This document shows positions 1 to 55,121 of a stretch of DNA of 55,121 nucleotides, one piece after another. The DNA comes from a virus: IMG/VR virus record IMGVR_UViG_3300025305_000023, positions 1 through 55,121 of that record. One strand, written 5' to 3'. The position numbers and the translations under genes are program-made. The notes under the pieces were generated by a model. The model saw only the letters and a list, made by a program, of their open reading frames with translations. It did no database searches and had not been told where the DNA came from. The first letter of the stretch is position 1; every line of letters starts with the position of its first letter.

Positions 1-3000
1 ACCAAGGACAGTCGGGCCCAACATCACCGGGGCAAGTTATATTATCACTGCAATCTTCACAAGTCCATCCATATTTTGTGCCACCAGCAGGTATACCATC
101 GCACAAAGGTTGGTCTATGCACATTGTATCTGTACCAGCCCAGTGGCCACCCATATCTAAACACACCATAATATCTTTTGTCATCACACAATCATGATAG
201 TACACCCCATCTTGTACAGCACATCCACAACAAGCACCCCATCCAGTGTCTCCACAACCCAAATTGTCTTTAATAGAATCAGGTACTTCATCTATTGTTT
301 TAAATCTTGGTGATAAGGGAACTCCCAATTTCCCACTAAGCGCAAAATCGGCATTTAAACACTCTTCCCAAGTATCTGTTTCTATTAGACCCAGCCTCTT
401 TGTACAACACACAATTTTATCTAATTCACATTGCTCTGGATATAGTGGATCATAATTCCTAATCTCCATCCACTCTGAATCGTCGTCACTCATCGGCACC
501 GGAACCTGTTGACAACTCTTTCCACAACAACCATAACCTGCCGCCGGTGGGACCAGATCCATCCTTGGCGCATCAACACCATATGCAACAGTATCAACGG
601 GTTCAAAATGTCCCATGTGTGCGTCACACACAGCATGCGTCATGTAACAATCTGAATATACGGGCCTTTCATCTATTACTACATCATCATCGTTGTATAG
701 TTTTAAATCTAGATCATCCAGGAATGCTCCCACCGCCTCTGGACTTTGATTTTCATTTAAGTGAGCCATGAAATCATATTCTCCACCGTAAGTTGGTCCC
801 ATACAACACCTACCACGTTTTGCACAAGTAGTGCAATAATAATCAACGGCACCAATTTTCAGCCATGGCACTGCTGAATTATTGTGGAATTTAAAATAAT
901 TGTTATCAATACGACAATCTTTACACATACGATCATAAGGACTTCCTCCTCCGCCGGACCCTGTGTAATCACAAATTTGGCAATTTAATATCTTCGTCCA
1001 CGACAATCGAACCTCACATGTATAAAATCCTTCAAAATTACTCCATATAATCGAAGGCGGTCCCTGACTCGCCCAGAAATCTGCATCCCACAAATCATGT
1101 ATTATTGTATCTTCACCGTATGAACCAGGTGGAAACTCACCAACCTCAGTTTGACCATATGTACCAAAGCGATGTGTATGACCTGGCCACCAATGCCATT
1201 GCATAAAATTCCAATCAAATGTGTTGCTAGGAGAATCAGTAGGATCAATACGAGGATCTAATATTCTAGATCTAAAGTTAAAACGATGTGGATCATCTCC
1301 AGGATCCCAGCCCCACGCAAACAAGCACCACACATCATCTGAGTCAACTACACCATCTTCATTACAATCACAATCAGGTCCACACTCACCCAAACGAGAA
1401 ATCAAATCAAGTAAATCATTAACCCCGCCTGTTTCATACCAAGTGTTAACAGAATAGATTATATCATCACAAGTACATGCCACCCCATCACATATTCCAT
1501 ACCACTTTTCATTCACTCCCATACAGTCCATCTTATAAGTCTCATCTCGGCAAGTTCCTCGGTATTTGTCGCAGCATGCTCCGAAATTACAAGTTTCATC
1601 ACTGCATTCTAACCCTTCCATGAACATGCCACCCTTCATGGCACAATCTAACATGTTTGTTTCATCACAGTATGGTTCAGGATAATCCGGGTCATCATCA
1701 ACACAACATGCACCAAATAATACTGGTCTTTCCGGTACTGCACCCTCGCAACAACATTCCCAACAAGTATTATCTGCCAATATCATAGTTCCTGATGATT
1801 GTGTTTCACCCGTAGAACAAACTCCAATCTCACATTCACCACAATCTGCCCCGTCGCATGCACATATGCTGACCTCGTTGCCTTCTCCATCATAACAAGG
1901 GAACTGCTCCCCCAGTCGCTGCCAACCCGGACATTGCGCCCTACACGGAGGCAATTCACCGTCAGGACACAATCCATCTTCATCTAATGGTTCGCTTATT
2001 ATTCCATCATCCATCAAACATTCATAAGGTGCATATGCTTCAGTGTTTCTTTTTGGTCCGGCGCAACTAGAGCCAGTCCCCCAAAATACACCAGGAGTTC
2101 CATCAACCGAAAATAATGTACTGCAAATATATGGTGACGTTTCATAACACATCTCGTCAACACAACAACCGCCAAGTTGAGCAAAACAACAATTGTATGT
2201 TTTACATGTTTTACCTGCGGACCATGTACTATTTGGTTCAAATGAACATTCTACCTCAGTCAAATCATAACATAAGTTACCAACACAACATGCACCATGA
2301 TCTTCACATGTTGCTGGACACCCACCAAGTTCATATTCTACTTCTTCACAATCAGTATTATCAATATAAAAACCACCAAACAATGTACATTTCTCAGAGT
2401 TTGTATTTATGCAACTACCACCTACACAACAAGCACTACCCTTATAGCAACCCGGTCCTTCTGGTCTATTTGCGCATGGAATAGTGTTGAAACTGCCACC
2501 AATAGAATCGCAATAAATATCAGTTGTAAAATCTAAGCAATCGGGAATAGTTCCCTCTCTTTCAGGAAAATCTGGATCACTGCTAACCATTTTACAATAA
2601 CAACAAGAACCGATCCTAGTTGGGGGAACATAAGGAGTCGCAAATATCGTGTCACCAAATGTATGAATTATATCAGCACTGAGTCCTTCGTTATCACTAG
2701 TCGTTCCCATATGCAACCCACTCTTAACACTCTTAATTATCGTTGATGTGCCTGGCAGACTCGGTTGCGTTACAATGTAGGAAAAGGGAATAATAGATCC
2801 GTCTAAAAATCCAGAATTAACATTTTCGGTTGTGTTTATTGGATTGGGGCCTTCTGGTGCAACAAGAACATTATAATTATTATTGGATATAGTTTCTCGG
2901 TAATTTTCTAGTCTTGCAACCAATCTAGTACCGTCCCAATGTGTATTCTTAACACCTTGAGCAGATGCTCCACTAAAAGAATAAACCAACTCGCCAGTAT

Positions 3001-4924
3001 TACCAATAATGCCACCTGAACTAATATATTCATTTCCGGCAAGAAGAATAGTATAATCGTTTGTAGAATTTATTGATATAGCATTACCACTAACAGTTAA
3101 GGTTCTAAAATATGCAGTTGCACCCTCTCTGGTTTTATAAATTTTACCATAGTTAAGACTCTCTTGACTTGGTACAGCCCCCACATTTTCGCCAGCATTC
3201 GTGATTGTATATTCATAATTATAATCAGTCCCCGTTGGTCCTTTTGCACCACTAACACCAATTGAATATTCTAATTTTCTACCCCACCACTCTGTATCAT
3301 AATCAGACTCATCTCTGACATCAGAAATAGTAATATTTAAATAATCTTCAGATAATATAAAGGCAGAACCGACCGTGGGGGCACCCCCAGTAAATCCAGA
3401 CGGCGCGCCAACCGCAATATCCCCTCCCCTGTAGGATATCTTTATTCCCCATCCAATACCTGTAACACTATCGCCAGCAATCCCACCCTCATCGACCCAC
3501 ACATAATTCTTAGATGGATATATAATATCTTTTAATACGAACTTCGATGGCCCCCCGGCTTGACTTTCATCTTTATAGATATACACTCTGCCAGGTGAGC
3601 CGTCAGTAGCATTGTTATGGTTTCCGGCACCACACGCACCAATAACAAGAATGTTTTTCCACAGATCAACACCATGTCCAAAATTTGCACCCGCTTCTGG
3701 AAATGGATTATCTATTAATTGACTATGTGTCCAGTTTCCATCACTATTTCTCCTATAAACAAAAACAGATCCATTATAAGCACCATAATTTGCATTCTCC
3801 CCCACCTTTAAGTTTTCATGTCCCGGAGGATAGTTGATCCCCTTCCGTGGGATCAAATGACCATTTATACTATTTGGCGAACCAGCAACAGCAATATCTT
3901 TATGAATCGCAGAATCTAAACCAAGAGAAGGCTTGTAGGGTCCGGGCTCGCAGGGCGACCCCGACTCGCATATTCCTTTTTTATAAAACACCCTTTGCCA
4001 TGTACTATCTGTATATTCATATATTGTAATGCCACCCATATACGCATCATCGGCGTGTGCTGCCAGTATCATTCTGTCTTCAGTAATTTGACTATCACTG
4101 AACCCACTAATGCCCCCATCATCTGTTGAGGAGGTCCATCCTCTTATTTCATCCAGTGTCTTAGCAGTCCATGTTGTATTTTCAGTCCAAGTATCTCCGC
4201 TATCGGATGTGGTAAAATGCCAAATGAATGCTGATTGCGTGTCGCTGCCCTGCCCCGGTGCTTTTGAAAAGAAAAGAGAGTTTGTTTTAGCATCAACTAA
4301 ACATGCACCCCGTCCTACTTTTCTCCAGGTGGATTGAACACCAGGGGCCCCTATTTCTTGTACCTGTGTCCACACTTCTGTAGAATAATCTCTTTTCCAC
4401 ACATATACAGCACCGGTTGCATTGCCGCCGACTTCTGCCCCTTCTGCACCAGCGACAACCACAACATCCCCGTTATCAAAAATAGTAATATCTGTATTTC
4501 GACCCGTTGCCCAACCATCACCAACGCCGATGGGTGATAGATCTATTTCATTATACCAATTAGAACCGGCTGTACATCCGGCAGTGTTTCCTTTTTTGTA
4601 TACCCGTACTCTACCACCACCCGTATTGTGTCTCGGATCACCGAAAATTTTATAATCACCCGCTTCCCTTATTCCGTACTTACCAAATTTATCACTAACA
4701 CCACCATCACCATCAGCAGGAGGATTAGATCCCTCTATCGCATAACTTTCACCAAACAAAGAAATATTTGATATGCCACTTCCTATTGGTCCAGCAGGGC
4801 CAGTATGTCCAGTGGCTCCGGTAGCCCCGGTGGCTCCAATGGCTCCGATAGGACCGCTGGGCCCGGCGAAGCCAAGCGAACCAGTGATATCTTCTATTCT
4901 GCTTGATCCGTATGTTCTTATCAT
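1..4924 (-). CDS. Giant tail-fibre/adhesin, 3' end beyond window
   Basis: The reading frame opens with ATG at 4924 (MIRTYGSS) and stays open to base 2, so about 1,640 residues are visible and the C-terminus lies outside. In order it shows: a collagen-like G-x-y stretch (about residues 17-48); FG-GAP/integrin-like beta-propeller repeats (about 100-530), for example blades containing DIAVAGSPN, FGHGVDLWKNILVIGACGAG and GRVYIYK; a beta-rich linker; at least six Cys-rich modules beginning G-A-C-C or similar (about 770-1155); a dockerin-like calcium loop, DCNEDGVVDSDD (about 1180-1200); and a further Cys- and Trp-rich region. This architecture suits an extended virion-surface adhesin that contacts the host. 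It is the last gene of the minus-strand tail cluster. Function as a fibre is inferred from position and domains. The exact host ligand cannot be told. Confidence 0.85.
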   Translation of the reverse strand, partial: MIRTYGSSRIEDITGSLGFAGPSGPIGAIGATGATGATGHTGPAGPIGSGISNISLFGESYAIEGSNPPADGDGGVSDKFGKYGIREAGDYKIFGDPRHNTGGGRVRVYKKGNTAGCTAGSNWYNEIDLSPIGVGDGWATGRNTDITIFDNGDVVVVAGAEGAEVGGNATGAVYVWKRDYSTEVWTQVQEIGAPGVQSTWRKVGRGACLVDAKTNSLFFSKAPGQGSDTQSAFIWHFTTSDSGDTWTENTTWTAKTLDEIRGWTSSTDDGGISGFSDSQITEDRMILAAHADDAYMGGITIYEYTDSTWQRVFYKKGICESGSPCEPGPYKPSLGLDSAIHKDIAVAGSPNSINGHLIPRKGINYPPGHENLKVGENANYGAYNGSVFVYRRNSDGNWTHSQLIDNPFPEAGANFGHGVDLWKNILVIGACGAGNHNNATDGSPGRVYIYKDESQAGGPSKFVLKDIIYPSKNYVWVDEGGIAGDSVTGIGWGIKISYRGGDIAVGAPSGFTGGAPTVGSAFILSEDYLNITISDVRDESDYDTEWWGRKLEYSIGVSGAKGPTGTDYNYEYTITNAGENVGAVPSQESLNYGKIYKTREGATAYFRTLTVSGNAISINSTNDYTILLAGNEYISSGGIIGNTGELVYSFSGASAQGVKNTHWDGTRLVARLENYRETISNNNYNVLVAPEGPNPINTTENVNSGFLDGSIIPFSYIVTQPSLPGTSTIIKSVKSGLHMGTTSDNEGLSADIIHTFGDTIFATPYVPPTRIGSCCYCKMVSSDPDFPEREGTIPDCLDFTTDIYCDSIGGSFNTIPCANRPEGPGCYKGSACCVGGSCINTNSEKCTLFGGFYIDNTDCEEVEYELGGCPATCEDHGACCVGNLCYDLTEVECSFEPNSTWSAGKTCKTYNCCFAQLGGCCVDEMCYETSPYICSTLFSVDGTPGVFWGTGSSCAGPKRNTEAYAPYECLMDDGIISEPLDEDGLCPDGELPPCRAQCPGWQRLGEQFPCYDGEGNEVSICACDGADCGECEIGVCSTGETQSSGTMILADNTCWECCCEGAVPERPVLFGACCVDDDPDYPEPYCDETNMLDCAMKGGMFMEGLECSDETCNFGACCDKYRGTCRDETYKMDCMGVNEKWYGICDGVACTCDDIIYSVNTWYETGGVNDLLDLISRLGECGPDCDCNEDGVVDSDDVWCLFAWGWDPGDDPHRFNFRSRILDPRIDPTDSPSNTFDWNFMQWHWWPGHTHRFGTYGQTEVGEFPPGSYGEDTIIHDLWDADFWASQGPPSIIWSNFEGFYTCEVRLSWTKILNCQICDYTGSGGGGSPYDRMCKDCRIDNNYFKFHNNSAVPWLKIGAVDYYCTTCAKRGRCCMGPTYGGEYDFMAHLNENQSPEAVGAFLDDLDLKLYNDDDVVIDERPVYSDCYMTHAVCDAHMGHFEPVDTVAYGVDAPRMDLVPPAAGYGCCGKSCQQVPVPMSDDDSEWMEIRNYDPLYPEQCELDKIVCCTKRLGLIETDTWEECLNADFALSGKLGVPLSPRFKTIDEVPDSIKDNLGCGDTGWGACCGCAVQDGVYYHDCVMTKDIMVCLDMGGHWAGTDTMCIDQPLCDGIPAGGTKYGWTCEDCSDNITCPGDVGPDCPW

Positions 4925-4945
4925 CTATTATATATTCATCTCCAA

Positions 4946-7900
4946 TTATTTTTGATTAATACCCTTATCAGAATCACGAAGAAGATTTGGCAACTTCCAA
5001 AGTTTTTCGTTTTCTGATCCACCAGTAGCATATAACCCATCTGCTCTGATTATTCTTATAGGTCTAACTTGATATTTCTGTTCTATTCTATTCTTCTTAC
5101 CAAACGAGAAATTATTTTTGTTTCCATCCGCATCAAACTCTACCGCCCATGCAAGAGTTCCAGGGTCAGCAGTCAATCCTGAAGTATCTAATCTAATAAT
5201 ACCTTCACCAACACCAGCATTAAATCCTTTATTTTCATCGAATGCTCCTGTAGATGTCCAGTACCACCCATCAAAAGGAATTCCTTCATCGTGCGTAAAG
5301 AGATGATAATTGAGATTAAAATTATACGGGGAATCATCTATACAATTTGCTGCGATAAATGACATTTCATCATAACTTGGAACATACCACGATGAAAGTT
5401 GTGGTATATTTCCACCAGTAATGCCCTCAATACCTCCCGTATCGCCTGTTCCAGATATGTGATCGGAGAACAATCTAGCAACGCGAATAGATGACATGTA
5501 AGAACCTGTTAATCCTGGTCCAAATTGATCTGAACTAAATGCACCGCTAACACCATATCCTTGTGAAAGTGCATTATCCGCACTAATAATTCGTATATTA
5601 TTATACAGCCCCCAATTGCGATGCCAAAGACCATGTGCAGATTGCACTGGTTTTCTAAGAAGAGTTTCAATAACACTATCATCCGTTCGTCTTATTTTTC
5701 TACATGACGGGAAAGTATAAGTTGAGATGTTATTTGCCGATCCAGTATACCCATGCATATACCAATATCCCTCAGACATATCAAATATTCTATTATAAGA
5801 AGTGTTCAAATCATTAAATTTATTTATGTTTTGATTATACAACGGACCCCATGCGCTTCCCCGGTTTCCCCAATAAAATTCTTGTGTTGCACCCGGATGA
5901 TCGTTTAAATTTACCACATCTCTGTCGCCTGTTATTGCAATTGGTGAAAGAGATGTGATTATATAATATGCATCAGGAATACTATCATTTATGTTACTGT
6001 CCAATGGACCAAGATCTGAACAACTTCTATCAGCACTAAAACCATAACCACAATAATCATATTTTGATCTATAAATATCAGCAGTATATCCCGAATCAGA
6101 TGTTGATCCAGTAGCACCCATCATAAGATGTCGCCAGTGTGTATTATTATCGCCACCAAAATATTTATTGCCGAGCAGCACAGAACCAAATGGACGGTAT
6201 AAACCAACTACCATACCGCCGCCATATATGTCACCTGGTTTTAATTTTAATGGAATGACACTTGTGCTTCTTCCAACCCTACGACTACTGCATATAGTAT
6301 CCGCACACTTTGTTCCATGACCCGCATACACATTTCCTCCATCTATACACAATGCACCAGAGTATGTATCAACACAACTGTTAGAATTACAACACGCACC
6401 TGTTCCACCAGAACACACATCTGTACCATTATTAAGAACACACGAAGAACCAATACCCAAGAAATAGCCACCACTATTTACACAATCTATTTTTGTTTTA
6501 TAATCACAATAACCAACACCATCACAACATGCACCCTTTTTGGTCTGAATACTGTTACAATACACATCTGAGCAATCTAAATTTATTCCTCCAAATTGAG
6601 TGGTAACATTCAACATACTACCCAGATTAATACATTCATTGATGTCTAAATCATCAAAACATTCAATGCTGTTCTGATCCCCATAATGAACACAACACGG
6701 TCCTACACCATAACAAGAACCTGTAGCCCCCGTAGAACCGCATTTTACTCCCGATCCCATAAAATAACCAGAACACAACGCTAATGTTGTATGAATACAT
6801 TTTCCATCACCCATACAACAAGCACCTGTTGATCCTGTAGTTCCAGTTGAAGATATATGAATCTGAGGATAATCAACTACACCACCTCTAAAACCTGCTG
6901 GTTCGCCCATTTCTTCGTTACACCAAAAGGGTTTTTCATCTTTCATGTCGGTATCAGATGAACGCCATTGTACAACATTCCCATGCCATGATACCCCATC
7001 AGGACAAATATCAAAATTGTCAGGATTTTCTGGATCACTTGCTCGTTTTTCACAAGGCAACCAGAAAAAATTAAAGATGTCTGTTCCACCACTAAAACAA
7101 GGTTGATTATCATAAGGCCAAATTGTATTTTTGAACCTATAATCAAGAAATGCTGAATTGGTTGCTCCATGAACTATAAGAGAAAAGGATTTACTTAATT
7201 TTTTGTTGTCGTGATCTGAATTGCCCGTGTAACCAAACGATGCAGCCGTAATACCAACAATTACTCTCCTATCATCACTTGAAAGGTCGGGCCCGGCTCC
7301 TGGCAACGGCCACACCTGAAACATATCAAGAATAAATGTTTTGTGCTTGTTAGGATCAACTGTACCAGAAAACAAATATTCCGGCTCACTTCCAACATTA
7401 ATATTATAAAAATCCTTTGTGGTATCTGTTGTAGACACTTCAAAATATTTGGATCGTTCTTTATAACCCTTTATTTTTAATTCAAGAGATTTTGTTTTAT
7501 TGTCGTAAGTTGTACCCGTAAACCCATACAAAGATGAATTGCTCGTCTTAAAACCAACTAACTGACCCGTACTACCAGATACTAAGTTGGCATATCCCGC
7601 AGCAGTATTACCCAAATCATAATGAATATTAATAGTGTTGAGAGATTCATCTTGTATTAAACTAATACTACCACCACGAACCTCAAGAGACTTGATGGTA
7701 ATATTATTGTTGTCTATGTTTACATAGTTGTCTTCTTTATATACAGTAGCACCACCCCGAGGAGCAGAAGACCCCCAAGTGTTACCCCCGTCTATTATTA
7801 CATAAGTGTTTCCGGTTGGTCCTTGAATTTTTGTTGTGGTAGTATATCCAGCAGTTTTACCATCCGAAAGTGCAAATATTGTATGAAGTTTATCCGTATT

Positions 7901-8065
7901 GACAATATAAGCATCGATGATATGACCGCCGCTCAAACCAGTGGGCCCGATTGCGCCTCTTCCAGAGGGACCAGTAGGGCCAGTAGGGCCAGTAGGTCCA
8001 GTGGGTCCAGTAATTCCTGTTACTGAACTTGGTTGAAAGAAACTACTACCACGAATAACTACCAT
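4946..8065 (-). CDS. Tail-fibre/adhesin with collagen-like stem, Cys-rich modules and DUF1566-type tip
   Basis: 1,039 residues. Residues about 18-45 are collagen-like G-P-T repeats. The middle (about 412-592) carries repeated Cys-rich modules of the form ACC-x-C-x-C-x-GG-x-G-x-G-x-C, the same family as in the adjacent downstream fibre. The last about 150 residues, with W-Y-V-P-S-Y-D-E-M, Y-W-T-S-T-G and the near-terminal Y-Q-V-R-P-I-R, match the pattern of DUF1566/Lcl C-terminal domains, a C-type-lectin-like fold common at adhesin tips. I infer a long receptor-binding fibre: stem, disulfide-stabilised modules, and sugar- or protein-binding tip. It lies 21 bases upstream of the giant fibre gene and is probably co-transcribed with it. 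Confidence 0.85.
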   Translation of the reverse strand: MVVIRGSSFFQPSSVTGITGPTGPTGPTGPTGPSGRGAIGPTGLSGGHIIDAYIVNTDKLHTIFALSDGKTAGYTTTTKIQGPTGNTYVIIDGGNTWGSSAPRGGATVYKEDNYVNIDNNNITIKSLEVRGGSISLIQDESLNTINIHYDLGNTAAGYANLVSGSTGQLVGFKTSNSSLYGFTGTTYDNKTKSLELKIKGYKERSKYFEVSTTDTTKDFYNINVGSEPEYLFSGTVDPNKHKTFILDMFQVWPLPGAGPDLSSDDRRVIVGITAASFGYTGNSDHDNKKLSKSFSLIVHGATNSAFLDYRFKNTIWPYDNQPCFSGGTDIFNFFWLPCEKRASDPENPDNFDICPDGVSWHGNVVQWRSSDTDMKDEKPFWCNEEMGEPAGFRGGVVDYPQIHISSTGTTGSTGACCMGDGKCIHTTLALCSGYFMGSGVKCGSTGATGSCYGVGPCCVHYGDQNSIECFDDLDINECINLGSMLNVTTQFGGINLDCSDVYCNSIQTKKGACCDGVGYCDYKTKIDCVNSGGYFLGIGSSCVLNNGTDVCSGGTGACCNSNSCVDTYSGALCIDGGNVYAGHGTKCADTICSSRRVGRSTSVIPLKLKPGDIYGGGMVVGLYRPFGSVLLGNKYFGGDNNTHWRHLMMGATGSTSDSGYTADIYRSKYDYCGYGFSADRSCSDLGPLDSNINDSIPDAYYIITSLSPIAITGDRDVVNLNDHPGATQEFYWGNRGSAWGPLYNQNINKFNDLNTSYNRIFDMSEGYWYMHGYTGSANNISTYTFPSCRKIRRTDDSVIETLLRKPVQSAHGLWHRNWGLYNNIRIISADNALSQGYGVSGAFSSDQFGPGLTGSYMSSIRVARLFSDHISGTGDTGGIEGITGGNIPQLSSWYVPSYDEMSFIAANCIDDSPYNFNLNYHLFTHDEGIPFDGWYWTSTGAFDENKGFNAGVGEGIIRLDTSGLTADPGTLAWAVEFDADGNKNNFSFGKKNRIEQKYQVRPIRIIRADGLYATGGSENEKLWKLPNLLRDSDKGINQK

Positions 8066-8077
8066 TTTAAATCTCTC

Positions 8078-9394
8078 TTACTCTACTCTGGAGATTCTTG
8101 TTTGAAATTTATTTGCTTCAGAAGAAGCAGGGGTATTATTTATTTTAATATTTAAGTCTGCCACTGCATCAGCAATCTCCTTAACAGTTGCTGTTAGATC
8201 AGTTACGATATGTGTAGAATTTCCTACATCAAACTGGTTTCTAACCGTTATGGTATTAAATGTGGCATTAGGAACCAAAGTCACTGAAAGTCCCTTACCA
8301 TCTGCTGGAACTTTTAAGAAGAGAACTTCTTGGACAGTTATAGCATTATTATTTATATCCACATACGATGCAACTGGATTTCTTGAGTACACTTTGGGGA
8401 GTGCGAATGCTGTAATGACGGAATAAGAAATATCATAAGTGGATGTGCCAATATGTATTTTTTTACTATCCTGCAATGTCCCCACACCCTCTAACCACAA
8501 CACACTCGTAGATCTGTCTGCATCTACAACAATATAACGCCCAATTACTTTACCATCTGGGCCTTTTTGTGTGGCACGTTTTTTTATAATTGTAGATAAT
8601 GCCGAATCTATACATTCTACTGTGACTTTATATCTAACACCTGCTCGTTTACCAAATGTTTTATACGATTTGATAAATGTGTCTCCAGAATAATCTTTAT
8701 CATCAATTCTTAAAGAAAACCATCGTCTTATAGTAGCATTGTACCAACCGTTTTCAATTAAAGATAACCCATCATCTCCACCAAAAAGAAGTTGGTTACT
8801 TTGCGCACCCGCAGGTTCTGAAAACTCTTCTTCTCCACTAACATTTCCACCTATTTGATAGCCAATATAATTTGTCACCTGTCCTGTATAATTCCCATCG
8901 GGTGCAACTTGAAAAATTGGTTTTGCAATAGTGCTGGGTGTTGCTGGTGCTAAGTTTTGTAATTTACCTGCCGTAATCTCACTCAAAAAGTAAATATCAT
9001 TTCCACCACTTGCTCCTGCAATATTAGTTCCATCAGGATCCATATCAGGATCTACATGTGTTGCATTAATAACTTTAGCAAGAGGATATTTAATCTGTCC
9101 TGATAATACTACCTCAACCGAATTGTTATCAGCATCAATTGATTCTACAACACCGACAACTTCTGCATGTTGCGCAACATCGCCTTGTGATTTTGTATAA
9201 TATGATGTTAACGGATTATACCTAATAGCATCACCAGTTGTAATACCATGACACATTTCGGGACACTCTCCAACAACACCACCAGAAAAACCTGACAGCG
9301 GTATAGTCATTAACAACCTAGCACCACTATGCGTGATGTTAGTGATGTTAACATTTCCGCTTAGGTTTGAACTATTACTATTACAACTTGGCAT
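8078..9394 (-). CDS. Virion structural protein, probably fibre or baseplate appendage
   Basis: 438 residues, no family recognised with certainty. The N-terminus (MPSCNSNSSN) is Ser/Asn-rich and is followed by a beta-rich region with segments such as GDAIRYNPLTSYYTKSQGD and the phrase VVGVVESIDADNNSVEVVLSG, typical of phage fibre shaft or trimerisation regions. The C-terminal third ends in a Lys/Asn-rich alternating sequence. It is spaced 12 and 15 bases from its neighbours in the fibre series, so a structural role is inferred from context. It could equally be a fibre-attachment protein. Confidence 0.65.
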   Translation of the reverse strand: MPSCNSNSSNLSGNVNITNITHSGARLLMTIPLSGFSGGVVGECPEMCHGITTGDAIRYNPLTSYYTKSQGDVAQHAEVVGVVESIDADNNSVEVVLSGQIKYPLAKVINATHVDPDMDPDGTNIAGASGGNDIYFLSEITAGKLQNLAPATPSTIAKPIFQVAPDGNYTGQVTNYIGYQIGGNVSGEEEFSEPAGAQSNQLLFGGDDGLSLIENGWYNATIRRWFSLRIDDKDYSGDTFIKSYKTFGKRAGVRYKVTVECIDSALSTIIKKRATQKGPDGKVIGRYIVVDADRSTSVLWLEGVGTLQDSKKIHIGTSTYDISYSVITAFALPKVYSRNPVASYVDINNNAITVQEVLFLKVPADGKGLSVTLVPNATFNTITVRNQFDVGNSTHIVTDLTATVKEIADAVADLNIKINNTPASSEANKFQTRISRVE

Positions 9395-9409
9395 TAGTGA
9401 TTACTCCAT

Positions 9410-11770
9410 TCATGTGTTTGGCATATTTTCATCTAAATCTGCATCTGCAACGTAATGAACGGAAACGTTATCAAACAGAACTGTTCCAGCAGGAACGAAT
9501 AGGTATATACCATTTTTAGTTCTATATTCGGCTGTTATTGAAGTTGCTGCTGCTGAGATGACTCTCGTTTTGCTTTCATACCCTCTAGTACCAGAGGATT
9601 TTTTCAAATCTCTACCTGATGTTCTATTGAGTGCATCGCCAGTTGTACCAGTTTTTGGTGAATATAAAGTAACTGTAGGATCACCTCTCATTACGACTGG
9701 GAACTTGTAATAGTAATCTTTACTTGGAGTAATAAGAAAATCAACAACAGTATCGTTGGGGGTATTAGAATCTAACATGGTTTGTGTGTGAGTAGATTGA
9801 TCTACACCATAACTTCTCTGATAGAACCGACTACACAAATTCAACTCATCATTTACGTTTGATTTTGGATTAGTGGTTGCAATTAGTCCTCTTTCTAGTT
9901 TAACTTTTGCCAAATCTAGTGTTGTGTTTAATCTTGCTGTACTAAACCCGAAACCAACATAATCCTTATTACCACTAGGCGTTGTTGTAATATTAGGTAC
10001 AAGGAATGCAATTTCATATTTACTCCACAATGTTCCTAACTGGACTGACGCAGGGTAGGATGTAAAGGTATTTGTGCCATCATATTGATTGATCACCAAA
10101 TCCATGGTAGCACCTGTAACACCAGACTTAGCCCAGAATGACATTGTTGCGTTTTCATTACGCAATGTTCTTACATCTTCTACTCGGTTTTCAATGTAAA
10201 CACAATCGCCCGCTATTCCACCTTGAGGATGGACATTGTTTTGTAGGGTAACGTAATATACTGGTTCGTTGGACACATCAGTCTGGTTGACAGTAAACGT
10301 ATTTCTTGCAACAGTATAGGTTCCTGCCGTACCACCACCACCGGAAACACCATCCATTCGGACCCAACGGTCAGCGAAGTATGTTGTTCCGGTTGAACCG
10401 CGAACCCCTGCACCCCTTTGCCAAATATCAAAATTCCCATTAATGAGAATGTTGTCATTCATTGCATGACCATATGTAGTGCCACCACTTGAGGTAGAAC
10501 GGAATGCCCAATTTCTGCCGCCATCTCCCCCCCGTGTGGCTGCTGCCGCTTGTCCACCACCACCACTATTATGGTTTTGATTAAATATGAAACCTCGTCT
10601 ATCTTCACCGCTAGGCCATGCAACTGCAAATGGTTTTACTTGTCCGCCTCCTCCGCCGGGATTTGTTGATGTTAGTTTACTGTCGTGTCCAACATATAGC
10701 AAACCACTACCACCATCACTTGTTGGAATATCATCAATATATCCTGTACCAACAATTTGAATATAAGTTTGTGCATCTAACACAAAAGGACTTGTAATAC
10801 ATATACCAACGGCAATTCCAAGATCATCACTAGAAGCATTTAGTTTTTTCCAATCAGCATTGGTTGGTGTCACTGAACTCCCATCATATCCGACGACATC
10901 GCCTCGGACGATATCGGTTCCTGCATCAATACTCACAATAAATCGGTTATTATCAATTCCACCCGTACCACCCGTACCAGAACCCTGTAAATATTGACCC
11001 CTATAATGTAGCACATATCCAACATCAGAAGTGACACCAAGCATTACTGGCTTATTAACTTGCCCGCTAACCACGGGTTCAACTCTAGTGATTCCTCCAC
11101 TATTACCGGGACTTAGAAAATAAACAGAACCGGCACTCAATCCACCATAAAAATCTGTTGCTCCGGTGAAATCACCCTTAACTTTACCGTGAGTAGTGAC
11201 TGTGATATAAGTGTTTGCTGAATTATATGGTCCTTGTGGTGTACCGCCACTATGCGGCCAAGTAATACCAGAAATAACACCAAAAACTTCTGCATAATTT
11301 TTATTGTCTGCTCTGGAAAGAAAATATTCAGGACCACCGGAACATCCATCAACTTCTCCAGCAACCCTTACTACCCTACCAAAAGTAAAACCTTTGGTTG
11401 CCGTGTAACCACCAAGAGGATATACTTTTGATTTAATTGAAGTAAGTTCTGCTTTAGATAAATCATAATTTAAAGTACCGTCAATGCTAACATCTCCTGA
11501 AAACGTAATTCCCTTTGGAATCACATCTGCAAGAGAGCATCTGAACACACCAGCACTTAAATCAGATCCTGATGTTATTCCTCCTAACGGATCGTTTGAA
11601 GCAGTAGTACCCAATGTAAATACGATACCATCGCCGGATGCACCAGTATAGATTGACATCCGATTGAGTTTTTCAACAACAAGAGCATTATAATGACTCA
11701 CCCAATCTGCAAAAGTAGTAGATTGAGTTAAGTTCCATATTTGGTATAGATTGTCTTCTGTGAATCCCAT
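9410..11770 (-). CDS. Tail-fibre protein with N-G-N-F-x-I-W-Q-R-G domain
   Basis: 786 residues. The N-terminus (YQIWNLTQSTTFADWVSHYNALV) is an attachment-type helix seen in T4-like fibres. Two repeats of a beta-rich module ending in SAGSVYFLS- or V-G-Y-V-L-H-like strands follow. Residues about 440-560 contain NILINGNFDIWQRGAG and YFADRWVRMDG, a signature widely found in phage tail-fibre proteins as a jelly-roll-like domain. Glycine-rich linkers (GGGGQ, GTGGTGG) separate the domains. Its start lies 25 bases after a TATAAATA box, consistent with late expression. Receptor binding or fibre-network function is inferred. Confidence 0.75.
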   Translation of the reverse strand: MGFTEDNLYQIWNLTQSTTFADWVSHYNALVVEKLNRMSIYTGASGDGIVFTLGTTASNDPLGGITSGSDLSAGVFRCSLADVIPKGITFSGDVSIDGTLNYDLSKAELTSIKSKVYPLGGYTATKGFTFGRVVRVAGEVDGCSGGPEYFLSRADNKNYAEVFGVISGITWPHSGGTPQGPYNSANTYITVTTHGKVKGDFTGATDFYGGLSAGSVYFLSPGNSGGITRVEPVVSGQVNKPVMLGVTSDVGYVLHYRGQYLQGSGTGGTGGIDNNRFIVSIDAGTDIVRGDVVGYDGSSVTPTNADWKKLNASSDDLGIAVGICITSPFVLDAQTYIQIVGTGYIDDIPTSDGGSGLLYVGHDSKLTSTNPGGGGGQVKPFAVAWPSGEDRRGFIFNQNHNSGGGGQAAAATRGGDGGRNWAFRSTSSGGTTYGHAMNDNILINGNFDIWQRGAGVRGSTGTTYFADRWVRMDGVSGGGGTAGTYTVARNTFTVNQTDVSNEPVYYVTLQNNVHPQGGIAGDCVYIENRVEDVRTLRNENATMSFWAKSGVTGATMDLVINQYDGTNTFTSYPASVQLGTLWSKYEIAFLVPNITTTPSGNKDYVGFGFSTARLNTTLDLAKVKLERGLIATTNPKSNVNDELNLCSRFYQRSYGVDQSTHTQTMLDSNTPNDTVVDFLITPSKDYYYKFPVVMRGDPTVTLYSPKTGTTGDALNRTSGRDLKKSSGTRGYESKTRVISAAATSITAEYRTKNGIYLFVPAGTVLFDNVSVHYVADADLDENMPNT

Positions 11771-11794
11771 TATTTGATCTCTTCTATTATGTTA

Positions 11795-11802
11795 TATTTA
11801 TA
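11795..11802 (-). promoter_or_regulatory. T4-type late promoter box (TATAAATA)
   Basis: The minus strand reads TATAAATA, the T4 late promoter consensus, 25 bases upstream of the ATG of the 786-residue fibre gene. In T4 such boxes are used by the gp55 sigma factor with the gp33 co-activator, and a gp33-like gene is present at 28.7-29.0 kb. Use of this box is inferred from sequence and position. Confidence 0.6.
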
Positions 11803-11804
11803 CA

Positions 11805-12830
11805 TCATCTTTGACCTATTAATATATTATTCATATAACGGACAGTACCTTCTGCCGGATTTACTTTACATACTAAACTTAGTCTTTGTCTTTGTCCTAG
11901 TTGTGTGTCTGACCAAACCCCTGCACTGTTGGGAGATGCTTCACCAACAGTCATGAAACTAATACCATAACGACTGGCACCACATGCAATTGAGTTCGGA
12001 AACCCTGCTGAATTATCTGCTAAATCTGTATCGTCATTACATGGCGGTGATTCTCCTTCAGCACATGGTTCACACCCATAATAATCGCTGCTAAGTTTAA
12101 ACCCAACGACCTTTTCAATATTTCCTCCAATGGGATCTGTTACTACATTAATTGTAAATGCTGGAAGATTTGGGTTAGAACTGGTCAAATATACCCAATG
12201 TTTCATGCCGCTAATGTCTTTCAATTGAGAGCCGCCCGGGAGAATCTCCGTATCATCTGTTAATTCTACTAGCCACCAGCCGGACCAAAAACTTAATTGA
12301 ACAAATCCGCCCCCAGTAGTACTAAATTGTGCAGTAACAGGTGCTTGTCCTGCACCATCACCCGGAATGTATGGTGTGTGATATGGGTGGAGGGGACATG
12401 AACCTTTCCACCCAGGACCACTTATTGCATAATTAGAGTCTCCTAATACTCCATTTGGTGATACTCCCCCAACACCTATCCCATTTTCTGGAACATCAGA
12501 CGGAACTGATTCGCTTCCCTCTCCCCCAGAATTGTTTCTATCATATGATCCCCAATGTTTTCCTGTACCAGAAGTAATCCAATTATGCATCATTGCAATG
12601 GAAAGGGTGAGTTGCATTTGAAAATGCTCTTGCATTTCATTGAGTTCAGAAGCCTGTAAAGGAAATCCTGGTCGGAATGCAATAAATTGATAATTTTTAG
12701 GAACAAGATCAATTTCATCATCACCAAAAACCAATTCTTGTCCTTCTACTCTACTATTGTATGGAGCCACGGAGAGAGGAAACGATGGATTACCTCCTCC
12801 ATAAAATGGTTGTATATTATAATGTGCCAT
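11805..12830 (-). CDS. Baseplate/tail structural protein (ELNE-Q type N-terminus)
   Basis: 341 residues. The N-terminal part has FRPGFPLQASELNEMQEHFQ, a pattern seen in T4-like marine phage baseplate or fibre-adaptor proteins. The middle is Gly/Ser/Pro-rich, and there is a Cys cluster (YYGCEPCAEGESPPC) near residue 255. By position, after gp7/gp8-like genes and before the fibres, it would be expected to occupy the place of T4 gp9/gp10, linking the wedge to the tail fibres. I cannot identify the exact T4 counterpart. Confidence 0.65.
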   Translation of the reverse strand: MAHYNIQPFYGGGNPSFPLSVAPYNSRVEGQELVFGDDEIDLVPKNYQFIAFRPGFPLQASELNEMQEHFQMQLTLSIAMMHNWITSGTGKHWGSYDRNNSGGEGSESVPSDVPENGIGVGGVSPNGVLGDSNYAISGPGWKGSCPLHPYHTPYIPGDGAGQAPVTAQFSTTGGGFVQLSFWSGWWLVELTDDTEILPGGSQLKDISGMKHWVYLTSSNPNLPAFTINVVTDPIGGNIEKVVGFKLSSDYYGCEPCAEGESPPCNDDTDLADNSAGFPNSIACGASRYGISFMTVGEASPNSAGVWSDTQLGQRQRLSLVCKVNPAEGTVRYMNNILIGQR

Positions 12831-12852
12831 ATTGTTTTTCCTTTACCGATTA

Positions 12853-14778
12853 CTAACCACCCAAGAAGAATCTGAAACTCCATGAAGAAACATAGTTTGG
12901 ATCGTTTGCTTTGCTTATATTTATATTTGTTTTGTCAAGATGTAGAATATTAGTTTTTGCTTTATTAATTTTATCTCCACTATAAGAAGTTGGTATAGAA
13001 ACAGAATCAATCACCCATGTAATATCATCTATATTAAATTCATTCCCCACTATAAAATTCTCTGGGGAATTAGACGCTATTTCCATTACCACTATCGTTG
13101 AAGAACCAGGTTTATTTTTTGATGCTAATACTCTCACACTATTAATTGTTGTTTTGTTAGTTTGTGAATCTCCTGCCCCACCAGCATACGGATTAGTCTG
13201 CGAAAGCATCAAAGAATCTTTATCCGGTAGTGTCTCCATGGACAAACCTAAATACTCTTTTTTATGAGCCTCGATGACAATGCATGTAATAAAATTATGT
13301 ATTTGACTTGGACCCAATCCAGACAAGGCATTAATATCGTTTTCATCCTTAAAGGCTTGTATACTTACCATATTAAATACAGTTTGAATTGTTCCAGTGT
13401 TTTCGATATCACTATTTTTTATGTCAACAGACAACAAAGTACCCATACCAAATATCGAATCTAGGTTTGCTGGAAATCCACCACTCGGAATTAATTCAAT
13501 ACTCAACCTGTTTGCAGGAACGTTAGGGAACATATCTTCCCATACGGCCGTATTAATCTTAATGTTACGAAGTTTATCACCGTGATCAACCGCATGTGCA
13601 ATACCGTTAATATATTGATTACCCTTACTATCTTTATATGTTAATACTCTTATTAACGGTTCTCTTCCAGAAGACGAAAAATCTGCACTAAAGGGAACAT
13701 ATAAATCTCTATTTTTCCATCCAGAAGAAAGTTTTTTATCATTCAACGACACACCACTGAGATTAATAGAAACACGCGATATTGATCCATTACCATATTT
13801 TTCCCTACCAATATTTTCATAATTAGCATTTTTCCATTCCGACAATTCCGATGATATGTTTGGATCCTTAATTATATTTTTGTAATAACTATCATCACTC
13901 CAACTTATACTACACGGACATGGACCACATTCGGATGGGAAATTAACAGAATCGCATACCGAACAACGACCTCCAGTTCCACCAGTTACACCAGTACCCC
14001 CCCTCCAATTATTGAATATATGTCTCATACCTAAAGATTGTGCAATTTCAGAACATTGGTAACATTTACTCTCTATACATTTATAGAAACCGCCAGCAGA
14101 GAACGTTAACCCAGCAATAGGATCGTATCCACCCTCTGAGTAATAAAGACAACATGTTCCACACCGTTGTTCATTTCCAGCACCACATATTCTAGTTGCA
14201 TTGGAAGCATTACTGGTATAATATTCTTCTTTTTCTTTAATGTTGTCCTTTACATTATAATATGGAATGTAATGAGTTTTATAATTTGTTATCCAATTAT
14301 CTTCTGTTTTGTGAACTGCACAATATAATATTTTCCCATCAGATGTCTTCGCAATATTACCAGAAATATCAATCAAATTTTCTACAATAACGACAGGATC
14401 TGATTCATACTGGAGGTCATTGTTTTCACTTATAGAAAGTATAAGAAATACATAATTGCCATATTGGCCCGTTCCATAAAACAATGACCAATTATTTTCA
14501 TCTGGCTTGCCTGGTATGTTAGAACTAAAAGTCCCTACTTTCTTTGTCAATCCAATTTTCCATATTGCTGGCTGTACCTCCTTCGGCACTCTAATTGCTT
14601 CTGTTATCTGTTTAGGGTTTATTGTAAACGCAACAGATGATGATGTTATTATATCTTCTTGATTGTTTAACGAACGATTGATCGTTTCGTTACTATTTCC
14701 TAAAACGAATGCCAGTTTCTCTGATCGTAAATATTTCTTTATAGCATTAGATATGATTTTTTTATTAATGTCAGCCAT
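12853..14778 (-). CDS. Baseplate wedge protein, gp8-like (tentative), with Cys-rich insert
   Basis: 641 residues, much longer than T4 gp8 (334). The N-terminus (DINKKIISNAIKKYL), the segment WSLFYGTGQYGNYVFLILSI and the position immediately after gp6 and a gp7-like gene suggest the gp8 wedge subunit. Around residues 195-290 there is an insert with about 14 cysteines, including CGTCC, CYQC, CSVC and CGPCPC, of the same general style as the fibre modules. The insert could bind metal or form disulfides. The C-terminus ends WSFRFFLGG. The gp8 assignment is an inference from synteny plus weak resemblance. Confidence 0.55.
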   Translation of the reverse strand: MADINKKIISNAIKKYLRSEKLAFVLGNSNETINRSLNNQEDIITSSSVAFTINPKQITEAIRVPKEVQPAIWKIGLTKKVGTFSSNIPGKPDENNWSLFYGTGQYGNYVFLILSISENNDLQYESDPVVIVENLIDISGNIAKTSDGKILYCAVHKTEDNWITNYKTHYIPYYNVKDNIKEKEEYYTSNASNATRICGAGNEQRCGTCCLYYSEGGYDPIAGLTFSAGGFYKCIESKCYQCSEIAQSLGMRHIFNNWRGGTGVTGGTGGRCSVCDSVNFPSECGPCPCSISWSDDSYYKNIIKDPNISSELSEWKNANYENIGREKYGNGSISRVSINLSGVSLNDKKLSSGWKNRDLYVPFSADFSSSGREPLIRVLTYKDSKGNQYINGIAHAVDHGDKLRNIKINTAVWEDMFPNVPANRLSIELIPSGGFPANLDSIFGMGTLLSVDIKNSDIENTGTIQTVFNMVSIQAFKDENDINALSGLGPSQIHNFITCIVIEAHKKEYLGLSMETLPDKDSLMLSQTNPYAGGAGDSQTNKTTINSVRVLASKNKPGSSTIVVMEIASNSPENFIVGNEFNIDDITWVIDSVSIPTSYSGDKINKAKTNILHLDKTNINISKANDPNYVSSWSFRFFLGG

Positions 14779-14801
14779 TTAAATGTTACCTTATTACCTT
14801 T

Positions 14802-16103
14802 CTACCAACATGCTCCACCGTCTGCATCTTCAGACGCGGTACAACCAGTCACTCCTAAATTCGGACTATTATCATTTGGACACAGATATAGGAATGTACT
14901 AATATATATGTTTCCAAATGTATTCTGTTCTAAATCTCCCGTTATACCATCCGCCCAATTTGGATATGCATATGTTGGTAAATGATAATCCAATGTAATG
15001 CCATAATTTCCTACAGCATTCCACGCATTACCATACGTCCAACCATGAGTACCACCCAAATTGGCTTCTGCTACTAAATTTCGCATTGCGGTTGGTCCAT
15101 CATAATGATATTGTGAACTGCCTGTTGCACCAGAACAACCAACACAATGAGCAAGAGAACTATTATCATTCAATCTATACGGAAAATAATTACCAAGTAC
15201 TGGAGATTCACATACATTAAAACCTCCATCGTAATCATCTGGGGCAACATAATCTTCTTGTGTCTTTTCTAAGAATGCTTTCATACCAGCAGGATGCAGA
15301 AGGGTTTTAAGAGATTCGGTATAAATTGGTTGTCCCGAATCTTCATCTTCCAAGGAAACCCCAGTAGATAAAACATACGAATATTCTTGATACCAATCAC
15401 TATCTTGTATTTTGAATGGACCGTTGAGATAACTTCCACCTAAATGTCGTAATGATCTTTTAGCATCAAAATATTCTCCAGTAATGCCATCTGGATTAAG
15501 AAACGGAAATCCAAAAAATCTACCACCGTTTAATCTTAACATATGTACTTTAGGATAGTACATATTAACTTCTACATCTATCGGATTACCTTGATCGTCA
15601 CTTTGATCCCCGTACAACATTTCAAAAAAGTATCGGTATGATTCCTCTGTGCCTTTCTTTTGATAGAAAAAAGTACGAATACCAGTTATAAAATTACGAA
15701 TACCCGAATCAACAGATAACATCTTCTCATCAACAAACCATTTTGGAAACCCAGTTGAATATGTGTTTACAAAATGTTTTAGGAGTTGAACTGGAGTTTC
15801 AGCAATATCAACTAATCTTTGAAATCCGTTTGAATGAAAATCAGTTGCAGATAATTCATAACCACTCTTGCTATATAACCAATTATAATATTCTTGTGTG
15901 AATTTTATCAAATGATTAGATGGTGAACTGCTATTACTTCTTTCTCGTATCCACAAAGGAAACAAATGCTCTATATCAATGACGTTCTCAACTACTAAAT
16001 CGAGTGCCGGTACTTCCTGACCCAATAACAACAAACGGTAATGATCTGCCCGACTACCACCGCCTGTATTCTTCGGATTTGAGAATAATGATCCGTAAAA
16101 CAT
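14802..16103 (-). CDS. Baseplate wedge protein, gp7-like
   Basis: 433 residues. It contains GIRNFITGIRTFFYQKKGTE followed by ESYRYFFEMLYGD, a pattern I associate with the gp7-type wedge protein of marine T4-like phages. It directly follows gp6 (the stop codon of gp6 overlaps this start), matching the T4 order 25-6-7-8. In T4, gp7 initiates assembly of each of the six wedges. The C-terminal about 60 residues are Cys-rich (HCVGCSG, LCPND, GGACW), which is not typical of T4. It is shorter than T4 gp7 (1,032), so it is a core-only version. Confidence 0.65.
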   Translation of the reverse strand: MFYGSLFSNPKNTGGGSRADHYRLLLLGQEVPALDLVVENVIDIEHLFPLWIRERSNSSSPSNHLIKFTQEYYNWLYSKSGYELSATDFHSNGFQRLVDIAETPVQLLKHFVNTYSTGFPKWFVDEKMLSVDSGIRNFITGIRTFFYQKKGTEESYRYFFEMLYGDQSDDQGNPIDVEVNMYYPKVHMLRLNGGRFFGFPFLNPDGITGEYFDAKRSLRHLGGSYLNGPFKIQDSDWYQEYSYVLSTGVSLEDEDSGQPIYTESLKTLLHPAGMKAFLEKTQEDYVAPDDYDGGFNVCESPVLGNYFPYRLNDNSSLAHCVGCSGATGSSQYHYDGPTAMRNLVAEANLGGTHGWTYGNAWNAVGNYGITLDYHLPTYAYPNWADGITGDLEQNTFGNIYISTFLYLCPNDNSPNLGVTGCTASEDADGGACW

Positions 16104-17881
16104 TATCCTAAGTTTCTTTTTACAATTTCAAGATTGGTTCTTGTGATAGCATACATTTCTTCTTTATTAATAAAAGTATTAGTACCCGTACTTGTTATGT
16201 CTACACTCAAACTAAAATCTTCCGCAGCAATCATCGGTTTTATGAACACAACATCGCCAGTGTTTGGAATAAAATGACCGACCGAGCCTAGACTTATTTC
16301 TATCTCTTCGTCAAAATACGCAGCAATAATGCTTTGCTTACCGTTACTAACATTACCATAAGATTTTAGATATATCTTTTGGTCATCGTCCAACCCCCCA
16401 AATGCTGATCCTGGCATAAACTCTGTTGTAATTAAACTTCCTGATTCACATTCGTTTCTAAATTTTATTAGGCTTCGCGGTGTTTGGGAAAACACTTGAA
16501 CGTTATTGGACACTTTAAACTTAATATCATTTGAACCAACATAAAATGCAGCATTTAGAGAATTGATGTTATTAGAAATAACACCACTATCATAGGTTTG
16601 CCGAAAACCATTCGGATTATTATCAAAAATGTTTTTCACTACCATTGATAACAGAGTATTTTCATCTAGTGATGTTTCTAACGGTTCATAATATATTTTC
16701 CCATAAACCTCAACATAAAACCTATCAACGTCCATAAATTCCGGTAACACAGTCACACACGTTTTTTGCTCTAATATATCAATTGCTTTTGTTGCAGCAA
16801 CCGGATTTTCTTCCGTAGTGTCTCCCAAAGAAACAAACAACCTACCATATCTTGGTGGATTCATTTCTTCACCGCCCCATACATTAAAATTGGAATATGG
16901 GTTACTAGAATCGCTAACAAAACCTTTCGCAGCGAGCAATGCTCTGCAATCTTCTACCGTCACTGCTCTGTCTTGTGCGGCAAACCACTTTGGGGCAAAA
17001 AATCTAATAGATTCTAAATCTGGTCCATTAGATCCCCCAGAAGATAATGAAACAGTTTCAGTCGTTGCAGAAAAACCATTCACGCTGAAATTTCCAAGTT
17101 GATTTCCTCTTTCTCCTTCACTTTTTAAATAACTCAACCTTACCAAATCATTTGATTTTAAACTTCTACCAACTTGAACATATGCACTATTTTCTAAGTT
17201 TCCACCAAATATAACAAAGAAACCCATATCACTTCTTTCTAACCAATATACTTGACTCGTATCATCCAATCCTTGTTCAATGTTGCCTGCCCTTGCCCAC
17301 TCTACCCATGTACCATCTCCATTATAATCTAAAACTTCTAATCTTATAGTACTAATATCAACATCCAATCCTAAAATAAATCCCTTTTGTGTTGCTGAAT
17401 CTATTAATATGGGTTGTTCTTTTGTTAGAGATTTCCCCTGCACAATTGAAATCACAGCCTCCCCGTTAAGATCTAATCCATATTCTTCAATTGTATAAAA
17501 ATTATAAGAAATACCACTGCTGCTTGTCCCACTAAACCTAGTATAGCGAGGCACTGTTCCATTTGTACCACCCTGACGAATTTTTACTAATGCTCTGGCA
17601 GACTTTGCACCGGGCACAAGATAACCTAATGGTTTAACAAGAGAAATCAAAGAAGATTCTTTTTGAGCAGTATCTAAAAACATTTCACTTGCTAACATAT
17701 TAGAATAGAACCCATAATATGAAGTATTATATGCCAAAACATCAAGAAGAACTTGCATTGCAGATCCTTCATAATCATAATCTTTCAGAGTGTTTTGTTT
17801 TTTTAAATGATCAATGATGCTATTTTTAATACCATCAAAGTCTAAAGATCCAAGTTGAATGTCTACGTTACTTTTTGCCAT
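16103..17881 (-). CDS. 6: Baseplate wedge protein gp6 (baseplate J-like)
   Basis: 592 residues, close to T4 gp6 (660). The N-terminus (LGSLDFDGIKNSIIDHLKKQ), the motif YEGSAMQVLLDVLAYNTSYYGFYSNMLASEMFLDTAQ and the following SLVKPLGY are hallmark gp6/baseplate-J sequence. gp6 dimers form the continuous ring of the T4-type baseplate and trigger sheath contraction. It starts two bases after the gp25 gene ends, the same pairing as in T4 and in other contractile tails. Confidence 0.93.
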   Translation of the reverse strand: MAKSNVDIQLGSLDFDGIKNSIIDHLKKQNTLKDYDYEGSAMQVLLDVLAYNTSYYGFYSNMLASEMFLDTAQKESSLISLVKPLGYLVPGAKSARALVKIRQGGTNGTVPRYTRFSGTSSSGISYNFYTIEEYGLDLNGEAVISIVQGKSLTKEQPILIDSATQKGFILGLDVDISTIRLEVLDYNGDGTWVEWARAGNIEQGLDDTSQVYWLERSDMGFFVIFGGNLENSAYVQVGRSLKSNDLVRLSYLKSEGERGNQLGNFSVNGFSATTETVSLSSGGSNGPDLESIRFFAPKWFAAQDRAVTVEDCRALLAAKGFVSDSSNPYSNFNVWGGEEMNPPRYGRLFVSLGDTTEENPVAATKAIDILEQKTCVTVLPEFMDVDRFYVEVYGKIYYEPLETSLDENTLLSMVVKNIFDNNPNGFRQTYDSGVISNNINSLNAAFYVGSNDIKFKVSNNVQVFSQTPRSLIKFRNECESGSLITTEFMPGSAFGGLDDDQKIYLKSYGNVSNGKQSIIAAYFDEEIEISLGSVGHFIPNTGDVVFIKPMIAAEDFSLSVDITSTGTNTFINKEEMYAITRTNLEIVKRNLG

Positions 17882-17883
17882 TG

Positions 17884-18285
17884 TTATCTAACCTTTGTTA
17901 GTGCTAATTGTATGCTTTCTATTATTGGATTGGATAGTGATCCACCGAGAATAACAAATCTTATTTCTATTGATACCTCATTACTATCAATATTATCTTC
18001 ATCTATAATAATTGATTCTACTTCTGCGCGCGGTTCCCATGCACGCACAGCCCATACTATATCTCTTTCTAAAAAGGAGGCATTCATAGGAGTCCAATTT
18101 TCAAACAAATAATCATGAATGCCTACGCCAAACGAAGGTTTAAATGGTTTTTCACCAGGTCTTGTTAATACAATATTCATAATTGATTGTCTTATGGCGT
18201 GTCGGTCTTTCATCACAGAAACGTCATTAATATATTCATTTCTGTTAAAATTGATATCAAAATCTGAATATTGGTTTACTGGCAT
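17884..18285 (-). CDS. 25: Baseplate wedge protein gp25 (lysozyme-like GPW/gp25 family)
   Basis: 133 residues, the usual gp25 length (T4: 132). DINFNRNEYINDVSVMKDRHAIRQSIMNIVLTRPGEKPFKPSFGVG and the following LFEN are the family core, including the E-P-R-like segment near residue 90. gp25 sits at the sheath-baseplate interface and templates the first sheath ring. It is followed immediately by gp6. It is one of the safest assignments in the window. Confidence 0.95.
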   Translation of the reverse strand: MPVNQYSDFDINFNRNEYINDVSVMKDRHAIRQSIMNIVLTRPGEKPFKPSFGVGIHDYLFENWTPMNASFLERDIVWAVRAWEPRAEVESIIIDEDNIDSNEVSIEIRFVILGGSLSNPIIESIQLALTKVR

Positions 18286-18333
18286 TGAATGTTTTCCTTG
18301 GTTTATATATGTATAGTAAAATCAAATAAACAA

Positions 18334-19128
18334 TCACCCAAACCCAAACAAAGAACCAAGCAAATTGGATAATGATTCAAATACCCCAAGTTTTTCAGAT
18401 TCATTGGGATCTGTTCCTGTGCTATCTCTACTAAGTATCACATCCATTTTATGACTTGTTGATGTGATCATATGCTCAATATCCGTCACCAACCACCTCC
18501 CAGTAAATCTTTGCATTCTATCGTTTTTATCAGATCCGGGAGTTTTGTTTACAATTGTAATGGGTTTACCAGGGCGCAATGTCAAATCCCCATTCAATAT
18601 AATTCTCATTTTTTGGGAACTCATGAGCGTCATTTGAGCATTTCGCCATAGTGGAGTGGTCTTCGGTGTATTCCAGTATGTTGCATCTGTTTGGTTATAT
18701 TCAACATATTTTTTAAAATCTTCACCAACACAAGGACAGCCGCAACTGGAGGGATGGTCGGGTGAATCCCAAAAACAACCAAGGTAACTTTCCCCCAGTA
18801 CTTCGTGTATCAGATTGCATTCTTTGGTTTCTTTAAATGCTTCGAATAATTCATCATCTGTGGGTTCAGCCCCTGCTACTGAGCCTAATAAATTGTCTGG
18901 TTTTAAATTTAGGCAGGGGCATTCGCAAAGTGGATCATCATCGGGACATTCCGAATTATCAACCATCCCACCTACACAACCGCGATCCTCCACAAATGCA
19001 AACAATGAATGGTTTATTGTTGTTGTAGGAACTATACCTTGTGCCTGGTGCCAGTTCAAATCCCTGGCAGCCTTTGCCATTGTTATAAGGTATTTTGGCG
19101 TCGGTCTTTTGTATTCTCCATTAGCCAT
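18334..19128 (-). CDS. Hub-associated virion protein with paired Cys clusters
   Basis: 264 residues, not recognised by family. Residues about 50-75 (CVGG..CPDDDPLCECPCL) and 115-140 (CFWD..SSCGCPCVG) form two Cys clusters with C-x-C-P-C cores. The C-terminal part, GRWLVTDIEHMITSTSHKMDVILSRDS, resembles the beta-barrel ending of gpD/gp27-type hub proteins. It has a good ribosome site (AAGGAG). It lies where T4 places gp5, the hub lysozyme, but no lysozyme motif is visible. A hub or needle-adaptor role is inferred from position only. Confidence 0.6.
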   Translation of the reverse strand: MANGEYKRPTPKYLITMAKAARDLNWHQAQGIVPTTTINHSLFAFVEDRGCVGGMVDNSECPDDDPLCECPCLNLKPDNLLGSVAGAEPTDDELFEAFKETKECNLIHEVLGESYLGCFWDSPDHPSSCGCPCVGEDFKKYVEYNQTDATYWNTPKTTPLWRNAQMTLMSSQKMRIILNGDLTLRPGKPITIVNKTPGSDKNDRMQRFTGRWLVTDIEHMITSTSHKMDVILSRDSTGTDPNESEKLGVFESLSNLLGSLFGFG

Positions 19129-19167
19129 AAGTTGCTCCTTTCTATTTTATTTAGGACTAATACTAAT

Positions 19168-20052
19168 TTATCCAGAACCACCACCATCATCATCATCACC
19201 ATCATCATCACCATCATCATCACCTTGTAATAAAGTGTCAATAATTAAGTTCAATGTATCTAGATCACTTGCTGGGAAATAATGCCCGTTAGTCCCTGAT
19301 GACATATACTCTAAAAGTTCTTCACCTGCCGCACCAATATCAAATCCAACAGTATAATATGCACTTTTAATATACCCCGAGGAATCCACCGCATTGCGTA
19401 CCCAGATTTGATCACCTGCCAAACCGTCACTCAAAAACATAACAGCAACTCCTTCAACAACGTCAATATCAGACTGAAAATCACGCCCCGGGTAATTATC
19501 TGTACAATCTTGTTCACTATCTACATTATCGCAAACACAATTAACTACGACATCATCGGGATCGTCACATAGTCCGTTATTTTCCGGGGGCAGCAGGGCA
19601 AAGCAACATGTGCCCTCTTCCAATGGGGGTTCGCAACAGTAGCCCTCTTCCAGTTCTCCCACCACAGAATATTCGTTAAAAATGGCCATGTGTTCCTCCA
19701 TGGATGGCTTGTATCTGGTGCCACCCCCCGCCAACGTGTATCCGCCCAACACAAAAGTAAGTATAGAATCATAGTCATATGTTGGTTCCTGCGATATCAG
19801 GACAGGAGTTCCGTCACTCCATATATCTGCACCAACCATTGGCTTTTCATCTTCGGGCAATTCTCCAAACTTTTCATTCATTCTATTAATAAAATATGCA
19901 ACCCACTCCTGTATGGTGTCCTCTTCGCCCCCCATCGATCCGCTATAGTCTAATGATAGTTGAACAACCGCTGCATTTATAAATTCCCACAAATCTGGTT
20001 CATCCGGTTCCGGTTCTTCTATGGAACAACAACAACTTCTATGCATATTCAT
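19168..20052 (-). CDS. VWA-domain protein inside the baseplate cluster
   Basis: 294 residues. A von Willebrand factor A domain spans about residues 27-275. The metal-ion-dependent adhesion site is visible as D35-x-S37-G-S39, then GGGTRYKPS, then FLSDG. The central loop holds a Cys-rich insert (YCCEPP, GTCCFALLP, CVCDN, DC). The C-terminus is a low-complexity Asp/Gly tail encoded by a DNA repeat. VWA domains bind ligands through a divalent cation. Placed between gp27-like hub and gp25, the protein could be an adhesive or assembly component of the tail tip. VWA genes are not a standard part of T4 baseplates, so the role is open. Confidence 0.8.
   Translation of the reverse strand: MNMHRSCCCSIEEPEPDEPDLWEFINAAVVQLSLDYSGSMGGEEDTIQEWVAYFINRMNEKFGELPEDEKPMVGADIWSDGTPVLISQEPTYDYDSILTFVLGGYTLAGGGTRYKPSMEEHMAIFNEYSVVGELEEGYCCEPPLEEGTCCFALLPPENNGLCDDPDDVVVNCVCDNVDSEQDCTDNYPGRDFQSDIDVVEGVAVMFLSDGLAGDQIWVRNAVDSSGYIKSAYYTVGFDIGAAGEELLEYMSSGTNGHYFPASDLDTLNLIIDTLLQGDDDGDDDGDDDDGGGSG
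19181..19224. repeat. Short tandem repeat (CATCATCATCAC-type)
   Basis: About three and a half copies of a 12-base CAT/CAC unit lie at the 3' end of the VWA gene and encode the Asp/Gly-rich tail. Such repeats are prone to copy-number slippage, so the tail length may vary between isolates. Confidence 0.85.
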
Positions 20053-20071
20053 AACAATTCAACCAACAGTA

Positions 20072-22240
20072 TCATGGTCCACCACCTGTAGCACCAACAG
20101 GAGTATCACAACGACACATTCCATCGTGCGCATTTGGAACATTAAAGAAATATACCTCATTGGCAATTTCGTTTGCTTCTCGGTCATCATCCTCTTCATA
20201 ATTCAACACATCAGGAGCGATATGTTGCAGTGCATAATTTGTTAGTTTATACATCTGCACAATTTGACCGTGAAAGTAAAAATCAACATCATCATTTTCT
20301 CTGGTTTCGCAGGGTTCATCCCCTGTTATGAAATAACTACCCACCGGCATCATTTGGAATGCTTCTGGATAATTGTTTATTATTATAGATCCTTCCGTTC
20401 CACCTCCTGCTGGCTCCAATCTGCTTGCAGCATTAATGCCCGGACCAACAAGCACATCATCTCCTTGAGTTGTATTCAACAATTCACTAATGTTATATGC
20501 TGGATTTGTCCATTCGTCGCTTGCTTCGTCTAAAAATGTTCCCTGAAGACCACCAGGAGTCATAATGATGCTAAGTGGTGAATTTTCATCACTTATTTCT
20601 ATTACATCACCCATTTCTTCTTCTAATAAACGATCCCTTGGCCAAAATTCTACTTCTCTCCAACTGTATTCATATATTCCACCCCGACCATCATCGCCTG
20701 ATATCTTTTTTGCACCGTCTATGATTGCAAGAAATGCAAACTTCTCCGCAGACTGTGTTTCTTCACCCACACAGCAAATAGAATTCTTATATATTTCCCA
20801 ACGTTCTTTTACATCGACCATTTTAATATATCTTCCAAATGCACCTGATTCGCGCATGGGTTTCTTAATTTCTTTTTGTATTTTATAAAGAATCTCACCA
20901 GAAAGATCGGTTTGATCGAACATTGTTCTCCAATTAGCACCACCGTTTGTTGGTCCATATTTTCCATTCGTGTCCATAGAACCCATTGTATCAATCAAAT
21001 TATATTGAGGAGCATTATATGGATTACTAAAATAACCATACAATCCATTTTCGTCATAGAACCTTCGGGTGTGTATTTTCGGTGACGTATCTATACTGTC
21101 CGGAAGCAATTTATGTTCTGCTACTCGCCCCCCATCTTCCACACCACCCCACGGGTCTTGATGATAATCATATGTTATATGTTCTGTGCTATGTGTAGAT
21201 GCAAAATTCAAATAATTGAAATAGGGATCATTATAATTTGGTTTGACAAGTTCATAATATGAAGAATATGCTCCATCATACCACAACTGTAAATGATTAT
21301 ATTCGTTTAAAATGTTCATTGCTAAAACTCTAGGATCACCAAAATTCCAATCCTCGGGAGAAATGGTTATGTCTGTGAAAAAATATTCTCTGGGATCTTG
21401 ACCCAACAATCCAAAAAAGTATGAACCACCTTCATCAGTTAGCATTTTCCGAATTGATTTAAAATGCCACCCATCCAAATCTGCATAGAAAAGATAATTT
21501 ACACCCTTCTGATCTTCTGTGACAGCATTTTCAGCAAGATCTGTCATAGTTGACATTAAACTCGAATAATGAACATCTTTTGCCCATGGATACATGTGTT
21601 GATTTGTTTTGATCCATACGCTATTGTGTGTGTTTTCAATTTCCATATCATTTTGAGCAAAACTATAATCTGTAGCACCGGGATTAAAATATTTTTCTGC
21701 TACTTGATTGACCAGTCCTGGTTCTTCATCAAAACTACTATCAGAAGCAATATGACCAATATAATCTTCATGCTTTGCAATATCAAGTTCTGCCCAATTC
21801 AAGTAGAAATTCTCACATGATATAAAACTCACCAGCCATCCAGCATCTGCCTTTACTACTGCACCAACTAATGCCTCTGATGCTTCATTGCCCAGTTTTT
21901 GAACATCATTGACGCAAAATGTCAATTCTTTTCTTGAATTTTCAATGGGTTCCGGTGATTCAATGACAATCTCAACCAATTCACCACCAACAAAATTGAA
22001 ATAATCACCAATCATGCTGTTACCAGCAGAAGGTTCACGGAACTTTAGAATTCCACTAACCCCCGAACCAAAAATGCTTTCACTAATGCTCATACTCGTA
22101 AACGAATCACTAGTGGCTGCTTCATCGTCATTTTTTGGATTTAATGACTTTACAACATATTCCTGGTCACTCCCCAGTCTTTTGATTTTTATACTTTCTA
22201 TAATAATATCAGATGGGTATTGTCGTTCAAATTTTACCAT
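20072..22240 (-). CDS. Baseplate hub protein, gp27-like, enlarged
   Basis: 722 residues against 391 in T4 gp27. The N-terminal domain has FTSMSISESIFGSGVSGILKF and GGELVEIVIESPE, matching the first tube-like domain of gp27 hubs. Residues about 220-270 (SLMSTMTDLAENA, NYLFYADLDGWHFKSI) match the second region. The rest contains Tyr/Asp-rich insertions and a few Cys pairs (ICCVGE). The hub forms the trimeric start of the tail tube under the needle. It lies directly downstream of gp53. The identity is inferred from similarity of pattern and position. Confidence 0.65.
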   Translation of the reverse strand: MVKFERQYPSDIIIESIKIKRLGSDQEYVVKSLNPKNDDEAATSDSFTSMSISESIFGSGVSGILKFREPSAGNSMIGDYFNFVGGELVEIVIESPEPIENSRKELTFCVNDVQKLGNEASEALVGAVVKADAGWLVSFISCENFYLNWAELDIAKHEDYIGHIASDSSFDEEPGLVNQVAEKYFNPGATDYSFAQNDMEIENTHNSVWIKTNQHMYPWAKDVHYSSLMSTMTDLAENAVTEDQKGVNYLFYADLDGWHFKSIRKMLTDEGGSYFFGLLGQDPREYFFTDITISPEDWNFGDPRVLAMNILNEYNHLQLWYDGAYSSYYELVKPNYNDPYFNYLNFASTHSTEHITYDYHQDPWGGVEDGGRVAEHKLLPDSIDTSPKIHTRRFYDENGLYGYFSNPYNAPQYNLIDTMGSMDTNGKYGPTNGGANWRTMFDQTDLSGEILYKIQKEIKKPMRESGAFGRYIKMVDVKERWEIYKNSICCVGEETQSAEKFAFLAIIDGAKKISGDDGRGGIYEYSWREVEFWPRDRLLEEEMGDVIEISDENSPLSIIMTPGGLQGTFLDEASDEWTNPAYNISELLNTTQGDDVLVGPGINAASRLEPAGGGTEGSIIINNYPEAFQMMPVGSYFITGDEPCETRENDDVDFYFHGQIVQMYKLTNYALQHIAPDVLNYEEDDDREANEIANEVYFFNVPNAHDGMCRCDTPVGATGGGP

Positions 22241-22260
22241 GATGTGTCACTTTATTATAA

Positions 22261-23334
22261 TTATTCAATGATATGAGTAGTTCCTCTTGGAACATTACCC
22301 TGTATCAATATTTTAAATTCGTCTATTAAAGCCGGTACTAGATTTTTTGCAACCAATTTTATCGTTCGCTTTTCGTCATTTTTAAAAATTATATCATCTT
22401 GCGTAGTAATTGTTTTAATCTGTTCTGATAGACTCTTAATCATATATTTATACAGTATTGTTCCAGTCATTCCACAAACATTTTGCTGACTATAGAAATC
22501 TCCCGAAGGTCCATCATGACCTAATACTGGATATGCACTATATGGATTTACCATATCATTATTATATGCAAAATGGTGAGCCGATTTTGAAATGGTTTCT
22601 TTTCTTCGTACAATTGAAAACGTAGATCCGGCTGTCGGGCAAGGCGGACCCCACGCGACGGCCGCCTGGCCAGATCCTACACCCATTGATCCTGCATATT
22701 CAGGACCAGTAAAACCAATACAAGATGTAGCCCCAAAATGTTGTTGATAACAACCAGTAACACCAAACCCATCTATGGAGTTCCATTGTTCTTCGCCAGC
22801 AATTATGCTTTTTCTAAACAGATAGATCTCGTCATTTTCATTAATTGTACCCTTGGATTTCTTAACGTCTATTTTATGAAGAAGTTTATCATAATTATCA
22901 ACTTCTCCATAGTTGTTTAAATCAATAGACCCATCAAGACCAACATCTCGTCGGATTAAAATATCACCTTCTAATGCATCTAAATTCTCAAACACAAAAT
23001 AACTATTACCACTAAGGAAAGTATTAAACATGGAGGTTATTTCACCACCAGACTTCAACCATTCGCCATGCGGATCAACAATATTATTTGATAATAACAC
23101 AACCCACCATAAATCATGATCTCCATAAAAATCAAAGGCGACATCTTCTGGTTTTTGTCCTTCTGAGACAACATAAGATTCAAATGAACCCGCATCGTCT
23201 TTGGTTTTTTGCGTAAACGAAACTCGTTTGAATATGTCTTTCATGTTTACTGAAGAAATAAAACCGCCGCTAGTACCAGCAGTTTCACTCCAACTGAAAT
23301 TGAATTCTGTGTTTGGTATGTAATTAAAATACAT
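22261..23334 (-). CDS. 53: Baseplate wedge protein gp53-like (LysM-like)
   Basis: 357 residues against 196 in T4. The N-terminal about 125 residues carry MKDIFKRVSFTQ, SYVVSEGQKPEDVAFDFYGDHDLWWVVLLSNNIVDPHGEW, which is the gp53/LysM-like signature (T4: K-x-G-x-T-P-x-x-I-A-x-x-x-Y-G-D-x-x-x-H-W-V-V). gp53 locks adjacent wedges together around the hub. The remaining about 230 residues are an added region with Gly-rich and Cys-containing loops. In T4, gp53 lies next to gp4; here gp4 is close by on the opposite strand. Confidence 0.85.
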   Translation of the reverse strand: MYFNYIPNTEFNFSWSETAGTSGGFISSVNMKDIFKRVSFTQKTKDDAGSFESYVVSEGQKPEDVAFDFYGDHDLWWVVLLSNNIVDPHGEWLKSGGEITSMFNTFLSGNSYFVFENLDALEGDILIRRDVGLDGSIDLNNYGEVDNYDKLLHKIDVKKSKGTINENDEIYLFRKSIIAGEEQWNSIDGFGVTGCYQQHFGATSCIGFTGPEYAGSMGVGSGQAAVAWGPPCPTAGSTFSIVRRKETISKSAHHFAYNNDMVNPYSAYPVLGHDGPSGDFYSQQNVCGMTGTILYKYMIKSLSEQIKTITTQDDIIFKNDEKRTIKLVAKNLVPALIDEFKILIQGNVPRGTTHIIE

Positions 23335-23345
23335 TGTTTAAACCT

Positions 23346-24215
23346 TTAACCGTAAACTTGTCCCTTACCCATTCTAACCTGACTCCTGCTGGCAATACCA
23401 TCTCCCAGGCTAACAGCAGGCTCAAGTTCAAGAAAAGTCAATTCCAAAGTTGTTGCTGCTGGATACCCACCAAGCGCAGCGTATCCAGAACCAGCAGAAC
23501 CTTGCGTTGTTATACCAACGCGCGATAGAACGCTTGGAAGAGGCCCCATGTCCCACATAAATTGTCCACCTTTGTCACCTTTGTTTAAATTCAATACACT
23601 AATAAACCACACAGGAGGATGAATCACCCTAGAATATGATTGGCCAATTGAGCGAGATGGATATGCGAGTGTTTGAAACTTTTTTACTATATCAGTGATC
23701 CTTGTTCCTGCTCCCTCCACCTTGGGAATCAGTTGCCAAGAATAAGAATGTGTTCGGAAATTGGCTCCCCCGAAAACATTCTCAGTTTCATCCATAGGTC
23801 TATGACCAAGTGCTTGCGAAATTCCAAACTTATCCATCACACCTGTAATCTTAGTTTTCTCCAAAGCCCATTCAATGGCACCCCCAACAGTCGGATCGGT
23901 TATTCCACCTTTAACTTCTGATTGTCCTTGACTATATGCAATCTCATTGTCTGTTTTGATTTGTTGTGGCAAAGGAAGTGTAATATCTGCAAATGTCGGG
24001 CCTGCTGAAGGCGACAGTACTCTAACAACCTGTTTATTAGAATAAATTGATGCAACAAAATTTGTTCTATACCCACCCGTATCTTCTATATCATCAAATT
24101 TACCGGATAGTGGATAAGAAAGTGCTGGTGCCCTCATTGCCCTAATGTTACCAGAACCTAATTTATCTAGAGCCTTGCCTGCAAATTCATTTATTTTTCT
24201 TTGCCATGATCCCAT
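23346..24215 (-). CDS. Baseplate tail-tube cap, gp48/gp54 family
   Basis: 289 residues (T4 gp54 320, gp48 364). It shows the tube-initiator pattern: an N-terminal basic helix, DIEDTGGYRTNFVASIYSNKQVVR, ITDIVKKFQTLAYPSRS, HPPVWFISVLN, and a terminal G-Y-P-A-A-T-T-L-E-L-T-F-L-E-L-E-P. gp48 and gp54 form the platform from which the tail tube polymerises. I cannot tell which of the two paralogs this is, and only one is in the window. It is the first gene of the minus-strand tail operon and diverges from gp4. Confidence 0.75.
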   Translation of the reverse strand: MGSWQRKINEFAGKALDKLGSGNIRAMRAPALSYPLSGKFDDIEDTGGYRTNFVASIYSNKQVVRVLSPSAGPTFADITLPLPQQIKTDNEIAYSQGQSEVKGGITDPTVGGAIEWALEKTKITGVMDKFGISQALGHRPMDETENVFGGANFRTHSYSWQLIPKVEGAGTRITDIVKKFQTLAYPSRSIGQSYSRVIHPPVWFISVLNLNKGDKGGQFMWDMGPLPSVLSRVGITTQGSAGSGYAALGGYPAATTLELTFLELEPAVSLGDGIASRSQVRMGKGQVYG

Positions 24216-24250
24216 CGTTTCATTCCTTTGTTTATGTCTATATATTTATG

Positions 24251-24685
24251 ATGCCATACAAGACGAAATATACAATTCAAAACCCTTCAAAATATATAGG
24301 CGACCCAACAAACATAATATGTCGTTCTTTGTGGGAAAGAAGAGTATGTCGTTATTTAGATGAAAACAAAAACATTGTACAATGGGGCAGCGAAGAATTG
24401 CCAATTCCTTATTATTCGCCCGTAGACAAAAAAATACACAAATATTATCCAGATTTCATTGCAGAAATTAAAAAATCAAATGGCACAACCGAAACCTACA
24501 TCATAGAAGTCAAACCCAAACGACAAACAAAACCTCCTGTTCGGAAAAAACAAAAAGAAAAAACATATATTAAAGAATGTATGACATATTCGGTAAACAA
24601 AGAAAAATGGTCATCCGCAGAACAATTGTGTAAAACAAAGGGTTGGAAATTTCTAATTCTTACGGAAGATACACTTTTACTATAA
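24251..24685 (+). CDS. 4: Head completion protein gp4 (headful-end nuclease-like)
   Basis: 144 residues from ATG at 24251 (T4: 150). KYIGDPTNIICRSLWERRVCRYLDENKNIVQWGSEELPIPY, then DFIAEI and YIIEVKPKRQTKPP, align closely by eye with T4 gp4, including the conserved S-x-W-E, G-S-E and E-x-K-P-K-x-E/Q-T-x-P-P elements. The fold is a PD-(D/E)xK-type nuclease; E-V-K would supply catalytic residues. gp4 acts at the head portal before tail joining. The frame is open upstream to 24206, but that segment reads hydrophobic and unlike the family, so I start at 24251 (24248 is also possible). Confidence 0.9.
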   Translation: MPYKTKYTIQNPSKYIGDPTNIICRSLWERRVCRYLDENKNIVQWGSEELPIPYYSPVDKKIHKYYPDFIAEIKKSNGTTETYIIEVKPKRQTKPPVRKKQKEKTYIKECMTYSVNKEKWSSAEQLCKTKGWKFLILTEDTLLL

Positions 24686-24730
24686 TTTTTCATGTTTTTT
24701 CTAATAAATAAGAAGTAAAGGAAAAACAAA

Positions 24731-25312
24731 ATGGCTCTACCAAATGCACCATACACAGATGTCAGTTCTGGACTTGATTATTTCAAGAGCCATTTTATAT
24801 CTAAAAATGGTCTATCTAGACCCACACGCTATTCTGTATTAATAGAAGCAGACGCATTTACCCCCGGTCATGCAATATTCCAACCAGAAACAGTTTCTCT
24901 CCCGGGAAGAACTTTTAGAACATTACAAGAAAATTGGTTTGGTCCAACTAGAAAAATTCCAGTTGCCAGGGAATTTAATAGCGAAGTAATTATGACATTT
25001 CCTTTAAGTAGAAATTGGGAAGAAAGAACCCTATTTGAAGCATGGATGGATTCCCTTATAAATCCCGAAACCAACGAAACTCATTATTCAGATAACGGTC
25101 AAACTGTCAAAGGAAATATGACAGTATTTTGTATAGACGAAATAAACGAAACCCAAGCAATCTTTAAATTTGATGAAGTTTGGCCTTCAAGTATCATTCC
25201 CATGAATATGGGATTCAATATGATAAATGATTATAACAAACTTCAAATTATTTTTACTTATAGGCAGTATACTTATAAAAGTGAAAATTATCAAACCCCC
25301 ACGTTTAAATAA
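24731..25312 (+). CDS. 19: Tail tube protein gp19
   Basis: 193 residues (T4: 163). FLSRPTRYSVLI-like start, PETVSLPGRTF, the G-P-T-R-K-I-P loop, and FKFDEVWPSSIIPMNM toward the end are the T4 gp19 tube-protein pattern, with the usual beta-sandwich length. It stacks as hexameric rings inside the sheath. It has an AAAGGA ribosome site. The tail sheath gene (gp18), usually next door, is not in this window. Confidence 0.9.
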   Translation: MALPNAPYTDVSSGLDYFKSHFISKNGLSRPTRYSVLIEADAFTPGHAIFQPETVSLPGRTFRTLQENWFGPTRKIPVAREFNSEVIMTFPLSRNWEERTLFEAWMDSLINPETNETHYSDNGQTVKGNMTVFCIDEINETQAIFKFDEVWPSSIIPMNMGFNMINDYNKLQIIFTYRQYTYKSENYQTPTFK

Positions 25313-25346
25313 GTTGTGAAGATTTACAAAATAAGGAATAATTATA

Positions 25347-26066
25347 ATGAACACGTTGTCTGATTTATTATTATCAAAAACACCAAAATATAAATTAACA
25401 ATACCATCTAGCCAAAAAGAAGTAAAATACCGACCGTTTCTTGTTAAAGAAGAAAAAATTCTTCTCATTGCACAAGAAACTGGTACACATAGAGACATGT
25501 TAGAGGCAATAGAAAATGTAATTGAATCTTGTGTTGATGATATTTCTGATGCAAGTTCTTTGCCCATATTTGATATTGAATATATTTTTCTTCGTCTTAG
25601 AGCAAAATCAGTGAGCGAAACAGCATCTCCTATTATAGTGTGCCCAGAAACAGACGAAGAAATTTCATTAGAAATTAATTTAATGGAAATTGAACCAACG
25701 GTTGATGAAAAACATAAACGAACAGTTGAGATTGATAATGATATCAAGGTCACATTAAATTATCCAACCTTAAAAATGATCAAAAATAAAGAAGACAATA
25801 TTGATTATGACGACCCTGAGTCTTTTTATGATATTATAATTAATTGTATTGCAAAAATAGAAACGCCAGACGAAACCATTAATGTTTCAACTCTTCCAAA
25901 ATCTGAAATAAAAGATTTTATTGAAAATATGAATAAAAATCAGTTTGAAAAAATACTAGATTTTTTCATTACTTCACCTCGGCTACAATATCAAGCAAAG
26001 TATACTACTTCTGATGGTGTTGAAAGAGAGGTGACTTTACATGGGATATCGGATTTTTTAGAATAG
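25347..26066 (+). CDS. 26: Baseplate hub/tail-assembly protein gp26-like
   Basis: 239 residues (T4: 208). KYKLTIPSSQKEVKYRPFLVKEEKILLIAQE, then DIEYIFLRLRAKSVSE and a C-x-E-x-D-E-x-I loop, match T4 gp26 and its T4_baseplate family. The last codons read GAT TTT TTA GAA TAG, so the stop comes six bases after a T-TTT-TTA heptamer. A -1 slip there would fuse residues 1-238 to a 70-residue extension containing the gp51-like domain. This resembles the two-protein tail chaperones of lambda (G and G-T). In T4, gp26 is needed for hub assembly. Confidence 0.85.
   Translation: MNTLSDLLLSKTPKYKLTIPSSQKEVKYRPFLVKEEKILLIAQETGTHRDMLEAIENVIESCVDDISDASSLPIFDIEYIFLRLRAKSVSETASPIIVCPETDEEISLEINLMEIEPTVDEKHKRTVEIDNDIKVTLNYPTLKMIKNKEDNIDYDDPESFYDIIINCIAKIETPDETINVSTLPKSEIKDFIENMNKNQFEKILDFFITSPRLQYQAKYTTSDGVEREVTLHGISDFLE
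26054..26060 (+). promoter_or_regulatory. Probable -1 ribosomal frameshift site (T TTT TTA)
   Basis: In the reading frame of the gp26-like gene the bases fall as T-TTT-TTA, a classical slippery heptamer, with the zero-frame stop TAG at 26064-26066. After a -1 slip the frame is open from 26060 to 26272 and runs through the gp51-like peptide. No strong downstream hairpin is visible, so efficiency cannot be judged. Confidence 0.6.
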
Positions 26067-26113
26067 GATTATGTCATACTACTTTACAAGATTATTACAT
26101 CCTATCATTTCAA

Positions 26114-26272
26114 ATGATGCAACATCACAACTACAATCTAACTGAACTTGAAGGTATGATTCCTTGGGAACGTGATATCTACTTAGGACAGTTGATTGAA
26201 TATATAGAAATAGAGAATGAAAAAATTCAGTTGGTAGAAATAGAACGAAGACGATCAAAAAACATCAGGTAA
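26114..26272 (+). CDS. 51: gp51-like small protein or C-terminal half of a gp26 frameshift fusion
   Basis: 52 residues if initiated at ATG 26114 (or 26117). The sequence NYNLTELEGMIPWERDIYLGQLIEYIE is the pattern of small tail-assembly chaperone domains of T4-like and other long-tailed phages (P-W/F-E-R-x-x-x-Y). No convincing ribosome site precedes the ATGs, while the -1 frame of gp26 runs straight into this frame without a stop. I therefore think the main product is the 308-residue gp26-51 fusion, with a free form less likely. It sits just upstream of the tape-measure-like gene, where tail chaperones belong. Confidence 0.7.
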   Translation: MMQHHNYNLTELEGMIPWERDIYLGQLIEYIEIENEKIQLVEIERRRSKNIR

Positions 26273-26276
26273 AAAT

Positions 26277-27677
26277 ATGGCAAAAAATAAAAACAAAAAT
26301 ATAACATTCAAAAACAGAATGATGTCGTATTTTAACCATAAAAAGGGAAACGTCAAATCACCTGATTTGACTATCATGCCCCCTAAGAAAAAAAAAGTAC
26401 CAAATCTTTTAAATATAATTTCAGATCCAATTCTGCAAGAGCCAACACCAAAAACAAACAACAAGACAACGGACCAAACATACAATAAAAAAGATGGCGG
26501 ACGTTACTTAAATACATTACATTCAACATTAAACCACCTAAAAGAAAAAATTAATGGTATCATAACCGCTGGACCCAACACAACAATAAACAAATATTAT
26601 TCCACAAACAAAGCATATTCCACAAAAAACAAGCACATTCATATTCAAAGAAATAACAACACCAAAGAAGTACAGATACTTCCCAAAATTATAAAAATTC
26701 CTCAAAAAACTCTAATAAACACGCATACAACAGAAAATGAAAAAATCAATACGGTAGAAAAACAGGCAAAAAACATAGTCAACAATTACAATAGTACATT
26801 TCTACCACAACATCAAACAAAACAATTGCCAACACCAATGACAGAAAAAACAGTTCCACAAAAGACTAATGTGGAATTATCTAGTGACAAAAGAAACAAG
26901 AACATTCCACAAAAGACTAATGTGAAATTATCTAGTGATAGAATAAACAACCAATCATCAAAATCATCAAATCCGCACACACAACAAAAAACAAAAACTC
27001 CCGTATACCAAAAAATTACTAATATCAAGGAAATATATAACACCACAAAAAGTGCTATAATAAATAGTATTCTTAAAAACAATAAACTTGTAAAAACATT
27101 CGCTTCTACCAAAATACCACCAAAAACTACACTAACTACCAACAACACTAATGATAACTATCAAACATATAACCCAATCGTTAATAAAATTGCAAACATA
27201 AGTAATCGCACAATCAATGAAATGAAAAACATAGTTCATGTTGGAAAAAAAATAAAAATACCATCACTTGCTAAAGGTGGTATTGCTAGTAGACCTACTA
27301 TTGCGCAAATTGGAGATGCTCTTTCTCCGAGTGGCCAACCCGATCCTGAAATTATAACACCCATAAGTAAAGTTCCAGAACTGTTGGCAAAAACTAAAAC
27401 TTTAGAACAATCTAGCAACATAATAAACAAAACAGCAAACAACAAATCAATTGGTAGTATTGCAAAAGAAAGATTACAAGAAAATACAAATTTAAAAGCA
27501 GAACAAGAAAAACAAAACGAAGATCGCCCAAAGGGAGATGTGAACATTCAATCTAACCAAATGATTCACACTGAGGGTAAAAATCAACTACCTAAAATAG
27601 AAACAGTACGTCCTAAGGCTATCGCAGCATTGGGGGTGGAAACACATCTTCCAAGATGGCGAAGAGGAATTGGGTAA
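26277..27677 (+). CDS. Tape-measure-like tail protein (short, Lys/Asn/Thr-rich)
   Basis: 466 residues, strongly rich in Lys, Asn and Thr and in predicted helix or disorder. Near residues 328-352 is SLAKGGIASRPTIAQIGDA followed by PEIITPISKVPELL, matching the G-G-I-V-x-x-P-T-x-x-x-x-G-E-x-G-P-E-x-x-I-P-L motif often seen in tape-measure proteins. Two copies of a 10-11-residue repeat (PQKTNV-LSSD) lie near residues 199-222. Position after the gp26/gp51 chaperone supports a tape measure (T4 gp29 is 590 residues). If length scales as in T4 the tail would be somewhat shorter than T4's. Function is inferred. Confidence 0.65.
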   Translation: MAKNKNKNITFKNRMMSYFNHKKGNVKSPDLTIMPPKKKKVPNLLNIISDPILQEPTPKTNNKTTDQTYNKKDGGRYLNTLHSTLNHLKEKINGIITAGPNTTINKYYSTNKAYSTKNKHIHIQRNNNTKEVQILPKIIKIPQKTLINTHTTENEKINTVEKQAKNIVNNYNSTFLPQHQTKQLPTPMTEKTVPQKTNVELSSDKRNKNIPQKTNVKLSSDRINNQSSKSSNPHTQQKTKTPVYQKITNIKEIYNTTKSAIINSILKNNKLVKTFASTKIPPKTTLTTNNTNDNYQTYNPIVNKIANISNRTINEMKNIVHVGKKIKIPSLAKGGIASRPTIAQIGDALSPSGQPDPEIITPISKVPELLAKTKTLEQSSNIINKTANNKSIGSIAKERLQENTNLKAEQEKQNEDRPKGDVNIQSNQMIHTEGKNQLPKIETVRPKAIAALGVETHLPRWRRGIG

Positions 27678-27681
27678 ATAA

Positions 27682-27709
27682 AAAAGGGAGTCCCGAAAGA
27701 CTCCCTTTT
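27682..27709. terminator. Bidirectional rho-independent terminator
   Basis: A perfect 11-base-pair inverted repeat (AAAAGGGAGTC / GACTCCCTTTT) with loop CCGAAA lies between the convergent tape-measure-like gene and gp32. It ends in a T-run on either strand, so it can stop transcription from both sides. Confidence 0.92.
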
Positions 27710-27731
27710 CCCACAAAACAACAGATTCAAA

Positions 27732-28613
27732 TCACTCGTTCGCTAAACGTTCAAAATATGATAGAGCGTCTGTGTTCTCTTGTGTATTTTCATCAGAAGT
27801 TATAGATGTCTCTGACGTTTTATTAAAATTAACAGTCTCGGCAGTTTCTGTTGATGTTTCAATCGTGGAATGGCGAATGTCCGAACCAAGAACATCATGA
27901 AGTCGTTTTTTCAACTCATCATATGTCTTGAAATTACTTGGATCAGTAAATTCACTTAAAGCGTATTGTGCTTTCCACAATTCTTCTAATTTCTCGTCAT
28001 CTCCATCAAACAATGCAGACATTGATTCAAATTCTGATTTATCATAGTTGATAAAACCAGCAATCTTACGAACCTTTAACTTGAAATTAGCACCTTTCCA
28101 AAAATCAAATGGATTGATGGGATCTTCATCTTCAAACTCAGGAGACATAGCCTCTTGGATTTTATCAAAAATCTTCTTACCATATTTGTAAAGAAAAACC
28201 TTTCCTTCATTTTGAGGATTTGCAGGATCGCTCACTACAAGAATATTTGAAACATAGTGCAAACGACGTTTACGAGCGCGAGCAAAATCCTTGTCGGACT
28301 CCACACCACTATTCCAAAATTCTGTATTCATTTCCGACACAGGATCTTTTTGTCCGAGCGTAGTTAGACTATTTTCAATGTACCAACCACCCCTACCTTT
28401 GAACCCGTGTGAATAATACTTCGCCCATGGAAGTTCTTCATCTTCTGGCGCAGGAAGGAATCGAATAACAGCATAGCCGTTACTTGACTTATCCAATTCT
28501 GGCCGCCAAAAACGTTCGTCAACATACGAATCCTTTTTGTTCATATCTTCAATTTTCTTGGTGAGTTGATCGATGCCCGAGGCAGACCGTTTCTTAAAAT
28601 CAGCAAATGACAT
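27732..28613 (-). CDS. 32: Single-stranded DNA-binding protein gp32
   Basis: 293 residues (T4: 301). The N-terminus FADFKKRSASGIDQLTKKI is the basic LAST-type cooperativity segment. The OB-fold core follows with NGYAVIRFLPAPEDEELPWAKYYSHGFKGRGGWYIENSLTT, SNILVVSDPANPQNEGKVFLYKYGKKIFDKI and FWKGANFKLKVRKIAGFINYDKS, very close to T4. The C-terminus is Ser/Thr/Glu-rich and acidic, as needed for partner binding. T4's zinc ligands Cys77, Cys87 and Cys90 are absent (the loop reads SLTTLGQKDPVSEMN), so no zinc site is expected. It coats replication intermediates. It has an early-type and a late-type promoter and a hairpin leader. Confidence 0.95.
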   Translation of the reverse strand: MSFADFKKRSASGIDQLTKKIEDMNKKDSYVDERFWRPELDKSSNGYAVIRFLPAPEDEELPWAKYYSHGFKGRGGWYIENSLTTLGQKDPVSEMNTEFWNSGVESDKDFARARKRRLHYVSNILVVSDPANPQNEGKVFLYKYGKKIFDKIQEAMSPEFEDEDPINPFDFWKGANFKLKVRKIAGFINYDKSEFESMSALFDGDDEKLEELWKAQYALSEFTDPSNFKTYDELKKRLHDVLGSDIRHSTIETSTETAETVNFNKTSETSITSDENTQENTDALSYFERLANE

Positions 28614-28638
28614 AATATTGTCTCCTTATATTTGCTTT

Positions 28639-28680
28639 CGCGGAACTCCCGCGTTCTAATATCGGCAGGAACTCCCTACC
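28639..28680 (-). promoter_or_regulatory. Two tandem leader hairpins with identical GAGTT loops before gp32
   Basis: In the gp32 message, hairpin 1 (28680-28664) has a 6-bp stem and hairpin 2 (28653-28639) a 5-bp GC stem. Both present a GAGTT pentaloop. They lie between the promoters and the AGGAG ribosome site. T4 gp32 represses its own translation by binding a structured leader, so this is a plausible autoregulatory operator. The role is an inference. Confidence 0.6.
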
Positions 28681-28687
28681 ACTATAT

Positions 28688-28726
28688 TATTTATATGAAT
28701 TATACACCAGTTATTGACGGATGCAA
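28688..28726 (-). promoter_or_regulatory. Dual promoter of gp32: sigma70-like plus T4-late box
   Basis: On the minus strand TTGCAT (28726-28721), 16 bases, TATAAT (28704-28699) form a host-type promoter. TATAAATA (28695-28688), the T4 late consensus, follows and would start transcripts close to the base of leader hairpin 1. Dual early and late transcription is known for T4 gene 32. Confidence 0.65.
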
Positions 28727-28729
28727 GAA

Positions 28730-28954
28730 CTAAACAGGCAATTCAGGAGATTTTTTAGGAAGAAGATTATACTCCATCCCTTCTTTTTCTAGTTTTTCAA
28801 TAATGGGTTTTGTGAGATATTTTGCACCAATCTGAGGTTCTAACTCATACTTTTCGCACATAGCCAAAACCGCTTCTATGTAAGAATGCTCTTGATTTAC
28901 AAGACATTCTATTTCTTTTATAAATTTATTCTGGGCTTCTTTACTAAATAACAT
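28730..28954 (-). CDS. 33: Late-transcription co-activator gp33
   Basis: 74 residues from ATG at 28954, chosen because AAAAGG lies 7 bases upstream; the frame extends to 29008 without a better site. HSYIEAVLAMCEKYELEPQIGAKYLTKPIIEKLEKEGMEYNLLP aligns by eye with T4 gp33 (Y-L-E-A, I-P-x-x-x-x-A-K-F-I, I-I-E-K-I, E-x-N-L-L). gp33 bridges the host RNA polymerase flap and the sliding clamp to activate late promoters. It lies upstream of gp32 in the same direction, near its T4 position. Confidence 0.85.
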   Translation of the reverse strand: MLFSKEAQNKFIKEIECLVNQEHSYIEAVLAMCEKYELEPQIGAKYLTKPIIEKLEKEGMEYNLLPKKSPELPV

Positions 28955-29041
28955 ACTCAATACCTTTTGTTGAACTTTTCTTATATATACTATATCCCAT
29001 ATATACAAGAAATCAATATTATTTTGGAGATTTTCTTTTAA

Positions 29042-30430
29042 ATGCCAAGCACCAACAACAACATCACAATTGAAATTACAGGAAACACCGCAGGCATGGC
29101 AACCGACTATGGATTGGTTGGTGCTAGTTTAGGAAGCGTACATGTTCCACTCTCAAAAATGGTATGGGGCGATACTGATTATGGTTATCGGGTAGACCTT
29201 TCCAACCCCCTACCAATACAATTTGCAGGACAAACAGGCCCAATTGAAATTAGTGGTAAGATTTCTGGTCAGACAAACGGCAACATGGCTGTTACTAATT
29301 ATGTTGACGGGTCAGCCATGCATTATATTGCAATTGCCGGGTCGACCAATGGATCTGATCCAGTTGGTGTGACCGGAACCGTTCAAGGCATTTATGATGG
29401 AATTCCAATAGAAGTAACTGGTAGCGTTAAATTCCTTGGTAGTATGGCATCAGATGCATATGGTAATAGTGCTGGTGTGAGAGGTATTCTTCTTCAGGGA
29501 ACCTCCGCAGGTGCAACCGCAACAGTTGCTGGTGAAGTGTTCCCAGGATATGGATTCGGTGTTCCAATTGCAATTACCGGAGGCAGAAGATTAAGTTCTA
29601 CAACCGATACCATTGAAGTGACTGGTTCTGTTAATGTTCTTGGGGACCGCGAACTTACCGCATCTACTGATGCAGTTTCTGTATATGGCTTTGATGGAAG
29701 TTCTGTTATTCGTACAAGTATACACACTGGTCCTGATGGTGTAACAGCAGGTTTCTCAGGAGATGCACTTAAAGTCGCTATTGTAAATGCAGCAGAAGGT
29801 ATTACATTTAGCGTGAGTGTACAAGCAGTAACCGGCGTTACAAATGCAAGCGAACCCCCACTAAGGGTTCAAGGATATACTGCCAGTGCGCAGTGTGATC
29901 CAGTAATTGTCAGAGGCGAAAATAGTGGTGCAATGGAGGTCATTTCAACTAGTGGATTGGTTACCACTATATCTGGAACAGTGACTATTGATGATACAAA
30001 TATAGTTTCATCCTTAGAAAATGAGGGAAAACCTCTCATCACTAAACTTAAAGATATTAAGAGCGGAACTGATAATATCCTTGATATTAAAAATGAACTA
30101 GAGAGTGGTAAGGGAATAAAGGCAGTAATATCATCCATTACTAAACCAACTATATTGCGATCTGGTTCTAAAACATGGTATGCGCCGGTTGCAAGTCAAC
30201 TTCATGTTAATGCTGAATTATCGTCTGGTGTTACTATTAAACTTTCACCGAGCAGCCCAATAAATGTATTAATCGGAAGCCGAACCTTAGTAAACAATGA
30301 TAATAATGGATATTTATTAGAACCAGGAGAATCAATCTACTTGGAAATAAACAACATAAACAAAATTTATGTCAAACCCGACACAAACGTTATTGACCTG
30401 GCAGCAACAGTATATTACTTAGGAAGTTAA
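29042..30430 (+). CDS. Virion-like beta-rich protein with repeats
   Basis: 462 residues, no family recognised. It is rich in Gly, Thr, Ser and Val with repeats of the form P-I-x-I-T/E-V-T-G-x-V (for example GIPIEVTGSVKFLG, TDTIEVTGSVNVLG, GVPIAITGG). This suggests a repetitive beta-solenoid or beta-sandwich. The last about 90 residues form a separate compact domain (SGVTIKLSPSSPINVLIGSR, EPGESIYLEINNINKIYVKP) resembling a capsid- or fibre-decoration fold. The ribosome site GGAG is 12 bases before ATG. It diverges from gp33 and is followed six bases later by another structural-looking gene. A virion surface role is inferred. Confidence 0.65.
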   Translation: MPSTNNNITIEITGNTAGMATDYGLVGASLGSVHVPLSKMVWGDTDYGYRVDLSNPLPIQFAGQTGPIEISGKISGQTNGNMAVTNYVDGSAMHYIAIAGSTNGSDPVGVTGTVQGIYDGIPIEVTGSVKFLGSMASDAYGNSAGVRGILLQGTSAGATATVAGEVFPGYGFGVPIAITGGRRLSSTTDTIEVTGSVNVLGDRELTASTDAVSVYGFDGSSVIRTSIHTGPDGVTAGFSGDALKVAIVNAAEGITFSVSVQAVTGVTNASEPPLRVQGYTASAQCDPVIVRGENSGAMEVISTSGLVTTISGTVTIDDTNIVSSLENEGKPLITKLKDIKSGTDNILDIKNELESGKGIKAVISSITKPTILRSGSKTWYAPVASQLHVNAELSSGVTIKLSPSSPINVLIGSRTLVNNDNNGYLLEPGESIYLEINNINKIYVKPDTNVIDLAATVYYLGS

Positions 30431-30436
30431 TTTTTT

Positions 30437-32371
30437 GTGTCTTTACGTCCATCAGCATCTAAATTAAAATCAAAAAGTGCTGGAATTATTCGTGATGTTC
30501 CAGGAGCAAACAACTATTTTATGGCTCTTGATTTTGCTATAAGTAAACAATCATACACTGACACGACAGAAATACTAACAACAAGTGCAACTGTAATCGT
30601 AAAAGGCGAGCATGTGTTATTAGATTATAGTCACCTAGATCCACATACAAATAAAACTGACATAGATGAGATTAGATATTTCTTTGAATCGACCGTTAGT
30701 AAAGATGATACAATCACACTAAGTAATGGTGAATATTTAAATGAAGCAACTGGTGATAAGACCATTTATGATATAAGTGGCACCATAACATTCAAAAAAT
30801 TTGATGTGAACAACATGATAATATATGCTGAAAAAGTTTCTATGGACAACCCAAGTTCAACATATTACATTTATGATCACAAATTCTTCTTATCTCCGCT
30901 AACATGGACAACTTCATCTTCGGTTGATACTACAACTGTCGATTCTGTTAATCAAATCATCAACATATTTCCACCATCATCTAACAACTCATTCCGTAAT
31001 TCATTTGGTTCTATATTCGCTGGTGATATAATTGAACTGAAAATTGATAACAAGGTATATAAATTCACAATAGAAAGTTACGATTCAAGAGAAACTGGCA
31101 CAATAGGTGAAATATTAAATGTTAAAGAAAGCATTCCAACCGAAATTTTAAATACTAATTTTGTTGGAACTAAAATATGGAGTCGCCTTAGAAGAAGAAC
31201 TACCTCTTCCCCAAAAGCAACAGATCCTTCAAAAACGATAAAATCAAGACCAAGACTTATGCCGGGTGTAGCAAGTGCAGGACTCGGTTTACCGGGTGTA
31301 GCAGGTGCAGGACTAATTGATGCAGTAGGGGGTATGTTTACCTCCCAGGGTATAGGCGGATGTTGCTGTTCAGGGCTTTGTCTTAATGGTTCTGAAACTG
31401 ACTGTGCTGAGTGTGGGGGTACATGGTGCCCGAAGAAATGCGATGACCAACCCGGAGGCGGCATCAATAGTAAATGTGAAGGGTCGTATAATGATCCTGA
31501 CCAGGAAGATTGGTTCTGCTGGAAGGCTGAGAAGGATGCTACTCAAGCGGCGACTCGCCCAATCGTACCTATCCAGCGTAATGCTGCGCAGCGTAATGCT
31601 GCCAGGCAAGAAGTAGAAGACACGACCGAGGCGATGATGCGAACATCTGGTTCAAATCGTAGACAACAAACTTCAAATACAAACATTTCTGCTATTGCAA
31701 CAGCAAAAAGAAAACACATGATATCTGGTTCCCCCACAATTTATGTAAAAATAGAATTAGATAAAGGAGGCAACGAAGTATATACTTTTAAACACACAGG
31801 ATCACCAAAAGGTAAACAAAGCGACACACTTACACTTGAAACCAACAAGACTTATAAATTTATACAATCTCATAGGTCAAATGGTGTTGCTGGTTTTACT
31901 AATCGTGACCATCCATTAAGTATTGGAAGTTGTGTGGGTGGTCAGAACACCAACCAAAGAAATATGAGTGATGATTGTGAAATGAAACATCTCATAACAA
32001 GATCAGGTAGGAATCCCGGATTGGGTGGTTCTTATTTTTACTTTGGTCCGGTTCCATTTTCAAAATCACTTCACGCTTTTCATGCCGGTCACGGTGGAAT
32101 GGACGCACAAATTATAGTTACTAGTAGTAGTGCTAGTACTCGCGCATCAACACCACCACTACGTTCATTTGGTCCACCACCTGTGGGTGCAGGACTCAGT
32201 GATGAAGAAGGTGTGCCTGTGGATGATACTCAAGCGGCGACTCGCCCAATCGTACCTATCCAGCGTACCGCTACCAGAACACAGAATCAGATGAGGGATC
32301 CGAATAGATCAATTAATCCTGTAAAAACACAGAATCAGATGCGGGATCAATCTCCAAGAGGAACTTATTAA
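30437..32371 (+). CDS. Modular virion-like protein with Cys knot and cupredoxin-like domain
   Basis: 644 residues, GTG start at 30437. The N-terminal about 275 residues are beta-rich and may attach to the particle. A Gly/Ala linker with two G-V-A-(S/G)-A-G-L-type repeats leads to a Cys-rich module (CCCSGLC..DCAECGGTWCPKKC, about residues 310-340) related to the fibre modules. Then comes a repeat segment (T-Q-A-A-T-R-P-I-V-P-I-Q-R), and residues about 430-560 with TYKFIQ..SNGVAGFTNRDHPLSIG and HAFHAGHGGMDAQIIV, which recall the cupredoxin-like blue-copper fold, although the usual Cys ligand is not evident. The C-terminus repeats the T-Q-A-A-T-R segment and T-Q-N-Q-M-R-D twice. Function unknown. 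Confidence 0.65.
   Translation: MSLRPSASKLKSKSAGIIRDVPGANNYFMALDFAISKQSYTDTTEILTTSATVIVKGEHVLLDYSHLDPHTNKTDIDEIRYFFESTVSKDDTITLSNGEYLNEATGDKTIYDISGTITFKKFDVNNMIIYAEKVSMDNPSSTYYIYDHKFFLSPLTWTTSSSVDTTTVDSVNQIINIFPPSSNNSFRNSFGSIFAGDIIELKIDNKVYKFTIESYDSRETGTIGEILNVKESIPTEILNTNFVGTKIWSRLRRRTTSSPKATDPSKTIKSRPRLMPGVASAGLGLPGVAGAGLIDAVGGMFTSQGIGGCCCSGLCLNGSETDCAECGGTWCPKKCDDQPGGGINSKCEGSYNDPDQEDWFCWKAEKDATQAATRPIVPIQRNAAQRNAARQEVEDTTEAMMRTSGSNRRQQTSNTNISAIATAKRKHMISGSPTIYVKIELDKGGNEVYTFKHTGSPKGKQSDTLTLETNKTYKFIQSHRSNGVAGFTNRDHPLSIGSCVGGQNTNQRNMSDDCEMKHLITRSGRNPGLGGSYFYFGPVPFSKSLHAFHAGHGGMDAQIIVTSSSASTRASTPPLRSFGPPPVGAGLSDEEGVPVDDTQAATRPIVPIQRTATRTQNQMRDPNRSINPVKTQNQMRDQSPRGTY
31541..31580 (+). repeat. 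Exact 40-base direct repeat, copy 1
   Basis: Forty identical bases, encoding Q-A-A-T-R-P-I-V-P-I-Q-R, recur at 32228-32267 in the same frame of the same gene. The following bases also hold a short tandem copy (CAGCGTAATGCTG twice). Perfect nucleotide identity points to recent duplication or recombination. Confidence 0.95.
32228..32267 (+). repeat. Exact 40-base direct repeat, copy 2
   Basis: Second copy of the repeat at 31541-31580. Recombination between the copies would delete about 690 bases (229 codons, in frame), removing the cupredoxin-like domain. Confidence 0.95.
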
Positions 32372-32501
32372 TAATAGATTCTGCAACCCATTCCTTAGAA
32401 CCATCTTCATATTGAATCTCTACTTGAGAATCTTTTGATTCTGTAATAATTCCAGTTTTATATGATTCTTTGTTTACTACTTTTTCGCCAACATTATACA
32501 T
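32313..32501 (-). CDS. Small SH3/Tudor-like protein
   Basis: 62 residues. VGEKVVNKESYKTGIITESKDSQVEIQYEDGSKEWVAESII is a compact five-strand barrel pattern like SH3, KOW or Tudor domains. Its last about 59 bases overlap, antisense, the 3' end of the plus-strand modular protein. It is the last gene of the accessory operon behind the SET gene. Function unknown. Confidence 0.6.
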   Translation of the reverse strand: MYNVGEKVVNKESYKTGIITESKDSQVEIQYEDGSKEWVAESIINKFLLEIDPASDSVFLQD

Positions 32502-32540
32502 CCATACACTCCTATAGTTTTATTAGACCGCCGTAATATA

Positions 32541-33071
32541 TTATATATTATCAATTGGGATTATGTAATGTTCATGTGTGTGTAGGTTTACTTTACCGCG
32601 TGTTGGTTTACCATACCAATATAAAAGTTCTTGACTATTATCTATATCCCTTGTTGTACTAACTTCTACACATCGAGTTTTTAAATTTATTTTCATTTCC
32701 ACATTAGATTCTTCTTTAGTCGCAGAATTATTATATAATTGAACACATCCACTAGACATTATATATTTATCTTCACCCCCGTAGTGTATCCTACTGCTAA
32801 AATCAAACTGCTGCTGCTTACATTTTTTGTCCCCACTTAAACATTTTATAGAAACACAATGTTCACGGATGCTGCGACACACCGTTTTGTCTTTGATCTT
32901 GTAGTTAGTTATTATAAATGGGGCCTTTTCAATCAATGTACCTTTTGATATATCAGTTGTCGCAAACACACCATATCCATGTAGTTGACTTTTGCCAACA
33001 TAAATTTTTGTTGATGTTGGAATTATGTTACAGTATTCTATTTGTTCACCCAATTGACTTTTTTTATTCAT
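32541..33071 (-). CDS. SET-domain protein (putative protein lysine methyltransferase)
   Basis: 176 residues. The SET N-terminal motif is clear at residues 26-44 (GKSQLHGYGVFATTDISKG), followed by a Cys-rich central insert (C65, C72, C77, C84), a degenerate N-H-S-like segment YNNS at 113-116, and the C-terminal motif SQELLYWYG at 146-154, which contains the catalytic-type Tyr. SET enzymes transfer methyl groups from S-adenosylmethionine to lysine side chains. No pre- or post-SET domain is present, so it is a minimal viral-type SET. Target is unknown; host or virion proteins are possible. It lies between the tRNAs and the small SH3-like gene. Confidence 0.8.
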   Translation of the reverse strand: MNKKSQLGEQIEYCNIIPTSTKIYVGKSQLHGYGVFATTDISKGTLIEKAPFIITNYKIKDKTVCRSIREHCVSIKCLSGDKKCKQQQFDFSSRIHYGGEDKYIMSSGCVQLYNNSATKEESNVEMKINLKTRCVEVSTTRDIDNSQELLYWYGKPTRGKVNLHTHEHYIIPIDNI

Positions 33072-33114
33072 GTGTGTTTTTCATCCCACCATTTGCAATA
33101 TACCAAACACCGAA

Positions 33115-33188
33115 CACGCCTGGCAGGACTTGAACCTGCAATCTACGGCTTAGAAGGCCGTTGCATTGTCCGATTATGCTACAGGCGC
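33115..33188 (-). tRNA. tRNA-Arg (anticodon TCT)
   Basis: Full cloverleaf on the minus strand: acceptor GCGCCTG / CAGGCGT, anticodon stem ACGGC / GCCGT with loop CTTCTAA, T-arm GCAGG-TTCAAGT-CCTGC, discriminator G. The CCA end is not encoded. It reads AGA, a common codon in the AT-rich genes here. Confidence 0.93.
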
Positions 33189-33193
33189 ATAAG

Positions 33194-33278
33194 TACGAGC
33201 GGTGGGACTCGAACCCACATGTCCAAACCGGACAACGGATTTTAAGTCCGTCGCGTATGCCAATTCCGCCACGCTCGC
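33194..33278 (-). tRNA. tRNA-Leu (anticodon TAA)
   Basis: 85-base class II tRNA with a long variable arm. Acceptor GCGAGCG / CGCTCGT, anticodon stem ACGGA / TCCGT with loop CTTAAAA, T-arm GTGGG-TTCGAGT-CCCAC, discriminator A. No encoded CCA. It reads UUA and is five bases from tRNA-Arg. Confidence 0.93.
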
Positions 33279-33285
33279 TTTCACT

Positions 33286-33558
33286 CTACACTTCCTCTAA
33301 ATTCACTTTAAAGATATAACTATCACCCGACTCATGCAGATGACCACTGATACCAGTCTCCCGAACAGCAGACATAAACTCTTCATATTCTATCTGAGTC
33401 CATGTTCCACCAAGGTCTAAGTCCTTCGGGTTGTTATAGAAAAAATCTTCGTCACCCACAGCATCTTCAAACCTATCTCGGGCAGACTCAAACCTATCAG
33501 GAGTTTCCCAAATCCAGTACTGAAATCCATATTCTTCTTCAATTGGAATTCTTGTCAT
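33286..33558 (-). CDS. Small hypothetical protein (G-F-x-Y-W-x-W-E)
   Basis: 90 residues from ATG at 33558, chosen because it lies just after the preceding stop; the frame also has an ATG at 33573. The N-terminus MTRIPIEEEYGFQYWIWETP is of a type I have seen in marine T4-like phages. The protein is acidic and Trp/Tyr-rich with no catalytic motif. It is part of the tightly packed minus-strand operon and ends just before tRNA-Leu. Confidence 0.65.
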   Translation of the reverse strand: MTRIPIEEEYGFQYWIWETPDRFESARDRFEDAVGDEDFFYNNPKDLDLGGTWTQIEYEEFMSAVRETGISGHLHESGDSYIFKVNLEEV

Positions 33559-33560
33559 TA

Positions 33561-33737
33561 CTATATTTCCCATTTTTCAGATATATCTCCACCGAATAAT
33601 TTACCAACCAAATACTCGGCAAACTGTTCCTTATAACTCTCCCACAACTCTGATTCTTCATGTGTTAACATACGATACTTGTTATAGAAGGCATTTTCAA
33701 GTTTTAATTCTATGTATTCAGACAAAGGAGCAAACAT
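33561..33737 (-). CDS. Small hypothetical protein
   Basis: 58 residues from ATG 33737, preferred over 33785 because AAAGGAGGAGTA lies directly upstream. MFAPLSEYIELKLENAFYNKY..ESELWESYKEQFAEYLVGKLF is helical and Tyr/Glu-rich. No known domain. Confidence 0.6.
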   Translation of the reverse strand: MFAPLSEYIELKLENAFYNKYRMLTHEESELWESYKEQFAEYLVGKLFGGDISEKWEI

Positions 33738-33753
33738 TACTCCTCCTTTCACA

Positions 33754-33942
33754 TCACAACAGATATTCGTTATAGTCTCTCCCATAACGTTCTAGTCTGT
33801 CCCTAACGCTCATCTCACGGAGATTCACCACAGGGTCTTCTCCGTAAACATCAATACGCTCTTCTTCTGTCATATCAAACAGAGAAGTATCAAATTCCAC
33901 TTGCGAATCTAACGATTCTGCCCATTTTTCAAACATACTCAT
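33754..33942 (-). CDS. Small acidic hypothetical protein
   Basis: 62 residues, acidic N-terminal half (EFDTSLFDMTEEERIDVYGEDP) and an Arg-rich end (SVRDRLERYGRDYNEYLL). It starts four bases inside the end of the preceding gene (ATGA overlap), implying translational coupling. No family recognised. Confidence 0.6.
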   Translation of the reverse strand: MSMFEKWAESLDSQVEFDTSLFDMTEEERIDVYGEDPVVNLREMSVRDRLERYGRDYNEYLL

Positions 33943-34475
33943 CTGTTTTTTTCTCCAACTTTGATTTGTTTACCAACAATAAATGATTTGCCACCAATTT
34001 GAGTACCAAAATCTCTTTTTGCTTTTCTAGATTTCACATCACCGACACCATAACCACCTACTCTTTGAATTTCGCCCTTTTTGATACTACCAGAAGCACC
34101 AGTGCCATGAAAATTAGAACCGGTCTTCTTGGACACGGTAAGAATCGAGTCTTGATCGTATTTCATACCCAATTTCATAATGTCCTTCTTCAATTTTCCG
34201 AAATTATTAGCAACTACCATGAATGTCTTTTCTTTTACCTTGATTTTCTTGCCTTTATGGTCTTCAATATATTCACCGCTAACAGGAACCGCTGTGTTAC
34301 CAGATTTTTTAATGTCTGTTCTCAACTCTTTTGCTCGTTTCTTATTTTCTGATGGTTTTAAGTCGCCCCGATGAGCAGAAATGAATGCAACAGATCTACC
34401 TTTTTCAATATGTGTGTAAAGGCGACTCAGTGAGCGTGATGCTGCTTCGGATAGAAAAGACTTAAAACTTAACAT
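33939..34475 (-). CDS. Putative internal head protein with capsid-targeting start
   Basis: 178 residues. It begins MLSFKSFLSEAAS, which fits the T4 capsid-targeting sequence pattern (M-K-T-Y-Q-E-F-I-x-E), normally cleaved after the Glu by prohead protease gp21. The body is strongly basic and Gly/Lys-rich, with SVAFISAHRGD near residue 30 and FHGTGASGSIKKGEIQRVGG near 122. Basic internal proteins are packaged with DNA in T4. Packaging is inferred from the start peptide; enzymatic activity is unknown. Confidence 0.65.
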   Translation of the reverse strand: MLSFKSFLSEAASRSLSRLYTHIEKGRSVAFISAHRGDLKPSENKKRAKELRTDIKKSGNTAVPVSGEYIEDHKGKKIKVKEKTFMVVANNFGKLKKDIMKLGMKYDQDSILTVSKKTGSNFHGTGASGSIKKGEIQRVGGYGVGDVKSRKAKRDFGTQIGGKSFIVGKQIKVGEKNR

Positions 34476-34496
34476 GATGCGATTCCTTTTTATTAT

Positions 34497-34655
34497 TTAG
34501 GATTCGTTGGATTTACCCTGTTCTTCCATGTATTCGTCAAACACCTTGTCGGGATCAACTGATGATGGCGGCCAGACCAACTCATCCCGCCTGTCATCCC
34601 AAACAAGATAGCCCTTTTCTTCTAACCAAATGCTGTAATCTTTCATTTTACCCAT
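34497..34655 (-). CDS. Small acidic protein (52 aa)
   Basis: ATG at 34655 (alternative at 34646), stop at 34497. MKDYSIWLEEKGYLVWDDRRDELVWPP followed by an acidic end. It overlaps the end of the gene upstream by eight bases. Four Trp residues in so short a protein are notable. No family known. Confidence 0.55.
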   Translation of the reverse strand: MGKMKDYSIWLEEKGYLVWDDRRDELVWPPSSVDPDKVFDEYMEEQGKSNES

Positions 34656-35163
34656 TGTTCAATTCCTGAATTTCCTTCATCAAACCATCAACATGATGAC
34701 TCATATTACAACGAATAACATCATCCGTTATACATGTATCATAACAGATATCCCACGCTGAGTCAACACCTTTTAGGACAGCAACCTCATAGTGACATTT
34801 TCCACCATCAGGCAGTTTAAACACAACAGAAACGCCGTAGCCATTCTTAAAGAACAACTTCGCCTGTTGATGTCCATAAATCTGTCCTTTCAAATCACCC
34901 ACATCCTCAAAAACCAAATCATCAAAACTCATAGTTGAACCATAATCCTGTTCCATCATTCTGTTTCGTCTGTAACCATCTGCTAACATCGTGTTCCACC
35001 GTGGTCGCATCTCTTTCGGGTCATCCGCCTCTGCAATAACTGTGCCAGCAATTCCAGAAGTAGGACCATCACCCATATGCACAACCATACCATCCTTGCA
35101 TGTCATAGAGAACGTATAGTGGTCCTGTCCGTTCGTCAATACCCAAATTCTTTCATCAATCAT
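34648..35163 (-). CDS. A-R-x-x-W family protein fused to a second domain
   Basis: 171 residues from ATG 35163, two bases after the preceding stop. The N-terminal about 65 residues contain MIDERIWVLTNGQDHYTFSM and MRPRWNTMLADGYRRNR, the shared motif of a family with several copies in this operon (x-R-x-x-W-x-x-x-x-x-x-G-Y/W-x-R/K). The C-terminal about 100 residues (AKLFFKNGYGVSVVFKLPDGGKCHYEVAVLKG) form a distinct alpha/beta-looking domain found alone in other phages. Function unknown. Confidence 0.6.
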   Translation of the reverse strand: MIDERIWVLTNGQDHYTFSMTCKDGMVVHMGDGPTSGIAGTVIAEADDPKEMRPRWNTMLADGYRRNRMMEQDYGSTMSFDDLVFEDVGDLKGQIYGHQQAKLFFKNGYGVSVVFKLPDGGKCHYEVAVLKGVDSAWDICYDTCITDDVIRCNMSHHVDGLMKEIQELNNG

Positions 35164-35164
35164 G

Positions 35165-35560
35165 TTATGCTTCCAATGCGTAGTTAGATGTTCGTCTTGG
35201 TGTCTTGCCCCACCCACTGTCCGGATGATTGGGTTGAACCTTCCGTGGTGGCACAGAGTCATCCCTAATCCACATGTGACTCGGGCGGATCAGGCTGTCC
35301 CACAAGTGTCGTGCCTGTTCGTAGGTCTTGTATTCTTTGTTGTTGACGTATTTCTCCACACCAGAATGCTCCTGAGCGTTCACCCAACACACAAGGACTC
35401 CACTGCTTTCAGGGAAGAACAAAATGCGGTTATAATCTGCACGGGGATTCCGAAGACCATACATCTTCAAACTAAGTTTACTTTCTCTTGGTTTCTCCCA
35501 CCAATAATCAGTGCTAGCATTCCAAGGTTGGTTGGTGTTTGGGTTGATTCCGTAATTCAT
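35165..35560 (-). CDS. A-R-x-x-W family small protein
   Basis: 131 residues from ATG 35560, where TAATG couples it to the previous gene; the frame is open upstream but lacks a better site. The motif YKTYEQARHLWDSLI lies at about residues 81-95. The N-terminal part has Trp-rich beta strands (RILFFPESSGVLVCWVNAQE). Member of the local paralog family; function unknown. Confidence 0.6.
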   Translation of the reverse strand: MNYGINPNTNQPWNASTDYWWEKPRESKLSLKMYGLRNPRADYNRILFFPESSGVLVCWVNAQEHSGVEKYVNNKEYKTYEQARHLWDSLIRPSHMWIRDDSVPPRKVQPNHPDSGWGKTPRRTSNYALEA

Positions 35561-35784
35561 TATACCTTTTTCTTCCATCCCTCTTTTATAAGGTAATTCC
35601 ATCGCATTCGTGCTGACAACTTGTTCATCCACGTTCCAGAATCGTTGATCACCACTTTGTCCTCATCACGAAACACAACAAATTTAGAAACGACATTTTC
35701 ATTCCCATGCTGAAGATAATATGTGTCTGTATCTGTGGACAATTCACTCCACTGGTGTCCGCCTAATACGTCATCTGGTTTCAA
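35560..35784 (-). CDS. A-R-x-x-W family small protein
   Basis: About 74 residues. I prefer a TTG start at 35784, overlapping the previous stop and preceded by AAGGAAGG; GTG at 35802 is the alternative. It ends in LSARMRWNYLIKEGWKKKV, the family motif at the very C-terminus. The middle (TYYLQHGNENVVSKFVVFRDEDKVVIN) is a beta-hairpin-rich region. Function unknown. Confidence 0.55.
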   Translation of the reverse strand: MKPDDVLGGHQWSELSTDTDTYYLQHGNENVVSKFVVFRDEDKVVINDSGTWMNKLSARMRWNYLIKEGWKKKV

Positions 35785-36137
35785 AACACACCTTCCTTCC
35801 ACATGCGATCTGTAATAGAATACTGCAAATGTTTTGCTTCTGCTTCTCCATCACCATCCCATTCGCCAGTTTCCCATTGCTTGATGTGGACAAATTCGTG
35901 AACGATGGTCGCAACGAAATCCCTTAGACACTGCTTGGGGTTCACAGAGATCTCGTATGTGGCGTCTTCTGTCGCATCACGCTCTCCACACTCACCCCAA
36001 CAATCTAGATCGGGGTTGATATCAATGACCACCTTCTTCACATCTTTCAATGTAAAGAATTCAGAAAGCCATTGTCCTGCAATCTCTGCAACACCTTGCA
36101 AATCTTTGTGAACGTATTTTGAAACAACGTAGGTCAA
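35781..36137 (-). CDS. HExxH zinc-metallopeptidase-like protein
   Basis: The frame opens at 36239, but the first 100 bases overlap the upstream gene, so a TTG start at 36137 (118 residues) is likely. Residues around 73-80 read TIVHEFVHIKQW, a HExxH zinc site, followed by GEAEAKHLQY with possible third ligand Glu. This small SprT/zincin-like layout is common in phages. Three Cys (CWGEC, QC) precede the site. It lies within the A-R-x-x-W cluster. Substrate unknown. Confidence 0.7.
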   Translation of the reverse strand: MTYVVSKYVHKDLQGVAEIAGQWLSEFFTLKDVKKVVIDINPDLDCWGECGERDATEDATYEISVNPKQCLRDFVATIVHEFVHIKQWETGEWDGDGEAEAKHLQYSITDRMWKEGVF

Positions 36138-36139
36138 TA

Positions 36140-36556
36140 TTATGCTACCTGTCTTTTGTAACCTTTGTCCACCAACTTGTTCCACAGGGTCCGTGCTTTC
36201 GCTGGAGGATAATATCCGTTTACATACTCGTCTTGCCACACATCATCGTTGTGGAATATTTGGATGTTGTGTGGGTCATGCGTTCGGAACTTCCAAGTAT
36301 CCTTGCTCGGCGGATTGCCCGCGTTCGGACGGTGACGAATCAATACCCACGAAGTAACAGTGAACAACCCATGATCCTTGCTGATTTGCTTTTGGAGAGA
36401 AGAGTTCCGATTTTCCTGAATCAACGCACGATAAAATGCTTCAATCTTTTCAGGTTTCGTCATTTTCCTATAACGAGCATTCAACTGCTCATCCGTCATG
36501 GACGTAACGCGGCCGAGTTCGTGGTTAAACGTATCGATATTCTGCCAACTTGTCAT
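36140..36556 (-). CDS. A-R-x-x-W family protein
   Basis: 138 residues. The N-terminal helix region (MTSWQNIDTFNHELGRVTSMTDEQLNARYRKMTKPEKIEAFYRALIQ) is charged. The C-terminus has GYYPPAKARTLWNKLVDKGYKRQ, the family motif. TAATG links it to the previous gene. Function unknown. Confidence 0.6.
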   Translation of the reverse strand: MTSWQNIDTFNHELGRVTSMTDEQLNARYRKMTKPEKIEAFYRALIQENRNSSLQKQISKDHGLFTVTSWVLIRHRPNAGNPPSKDTWKFRTHDPHNIQIFHNDDVWQDEYVNGYYPPAKARTLWNKLVDKGYKRQVA

Positions 36557-37158
36557 TATTGTTCCAATCCTTGTCTTTGGAGCGTAGAGAGATTATCCCA
36601 TACTTCACGCGCCTTGTCTAGTGTGTACCAGTTACGCACGGTGAATTTTGGGTTTTGATCCCGTGGCGAAAATGACGCAACATCAAGATCTGACCACACA
36701 TAAAAAGTACCAATCTTTGTGCCTCTGAGAACACATGGATGCTCAGTAGCAGTAGAATTCGATATTGCTTCTAGCAACCCTTCGCTTTCTGTCACATCCC
36801 CGTACTGTCTTGCGATCATCTTGTTGTCGTTCAACCATTCAAGCGTGGTAAGACCGTTGCACATATCATCACGATAATCATCGTCGCTATTTTTCGGGTC
36901 GAAGATGTTGACGATTGCAGGGATGTTCGGTCCCAATTTCTGATCGAGCATGTGTGCTGGCATCCACCAGTAACCACTCTTGAATACTGTTCTGGAGTAA
37001 CCATTCCTACCATTCTTATCAGGACACCATCGACCGCCAATGTCCTTCACGAAGTCTTTCTCTTCGTAGTGGACGTTTAGGCGAAGACCCTCTGCGAAAC
37101 ATTGTTTCGTCCAAGGGGTGTAGTTATCACGCCAGACTCGTAGTTCGTTTTTTCTCAT
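36556..37158 (-). CDS. A-R-x-x-W family protein, larger member
   Basis: 200 residues. YTLDKAREVWDNLSTLQRQG lies at the C-terminus. The middle has GTFYVWSDLDVASFSPRD. The N-terminal half includes GGRWCPDKNGRNGYSRTVFKSGYWWMPAHML, rich in Trp and Gly. It begins with an ATGA overlap. Function unknown. Confidence 0.6.
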   Translation of the reverse strand: MRKNELRVWRDNYTPWTKQCFAEGLRLNVHYEEKDFVKDIGGRWCPDKNGRNGYSRTVFKSGYWWMPAHMLDQKLGPNIPAIVNIFDPKNSDDDYRDDMCNGLTTLEWLNDNKMIARQYGDVTESEGLLEAISNSTATEHPCVLRGTKIGTFYVWSDLDVASFSPRDQNPKFTVRNWYTLDKAREVWDNLSTLQRQGLEQ

Positions 37159-37352
37159 TTTGTGATGTAACCCATGTTGTTATATTTCGTCCAGATATCC
37201 CGTGCTTCCGATATCGAACATTTTCTCTGACCGCTGGTGCCTGTGTTTTCTGCGTTGGTGAAAATCTCGGCACGATCATCGCCCTTGAACACATAGAAGG
37301 AGATGGTTTCCCCGTCTTTGTATATGTGAAATCTGTCTGGTAGGTTGCTCAC
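37155..37352 (-). CDS. A-R-x-x-W family protein, minimal member
   Basis: 65 residues, GTG start overlapping the previous stop (GTGA). It is almost only the shared module: a beta-rich first half (FHIYKDGETISFYVFKGDD) and SISEARDIWTKYNNMGYITK at the end. It defines the core of the family. Function unknown. Confidence 0.6.
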   Translation of the reverse strand: MSNLPDRFHIYKDGETISFYVFKGDDRAEIFTNAENTGTSGQRKCSISEARDIWTKYNNMGYITK

Positions 37353-37615
37353 GAAATCATCTCCACGGACACGTTCTCAGTGCCGCACTTTTTCTGCAAC
37401 TCGTTCAAACGCTCAAATGCGAGAGAACGAATCTGGGTATCGGTCATTCCACCATATGTGTCATTACGCGCAATAGGCGGAAACAGCGCACGAATGCTGA
37501 CTGTCTCGCCGTTCCCTTGCGTGAATGGGTAGACGAACCAACAGTAGGAACCGTAGGTATCGGGGTCGCGGGGGGGGATTGGGTTCTTGAACCCGTGTGA
37601 GGGTGTCTTGCTCAT
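37349..37615 (-). CDS. First gene of the small-gene operon, hypothetical
   Basis: 88 residues from ATG 37615 (MSKTPSHGFKNPIPPRDPDTYGSYCWFVYPF). The ATG lies exactly six bases after a TATAAT box, so the message is probably leaderless; no ribosome site is present. The C-terminal part DTQIRSLAFERLNELQKKC is helical. It leads an operon of about ten overlapping genes running to the tRNAs. No family known. Confidence 0.6.
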   Translation of the reverse strand: MSKTPSHGFKNPIPPRDPDTYGSYCWFVYPFTQGNGETVSIRALFPPIARNDTYGGMTDTQIRSLAFERLNELQKKCGTENVSVEMIS

Positions 37616-37621
37616 ATGTAT

Positions 37622-37650
37622 ATTATACCAGAAATCCACCCCGGCGTCAA
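37622..37650 (-). promoter_or_regulatory. Sigma70-like promoter with leaderless start
   Basis: Minus strand TTGACG, 17 bases, TATAAT with an upstream TG (TGGTATAAT), then six bases to ATG. The expected transcription start falls on or next to the A of the ATG. Confidence 0.75.
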
Positions 37651-37835
37651 GAAGTAGGGTTGTATTTTCGGGGTTTGTTAGGGTAATTGGAGGATTTAGG
37701 GGTTCATAAGTGCTTGAAAAACAAGGATTTATGAAAATTTCACTTTTCAGGAAGATTCTTGCAATTTTCTGTACATGGGGGGTATCTGGGCAAGACTCTC
37801 CTTTTCATTCTTTTTATTATAATAAAATTTATAGT
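37651..37835. other. Intergenic stretch without a supported gene
   Basis: Two T- and A-rich blocks and no convincing open frame with a ribosome site. A plus-strand frame from 37759 reads as hydrophobic noise. On the minus strand it follows a small basic gene and may hold its terminator, but no clear stem is visible. Confidence 0.5.
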
Positions 37836-37970
37836 TTACCGAAGTCTTTTCCCGTTTCCACACTTTGAGGTTCGTGCTGCAACATTTCCTTTTTTTGTTT
37901 TACTATTTCGAGGAGAACCCACCTTGATTCGGTTTGCAACTGCTGGATCATATGCTTTTCGTTTTGTCAT
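37836..37970 (-). CDS. Small, highly basic protein (44 aa)
   Basis: ATG 37970, stop 37836. MTKRKAYDPAVANRIKVGSPRNSKTKKGNVAARTSKCGNGKRLR carries about 14 Lys/Arg. It follows the LSm-like gene by 14 bases in the same direction. Such peptides may bind nucleic acid. Ribosome site weak. Confidence 0.5.
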   Translation of the reverse strand: MTKRKAYDPAVANRIKVGSPRNSKTKKGNVAARTSKCGNGKRLR

Positions 37971-37984
37971 TTTATATTATTCCA

Positions 37985-38308
37985 TCATGTATTGAGTTTA
38001 AGACTAGCACCAGTTATATTTCCCCCCGGACCCCTCGGAGGAACAACAATTCCAGAACCAAACATTGAATTATATTGATTTAATAATTCATCAACCGGAT
38101 CGGTCACAAAAACCACAAATTGTGATGAAATTTCAATACCCTCTTCAATATCTGCATATGGAAGCCATTGACCAAACGCAAGTTGATCTTTTCCTGCTGG
38201 AATAAGAATTGCAGGCTTCTTAAGAATATAACTTACATTATCAATTTGTTCAGTTTTGGCAAGCAGTTCCTCGCCAGTCGTTAGTCGCACAAGTTTAACA
38301 TCACTCAT
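37985..38308 (-). CDS. LSm/SH3-like small protein
   Basis: 107 residues from ATG 38308, which has AAGGAG seven bases upstream. DVKLVRLTTGEELLAKTEQIDNVSYILKKPAILIP is an Sm-like barrel opening common in T4-like marine phages. The C-terminus is Gly/Pro-rich and flexible. LSm proteins bind RNA or protein partners; the role here is unknown. Confidence 0.65.
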   Translation of the reverse strand: MSDVKLVRLTTGEELLAKTEQIDNVSYILKKPAILIPAGKDQLAFGQWLPYADIEEGIEISSQFVVFVTDPVDELLNQYNSMFGSGIVVPPRGPGGNITGASLKLNT

Positions 38309-38537
38309 TATCATCTCCTTCAATATCCTCTGGTTGAGGAATGTCTGTCATGTCGTAAATTCCACCTGGCTGCATGATATTCTTTTTAGAATTTCCTTTT
38401 TTCTTGCTACCAAATGTTTCTTCCCAATTTGTATCCCATTTCTTTTTATCAACAGGACGATACTTATCACCTTTTCCTGCTTTTCCATCAACCATCACAA
38501 ATTGTCTCTTTGCCGGGTAAAATTTTGATCCACTCAT
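38301..38537 (-). CDS. Small hypothetical (G-D-K-Y-R-P-V-D-K-K-K)
   Basis: 78 residues from ATG 38537. FVMVDGKAGKGDKYRPVDKKKWDTNWEETFGSKKKG is a basic N-terminal region of a type seen repeatedly in marine T4-like phages. The C-terminus is acidic (EDIEGDDNE). The start overlaps the upstream gene by 50 bases, and its position is less certain. Function unknown. Confidence 0.6.
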   Translation of the reverse strand: MSGSKFYPAKRQFVMVDGKAGKGDKYRPVDKKKWDTNWEETFGSKKKGNSKKNIMQPGGIYDMTDIPQPEDIEGDDNE

Positions 38538-38682
38538 CTGCTGCTTGAACATCTTCAAGCATTTGATCACATGCACATTTATCTGCTGGTGTGCATCTAC
38601 AATCATCTGAAAAATATATCAATTTTGCTTTTAATCCACGAATTATTTGTTCATTTGGTTCCATAAAGGCCACATCCTTCAT
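38488..38682 (-). CDS. Small Cys-containing hypothetical protein
   Basis: 64 residues. MEPNEQIIRGLKAKLIYFSDDCRCTPADKCACDQMLEDV has four Cys in CRC..CAC, a possible metal site, before a helical end. It begins with an ATGA overlap with the methyltransferase gene, so it is co-translated. Confidence 0.6.
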   Translation of the reverse strand: MKDVAFMEPNEQIIRGLKAKLIYFSDDCRCTPADKCACDQMLEDVQAADEWIKILPGKETICDG

Positions 38683-39446
38683 TCTGATAAAAAATCATCC
38701 AACGTTGCAACAGACAACACATCTGCTATACGTTCATTAGTTATTCTATAGTATTTATCATCCATTTCAATACCAATGTAATTTCTTTTTAAATTTATTG
38801 CTGCAATTGCAGTTGTTCCACTACCAATACAATTATCCAAAACTATATCTCCCTCTTTGGTATATGTTCGGATCATATATTCAAAGAGAGCAGTTGGTTT
38901 TTGTGTTGGGTGTAATCCAGTTTCTTGTTTAAAACGAAGAATCGTTTTTGGATATCGTGTTCCACGATTCTCGCGGTGCATACTTTTCTGATTGGCATAT
39001 ACTTCGCCAATAGTAGCACCATCTTTTGAGAAGAATCCACTATAAGGTTTTCCCTCTTCCATTTGAGGAAAATACTTTGATCGTTTTTTGGAAAACACCA
39101 ATACATTTTCATGAGATTTCATCGGCATTACGTTTGCGTTCAATGGATTTGTTCCTTGTGGTTTTTCCCAAATCCATTCATACCTAAACATCTTGATGTT
39201 ACTTGCAACCAATACACTGGTGAATGGTTGGGCAGCAGTTAGAACAATTGCAGCGTCTTCTTTTGCAATTCTGGTGTACTGACTCCACAAATCTTCAAAA
39301 GGAATTATAACGTCCCATTTACACGCAGTAGTTCCGTATGGAAGATCGCATAGAATCATATCAACAGAGTCATCTGGAATATCTTTCATAACTTCCAGAC
39401 AGTCTCCGTGGATAATTTGGTTTTTGAAGTCTTCTATGTTTTTCAT
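38679..39446 (-). CDS. DNA adenine/N4-type methyltransferase (beta-class order)
   Basis: 255 residues from ATG 39446, overlapping the previous stop. Catalytic motif IV is DLPYG at 34-38 and the SAM-binding motif I is D-N-C-x-GSGTT (GSGTT at 208-212), so motif IV precedes motif I as in beta-class enzymes. Around residues 100-200 are FRYEWIWEKPQGTNPLNA, HENVLVFSKK, RYPKTILRFKQE and LHPTQKPTALFEYMIRTYT, standard for phage-borne DLPYG methylases. It methylates adenine (or exocyclic amino groups) in a short site. The gene upstream looks like a restriction endonuclease. Confidence 0.9.
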   Translation of the reverse strand: MKNIEDFKNQIIHGDCLEVMKDIPDDSVDMILCDLPYGTTACKWDVIIPFEDLWSQYTRIAKEDAAIVLTAAQPFTSVLVASNIKMFRYEWIWEKPQGTNPLNANVMPMKSHENVLVFSKKRSKYFPQMEEGKPYSGFFSKDGATIGEVYANQKSMHRENRGTRYPKTILRFKQETGLHPTQKPTALFEYMIRTYTKEGDIVLDNCIGSGTTAIAAINLKRNYIGIEMDDKYYRITNERIADVLSVATLDDFLSE

Positions 39447-40003
39447 TTTGGAATTTCTATAATTGCTCGTTCGTTCAATAGAGAAAGTGGAATATCTAAC
39501 CACAACTGATCGCTCATCGATTTATGGATTCTAGCAACAAACGTGTTTCCTATTCCCTTCCATCCATCTTTTGTTTTTTTCCAATTTAATGATCTATAAT
39601 CCAGAATATCAGAATCAAAAGTATAAAGCGTATAGTGATGATTCGGTAAATCGTCTTTATATGATAAACAAAAGAATACGTCCTCATGATTCTCTGAGAG
39701 ATAATTTATTTTTTCTTCTAAGGTTTTCTTTGATGTTGTTCGGTGTGAAGAAACTGTGAATTTTGGTTTCTTCTTTCCTTTCATCCTTCCACCTTTACAG
39801 GATATTCTAATATCATTGTAAGTAATATCAGTTCCCACTTGATGACTGCCTGGATTCCACAACACATCATCGGATTGTTTAATTAGAGAATTATACAACA
39901 AATTCTCCCAGTTTATCCCATTAATAGGACTTACTAGGAGTCTGTGATATATTTGGAATTGTTCTTCCATATCAACAGATATTTTGTCGTAATCAATTTG
40001 CAT
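39443..40003 (-). CDS. Restriction-endonuclease-like protein paired with the methylase
   Basis: 186 residues from the second ATG (40003), which is six bases after a TATAAT box. NWENLLYNSLIKQ is followed by WNPGSHQVGTDITYNDIRISCKGGR (D59, S68-C-K70), resembling the G-x-D-I-x(n)-[DES]-x-K core of PD-(D/E)xK type II enzymes, with the acidic residue before K replaced by Ser-Cys. It overlaps the methylase gene by four bases, the usual layout of a restriction-modification pair. It could degrade competing phage or host DNA, or be a nicking or homing enzyme. Family assignment is an inference. Confidence 0.55.
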   Translation of the reverse strand: MQIDYDKISVDMEEQFQIYHRLLVSPINGINWENLLYNSLIKQSDDVLWNPGSHQVGTDITYNDIRISCKGGRMKGKKKPKFTVSSHRTTSKKTLEEKINYLSENHEDVFFCLSYKDDLPNHHYTLYTFDSDILDYRSLNWKKTKDGWKGIGNTFVARIHKSMSDQLWLDIPLSLLNERAIIEIPK

Positions 40004-40009
40004 CATTAA

Positions 40010-40037
40010 ATTATATCACACATAATTCTAATGTCAA
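40010..40037 (-). promoter_or_regulatory. Sigma70-like promoter with leaderless start (restriction-modification pair)
   Basis: TTGACA (40037-40032), 16 bases, TATAAT (40015-40010), then six bases to ATG 40003: near-consensus elements, and an expected transcription start at the start codon. Confidence 0.8.
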
Positions 40038-40044
40038 CAAGTTT

Positions 40045-40570
40045 ATCGAAAGACAAGATGCCCGGGCGAATAACGCACGCTACTCTACAACCCGAACACC
40101 TTATCGTGATTTGTTCGTTCCCAGTGGGGGCCACCCACTCAATGCCGTAATGAATCTTACATCATTTTCACCCGAAGGTCTACGAATGCCTTGTACTCGG
40201 GGGAACGAGTTATTTCGGCCTGGGGAGGATTTCATTATACCTCCAACTTTCGGGGTCAACTAATGTTATTAATTTACCCTACTTGCACCATCGCTGTTTG
40301 AGTTACCAAACTAGACTCAGGCACTTGCCCGTCATCTACCCCACTACAGGGAGCAACATACTTTAGTCCGCATGACGAAAACTTTTTCAGTCACCAGGCT
40401 TGTGTGGTGATCAATCCCACACATAGTTATTCAATTTTCAAAAGCACCGGCAGGGCGGGCCCGCCCCGCCGGGCATAGAACAAGTTTTAGTTACTACTTT
40501 CTACAGTAGCGGCAGATCTCATAGTAGTGCGATAATGCGATTAACTATGATTTTCAATCCACATTTATGA
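40045..40570 (-). ncRNA. Candidate large structured RNA, no gene visible
   Basis: About 525 bases contain no credible open frame but many hairpins, strongest in the minus sense: a C-UUCG-G tetraloop near 40190, AGTGGG/CCCACT near 40130, ACTCG/CGAGT near 40206, GGAGG/CCTCC near 40230, TGTGTGG/CCACACA near 40420 competing with TCACCA/TGGTGA, CTACT/AGTAG near 40500, and a 26-base GC palindrome. It lies between a small HTH-like gene and a strong promoter, near tRNA-Lys. Size and tRNA neighbourhood recall the phage ROOL and GOLLD RNAs, but I cannot match any family. Strand is inferred. Confidence 0.4.
40447..40472. repeat. 26-base GC palindrome
   Basis: Thirteen bases pair with the following thirteen, with a single G-T pair when read on the minus strand (none on the DNA level except one mismatch). 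It is sharply GC-rich in an AT-rich region. Could be the base of the RNA above, a weak terminator, or a protein-binding site. Confidence 0.75.
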
Positions 40571-40606
40571 TTGAGATCATTCAATCAACTAAAACCCAAA
40601 ACCAAA

Positions 40607-40861
40607 TCAGCAAAGTCCAGCACGAATGGCAAACGGATTGTCCGTGTAACCATGGAATTCCATCCCGTAGGAGGTCTTGCCACTGGCGGATGGGCAAGAA
40701 GTAACGCTCCAGTTACCGTATGCTTCAACCTGATTCTTGATATCACTGATCGTAGCGCGCATGTTGCTCACACCGAATCGGCTTGAAGCCTGGCCGGGGG
40801 TGAGGGACTTGCCTTGTGCAAGATGATTAATGACACGCTGCTTCTTTGTAAGAGTACTCAT
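40607..40861 (-). CDS. Small HTH-like DNA-binding protein
   Basis: 84 residues from ATG 40861, which has GGAG nine bases upstream; an ATG at 40876 is less likely. TKKQRVINHLAQGKSLTPGQASSRFGVSNMRATISDIKNQ is a winged-helix/HTH pattern, with SRFGVSNMRATISDIK as recognition-helix region. The C-terminal half is a short beta region ending F-A-I-R-A-G-L. It has its own promoter with a leader of about 75 bases, and lies just upstream of the candidate RNA. A local regulator is plausible but unproven. Confidence 0.65.
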   Translation of the reverse strand: MSTLTKKQRVINHLAQGKSLTPGQASSRFGVSNMRATISDIKNQVEAYGNWSVTSCPSASGKTSYGMEFHGYTDNPFAIRAGLC

Positions 40862-40950
40862 AATGTACTTCTCCATTCAATTGCGACATTTACTTAAGAA
40901 AAGAAAAAGATGTCTGTCGCTCGCATCCGTTTCTTGATTGTTATACGAGT

Positions 40951-40978
40951 AGTATACTCTACTGCTCCCCGTTGTCAA
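40951..40978 (-). promoter_or_regulatory. Sigma70-like promoter of the HTH gene
   Basis: TTGACA (40978-40973), 16 bases, TATACT (40956-40951) on the minus strand, followed by an untranslated leader to ATG 40861. Confidence 0.7.
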
Positions 40979-41085
40979 GACCTTGTTTGCACGAAATTGT
41001 AAATTTTCTTTGCTTCTTCGATAATCTCTTCGTGCGTTGGATAAACTGGCATTTCTGTACACGATATTCTTATTTTTATGTATAA

Positions 41086-41158
41086 TGGGTCGGGTGGGAA
41101 TCGAACCCACGACTTCCGGTTTAAAAGACCGATACTCTGCCAATTGAGTTACCAACCC
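41086..41158 (-). tRNA. tRNA-Lys (anticodon TTT)
   Basis: Acceptor GGGTTGG / CCGACCC, anticodon stem TCGGT / ACCGG with loop CTTTTAA, T-arm GTGGG-TTCGATT-CCCAC, discriminator A. No encoded CCA. It follows the DUF4406 gene by seven bases and is probably cut from that transcript. Confidence 0.93.
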
Positions 41159-41165
41159 TGTTGGG

Positions 41166-41549
41166 TCAGTGTTTATATTTTTCTGGTAACGGTGCTTCAT
41201 AATAAATATCCAACCCTATTGCCTTTGCCAAATGCCATTCCGCTTTTGCACCACGACTCATTTCCCAATCGCTCATCATATAAATGGCGGTACAATGTTC
41301 ACAAATGGCATCCATATCACGCTTCAATGCACTTCGCATAAATTCGTGATCTTCATAATTGGTATCAGGATCAAACTGGTGAGGTCCATTAATTGGCTTT
41401 TCATCATCCCTATCCATCTCTGCTGGATTAATGACATTCCAACCCTGCTTCTCAAGAACTCTGGATTGCCGGTCAAATGCGGGATAATTGTAATCATCAA
41501 ACCCTCTCATCGGACCTGCAATATAGATTGTTGGTTTTCGTTCAACCAT
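41166..41549 (-). CDS. DUF4406 nucleoside 2-deoxyribosyltransferase-like protein
   Basis: 127 residues from ATG 41549, six bases after TATAAT; the in-frame ATG at 41567 lies inside the promoter. TIYIAGPMRGFDDYNYPAFDRQ, GWNVINPAEMDRDD, MRSALKRDMDAICEHCTAIYMMSDWEMSRGAKAEWHLAKAIGLDI are the DUF4406 family core. The fold resembles nucleoside deoxyribosyltransferases, which swap bases on deoxynucleosides, so a role in nucleotide salvage or modification is likely. The catalytic Glu equivalent may be the E in AKAEWHLA. Confidence 0.8.
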   Translation of the reverse strand: MVERKPTIYIAGPMRGFDDYNYPAFDRQSRVLEKQGWNVINPAEMDRDDEKPINGPHQFDPDTNYEDHEFMRSALKRDMDAICEHCTAIYMMSDWEMSRGAKAEWHLAKAIGLDIYYEAPLPEKYKH

Positions 41550-41555
41550 GCTGTA

Positions 41556-41583
41556 ATTATATGCCATATTAGGGATATGTCAA
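41556..41583 (-). promoter_or_regulatory. Sigma70-like promoter with leaderless start (DUF4406 gene, tRNA-Lys)
   Basis: TTGACA (41583-41578), 16 bases, TATAAT (41561-41556), six bases, ATG 41549. Same spacing as the promoters at 37.6, 40.0 and 52.5 kb. Confidence 0.8.
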
Positions 41584-41662
41584 AATAAAACTAACCCCAT
41601 ATAGATCTTTTTCTTTTCCCCATCAAATCAGCAATTTTCTTTGCAGTCATCTATGCAAGTCA

Positions 41663-42826
41663 TTAATTTGCTTTTCTAAACTGCTGCAATTTCTTCCTTG
41701 GAACTTTGAGTCCAGAAACTATAGTGTACAGCCTCAGACTATCTTTGTTGTCCTCATATATCCCTCTGTGCAATACTGCATTCGGACACAGCGAAGATAG
41801 TGTATCAAACCCATAGGATAGGCTGTCCATCAAACCCGGTGTATTTTCCATGATGTCCTTGCTGCCGACTGCCACACATGCAGCAGCACTAGAATCTGAA
41901 AGTTCTACGTCACTGAGAAGTGTCTTTTCAATGTTGGCCTTGATTGCATTTGATACCTTTTGTTCGTCATCAAATTCCTTTAGTTTCGCAACACCCATCA
42001 CCAATACACCACCGCATCTCAGTACACCTGCATAGTCCGTAGGATCAAATGAAGTGTACGGCGAAGCATTGTTGGTAAGAATATTGAACACATGGAACAA
42101 TCCAGATACAGTGTTGTTGACCGTAGGCCAGAATTGTTTGACGGTCAGTCCCTTGTACATCTTTTCGATTTTGGAATTGTCGATGATGAGGAGTGGCGAG
42201 ATTTCACCAGATTCTGCACATTCGCCAATGCTGCTCAATGTCTCATATGCATTTGCAGATACCTGTGGTGATGTTGCTTCCCCTCTTGTGGGTAATGACA
42301 TAACAACACCGACTCGTTTTTCTGGATCGTCGTGTCCAATGTATTTCATGTATTTCTTTGCAGTTTCAATCAAGACGAGTGCTGAACCGCTTCCGCTGCC
42401 ACCACCTGCACCAATGCATATGAAAACATGGTCAACATTGTTGCCATAGGTTTTCCGCATGAGATCAAACACATTTTGCTTGTACTTGTTTGCAGCCTCA
42501 TGCCCTCTTTCCATATTCTTCCCTGCACCCTGCTCACCAATGTCGAGCAGCATCTTTTGCTCTACAGGCAGATCAAGAGAATCCAGATCGTGATTGGAAG
42601 TGTTCACTGCGATGCACTTTCTATACCCCCGGTCATAGAATGCCTTGGCAATTCGTCCACCACCCTGTCCAGAACCAATCCATGCAAAGGTTTGCGAACC
42701 ACCAGATTCGTCCTTTACTGCATTCTCTTCTTCGTCTGGAATTTCGTAGTCTTCCAAATCAATGTCTGGAATTTCCAAGTCTGGAAGTTGATTATCTAGT
42801 TCTTCGTTTGTTGTTTCTTCGCTCAT
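41663..42826 (-). CDS. FtsZ/tubulin-like GTPase
   Basis: 387 residues. The GTPase domain begins at residue 45 with FAWIGSGQGGGRIAKAF (51-59 is the first nucleotide loop) and the tubulin signature GAGGGSGSGSA is at 139-149. SLPTRGEATSPQVSANAYETL and the C-terminal PNAVLHRGIYEDNKDSLRLYTIVSGL complete the fold. The first about 44 residues are a strongly acidic extension not found in FtsZ. Phage tubulins form filaments that position DNA or capsids; others interfere with host division. Which applies is unknown. It heads, with the Fe-S carrier upstream, a long minus-strand gene run. Confidence 0.85.
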   Translation of the reverse strand: MSEETTNEELDNQLPDLEIPDIDLEDYEIPDEEENAVKDESGGSQTFAWIGSGQGGGRIAKAFYDRGYRKCIAVNTSNHDLDSLDLPVEQKMLLDIGEQGAGKNMERGHEAANKYKQNVFDLMRKTYGNNVDHVFICIGAGGGSGSGSALVLIETAKKYMKYIGHDDPEKRVGVVMSLPTRGEATSPQVSANAYETLSSIGECAESGEISPLLIIDNSKIEKMYKGLTVKQFWPTVNNTVSGLFHVFNILTNNASPYTSFDPTDYAGVLRCGGVLVMGVAKLKEFDDEQKVSNAIKANIEKTLLSDVELSDSSAAACVAVGSKDIMENTPGLMDSLSYGFDTLSSLCPNAVLHRGIYEDNKDSLRLYTIVSGLKVPRKKLQQFRKAN

Positions 42827-42854
42827 GTTTTTATTCCTTTATAAATTTATCTTG

Positions 42855-43196
42855 TTATGCTGAAAAGGAACTACCACATCCACAACTGGCGGTGGCATTC
42901 GGATTGTTGAACACAAAACCTCGTCCCATGATCTCATCACGAAAATCTATTGTTGTTCCATCAATATATAAAAGACTCTTCGGATCACATATAACAGTTA
43001 TACCATTTTGTTCCGAAACAGTTTCATCATTGTCTTTGATATTGCTAGTCAAGTCTAGTATATAAGAGAAACCAGAACATCCTCCACCCCTTACACCAAC
43101 TCTTAAATATGTCTGTTCATTATCAAGTTCATCTGTTTTGTCCTTGATGATATTATTTATTTCTCTTTGTGCGATTTCTGTTAGGATTATGTTCAT
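42855..43196 (-). CDS. A-type iron-sulfur carrier (IscA/ErpA/HesB family)
   Basis: 113 residues from ATG 43196 (ATGA overlap with the upstream stop). ILTEIAQREINNII opens the family fold. The three metal-binding cysteines are present: C40 in RGGGCSGFSY and C105/C107 in ASCGCGSSF. Such proteins pass Fe-S clusters to target enzymes. With the ferredoxin gene 2.9 kb away this suggests the phage supports iron-sulfur enzymes during infection. Recipient is unknown. Confidence 0.92.
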   Translation of the reverse strand: MNIILTEIAQREINNIIKDKTDELDNEQTYLRVGVRGGGCSGFSYILDLTSNIKDNDETVSEQNGITVICDPKSLLYIDGTTIDFRDEIMGRGFVFNNPNATASCGCGSSFSA

Positions 43197-43648
43197 GTGT
43201 CCACCCACCACACTCTATCTTTACCCTTTGAGTTGATTCTCTTTGCAAGTGCTTTCATTGTTTTGTTCTTGAGTGTATATTTGGTGCCTACTGTGCGACT
43301 ATTGAGAATCTTCACATGTAAATTATCGGCCTGTGACGCGGCGGGCCGTCCCTCCGAATTGATAAAGTTTATCATTCCCTTTGCATAATCTCCATCATAC
43401 TTCTGTCCAGTCATCGCATATACCACTGGTTCGTGAAGAGCATCGTTCGTGTCCCACGCCCACATTTTACCCTTGCTGTCTATAACGAATCTCAACTCTT
43501 TGTAACTTGACTTCTTCATCAATGTTCTCATCTCTCGTTCGGTCGGATTCTCCAGACCACGAAAGTCTTCCCACTTCGCACCTTTGTATGGGAAGGTTGC
43601 AGATAATTTTGCAGGCTTCTCTGTGATGTAGTGCTTAAAGTTTTTCAT
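43193..43648 (-). CDS. Hypothetical protein with capsid-targeting-like start
   Basis: 151 residues from ATG 43648; an ATG at 43666 would put six residues ahead of the targeting motif and is less likely. The start MKNFKHYITEKPAK fits the M-K-x-F/Y-x-x-F/Y-I-x-E pattern. The body contains YKELRFVIDSKGKMWAWDTNDALHEPVV, a phage domain common in internal or virion proteins, and a basic C-terminus ending in RVWWVDT. Cleavage after residue 10 would be expected if packaged. Confidence 0.65.
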   Translation of the reverse strand: MKNFKHYITEKPAKLSATFPYKGAKWEDFRGLENPTEREMRTLMKKSSYKELRFVIDSKGKMWAWDTNDALHEPVVYAMTGQKYDGDYAKGMINFINSEGRPAASQADNLHVKILNSRTVGTKYTLKNKTMKALAKRINSKGKDRVWWVDT

Positions 43649-44166
43649 TTCTTTGTCAACTGCCACTCTACTTTTCTATTTGAATCTTTGGTGTCTGATT
43701 TATATCCCATCTTGCCTGCAAATCTCTTCACGATTGCGCCATATGCTCCTGCACGACCAGTCTTTTCTCTGCCAGACCTATCAGACTTGTCTTGTGATTT
43801 ATCAGCACTAAAGATGAGTGTCATTGGTTCGTGCTTCTTTATGACAGACTTCATTATGTCCAACACGGTTGCAAGGATTCTCATTGCATCACCTTCGCCT
43901 GTCATGTCATAAGACATATTCTTGGCGAATTCAATAGCAATGGTGTGTCCTGCTTTCTTTATCTTCATTCCCCCCAATTGTCTGTCTAAATCTATCCAAA
44001 AATGATTTGCAGTAAACTCAACAGTTCCACCATCTGCCGTTTTGAATTTATACCAGTCTGGTATAGCATCATTCTCTGGTGTTATTGCACCTTTTGCAAC
44101 ACTACCACCACTCCACTTGTATGGTTTATCAAATACCTCCGTGATGTATTGATTGAAGGTTTTCAC
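43645..44166 (-). CDS. Hypothetical protein with capsid-targeting-like start, acyltransferase-like tail
   Basis: 173 residues. The start MKTFNQYITEVFDKPYKW fits the capsid-targeting pattern closely. The remaining sequence (GGTVEFTANHFWIDLDR, AIEFAKNMSYDMTGEGDAMRILATVLDIMKSVI, TLIFSADK, GAYGAIVKRFAGKMGY) is of a type common in T4-like phages, and its end loosely recalls GNAT acetyltransferases. The start overlaps nothing upstream; its end overlaps the next gene by four bases. Function is inferred only as a packaged protein. Confidence 0.65.
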   Translation of the reverse strand: MKTFNQYITEVFDKPYKWSGGSVAKGAITPENDAIPDWYKFKTADGGTVEFTANHFWIDLDRQLGGMKIKKAGHTIAIEFAKNMSYDMTGEGDAMRILATVLDIMKSVIKKHEPMTLIFSADKSQDKSDRSGREKTGRAGAYGAIVKRFAGKMGYKSDTKDSNRKVEWQLTKK

Positions 44167-44188
44167 ACATCACTCCATGCTGTATTGT

Positions 44189-44545
44189 TTACTGTAGTGG
44201 ATTATCCTTGAAGAACTTCACATTCTTTGACCAATTCTTGAACAGCCTAGATTTTAGAAAGGCACGGAAACCCGCTTCACCACCACCACCAAATGCACTG
44301 GGTAGATGTTTACCGTGGAGTTTACCAAGTGTATCCGAACTGAAGTCGTTATCTTGGAATTGACCGACAACCTTCTTATTCAGAATGATGTCATAGAAAG
44401 ATGTGGTGACATCATCTTCACCATCATACTTATTTTTCTTCTTCTTCTTCAATTTCACAGTGTAGTCATCGGCTGAATGGGTTCCTTCACCCAGCGCGAC
44501 TCGCCGAATGGCTTCGTTCAGGGATTGCTGTTGGTTATGTTCCAT
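44189..44545 (-). CDS. Small basic hypothetical protein, possible internal protein
   Basis: 118 residues from ATG 44545; the frame extends to 44584 but the upstream part overlaps another gene. The start MEHNQQQSLNEAIRRVALGEG contains S-L-N-E-A, a weaker match to the capsid-targeting cleavage pattern. A run KLKKKKKNKYDGEDD follows. GGGGEAGFRAFLKSRLFKNW lies toward the end. Function unknown. Confidence 0.55.
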   Translation of the reverse strand: MEHNQQQSLNEAIRRVALGEGTHSADDYTVKLKKKKKNKYDGEDDVTTSFYDIILNKKVVGQFQDNDFSSDTLGKLHGKHLPSAFGGGGEAGFRAFLKSRLFKNWSKNVKFFKDNPLQ

Positions 44546-44576
44546 TGATGTTTCTCCTTGTACATTATGTATAACT

Positions 44577-44705
44577 TCACACATCTTTTATTGATGGTTT
44601 AAGAACGGGGTCATTCGTGTTAAACTTATTAAATATAGTCTTAGAATAATCCTTGCGAGGAATGTCTATGATTGATTCTTGAATGTATTGCTTGAATGAC
44701 TTCAT
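44577..44705 (-). CDS. 42-aa peptide with capsid-targeting start
   Basis: ATG 44705, stop 44577. MKSFKQYIQESIIDIPRKDY: the first ten residues match the T4 capsid-targeting pattern almost ideally. After cleavage a 32-residue peptide would remain. ATG overlaps the preceding TGA, so it is coupled. Too short for most gene finders. Confidence 0.6.
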   Translation of the reverse strand: MKSFKQYIQESIIDIPRKDYSKTIFNKFNTNDPVLKPSIKDV

Positions 44706-44869
44706 TTCTTTTTATTATAATCCTTCCAAGCAGTGGCATACGCAATGCCTCTTTCTTTATCGGTTAATTCACCATCTTTTGAATATCTACGTTTAATATG
44801 TTTTACCATTCTTTCATGTCTATCGGTAGGAGGAGATTTTTCTTTTATAAATTCTTTAAATGACTTCAT
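44702..44869 (-). CDS. 55-aa basic peptide with capsid-targeting start
   Basis: ATG 44869, stop 44702. MKSFKEFIKEKSPP opens it, then RHERMVKHIKRRYSKDGELTDKERGIAYATAWKDYNKKK. The body with ATAWKDYNKK is a short basic helical motif found in phage structural internal proteins. It overlaps genes on both sides by four bases. Confidence 0.6.
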   Translation of the reverse strand: MKSFKEFIKEKSPPTDRHERMVKHIKRRYSKDGELTDKERGIAYATAWKDYNKKK

Positions 44870-45234
44870 TGTCCCCCTCTCCTAAATGATGCATTCGGCA
44901 CCATCTGTTGTTGCATCATCTGGTTGTGGAATCGTTCTTCTTCGATCTGTTCAATTGATGGCGTAGGATCAAAATTAAAATCACCTTTTGGTTTACTACT
45001 CTTACCCTCATTCACTTCGTCTAAATGTACGAGAAGTGCCTGTATTGCTTTTTCTAAGTTGTCTACCTTCGGTGCAAGCACGCTTTGCGTGGCACGGAGT
45101 TCTACAAGGTTTTCGTCAATCCTTTGGTCGATGCTGCTCACACCATTCCATAACTGGACAGCAGCACCTACAAACACAGTAGCCACCAGTACGGTGACTG
45201 CATTCGATACTATTCTGTCCCAGTCTAATTTCAT
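44866..45234 (-). CDS. Single-pass membrane protein with coiled coil
   Basis: 122 residues. Residues about 12-30 (AVTVLVATVFVGAAVQLW) form one membrane segment, followed by a heptad-rich region (SIDQRIDENLVELRATQSVLAPKVDNLEKAIQALLVHLDEV) and a Gln/Met-rich end. The layout suits an inner-membrane anchored trimer, such as a superinfection, lysis-control or spanin-like factor, but no family is recognised. Confidence 0.6.
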   Translation of the reverse strand: MKLDWDRIVSNAVTVLVATVFVGAAVQLWNGVSSIDQRIDENLVELRATQSVLAPKVDNLEKAIQALLVHLDEVNEGKSSKPKGDFNFDPTPSIEQIEEERFHNQMMQQQMVPNASFRRGGQ

Positions 45235-45278
45235 ATATTATGTATGAATTTATATAACAGAAAGAGTAATTTACTCTC

Positions 45279-45350
45279 TTAGCAGTACATCACCAGAGGA
45301 ATAAACATAATAACTCTCATACGCATTGGATACAATAAACCTACAAGCAT
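45279..45350 (-). CDS. Possible mini-gene (23 aa) or overlapping frame
   Basis: ATG 45350 has the strong ribosome site AAGGAGG five bases upstream and encodes a Met-rich hydrophobic peptide. In another frame the same bases read GGKYACRFIVSNAYESYYVYSSGD, which looks more like protein and could start at a TTG near 45430 or arise by a frame change in the A7 run. Which frame is real is undecided. Confidence 0.3.
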   Translation of the reverse strand: MLVGLLYPMRMRVIMFIPLVMYC

Positions 45351-45352
45351 AT

Positions 45353-45571
45353 TTACCTCCTTTTTTTCCACTCTGTAAATTTCTTTGCGTGATCGCACTC
45401 GCAATATTTGTATTCTTCGTCAAGAGGGTGCATCAGTAATCCATCCCATCCCCCATAACACCAATGCCAACCTTCCATTTGTTCCTCTTCAGTAAGGCTT
45501 ACATCTGCATTGCCATATTGCAATTCTTTGAACCGCTCTTTAGTCATTCCATGTCCGTACATTTCAGTCAC
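45353..45571 (-). CDS. Small protein of the G-W-H-x-C-x-G-W-D-G-L type
   Basis: 72 residues. SLTEEEQMEGWHWCYGGWDGLLMHPLDEEYKYCECDHAKKF is a pattern common in phages (G-W-H-F-C..W-D-G-L-L-I-x-P..C-x-C). The three cysteines (C39, C58, C60) with His may bind a metal. The gene ends in an A7 run and a strong ribosome site for whatever follows. Confidence 0.65.
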   Translation of the reverse strand: MTEMYGHGMTKERFKELQYGNADVSLTEEEQMEGWHWCYGGWDGLLMHPLDEEYKYCECDHAKKFTEWKKRR

Positions 45572-45789
45572 AACATTTCAATCATAGCCCAAATAAAAAG
45601 ACCAATTATTATTGTTATAATAACAAATCCAACCCCCCAAAGAAATCGGTCAGTCTGAAGTTTTTCTTGTCGTTTCTTATATAATGGATTATTCATGTAA
45701 AGAGGTTTATTCTTCGTCACCTTATTACTAGCAGTCTTTTCATACTGCTTTTTGTTCATCTTTTGTGTCCAAGGACTTTCAATTCTCAT
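45568..45789 (-). CDS. Small C-terminal membrane-anchored protein
   Basis: 73 residues. A basic N-terminal part (KKQYEKTASNKVTKNKPLYMNNPLYKKRQEK) precedes one membrane helix (FLWGVGFVIITIIIGLFIWAMI). GGAGGGTGAAGG lies before the ATG. Topology suggests cytoplasmic basic domain. Function unknown; it is one of three small membrane peptides in this run. Confidence 0.6.
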   Translation of the reverse strand: MRIESPWTQKMNKKQYEKTASNKVTKNKPLYMNNPLYKKRQEKLQTDRFLWGVGFVIITIIIGLFIWAMIEML

Positions 45790-45880
45790 CCTTCACCCTC
45801 CAAGGTAATCCGATGATGATTAGCAACAGAGTCAGAACAGCACCACACACATATCCAGTTGTGAAGTCATCCCAATTCAT
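45779..45880 (-). CDS. 33-aa membrane peptide
   Basis: ATG 45880, stop 45779. MNWDDFTTGYVCGAVLTLLLIIIGLPWRVKDEN is a single membrane helix with an acidic start and a charged end. AAAGGA precedes the start. It overlaps the next gene by 11 bases. Possibly a lysis regulator, but nothing specific is visible. Confidence 0.55.
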   Translation of the reverse strand: MNWDDFTTGYVCGAVLTLLLIIIGLPWRVKDEN

Positions 45881-45883
45881 TGT

Positions 45884-46078
45884 TCATTTTCCTTTGTTTT
45901 CATCGTCATCATCCAGTGTCTTTGCGTATTCATTTAGTGCAATCTGTGCTTCCTCTCTTGTGTCATATGGTCCACCGGCAAACTCTGTCCAATTCTCGTC
46001 ATAGAAGAACCACTTGTTGTCCCTGAGTGTGATTGGGTCAGGGTTCCATACGCCTCCGTGCGGTTCGGGTTTAATCAT
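45884..46078 (-). CDS. Small hypothetical protein
   Basis: 64 residues. DNKWFFYDENWTEFAGGPYDTREEAQIALNEYAKTL is a widespread small phage domain (W-x-F-x-D-E..G-P-Y-x-T..A). The end is Asp/Lys-rich. It is coupled to the ferredoxin gene by a four-base overlap. Function unknown. Confidence 0.6.
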   Translation of the reverse strand: MIKPEPHGGVWNPDPITLRDNKWFFYDENWTEFAGGPYDTREEAQIALNEYAKTLDDDDENKGK

Positions 46079-46332
46079 TCAAAATACTCCAAATTGATTT
46101 GAATATATTTTTGCTGGTCATCGGGAACATCGTCTTCAGCATATATGGCTTGTACGGGGCATTCGTCCACACACAACCCGCAGTCAATGCAGGTGTCCGG
46201 GTCAATGAATAACATATCCACATCTTCAAACTTATCAGAATCAGAAACAGGATGAATGCAATCCACAGGACAGACATCAACACATGAAGTGTCCTTTGTG
46301 CCTATGCATGATTCTGTTATAACAAAAGTCAT
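46075..46332 (-). CDS. fdxA: 7Fe ferredoxin (FdxA-like, [3Fe-4S][4Fe-4S])
   Basis: 85 residues. Cysteines C9, C17, C21, C25 and C48, C51, C54, C58 reproduce the spacing of Azotobacter-type 7Fe ferredoxins. C9, C17 and C58 fit the 3Fe site and C21, C48, C51 and C54 the 4Fe site. The second cysteine of the usual first C-x-x-C, a non-ligand, is Thr. CPVDCIH and CIDCGLCVDECPVQAIYAEDDVPDDQQKYIQ match the family closely. The C-terminal extension of the bacterial proteins is missing. It carries electrons to a redox enzyme that is not evident here; the phage may redirect host electron flow. Confidence 0.93.
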   Translation of the reverse strand: MTFVITESCIGTKDTSCVDVCPVDCIHPVSDSDKFEDVDMLFIDPDTCIDCGLCVDECPVQAIYAEDDVPDDQQKYIQINLEYFE

Positions 46333-46375
46333 TTAAATAAACCTTTCTGGTGTCTGCCATGCAAACGGACAGTTA

Positions 46376-47410
46376 TCAATAATCATTTCCAAAAATAGTA
46401 TTTAACTGTCGGTTTACTCGAACAAAAGTAGTACATTTTGGGAGTTGTTTGAGGTTTTTTGCACCAGTGTATGTGCATGCACTCCGGACTCCACCTAGAA
46501 TTTGTTGAATGGTGTTTTTGATAGATCCACGATACTCTACCTGCACAGTCTTTCCCTCAGACGCTCTGTACGTTGCTACACCACCGCTATGTTTCTCCAT
46601 AGCAGTATCAGAGGACATTCCATAGAACGTCTTATAGAGCGTTCCATCGTCCCCTGCAACCATATCACCAGCAGACTCATCATGTCCTGCAAGCATACCG
46701 CCGAGCATTACGAAGTCTGCTCCTGCTCCAAATGCCTTTGATACATCACCTGCTGACTGGCATCCACCATCCGCCATGATATGTCCACCTAACCCATGAG
46801 CGGCATCTGCACATTCAATTACTGCGGACAATTGAGGATACCCAACGCCCGTTATCTTCCTTGTTGTGCATACGCTTCCTGGTCCGATTCCCACCTTCAC
46901 TATATCTGCTCCAGCGAGAATCAACGCTTCTGTCATTTCTGCTGTTACAACATTTCCTGCAATTATAATTTTGTCTCGCCATTCTTTTCTTACCCGTCTC
47001 ACAAAGTCTACGAATTTCTGGGAATACCCATTCGCAACATCCAGACAAAAGAACTGATGGGGCGCACTAAATGATGTTTCTGGACCAAAGAGAAACTCCT
47101 GATCTTTGTTTGACATCCCAAACGAAAGTGACATAGACTTTCTTTGGTTTATTGAAATAGTGTCGGGAATTTCGGTAATGTGTTTACTTAGACAAGTCAA
47201 CATATCATATTGGTAAAATTCCTTACCAATTTCAATTGTCCCTGTTGTGTCCATGTTTGCTGCAACAATAGGAATCCCTGTCCATGTCTTTCCATTCTTA
47301 AATGTAAACGTTCGGTGTAAATCAACCTCTTTGCGAGATTCTAGTACGGAGCGTTTTGGACGAATGAGTACGTCCGAATAGTCAAGTTTAATATCGTCTT
47401 CAATTCTCAT
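46376..47410 (-). CDS. guaC: GMP reductase GuaC
   Basis: 344 residues against 347 in E. coli GuaC, and near-identical in long stretches: [110 protein letters not shown]. The catalytic Cys is C181. It converts GMP to IMP with NADPH, so it rebalances purine pools, plausibly toward adenine nucleotides for an AT-rich genome. The high similarity suggests acquisition from a bacterium. It starts with an overlap to a small membrane gene. Confidence 0.95.
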
Positions 47411-47553
47411 AAGTTAGCAAAGCGGTAAACATAATATGTACCCCCGATTCCAATAAGTGTTATTATTATCCATCCAAGACTCCCTATGAACCGTTCTTTT
47501 TTCTTTCTTTGTTTTTTCCGTCGTTCGTTATTTAATTGAAAATTGCTTTTCAT
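47407..47553 (-). CDS. 48-aa membrane protein
   Basis: ATG 47553 has GGAGAAACGAAC upstream; the frame open to 47643 runs through tRNA-Ile and is not used. A very basic stretch ([14 protein letters not shown]) precedes one membrane helix ([21 protein letters not shown]). It overlaps the start of GuaC by four bases. Function unknown. Confidence 0.6.
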
Positions 47554-47568
47554 GTTCGTTTCTCCAAA

Positions 47569-47641
47569 TAGGCTGAGTGGGACTCGAACCCACGAATACA
47601 CCGTTATAAGCGGTGCTGCTAATACCATCCGCGTCCAGCCC
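47569..47641 (-). tRNA. tRNA-Ile (anticodon TAT)
   Basis: Acceptor GGGCTGG / TCAGCCT, anticodon stem CACCG / CGGTG with loop CTTATAA, T-arm GTGGG-TTCGAGT-CCCAC, discriminator A. The D-stem has one mismatch. No encoded CCA. It reads AUA, a codon that is rare in many hosts but frequent in this phage's AT-rich genes. Confidence 0.88.
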
Positions 47642-47652
47642 AATGGTTTTAG

Positions 47653-47910
47653 TCAGAACCAAGATGGCTCAACCTTGAATTTCTTATTACTCACATGTCC
47701 GTTTTCATTTTTGTCAAGATAGTTAGATCTTTGTCGGTCTTCGTCGTGTCCTAATCTATAGTTTATTTGTTCAATACCGTATTTCTCATTTAAGAATGTA
47801 AGATCATCCCGATGTGAACTTGTAAATTCTTGAATGAGAAGTTTACTTTTATTAATTGCCTTTTCTTCGTCGTGTCCCAATGGGATATCGATATGTAATC
47901 TATACTGCAT
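47653..47910 (-). CDS. Small hypothetical protein
   Basis: 85 residues from ATG 47910 (the frame reaches 47934 but that part overlaps the gene upstream). MQYRLHIDIPLGHDEEKAINKSKLLIQEF and a second G-H-D-E later (YRLGHDEDRQRSNYLD) suggest two related halves. No family recognised. Confidence 0.55.
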   Translation of the reverse strand: MQYRLHIDIPLGHDEEKAINKSKLLIQEFTSSHRDDLTFLNEKYGIEQINYRLGHDEDRQRSNYLDKNENGHVSNKKFKVEPSWF

Positions 47911-48112
47911 TTTTATCAGTCTCCATAAATTCACCAGTTAATCCAGAACCCATATAGGTTGGAAGGTACTCTCGTAGTATTTTCATAATTTTTGCAAGGT
48001 CGTTATAATTTATTTCATCTTTCAGATACATCTCGTACCCAATCACGGCAGTTTCCGCTGCTTCGATTAAATCATTCAACCATTGGTCTTGTTCTTGTAA
48101 AGGAATATTCAT
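47900..48112 (-). CDS. Small acidic hypothetical protein
   Basis: 70 residues, helical (QWLNDLIEAAETAVIGYEMYLKDEINYNDLAKIMKILREYLPTY). It overlaps the next gene by 11 bases and follows the DUF2693-like gene by one base. Function unknown. Confidence 0.55.
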   Translation of the reverse strand: MNIPLQEQDQWLNDLIEAAETAVIGYEMYLKDEINYNDLAKIMKILREYLPTYMGSGLTGEFMETDKNAV

Positions 48113-48113
48113 A

Positions 48114-48386
48114 TCAACCCGGATCCGTTTTTGTATTGAACACTAGAACATAATCTGTTCGGAAACTTCTCCATGCAAACTTTTCTAAATCCCACACAGG
48201 AATCACAGGAGAATCTGGTGGACCTTGCGATGCACCATTCACTCGGACTTCTTCAATTTTTGGTGCAAGTTTTGGATTCAATGTGCAAATCATTTGTCGG
48301 ATGGTTCCGTCCAATTTCTTGAAAAACACTTCACACTTTCCTTGTTGAAGTTTTCCCAACATTTCTTCTCGTAAAAACGTTGCCAT
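48114..48386 (-). CDS. DUF2693-like (W-D-L-x-x-x-x-W-R-S-F-R) protein
   Basis: 90 residues. LGKLQQGKCEVFFKKLDGTIRQMICTLNPKLAP and IPVWDLEKFAWRSFRTDYV match a small phage family with an SH3-like look. A diverged paralog is encoded at 48556-48948. It overlaps the previous small gene by one base. Function unknown. Confidence 0.65.
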   Translation of the reverse strand: MATFLREEMLGKLQQGKCEVFFKKLDGTIRQMICTLNPKLAPKIEEVRVNGASQGPPDSPVIPVWDLEKFAWRSFRTDYVLVFNTKTDPG

Positions 48387-48556
48387 CAGAATTCAGTCCT
48401 TTCCCTTTTCCATTCTTGTCGCGTCTTCTTTACATCGTGCATAGAGGTGCCCCTGCCCCATGTCTTTGCACGATTAAATGGTGTGCCGAACATGTCGCGT
48501 TGTGCATCTTGCGTTGCAAACCTTTTCTTTAGTTGAATTCTTTTTTCTCGTTTCAT
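48386..48556 (-). CDS. 56-aa basic protein
   Basis: ATG 48556, stop 48386. MKREKRIQLKKRFATQDAQRDMFGTPFNRAKTWGRGTSMHDV is strongly basic, with a Gly-Thr-Pro turn. It overlaps both neighbours by one to three bases, consistent with a real coupled gene. Possibly nucleic-acid binding. Confidence 0.55.
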   Translation of the reverse strand: MKREKRIQLKKRFATQDAQRDMFGTPFNRAKTWGRGTSMHDVKKTRQEWKRERTEF

Positions 48557-48948
48557 CAGTCTATTCTACTATCTTTTTCTTTTTCTACAAGTTTATTTTC
48601 TTCTTCCGCAGGAATATTTATGACTTCGCACTCTTCCATACTCATTAAAAATTCTTCAAATGCCATTTCATTTTCACTTTCTTTTCCGATTCCCGATCCG
48701 GTCAATCTTTCTATATCTACAATTTGTATTTGCGGAATTTTTCGCCATAATGCATTTTGCACATCCCAAATCTCCACGATTTTCTTTTCTTTTTCTAGTG
48801 CGATTTTTTCTGCACGAATCACATCTTCCTTATCTGCCATATGGTTCTTAGATAATGTTCCTATTATCAAATATTCAACAGAGAATTCATCAACACATGT
48901 GAGTTCGCAAATTCCTTTTTGCAATTCTTCTAATAGTGCTTCAATCAT
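48556..48948 (-). CDS. Diverged DUF2693-like protein with acidic tail
   Basis: 130 residues from ATG 48948, overlapping the lysozyme stop; the frame continues to 49017 inside the lysozyme gene. LLEELQKGICELTCVDEFSVEYLIIGTLS and VEIWDVQNALWRKIPQIQIVDI parallel the protein at 48114-48386, with the W-R-S-F-R core changed to W-R-K-I-P. The last 50 residues are Glu-rich. A duplication followed by divergence is inferred. Confidence 0.55.
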   Translation of the reverse strand: MIEALLEELQKGICELTCVDEFSVEYLIIGTLSKNHMADKEDVIRAEKIALEKEKKIVEIWDVQNALWRKIPQIQIVDIERLTGSGIGKESENEMAFEEFLMSMEECEVINIPAEEENKLVEKEKDSRID

Positions 48949-49336
48949 TAATAATTTCCTTTTGTACCCTTTTCCAATAATTTTCGGTGCTTTTCCTTTG
49001 CCATCCATTTGGCCCACCGTTCCAGATCCGCGCTCTGTCTTCGTCCGATACGCTTCGCTTCAGACGCTTCTCCGTCGCGTACCGTCGCATATAGCGACGA
49101 AAAATCTCTAAAGAGTAATCCAACCCTTCGCAATCGGAATAATTCTCGCCATCCCGTTTTACGTCCTCCCAACAACACTCATGAATCTGTAAAGGACCGG
49201 TTGCAGCACCGTTATCACCTTTCGGGCAATCACTCTCACACTGCGATGTTTCTACCTGCCATATAGCAGATTCTAAGGGAGTGATAGAAATCCCACTAGC
49301 GACACTCACTGCAATTGCGAGTGTATAAAAAATCAT
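48941..49336 (-). CDS. Lysozyme-like endolysin with signal-anchor
   Basis: 131 residues from ATG 49336. MIFYTLAIAVSVASGISITPLES is a signal or signal-anchor segment. The lysozyme-type core follows: SAIWQVETSQCE (likely catalytic Glu), GAATGPLQIHECCWEDV, a SLEIFRRYMRRYA helix, and RIWNGGPNGWQRKSTENYWKRV, typical of transglycosylase/lysozyme-like phage proteins. Export by the host Sec route would suit a pinholin or SAR-type release. It would cleave peptidoglycan at lysis. Its start overlaps the upstream gene by four bases. Confidence 0.8.
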   Translation of the reverse strand: MIFYTLAIAVSVASGISITPLESAIWQVETSQCESDCPKGDNGAATGPLQIHECCWEDVKRDGENYSDCEGLDYSLEIFRRYMRRYATEKRLKRSVSDEDRARIWNGGPNGWQRKSTENYWKRVQKEIIND

Positions 49337-49620
49337 ATGTTTTTCCCCATCTCTTCCATGTCCTTTGGTGTTGGGTTGTGTTCTCGTTTCCATCCTGCAT
49401 CAACCTTTTCTTTCCAGTCGATTCTCGCATGATGTGTGTGTGTTGTGATATTCATTGCAGATTCATCGTGAATAATCACATGCTCTTTGTTTCGCCTTGC
49501 AGACACAATGTACATACATCGAATCACTTTCCAGCCTGGCTTTGTGAGCATATAATATTCGTTTCCTTCTGTGTCTGTGTGCATTCCTGTGTGCATTCCT
49601 GTGTGCATTCCTGTGTGCAT
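49333..49620 (-). CDS. A-R-x-x-W family protein with repeated Met starts
   Basis: 95 residues from ATG 49620, which has AAGGAG seven bases upstream; frames reaching further upstream run through tRNA-Asp. The first 16 residues are four M-H-T-G/D repeats encoded by a 12-base tandem repeat, giving four in-frame ATGs. ARIDWKEKVDAGWKR near residues 68-82 is the shared motif of the 35-37 kb family. GWKVIRCMYIVSARRNKEHVIIHDES precedes it. Confidence 0.6.
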   Translation of the reverse strand: MHTGMHTGMHTGMHTDTEGNEYYMLTKPGWKVIRCMYIVSARRNKEHVIIHDESAMNITTHTHHARIDWKEKVDAGWKREHNPTPKDMEEMGKNI

Positions 49621-49621
49621 T
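49575..49621. repeat. 12-base tandem repeat, nearly four copies
   Basis: CTGTGTGCATTC repeated from 49575, encoding M-H-T-G on the minus strand. The copies are exact, so slippage could add or remove whole start codons without changing the frame. Confidence 0.9.
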
Positions 49622-49637
49622 ACGAAACTCCTTGCAA

Positions 49638-49711
49638 CGGCGCAGGCGGGACTTGAACCCGCAACCTCCGGCGTGACAAGCCGATGCTCTTTCCAATTGA
49701 GCCACTGCACC
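49638..49711 (-). tRNA. tRNA-Asp (anticodon GTC)
   Basis: Acceptor GGTGCAG / CTGCGCC, anticodon stem TCGGC / GCCGG with loop TTGTCAC, T-arm GCGGG-TTCAAGT-CCCGC, discriminator G. No encoded CCA. It reads GAC/GAU. It lies at the head of the lysis and small-gene operon. Confidence 0.93.
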
Positions 49712-49865
49712 TTTTTTTGAATTGGTGGTATGGGCGTTAACCCACATCACCTTAACATCGTTTATCTCGCAGTGAAAACTATGTCAAACACTGGTGACGT
49801 TTATCGTCAGCACTTCGTTGGACGTAACCAATACCCATGCATTGTCACTCGACTTTATATTAATT

Positions 49866-49894
49866 ATTATACTTTATCTACGACTCTGTGTAAA
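49866..49894 (-). promoter_or_regulatory. Sigma70-like promoter upstream of tRNA-Asp
   Basis: TTTACA (49894-49889), 17 bases, TATAAT (49871-49866) on the minus strand. A second TTGACA at 49786-49781 has a poorer -10. Either could drive tRNA-Asp, the lysozyme and the following genes. Confidence 0.55.
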
Positions 49895-50189
49895 TCATTT
49901 TATTTAATCCTATGATATATTTTTTTGTGTCAGGGATTTTTAGGGGAAATGGAGTCCCATTGTTTTTCTTTTGCGTGGACTGGGGCGTGGTTTTTTACCC
50001 CGGGGCGATTTTAAACTCCGGTAATTCGCTAGCGTTTTGAGTCCCATCATAATAAAAAATACTCTCAACTGTTTGGACGGGTTGACAACATTTTTTATTT
50101 TATTATTAGATTGACTGCGCAGTGTGCGCGCCGTGTAGTCCTATGCGCACCTAGCAGGTTCCCTTCCCCACCTGCTCCTGCTATGTCAC
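49895..50189. other. Intergenic region between early modules
   Basis: No firm gene. A 35-residue basic minus frame (ATG 50047, stop 49940) lacks a ribosome site. GCAGGT/ACCTGC (around 50160) and GCGC-rich segments near 50120 can form hairpins downstream of the HTH-like gene. The base composition changes from AT-rich to GC-rich across this stretch. Confidence 0.5.
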
Positions 50190-50429
50190 TCAACCAACTG
50201 CGATGGTGGGGTCAATGCCTACTGGTGCAGCACCAGCAATCACAAAGCCACCCTTGCGCCCACGCTTGAACGTGATGCGCTCGCCGTAGTGTTCCGCCAA
50301 GCGGTCACGCACGGTGGGCCCAGATGCTCCTGCCTGCTCGGCAACGATTGCAATCTTGTGCATTGTGCCAGTAGGGGCAGCGTCTAGTGCCTTAAAGTTA
50401 ATATCGATTTTCTTACGAGGTCGTGCCAT
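50190..50429 (-). CDS. Small HTH-like DNA-binding protein
   Basis: 79 residues from ATG 50429, with GGAGG nine bases upstream. MARPRKKIDINFKALDAAPTGTMHKIAIVAEQAGASGPTVRDRLAEHYGERITFKRGRKGG has a basic start, an HTH-like segment (IVAEQAGASGPTVRDRLAEHYG) and a basic wing. A regulator or nucleoid-type protein is likely. It ends the operon that begins with the AAA+ ATPase. Confidence 0.65.
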   Translation of the reverse strand: MARPRKKIDINFKALDAAPTGTMHKIAIVAEQAGASGPTVRDRLAEHYGERITFKRGRKGGFVIAGAAPVGIDPTIAVG

Positions 50430-50430
50430 G

Positions 50431-50694
50431 TTAATGGTCCTCCATAGGTTTGTACTGCTCAAGGATCTCGCCAGAGAGGTCATGTAGACCCACAACCATC
50501 TCAATCTCTTCTACTTCAAAGAGGTCTGGCGAATAAGTGTCTAAAAGATCTATAATCAATGCCTGTGCCGCAGCAGCACCATATAGGCACAGGGGATTAT
50601 ATACATAAGGGTCAAAATGCGCATCCAATTGATCATATGCTTCTCTAATGAGCGCAATTAGATCTGAAATGCTAGTAGTAGAATTGTAATTCAT
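50431..50694 (-). CDS. Small acidic hypothetical protein
   Basis: 87 residues, helical and acidic (SISDLIALIREAYDQLDAHFDPYVYNPLCLYGAAAAQALIIDLLDTY). It overlaps the previous gene by four bases. No family recognised. It lies in the operon of the AAA+ ATPase. Confidence 0.6.
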   Translation of the reverse strand: MNYNSTTSISDLIALIREAYDQLDAHFDPYVYNPLCLYGAAAAQALIIDLLDTYSPDLFEVEEIEMVVGLHDLSGEILEQYKPMEDH

Positions 50695-50930
50695 AGAAAT
50701 TCTCCCTGGGAGTCCATTTCTGCCAATAGAGCATAGCCCTCTGCGGTCACGCCAGCATGGTCGTATAGAGGATCCTCACCCCATGGATATATATCGTAAA
50801 TGGGTGGGGCTTCGTCTAGATCGGGATCTGGTTCTATAGGGCTTGTAGGACATTCATCATCATCAGGGTTTTCGAGGTTTTCCTGCTCTTGATCAGGATC
50901 CCATTCATCCCATTCAGGGTCCATTTTCAT
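50691..50930 (-). CDS. Very acidic small protein
   Basis: About 79 residues from ATG 50930 (50924 and 50960 are alternatives). Asp/Glu/Pro-rich (DPEWDEWDPDQEQENLENPDDDECP), ending GVTAEGYALLAEMDSQGEFL. Its charge resembles DNA-mimic proteins, but this is only a compositional similarity. Confidence 0.55.
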   Translation of the reverse strand: MKMDPEWDEWDPDQEQENLENPDDDECPTSPIEPDPDLDEAPPIYDIYPWGEDPLYDHAGVTAEGYALLAEMDSQGEFL

Positions 50931-50947
50931 TTTTATTAAATCCTTTT

Positions 50948-52171
50948 TCAGAAGGGGCATTTGTCACCAGAAACGTTTTGTTCAACATCCTCGGTAGAAG
51001 CGGAATCCTCGTCCTCTCCCACCTGCATGTCCGCATCCACCTTCCCGTAGAGACTCATAAACGCCTCTTTGGTTTCGTCATCAAATCGCGCAAGGCACAT
51101 GCCAATTGCTTTTACCTTGTTATTGAAGATGATATTGGCGTTCACGATGTCCACCAGACGGCGGGTCGAGATCACTTCGTCCACGGCACCCTCGTAAAAG
51201 GACTTGCGGATGATGTCCGCCCATGCGGTCAGATGTTCGCTAAATTCCGAATCGTCACATCCGGCCTTTCCGAGAATTTTCTTCTCAGTCGCCTTAGTGG
51301 CGTAAGGTTGTTCGAGGGTCACGGGGAAGCGATCAAGCATGGCTTCGTTCATGATGCCAGTACCGACGAATCGGCCGTCATCTGAACCTTTGCCCTTGGT
51401 ATTGGCAGTGGCGAAAATCTGAAAACCATCAATAGGAGTGACCCATTGACCGATTTTCTTCAAGAAAACGCCTTTACCCTCTAGAACGGGTTGCAGGCAC
51501 ATCATATTCGCGGATCCGAGATCGATCTCGTCCAGGAGCAGCACGCCGCCACTCTTCATCGCTGCCACTACGGGACCATCGCACCATACGGTATTACCGT
51601 TGATGAGGCGGAATCCACCTAGCAGATCGTCTTCGTCGGTCTGGCGCGTGATATTCACGCGGTAGCATTCCCGCTTCAACTTGGCGCAGACCTGCTCAAC
51701 CATGAGGGTCTTGCCATTACCGGATAGACCAGTAACGAAAATCGGGTAGAACTGACGCGAGCGAACGATCTTCTCAACATCGGAGAAGTGTCCCCAGGGA
51801 ACGTATGCGGCGAATTTCGGGGGGATGAGCGTGGCGCGTTCGCCACCAGTCATGCCCATAGCGAAATTCGCTGAAATGGCAGGAACAGACTCTACCGCAC
51901 CCTGCACAGCGGCGACGGCGACGGGGGTAGCAGAAGCCGGGGCAGGGGCGGGAGTCAATGCTTCCTTCGGGGAAGCGGATTCCAATTCAGGAAGATCATA
52001 AAGGCCGCGTCCCACCTTGCGAGTGGATTCTTGCGTGATCCACGAAGGCGGGCATGTATATATGCCTGTACTTTCGCATGTAGCGATAAGGTCTTGGCGA
52101 CTGACGGGTGAAGTGCAACCGGCAGCGGCAAGGGCATTTATGAAATGTTGTTTGCGCTTGCTAAGTGACAT
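50948..52171 (-). CDS. cobS: MoxR/CobS-like AAA+ ATPase
   Basis: 407 residues. An N-terminal winged-helix-like region (residues about 5-62), an Ala/Pro linker (about 68-100), then the AAA+ core: Walker A GLSGNGKT (148-155), Walker B GGVLLLDEID (208-217), sensor region FQIFATANTKG, arginine-finger area LDRFPVTLEQPY. This is the CobS-type protein often annotated in T4-like marine phages as cobalt-chelatase subunit. No CobN is present, so cobalt insertion is not supported; MoxR-type remodelling of a partner with the VWA protein next door is more likely. Promoter TTGTTT-16-TATAAT with a 55-base leader and GGAG site. Confidence 0.88.
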   Translation of the reverse strand: MSLSKRKQHFINALAAAGCTSPVSRQDLIATCESTGIYTCPPSWITQESTRKVGRGLYDLPELESASPKEALTPAPAPASATPVAVAAVQGAVESVPAISANFAMGMTGGERATLIPPKFAAYVPWGHFSDVEKIVRSRQFYPIFVTGLSGNGKTLMVEQVCAKLKRECYRVNITRQTDEDDLLGGFRLINGNTVWCDGPVVAAMKSGGVLLLDEIDLGSANMMCLQPVLEGKGVFLKKIGQWVTPIDGFQIFATANTKGKGSDDGRFVGTGIMNEAMLDRFPVTLEQPYATKATEKKILGKAGCDDSEFSEHLTAWADIIRKSFYEGAVDEVISTRRLVDIVNANIIFNNKVKAIGMCLARFDDETKEAFMSLYGKVDADMQVGEDEDSASTEDVEQNVSGDKCPF

Positions 52172-52226
52172 TCAAAAGTTCTCCGAAGGAAAGGACTAGA
52201 GCGGGAAACCGTCCCGCGATATGTGT

Positions 52227-52254
52227 ATTATATCCGATATCAGTCCCTAAACAA
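52227..52254 (-). promoter_or_regulatory. Sigma70-like promoter of the AAA+ ATPase operon
   Basis: TTGTTT (52254-52249), 16 bases, TATAAT (52232-52227). The leader contains a GCGGGA/TCCCGC hairpin before GGAG and ATG 52171. Confidence 0.7.
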
Positions 52255-52531
52255 GGGGTTGGGGGGTCTTTTTTGGAAGATTTTAAAAGAAATACCCCTA
52301 AATGCCTGTATAATAAGCACTTACAGACCAAAATATTCTTTGTTCGGGGTCTGTTAGGGGTGCTGTGCGCGTATAAGAAAGGAACGGGCGGGCGCGCATG
52401 CCCGCGCGAATAGCAGAATTTACCCCCGCTGTCAAGGGGTAAAACCTATAAAAATGAAATAAAATGCAAAAAAGTCCGAACGTCCGATAATAAAATCTAC
52501 CCTATTCTCAGGGATTTACCCCTGCACCCCC
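52255..52531. other. Divergent promoter region between the ATPase and VWA genes
   Basis: No gene seen. It holds a GC palindrome (CGGGCGCGCATGCCCG type, around 52387-52407), a stem TTTACCCC/GGGGTAAA near 52420-52443, and an extra TATAAT at about 52310 without a good -35. The two operons start at opposite ends, so it is likely their shared regulatory region. Confidence 0.6.
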
Positions 52532-52559
52532 TTGCAATGAACCCCATTTCTGGTATAAT
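52532..52559 (+). promoter_or_regulatory. Sigma70-like promoter with leaderless start (HExxH-VWA gene)
   Basis: TTGCAA, 16 bases, TATAAT with extended TGG (52554-52559), six bases, ATG 52566. It shares the string ATTTCTGGTATAAT with the promoter at 37.6 kb. Confidence 0.75.
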
Positions 52560-52565
52560 ACAGGT

Positions 52566-54818
52566 ATGATGAAACAGGGATCTCCAATCGTCCGAACCGC
52601 TTCCAAAGATATCCTTGCACGCCTGCTCGCGTCTGAGGATCTCATTGTACAGCACCATGCTTCTGCTGAGACTGCATCTTTCAATACACATTCCCGTATA
52701 TTGACCCTCCCCGTATGGCAAAACATGGATAACGCCATGTATGACATGCTCGTAGGACATGAAGTCTCTCACGCGCTGCATACACCCGCTGACGGGTGGC
52801 AAGAATTCATCGGTGAAAACGAAGACGTACAAGAACGCCAAATGATTCTCAACGTCTGCGAAGATGTGCGCATTGAGCGATTGATTAAGAAAAAGTTCCC
52901 CGGCCTTCGGCGGGACTTCTCGCATGCGTATAAATCCCTGCATGATCGGGACATCTTCCAACTCCAGGGCAAATCAATTGTCGAAATGCACCTCGTTGAC
53001 CGCATCAACCTGTACTACAAGGGTGAGATCTATGGTCAAGCGACTATTCCGTTCTCCACCGAAGAACGTCAATGGATCACGCGGTTGGATGCAGCAGACA
53101 CTTTTGAAGAAATCATTGCAATTGCTGAAGATCTTACTGAAAAGGTTAAGCAAGAGCAAAAAGAAAATGACGAAAACTGCCCTCAAGCGGATGCTGGCAA
53201 GGGCGAGGGCGAAGGTGAAGATGGTGCTGCGGGTGTTGCTGGTGACAGCGATGAGGGCAGCGAAGACCAATCCGAATCCGGTTCCGGATCCAAATCTAAT
53301 AACGACCAGGGCGAAGATTCTGGCCAGAGCATGACAGACGACACTGATGACGGCAAATCTGCTGAATCACAGGACGGCGATATTGATAGTGATGGAAACA
53401 GTGCTGGCGATTTGAGTTACGACTCTTATTCCAACGATGTTAACGCTTTTGGATCATCACAACGGAATTATGAAAATGCCGTTAGCGATATGCGAGACAA
53501 CCACGGTCAGGAACAACTTTATTACACCGTTCCTGCAATAGACCTTGATAACGTTATCGTCGGATATGAGCAGATCTTCAATGAGTGGGCCCGCCACGAT
53601 GAGATCTACTTAAAAGATTCTGACGCCAAAGAGCAAATCCAAAATACTGAGAAGGAACTACGATCCTTCGTTTCGCGCACTAAGCCTATCGTGAACCACA
53701 TGGTACAACAGTTCCAGCAGAAGCAAGCAGCGGATGCTGAGAAGCGAACGCACATTGCCAAGACCGGCATTCTTGATCCCATCCGGATGATTGACTACCG
53801 CTGGTCCGAAGACATCTTCCTCAAGAACGAAGTCCATGCCGATGGCAAGAGCCATGGTATGATTATGTACATTGATTGGTCCGGTTCAATGTCTGAAATC
53901 CTCAAGGATACCATTGAGCAATTGCTGGTGCTGGTTGAGTTTTGCCGACAGGCAGGAATCCCCTACGAAGTCTATGCCTTCTCTAGCAATCGCTACTTTG
54001 ACGTTTCCCACCTAAATGCTCATGATAACGGTTATCATGACAAAATTGAAAAGATACGCAATGATAATCCTCAGTGGAAGATGGATCGGGAATCTGATTT
54101 TAAACCCCATGATTTCACTCTCTTCAACTTCCTGAGCAGCAAGATGAATGCCCGTACTCATACGTTGGCATCATCTTACCTCTACCGCCTGGGAGTGCTT
54201 GTGAATTCATACCGCGGCACTCCCCGTGCTTTCCAACTCGGTGGCACCCCGCTCAATGAAGCAGTGATCTCCGCCATGGATGTTGTCCCTTGCTTCCAGA
54301 GAAATAACAATGTCCAGATCGCCAATGTGGTCTTCTTGACTGACGGGGATGCTCACAACAGCATCGGGCACTATCAGAACCGTAGGGAAGCAAATGTGCG
54401 CGACTCCAAGACCCACAGGACTTACAAACTCGGTGACCGTGAGACAGATCTGTTTGTTGAAATGCTCAAGGATCGCTGCGATGCGACCTTGATCGCCATC
54501 CGACTCCATGATAGAAGGAGTCTCAAGAATCTGCGATATCGCTACTGGAACTTGAACGATTGGACCGCATCAAACGCGGCGTTTGAGGCTGCAAACACAG
54601 AATATCGTAAAAATAATTTCTGCATTATCACCGATACCCCCTACGATGATGAGATCATCGTGATGGGTAACCTTAAGGTGGAGACTGATGCTCTTGAGGA
54701 TCTCCCCGAAGACGCATCCAATACCCGCATCAGGAACGCCTTCATGAAGGGTGGCAACAAGAAGAAGAGCAGTCGCGTGATTGCCACCCGACTGGTGGAC
54801 TATATTGCAGTCACCTGA
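52566..54818 (+). CDS. cobT: CobT-like protein with HExxH and VWA domains
   Basis: 750 residues. Near the N-terminus GHEVSHALHTP carries a HExxH zinc motif (H65-E66, H69) with NVCEDVRIERL about 25 residues later, where a third ligand is expected. Residues about 200-310 are Asp/Ser/Gly-rich and disordered. The VWA domain is C-terminal with MYIDWSGSMS (MIDAS about residue 436), GGTPLNEAVIS and VVFLTDGD. The divergent AAA+ gene would be the partner, as in MoxR-VWA pairs. Commonly called CobT in marine phages; peptidase or chaperone activity is more probable than cobalt chelation. Leaderless start. Confidence 0.88.
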   Translation: MMKQGSPIVRTASKDILARLLASEDLIVQHHASAETASFNTHSRILTLPVWQNMDNAMYDMLVGHEVSHALHTPADGWQEFIGENEDVQERQMILNVCEDVRIERLIKKKFPGLRRDFSHAYKSLHDRDIFQLQGKSIVEMHLVDRINLYYKGEIYGQATIPFSTEERQWITRLDAADTFEEIIAIAEDLTEKVKQEQKENDENCPQADAGKGEGEGEDGAAGVAGDSDEGSEDQSESGSGSKSNNDQGEDSGQSMTDDTDDGKSAESQDGDIDSDGNSAGDLSYDSYSNDVNAFGSSQRNYENAVSDMRDNHGQEQLYYTVPAIDLDNVIVGYEQIFNEWARHDEIYLKDSDAKEQIQNTEKELRSFVSRTKPIVNHMVQQFQQKQAADAEKRTHIAKTGILDPIRMIDYRWSEDIFLKNEVHADGKSHGMIMYIDWSGSMSEILKDTIEQLLVLVEFCRQAGIPYEVYAFSSNRYFDVSHLNAHDNGYHDKIEKIRNDNPQWKMDRESDFKPHDFTLFNFLSSKMNARTHTLASSYLYRLGVLVNSYRGTPRAFQLGGTPLNEAVISAMDVVPCFQRNNNVQIANVVFLTDGDAHNSIGHYQNRREANVRDSKTHRTYKLGDRETDLFVEMLKDRCDATLIAIRLHDRRSLKNLRYRYWNLNDWTASNAAFEAANTEYRKNNFCIITDTPYDDEIIVMGNLKVETDALEDLPEDASNTRIRNAFMKGGNKKKSSRVIATRLVDYIAVT

Positions 54819-54833
54819 TTAGACACATCCCTG

Positions 54834-54888
54834 CGGTGCATGATGCACCGTTTCATCATGCAGCACCCTGACTTTGGTTGGGGTGCTG
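54834..54888 (+). terminator. Terminator hairpins after the CobT-like gene
   Basis: Hairpin CGGTGCA-TGA-TGCACCG (54834-54850) is followed by CAGCACCC / GGGTGCTG (54861-54868, 54881-54888) and TTATAATT. Two stems in succession point to a tail-end terminator region. Confidence 0.7.
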
Positions 54889-54941
54889 TTATAATTATTA
54901 ATTATATTTAATTCTTCGGGTTTCTGGATGACCAGACTGGG

Positions 54942-54963
54942 GCCACCCGGGGGCCCGGGTGGC
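54942..54963. repeat. GC-rich perfect palindrome
   Basis: GCCACCCGG, four-base GGGC loop, CCGGGTGGC. It resembles the GC palindromes at 40.4 and 52.4 kb: isolated, in intergenic DNA. Possible processing or protein-binding site. Confidence 0.75.
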
Positions 54964-54996
54964 TTAGTAATAATGCAAGAATGTGCGTTTATGAGT

Positions 54997-55121
54997 TATA
55001 ATCATAGGTTGCCCCTAGGCCGAGGTTGAGAGCCCTGAGATCTCGGTGACCCTGGGTGAATCTTAGAGATCTGCAAGTCTCTCCGCGTATCAGTGCGGGC
55101 AGTGATCCCCCATTCTCCCCG
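54997..55121 (+). ncRNA. Candidate structured RNA at the right edge, incomplete
   Basis: A TATAAT at 54997-55002 (weak -35) is followed by hairpin-rich sequence without an open frame: CCGAG/CTCGG with an internal loop, AGAGA/TCTCT, CCGC/GCGG. The window ends before its boundary. It contains CTGAGA but not the rest of the thiamine riboswitch core. Confidence 0.35.

Follow-up and report, generated by a model that had tools for sequence, protein, structure and literature searches.

Introduction

In the lambda model of tail assembly, the tape measure protein is covered by many copies of gpG and a few of gpGT, whose T domain brings in tube subunits (PMC5009743). T4 gp26 and gp51 are both counted among the chaperones of hub assembly, with gp51 being needed for assembly and not present in the particle (PMC3004832). 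Tail assembly chaperone genes that use frameshifting are already reported from T4-like phages (Vladimirov, Gautam and Davidson, Virology 2022;566:9-15). Two papers citing that work treat poly-T slippery signals as known in the short-form (TAC-N) genes of T4-like phages (PMC12846349) and describe some T4-like phages as having separate short and long genes instead (PMC10885494).

The DNA analyzed here, called the window, is the whole 55,121-nucleotide stretch of IMG/VR virus record IMGVR_UViG_3300025305_000023, a 55-kb fragment from a marine T4-like virus, with a T4-like structural cluster. An earlier note, made from the letters alone, had proposed a -1 frameshift that joins gp26 to a gp51-like domain in the manner of lambda G/G-T, and had supposed that nothing of the kind was described for T4-type gp26. 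The 2022 report and the papers citing it show that this belief in novelty was wrong. The biology that the note proposed is supported. As detailed below, the putative frameshift is backed by a slippery heptamer, by its conservation and by a coding signal in the -1 frame, and the lambda analogy is supported. The locus appears to be one more frameshifting member of the T4-like tail assembly chaperone genes.

Results

The gp26-type gene lies in a cluster with the following members:

24206..24685, + strand: gp4-like head closure gene (phrog_218, E=3.5e-54)
24731..25312, + strand: tail tube / gp54-like gene, preceding gp26 (phrog_45, E=5e-23)
25347..26066, + strand: gp26-type putative tail assembly chaperone, short form (TAC-N), 239 aa (PF12322, phrog_150)
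26277..27677, + strand: ORF after gp26 and the -1 domain, 466 aa, in the position of a tape measure gene (by position, with an RBS-like AGGTAA)

The order gp4-like, gp54-like, gp26 resembles that of marine T4-like phages, as compared with P-SSM7, HTVC008M and nt-1. The gp26 product matches Pfam PF12322 (T4_baseplate, E=6.4e-56) and phrog_150 (E=4.3e-59), has no match in NCBIfam, and is 41% identical to its best named match. It is the only gp26-type gene across the 55-kb record, which is itself a fragment. In other annotations gp26-type proteins carry the label "baseplate hub". Pfam and PHROG searches with the Asn/Lys-rich 466-aa ORF returned no family matches. Similar ORFs in close relatives are 418-485 aa long, T4 gp29 is longer (590 aa), and the counterpart in HTVC008M, where one small ORF intervenes, matches tape measure PHROGs.

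The AlphaFold2 model of gp26 is confident (pLDDT 88.9). Among its best PDB matches were Rbstp2171 (3FGX) at rank 3 with a probability of 0.90 and HK97 gp13 (2OB9) at ranks 9 and 47, in each case with E above 0.5 and hence not significant. Both of these proteins are described as tail assembly chaperones (PMC9603447). No match was found when the gp26 sequence was searched against PDB chains.

Three features mark the 3' end of the gp26 gene:

26054..26060, + strand: slippery heptamer T TTT TTA in X XXY YYZ phase, the proposed -1 frameshift site (sequence, conservation)
26064..26066, + strand: TAG, 0-frame stop of the short form, one codon past the heptamer (sequence)
26060..26272, + strand: -1 frame extension, gp51-type C-terminal domain (TAC-C), 70 aa plus TAA (phrog_634, conservation, third-position bias)

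The 0-frame codons within the heptamer are TTT at 26055 and TTA at 26058, and the single codon GAA separates it from TAG, so that the heptamer ends three bases before the stop. The earlier note was right in placing it in the gp26 frame, and its distance of six bases needs only this trivial correction. The string TTTTTTA occurs 22 times in the AT-rich window, where 27 occurrences are expected, and so shows no enrichment. Its abundance was therefore not taken as evidence and a comparative test was used instead.

The -1 frame has no stop codon between 26024 and 26269 and ends at 26270-26272, confirming the earlier claim that it runs on through a gp51-like peptide. When a region of the same composition is shuffled, about 1.5% of trials leave it open. 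In PHROGs the -1 peptide hits phrog_634 (gp51, baseplate hub assembly catalyst) with E=8e-22, starting at residue 1. The predicted fusion (TAC-NC, the long form) would comprise 238+70=308 aa, which is the size that had been given for it beforehand.

We compared this junction across 83 loci (82 distinct) consisting of the hits of one IMG/VR scan, P-SSM7, HTVC008M and the window itself, with gp26 identity reaching down to about 35%. An in-phase T TTT TT(A/C/T) together with an open -1 frame was present at 83/83 loci (82/82 distinct), positioned 7-31 nt before the gp26 stop, while other Phe-Phe or Phe-Leu sites of the same genes carry the heptamer in 13/153 cases. In 68/68 non-redundant loci the codon before the heptamer ends in T, whichever of Asp, Ser, Ala and Asn it encodes. 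The first Phe codon is TTT, again in 68/68. Given the amino acids and the local codon use, the joint probability of these two regularities is ~1e-20, a figure that assumes independent loci, which related phages are not fully. A chance origin of the in-phase heptamer is very unlikely by this comparison. The alignment of related junctions thus came out as the frameshift proposal predicts: every close relative keeps the heptamer in phase, and none of them combines a separate ribosome site with the lack of a slippery sequence.

Conservation of the -1 peptide begins at the slip point, where the aligned relatives read FFRIxLxHxxLxxYYxxNFxLMQHHKYSLTELENMIPWER. Over the 18 codons past the slip, substitutions at -1-frame codon positions 1/2/3 number 603/444/1368, a pattern by which the -1 region is evolving as protein-coding sequence.

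It could be argued that the heptamer is incidental and that ribosomes translate the gp51-type peptide separately, from a start of its own or by re-initiating past the gp26 stop. Public records do present gp51 in this way, as a tiny protein called from an internal ATG (31 aa in P-SSM7 and 45 aa in HTVC008M; such calls lie at 3777-3872 of locus L081 and 3732-3869 of locus L082), and in nt-1, 6E35.1a, Yut3 and Rhizobium I1_9 an ATG overlaps the gp26 stop (TAATG or TGATG). Yet the first candidate start in the -1 domain of the window is ATG 26114, at residue 20 and thus well inside the conserved domain, with no Shine-Dalgarno sequence upstream of it, in agreement with the earlier statement that the peptide lacks a ribosome site of its own. 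Among 74 distinct complete domains, ATG, GTG and TTG are all absent from the first 20 codons in 47 and from the first 28 codons in 12, which indicates that the annotated gp51 of P-SSM7 and of HTVC008M begins inside the conserved domain. Separate translation also leaves unexplained why the phase of the heptamer is never lost. We consider it very improbable, and the internal-ATG calls should presumably be replaced by the C-terminal part of a frameshifted gp26 product. The gp26 and gp51 parts are joined in none of the annotated records that we inspected.

Returning to the proposed frameshift, we looked at the surroundings of the heptamer for elements that might stimulate it. A downstream stem-loop was not apparent, as the fold of 26061-26140 is no better than that of shuffled sequences (z=-1.1). 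Upstream, a duplex-energy scan gave one candidate in the window:

26027..26034, + strand: Shine-Dalgarno-like AGAGGTGA, 19 nt upstream of the heptamer (duplex-energy scan)

Cyanophage-type and marine relatives have a GAGGG element 7-10 nt ahead of the heptamer, and the same scan found strong Shine-Dalgarno-like pairing at a spacing of 7-14 in 52% of loci, compared with 2.3% of control positions in the same genes. The window has no such element at the 7-10 nt spacing, where CATGGG stands, and in its nearest relatives the element is found 19-21 nt upstream. Codon choice points in the same direction: the Glu codon under the upstream Glu-Gly is GAG rather than GAA by 34:9, compared with 315:855 over the whole genes (P=5e-12) and 13:24 for the remaining Glu-Gly pairs (P=9e-5). 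An upstream Shine-Dalgarno-like element followed by a slip site resembles the dnaX arrangement, and this element may likewise stimulate the -1 shift. A conventional start after AGAGGTGA was considered and rejected; the ATG at 26041 begins an ORF of just six codons, in the +1 frame, and is missing in locus L002.

The codon preference also bears on whether the shift might instead occur in transcription, through RNA polymerase slipping on the T run. The run comprises six T here and extends to seven or eight in L028, L057, L063 and HTVC008M, but six T is short for efficient transcriptional slippage, interruption by C or A after T6 is the rule, and a preference for GAG over GAA upstream points to the ribosome. 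Transcriptional slippage is thus highly improbable as the source of the -1 product. That the two frames are merely decayed or mis-assembled halves of a gene has a negligible probability, since one-base frame differences, a frequent fault of assembly though they are and whether due here to sequencing error or to a real frameshift mutation, would not recur across 82 distinct contigs or genomes and again among more than ten other completed phage genomes, a recurrence that already refutes this explanation.

Both the gp26 part and the -1 domain are homologous to the T4 gp26/gp51 family (PF12322, phrog_150, phrog_634). Used as a profile, the conceptual fusion aligns with T4 gp26 to its end, where ...EFFELL falls at the slip position, and with most of T4 gp51, across the joint; a profile of the C-terminal domain alone matched T4 gp51 and not gp26 (E-values in these comparisons come from a two-sequence search). 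T4 gp51 itself belongs to phrog_150 over 13-280 of its 282 residues (E=2.6e-84) and also to phrog_634. The two T4 genes, 26 and 51, are on opposite strands. As T4 gp51 is homologous to the fusion over most of its length, they resemble a short/long pair that arose by duplication, and T4 would use two genes for what this phage makes from one. A T4-type separate long-form gene 51 with its own start was not found in the 55-kb fragment.

An in-phase T TTT TTN followed by the -1 domain was also present in Vibrio phage nt-1 and two IMG/VR relatives of it (L115 and the KVP40-type L116), in Vibrio 6E35.1a, Aeromonas Ah1 and CC2, Pseudomonas pf16, Stenotrophomonas DLP6 and Yut3, Rhizobium I1_9 and LG08. 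Most distant T4-like clades sampled carry T TTT TTN near the gp26 stop in the same phase. The Salmonella jumbo phage SE_PL has an in-phase TTTTTTC 40 nt before the stop of its gp26-type gene, with a -1 domain that begins FFRIQLL..., suggesting from sequence comparison that the arrangement is old and widespread beyond the classical T4-like phages. The in-phase T TTT TTN is absent from the T4 group, from the Ackermannviridae and from Vibrio phage D493, for whose gp26 the scan found no relatives. D493 shares with nt-1, I1_9, Yut3 and 6E35.1a the -1-frame ATG that overlaps the gp26 stop. In these clades, coupled re-initiation at this ATG could supplement or replace frameshifting.

The junction of the Ackermannviridae (L088, L096, L098 and L100-L114) reads GAR ATT TTC ATT TAA followed by TTTTTGAAATTGATTTA and is almost invariant. 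It does not fit an X XXY YYZ heptamer and is possibly a slip site like that of T7 gene 10. The gp51-type domain in the -1 frame is open and conserved in these phages, with an SMPWHL motif.

Discussion

We consider it very probable that this locus is a lambda G/GT-like tail assembly chaperone pair (TAC-N and TAC-NC) produced by -1 programmed ribosomal frameshifting, and at this locus we infer the slippage itself, its rate and the chaperone function. The majority of ribosomes would terminate at TAG 26064 to give the short form (gp26, TAC-N). A minority would slip back by one base on T TTT TTA, with the Phe- and Leu-tRNAs re-pairing with UUU UUU, and would continue in the -1 frame to 26272 to give the 308-aa TAC-NC with its gp51-type domain. 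The two chaperones would in this way be made in a fixed ratio, as is already known for phage lambda. By analogy with lambda gpG and gpGT, many short and few long copies would coat the tape measure protein, the C-terminal domain would bring in tail tube subunits, and both forms would be absent from the finished virion.

A bolder proposal, which we consider less likely than not, concerns how the shift is stimulated. In marine T4-like phages the conserved GAGGG located 7-10 nt upstream might promote -1 slippage at T TTT TTN, as in dnaX; the clade of the window might have moved this element to ~19-21 nt (AGAGGTGA/AGGGAGGT), and the Ackermannviridae might have replaced the heptamer with an invariant ATTTTCATTTAA while keeping the -1 domain. 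The Shine-Dalgarno-like element and the Ackermannviridae variant may be unreported.

If the proposed frameshift is correct, the two genes routinely mis-annotated as "baseplate hub" and "baseplate hub assembly catalyst" are likely one gene with two products, and a likely role is thereby assigned to a gene pair in a very common group of marine viruses. A corrected annotation would touch many records that call the gp51 part a protein of 30-60 aa with an internal start. The locus also offers a clean case in which T4 and its close relatives use two genes while relatives of theirs would use a frameshift. In the 2022 work frameshifting was reportedly conserved across several groups of T4-like phages, the alternative being separate genes 26 and 51.

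Among the known systems, P2 E/E+E' is like this locus in belonging to a contractile-tailed phage and in its -1 frameshift, which lies directly ahead of the tape measure gene, the place that the putative tape measure ORF would have here. P2 slips on T TTT TTG, a site of the same T TTT TTN type, and lambda on G GGA AAG. The likeness to lambda G/G-T, whose function is described in PMC5009743, lies in a short and a long chaperone obtained from one gene by a -1 frameshift near its 3' end, next to the tape measure gene in lambda and to the putative one here. At the TAC locus of the Vandenendeviridae (phage Adele, PMC12846349) a poly-T -1 frameshift was likewise inferred from a conserved open -1 frame, but the invariant motif there is GTTTTT and not T TTT TTN. 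The T4-like genes reported in 2022 differ in that the present locus comes from a different phage lineage. T4 itself has the same two products, TAC-N (gp26) and TAC-NC (gp51), but makes them from separate genes on opposite strands with no frameshift.

Follow-up and report, generated by a model that had tools for sequence, protein, structure and literature searches.

A probable chain of noncoding RNA modules, including manA and an uncatalogued 94-nt domain, in a marine T4-like phage

The minus strand between positions 40594 and 40052 of the viral record IMGVR_UViG_3300025305_000023 (analyzed from position 1 to position 55,121, hereinafter the window) probably encodes, with a probability of roughly 70%, a chain of noncoding RNA modules that each fold on their own (M0, manA, and M2) and that would be separately released and act in trans. 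The place of the RNA, the identity of its central part with manA, the covariation of the 3' module M2, the exchange of modules between phage groups, and the presence of a terminator and a promoter between the RNA and the next gene are established by the data reported below.

Gene content, strand, and transcription signals of the locus

The virus is a marine T4-like phage, encoding a baseplate wedge subunit and a gp32-like single-strand DNA binding protein; a DNA similarity search against named phages retrieved either nothing or short pieces at chance level. About 600 bases lacking a credible gene are bounded by a winged-helix gene and a DNA-methyltransferase cassette. A preliminary description of this DNA had pointed to a gene-free stretch of about 525 bases, and the analysis confirmed it: between the ORFs 40876..40607 (-) and 40006..39443 (-) there are only short overlapping ORFs, mostly with TTG/GTG starts, the length differences of the region among relatives are not multiples of three, and no conserved protein, whose presence would speak against an RNA, was found.

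The many stems described for the region are real as well, since the minus strand (40605..40045) has a folding energy of -199.7 kcal/mol versus a mean of -160.0 for shuffled sequences (z -5.65). The plus strand, on which the preliminary description was based, gave a z of -4.14, which is largely the mirror image of the minus-strand helices. The Rfam match reported below, both neighboring genes, and both near-perfect sigma-70 promoters lie on the minus strand; thus, the RNA is likely encoded on this strand. Hence, the location and the structured nature of the RNA had been recognized correctly, whereas the strand had not, and its true extent (about 40594..40052, minus strand) goes a little beyond the proposed 40045-40570. 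Along the minus strand, the order is: promoter, winged-helix gene, M0, P0, manA, M2, terminator-like hairpin, perfect promoter, and next gene. The features are the following:

41158..41086 (-): tRNA-Lys gene, about 0.5 kb from the RNA
40978..40951 (-): sigma-70-type promoter TTGACA-16-TATACT preceding the winged-helix gene; recognized only by its match to the consensus (11 of 12 bases)
40876..40607 (-): winged-helix-like protein of 89 aa (Pfam HTH_39, just below its cut-off)
40594..40485 (-): M0, closed RNA domain, cloverleaf-like, with the closing helix TTTTAGTT/AACTAAAA around three hairpins
40472..40447 (-): P0, hairpin of 11 bp with a very high G+C content, separating M0 from manA
40423..40214 (-): manA RNA (Rfam RF01745), matched over its full length, pseudoknot included
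40208..40115 (-): M2, closed RNA domain of 94 nt directly 3' of manA, covered by no Rfam 15 family
40105..40052 (-): long terminator-like hairpin with a 16-bp outer stem and a weak U tail (z -6.29)
40037..40010 (-): perfect sigma-70-type promoter TTGACA-16-TATAAT before the downstream gene
40006..38679 (-): downstream cargo outside the RNA, i.e., a 187-aa protein lacking a family match and an N6/N4 DNA methyltransferase

The nearby tRNA-Lys gene and the two flanking promoters had been noticed before, and both observations hold, as does the general idea that a large noncoding phage RNA with several domains lies close to tRNA genes. Within 40045..40606, ARAGORN called no tRNA or tmRNA, and no Rfam tRNA/tmRNA match was found.

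The promoter at 40978..40951 is a candidate for the start of an operon that includes the RNA. The chance expectation for the perfect promoter pattern is 0.04 in the whole window, and its occurrence at 40037..40010 separates the downstream gene from the RNA, which makes the transcription of the former independent of the latter. A second perfect TTGACA-16-TATAAT promoter lies at 41556-41583 (-), at the start of a DUF4406 gene; the word RTGAATAA, considered as a phage promoter element, is not enriched within the window. As for termination, P0 occupies the same position in the relatives but varies in sequence, and a T run often comes next; it is probably the terminator of the winged-helix mRNA, perhaps a leaky one. 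The hairpin at 40105..40052 corresponds to clear terminators at the equivalent place in the relatives.

As to the surroundings, the 187-aa protein is, judging from its position only, a probable restriction endonuclease. The site just 3' of the RNA (38679-40006 (-) in the window) and its equivalent in four related contigs (L006, L010, L018, and L061) harbor a changing cargo, i.e., DNA methyltransferases with or without a homolog of the 187-aa protein, tRNAs, and other genes; the site thus looks like a variable hot spot. Three further genes of interest are found in minus orientation at 41663-42826, 42855-43211, and 46376-47410; among them are those for a tubulin/FtsZ-like (TubZ-like) protein, an iron-sulphur carrier protein, and an IMP dehydrogenase/GMP reductase-like protein, the last assigned from reading the sequence only.

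The manA RNA and the adjoining modules

The covariance search of the stretch retrieved manA (RF01745) with 71.1 bits against a cut-off of 55.2 (E 3.7e-16), covering model positions 1-192 of 192. Moreover, the conserved core of the family (GUGACUGAA, GGUAU...AAUCC) is present and closed by a covarying pseudoknot; both findings place the sequence within the family. Related loci were gathered with a manA core pattern, which gave 40 contigs; all 40 match RF01745 at E < 1e-12, some of them below the family cut-off, and 35 distinct manA sequences were compared. The core pattern also gave ten matches in a collection of genome contigs, about the estimated chance level, none of which is manA according to Rfam.

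The alignment with related phages revealed compensatory changes. The pseudoknot, GCCTG/CAGGC in the window, has all five pairs in 33 of the 35 distinct relatives; seven different 5' strands occur, and the spacing is constant. The helix TGTGTGG/CCACACA is P1 of manA and is kept in the relatives with changes on both sides. It had been described as one of two mutually exclusive hairpins, an arrangement that is not conserved; the other hairpin, TCACCA/TGGTGA, was rejected as a conserved alternative, TCACCA falling in the variable P1 loop and being absent from relatives such as L008, L010, and L013. TGGTGA, in turn, is part of the conserved GGTGACWGAA of manA.

The suggestion that the RNA may represent an unrecognized class does not apply to the central 210 nt, which are Rfam manA; it does apply to M2, which shows clear covariation and for which the search of 39950..40700 against Rfam 15 returned no family even at E ≤ 10. 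Matches to RAGATH-30 and sR38 were far under their cut-offs and were discarded. In the window, M2 consists of P1 (UCGUUCC/GGAACGA), P2 (CCG/CGG), P3 (ACC-UUCG-GGU), the conserved segment GAUGUAAGAUUCAUUA, a hairpin (AGUGGG/CCCACU), and a loop pseudoknot; the UUCG tetraloop pointed out in the preliminary description is genuine and caps P3. The window copy scores 102.8 bits with the model R1, which includes this copy itself.

Copies of M2 were collected by screening viral contigs with a portion of the segment that is most conserved in M2. This gave 30 contigs, most of them with the complete module and a few with chance matches inside genes; three others (L027, L032, and L034) contain distant relatives at best, with 22-29 bits. 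Further copies were taken from the manA contigs. In 31 distinct copies, P1 is paired in 209 of 217 cells (the best of 2000 permutations reached 194) in spite of its variable sequence (UCGUUCC, UCGUCCU, GACUCUG, and others), and P2 in all 69 cells (best permutation 63). The P2 strands are UCC/GGA, UCG/CGA, or CCG/CGG; a second subtype has GUGG/CCAC or GCUG/CAGU instead. The tip of P3, UUCG in the window, differs in other copies. According to the alignment A1, 13 of 18 pairs have two-sided changes, and the covariation score is 0.384, versus 0.158 for shuffled and at most 0.186 for slid partners. The pseudoknot joins the loop of the last hairpin to a 5' segment, with 89 of 92 Watson-Crick pairs, a value reached in none of 5000 shuffles; 20 copies have AGCC/GGCU or GGCC/GGCC, and three copies, including that of the window, have GGCA and keep three of the four pairs. 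A divergent M2 that lies outside the model occurs in L009 at the expected place after manA, with the GUAAGA loop kept on a changed stem.

The copies were gathered mainly by one conserved motif, and the near-invariance of this motif is thus partly due to selection of the copies; this way of gathering has no bearing on the helices and the pseudoknot. Overall, the comparative data strongly support M2 as a structured RNA module. A search of bacterial genomes with one exact pattern did not retrieve M2, and no description of M2 or of such RNA arrays was found in the open-access literature. A possible pairing between the GUAAGAUUC segment and 16S rRNA was considered and set aside as probably being at chance level.

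The 5' module M0 is common to four contigs and has a fold z of -3.34; compensatory changes were recognized by eye in two helices among these four sequences only, so that its support is weaker than that of M2. Other folded segments lie between manA and M2 in L033, L036, L039, L063, and L070. Near manA and M2, four contigs (L033, L051, L056, and L070) share a recurrent segment, GGTGGTGCAGAAGCAC...TTAATCGGACGANGGTGAAAA...CCACC, located before or after M2; the pattern was found in these four contigs only, and the segment may be a further RNA module.

Distribution of the modules among phage groups

In T4-like phages, M2 comes after manA. It lies within 600 nt downstream of manA for 23 of the 35 distinct manA sequences, and a 24th case emerged from a search of the whole record. 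M2 can also be missing, or other modules can take its place, between manA and the terminator. Conversely, six contigs (L011, L029, L038, L040, L043, and L047) harbor M2 lacking manA. A single-subunit phage RNA polymerase is encoded in all four manA-less contigs examined in this respect (L029, L038, L040, and L043); in L029 and L040, tRNA-Arg and tRNA-Leu flank M2. On the reverse strand of L038 and L047, M2 is one of several closed modules with ACAATCTAA-like linkers between them, and none of the other modules of these arrays matches Rfam at the cut-off. Similarly, manA also occurs in L067, a contig with a T7-type primase/helicase. These data show an exchange of RNA modules between T4-like and T7-polymerase phages. 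Many of the relatives come from one phage group, and the counts given here are therefore not independent.

A permuted tmRNA (RF04321) or an ordinary tmRNA (RF00023) lies near the manA/M2 RNAs and tRNAs in related contigs (L008 3664-3926, L016 4492-4764, L018 5750-6010, L021 5182-5371; L054 6560-6896).

In cyanophage S-CREM1 (L055), manA (10215-10429) starts one nt after tRNA-Leu and abuts tRNA-Asn. A simple rule detected a terminator within 700 nt after manA in 26 of 35 loci, and in L005, L007, L016, L018, L062, and others this is followed by a promoter. Furthermore, a sigma-70-like promoter immediately precedes manA in L013, L030, and L069, an arrangement that the window lacks. The genes downstream of manA are unrelated among the loci, not conserved, or tRNAs.

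Alternative readings and relation to known phage RNAs

The manA RNA was published as a probable cis-regulator in the 5' UTRs of metabolic genes (Weinberg et al. 2010, PMC2864571), a label repeated in papers on cyanophages (PMC9964418, PMC10665884), and RF01745 is typed Cis-reg in Rfam; its structure was corrected in Rfam 14 (PMC7779021). In principle, manA might therefore be a riboswitch-like element, with M2 and the terminal hairpin serving as expression platform of the DNA-modification genes that lie downstream. Riboswitches usually have an aptamer with a terminator after it, and DNA-methyltransferase genes also follow in L006, L010, and L018. Nevertheless, we regard this reading as unlikely: a perfect promoter stands between the RNA and the gene, the downstream genes vary or are tRNAs, manA of S-CREM1 is wedged between tRNA genes, and M2 is absent or swapped for other modules in some loci. 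The annotated role, which is not part of the covariance model, does not fit the loci studied here, because the next gene has its own promoter, the downstream genes are not conserved, and tRNAs flank the copy of S-CREM1. Such a mismatch speaks against the functional label of manA, not against its membership, which is based on sequence and structure. Given the terminators after manA, the promoters directly before it, and the tRNA setting in S-CREM1, a free-standing RNA fits better than the leader of one gene, and manA is more likely to be a free-standing phage RNA than a cis-regulator. A single tRNA cluster of S-CREM1 (1246-2144) includes wcaG, manA, and a predicted abiF RNA; other RNAs termed cis-regulatory may therefore be free-standing too.

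In 27 of 33 loci with sufficient upstream sequence, some of them retrieved solely through the manA pattern, the winged-helix gene precedes the manA core by 94-220 nt. This linkage might indicate that the winged-helix protein binds the RNA and is autoregulated or titrated by it, the RNA being in effect the 3' UTR of that gene. Such a relationship appears quite improbable, since manA lacks an adjoining winged-helix gene in L030, L067, L069, and S-CREM1, the gene lacks manA in L004, L017, L021, and L023, and the linkage may merely reflect one related phage group. A further reading, in which there is no functional RNA and the stems arose by chance or at the DNA level in a spacer richer in G+C, is very hard to reconcile with the Rfam match and the fold z-scores, and is contradicted by the covariation that both manA and M2 show across dozens of loci.

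Coming back to the chain of modules, we infer that transcription would start at the promoter upstream of the winged-helix gene and end at the hairpin 40105..40052, the next gene being served by its own promoter at 40037. Each module is closed by a helix and short A-rich linkers lie between them, which suggests that host ribonucleases would release separate stable RNAs, as they do tRNAs and the T4 species 1 and 2 RNAs. Once released, the RNAs would act in trans in the infected cell, translation or RNA metabolism being the processes most likely affected. Three aspects of the window count against this model: no promoter directly precedes manA, read-through would be needed if P0 is a terminator, and the U tail of the final hairpin is weak.

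The central 210 nt share sequence, helices, and pseudoknot with the manA family, for which marine T4-like phages are a known setting, as here. Its known members lack an M2 or M0 domain, whereas the window has both; moreover, the family is labeled cis-regulatory, whereas the RNA of the window and its relatives look free-standing, with a terminator of their own and no fixed downstream gene. A similar organization is found in the T4 species 1 and 2 RNAs (rnaC and rnaD), short stable non-tRNA RNAs set a few nt apart and beside tRNA genes in a T4-like phage, to which the modules described here would be comparable; the M2 model R1 did not match the T4 rnaC/rnaD region. ROOL and GOLLD (PMC12286853) are also large phage noncoding RNAs of unknown function, often near tRNA genes, and had been mentioned for comparison. 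The RNA described here is neither of them, their covariance models giving no match at the gathering score in the window, nor at E ≤ 10 in 39950..40700; it is, moreover, made up of separable modules, each about 95-210 nt long. Finally, wcaG and other cis-regulatory RNAs of cyanophages (PMC9964418) are structured RNAs of T4-like cyanophages, and wcaG shares the S-CREM1 tRNA cluster with manA; the window has no Rfam match to wcaG.

On the whole, we consider it rather probable that unrelated marine phages carry exchangeable cassettes of small stable structured RNAs (manA, M2, and several other unnamed modules) together with tRNAs and tmRNAs, M2 being a new class of such RNAs and manA a trans-acting RNA instead of a riboswitch. 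M2 is a well-supported RNA module that is absent from Rfam 15 and occurs as a unit in T4-like as well as in T7-polymerase phages, and there are good grounds for doubting the cis-regulatory label of manA, which has stood as probable since 2010. These findings bear on the old question of what stable RNAs other than tRNAs, e.g., the T4 species 1 and 2 RNAs, do in the tRNA clusters of phages, a question that becomes testable in cyanophage S-CREM1, where manA lies between two tRNA genes.
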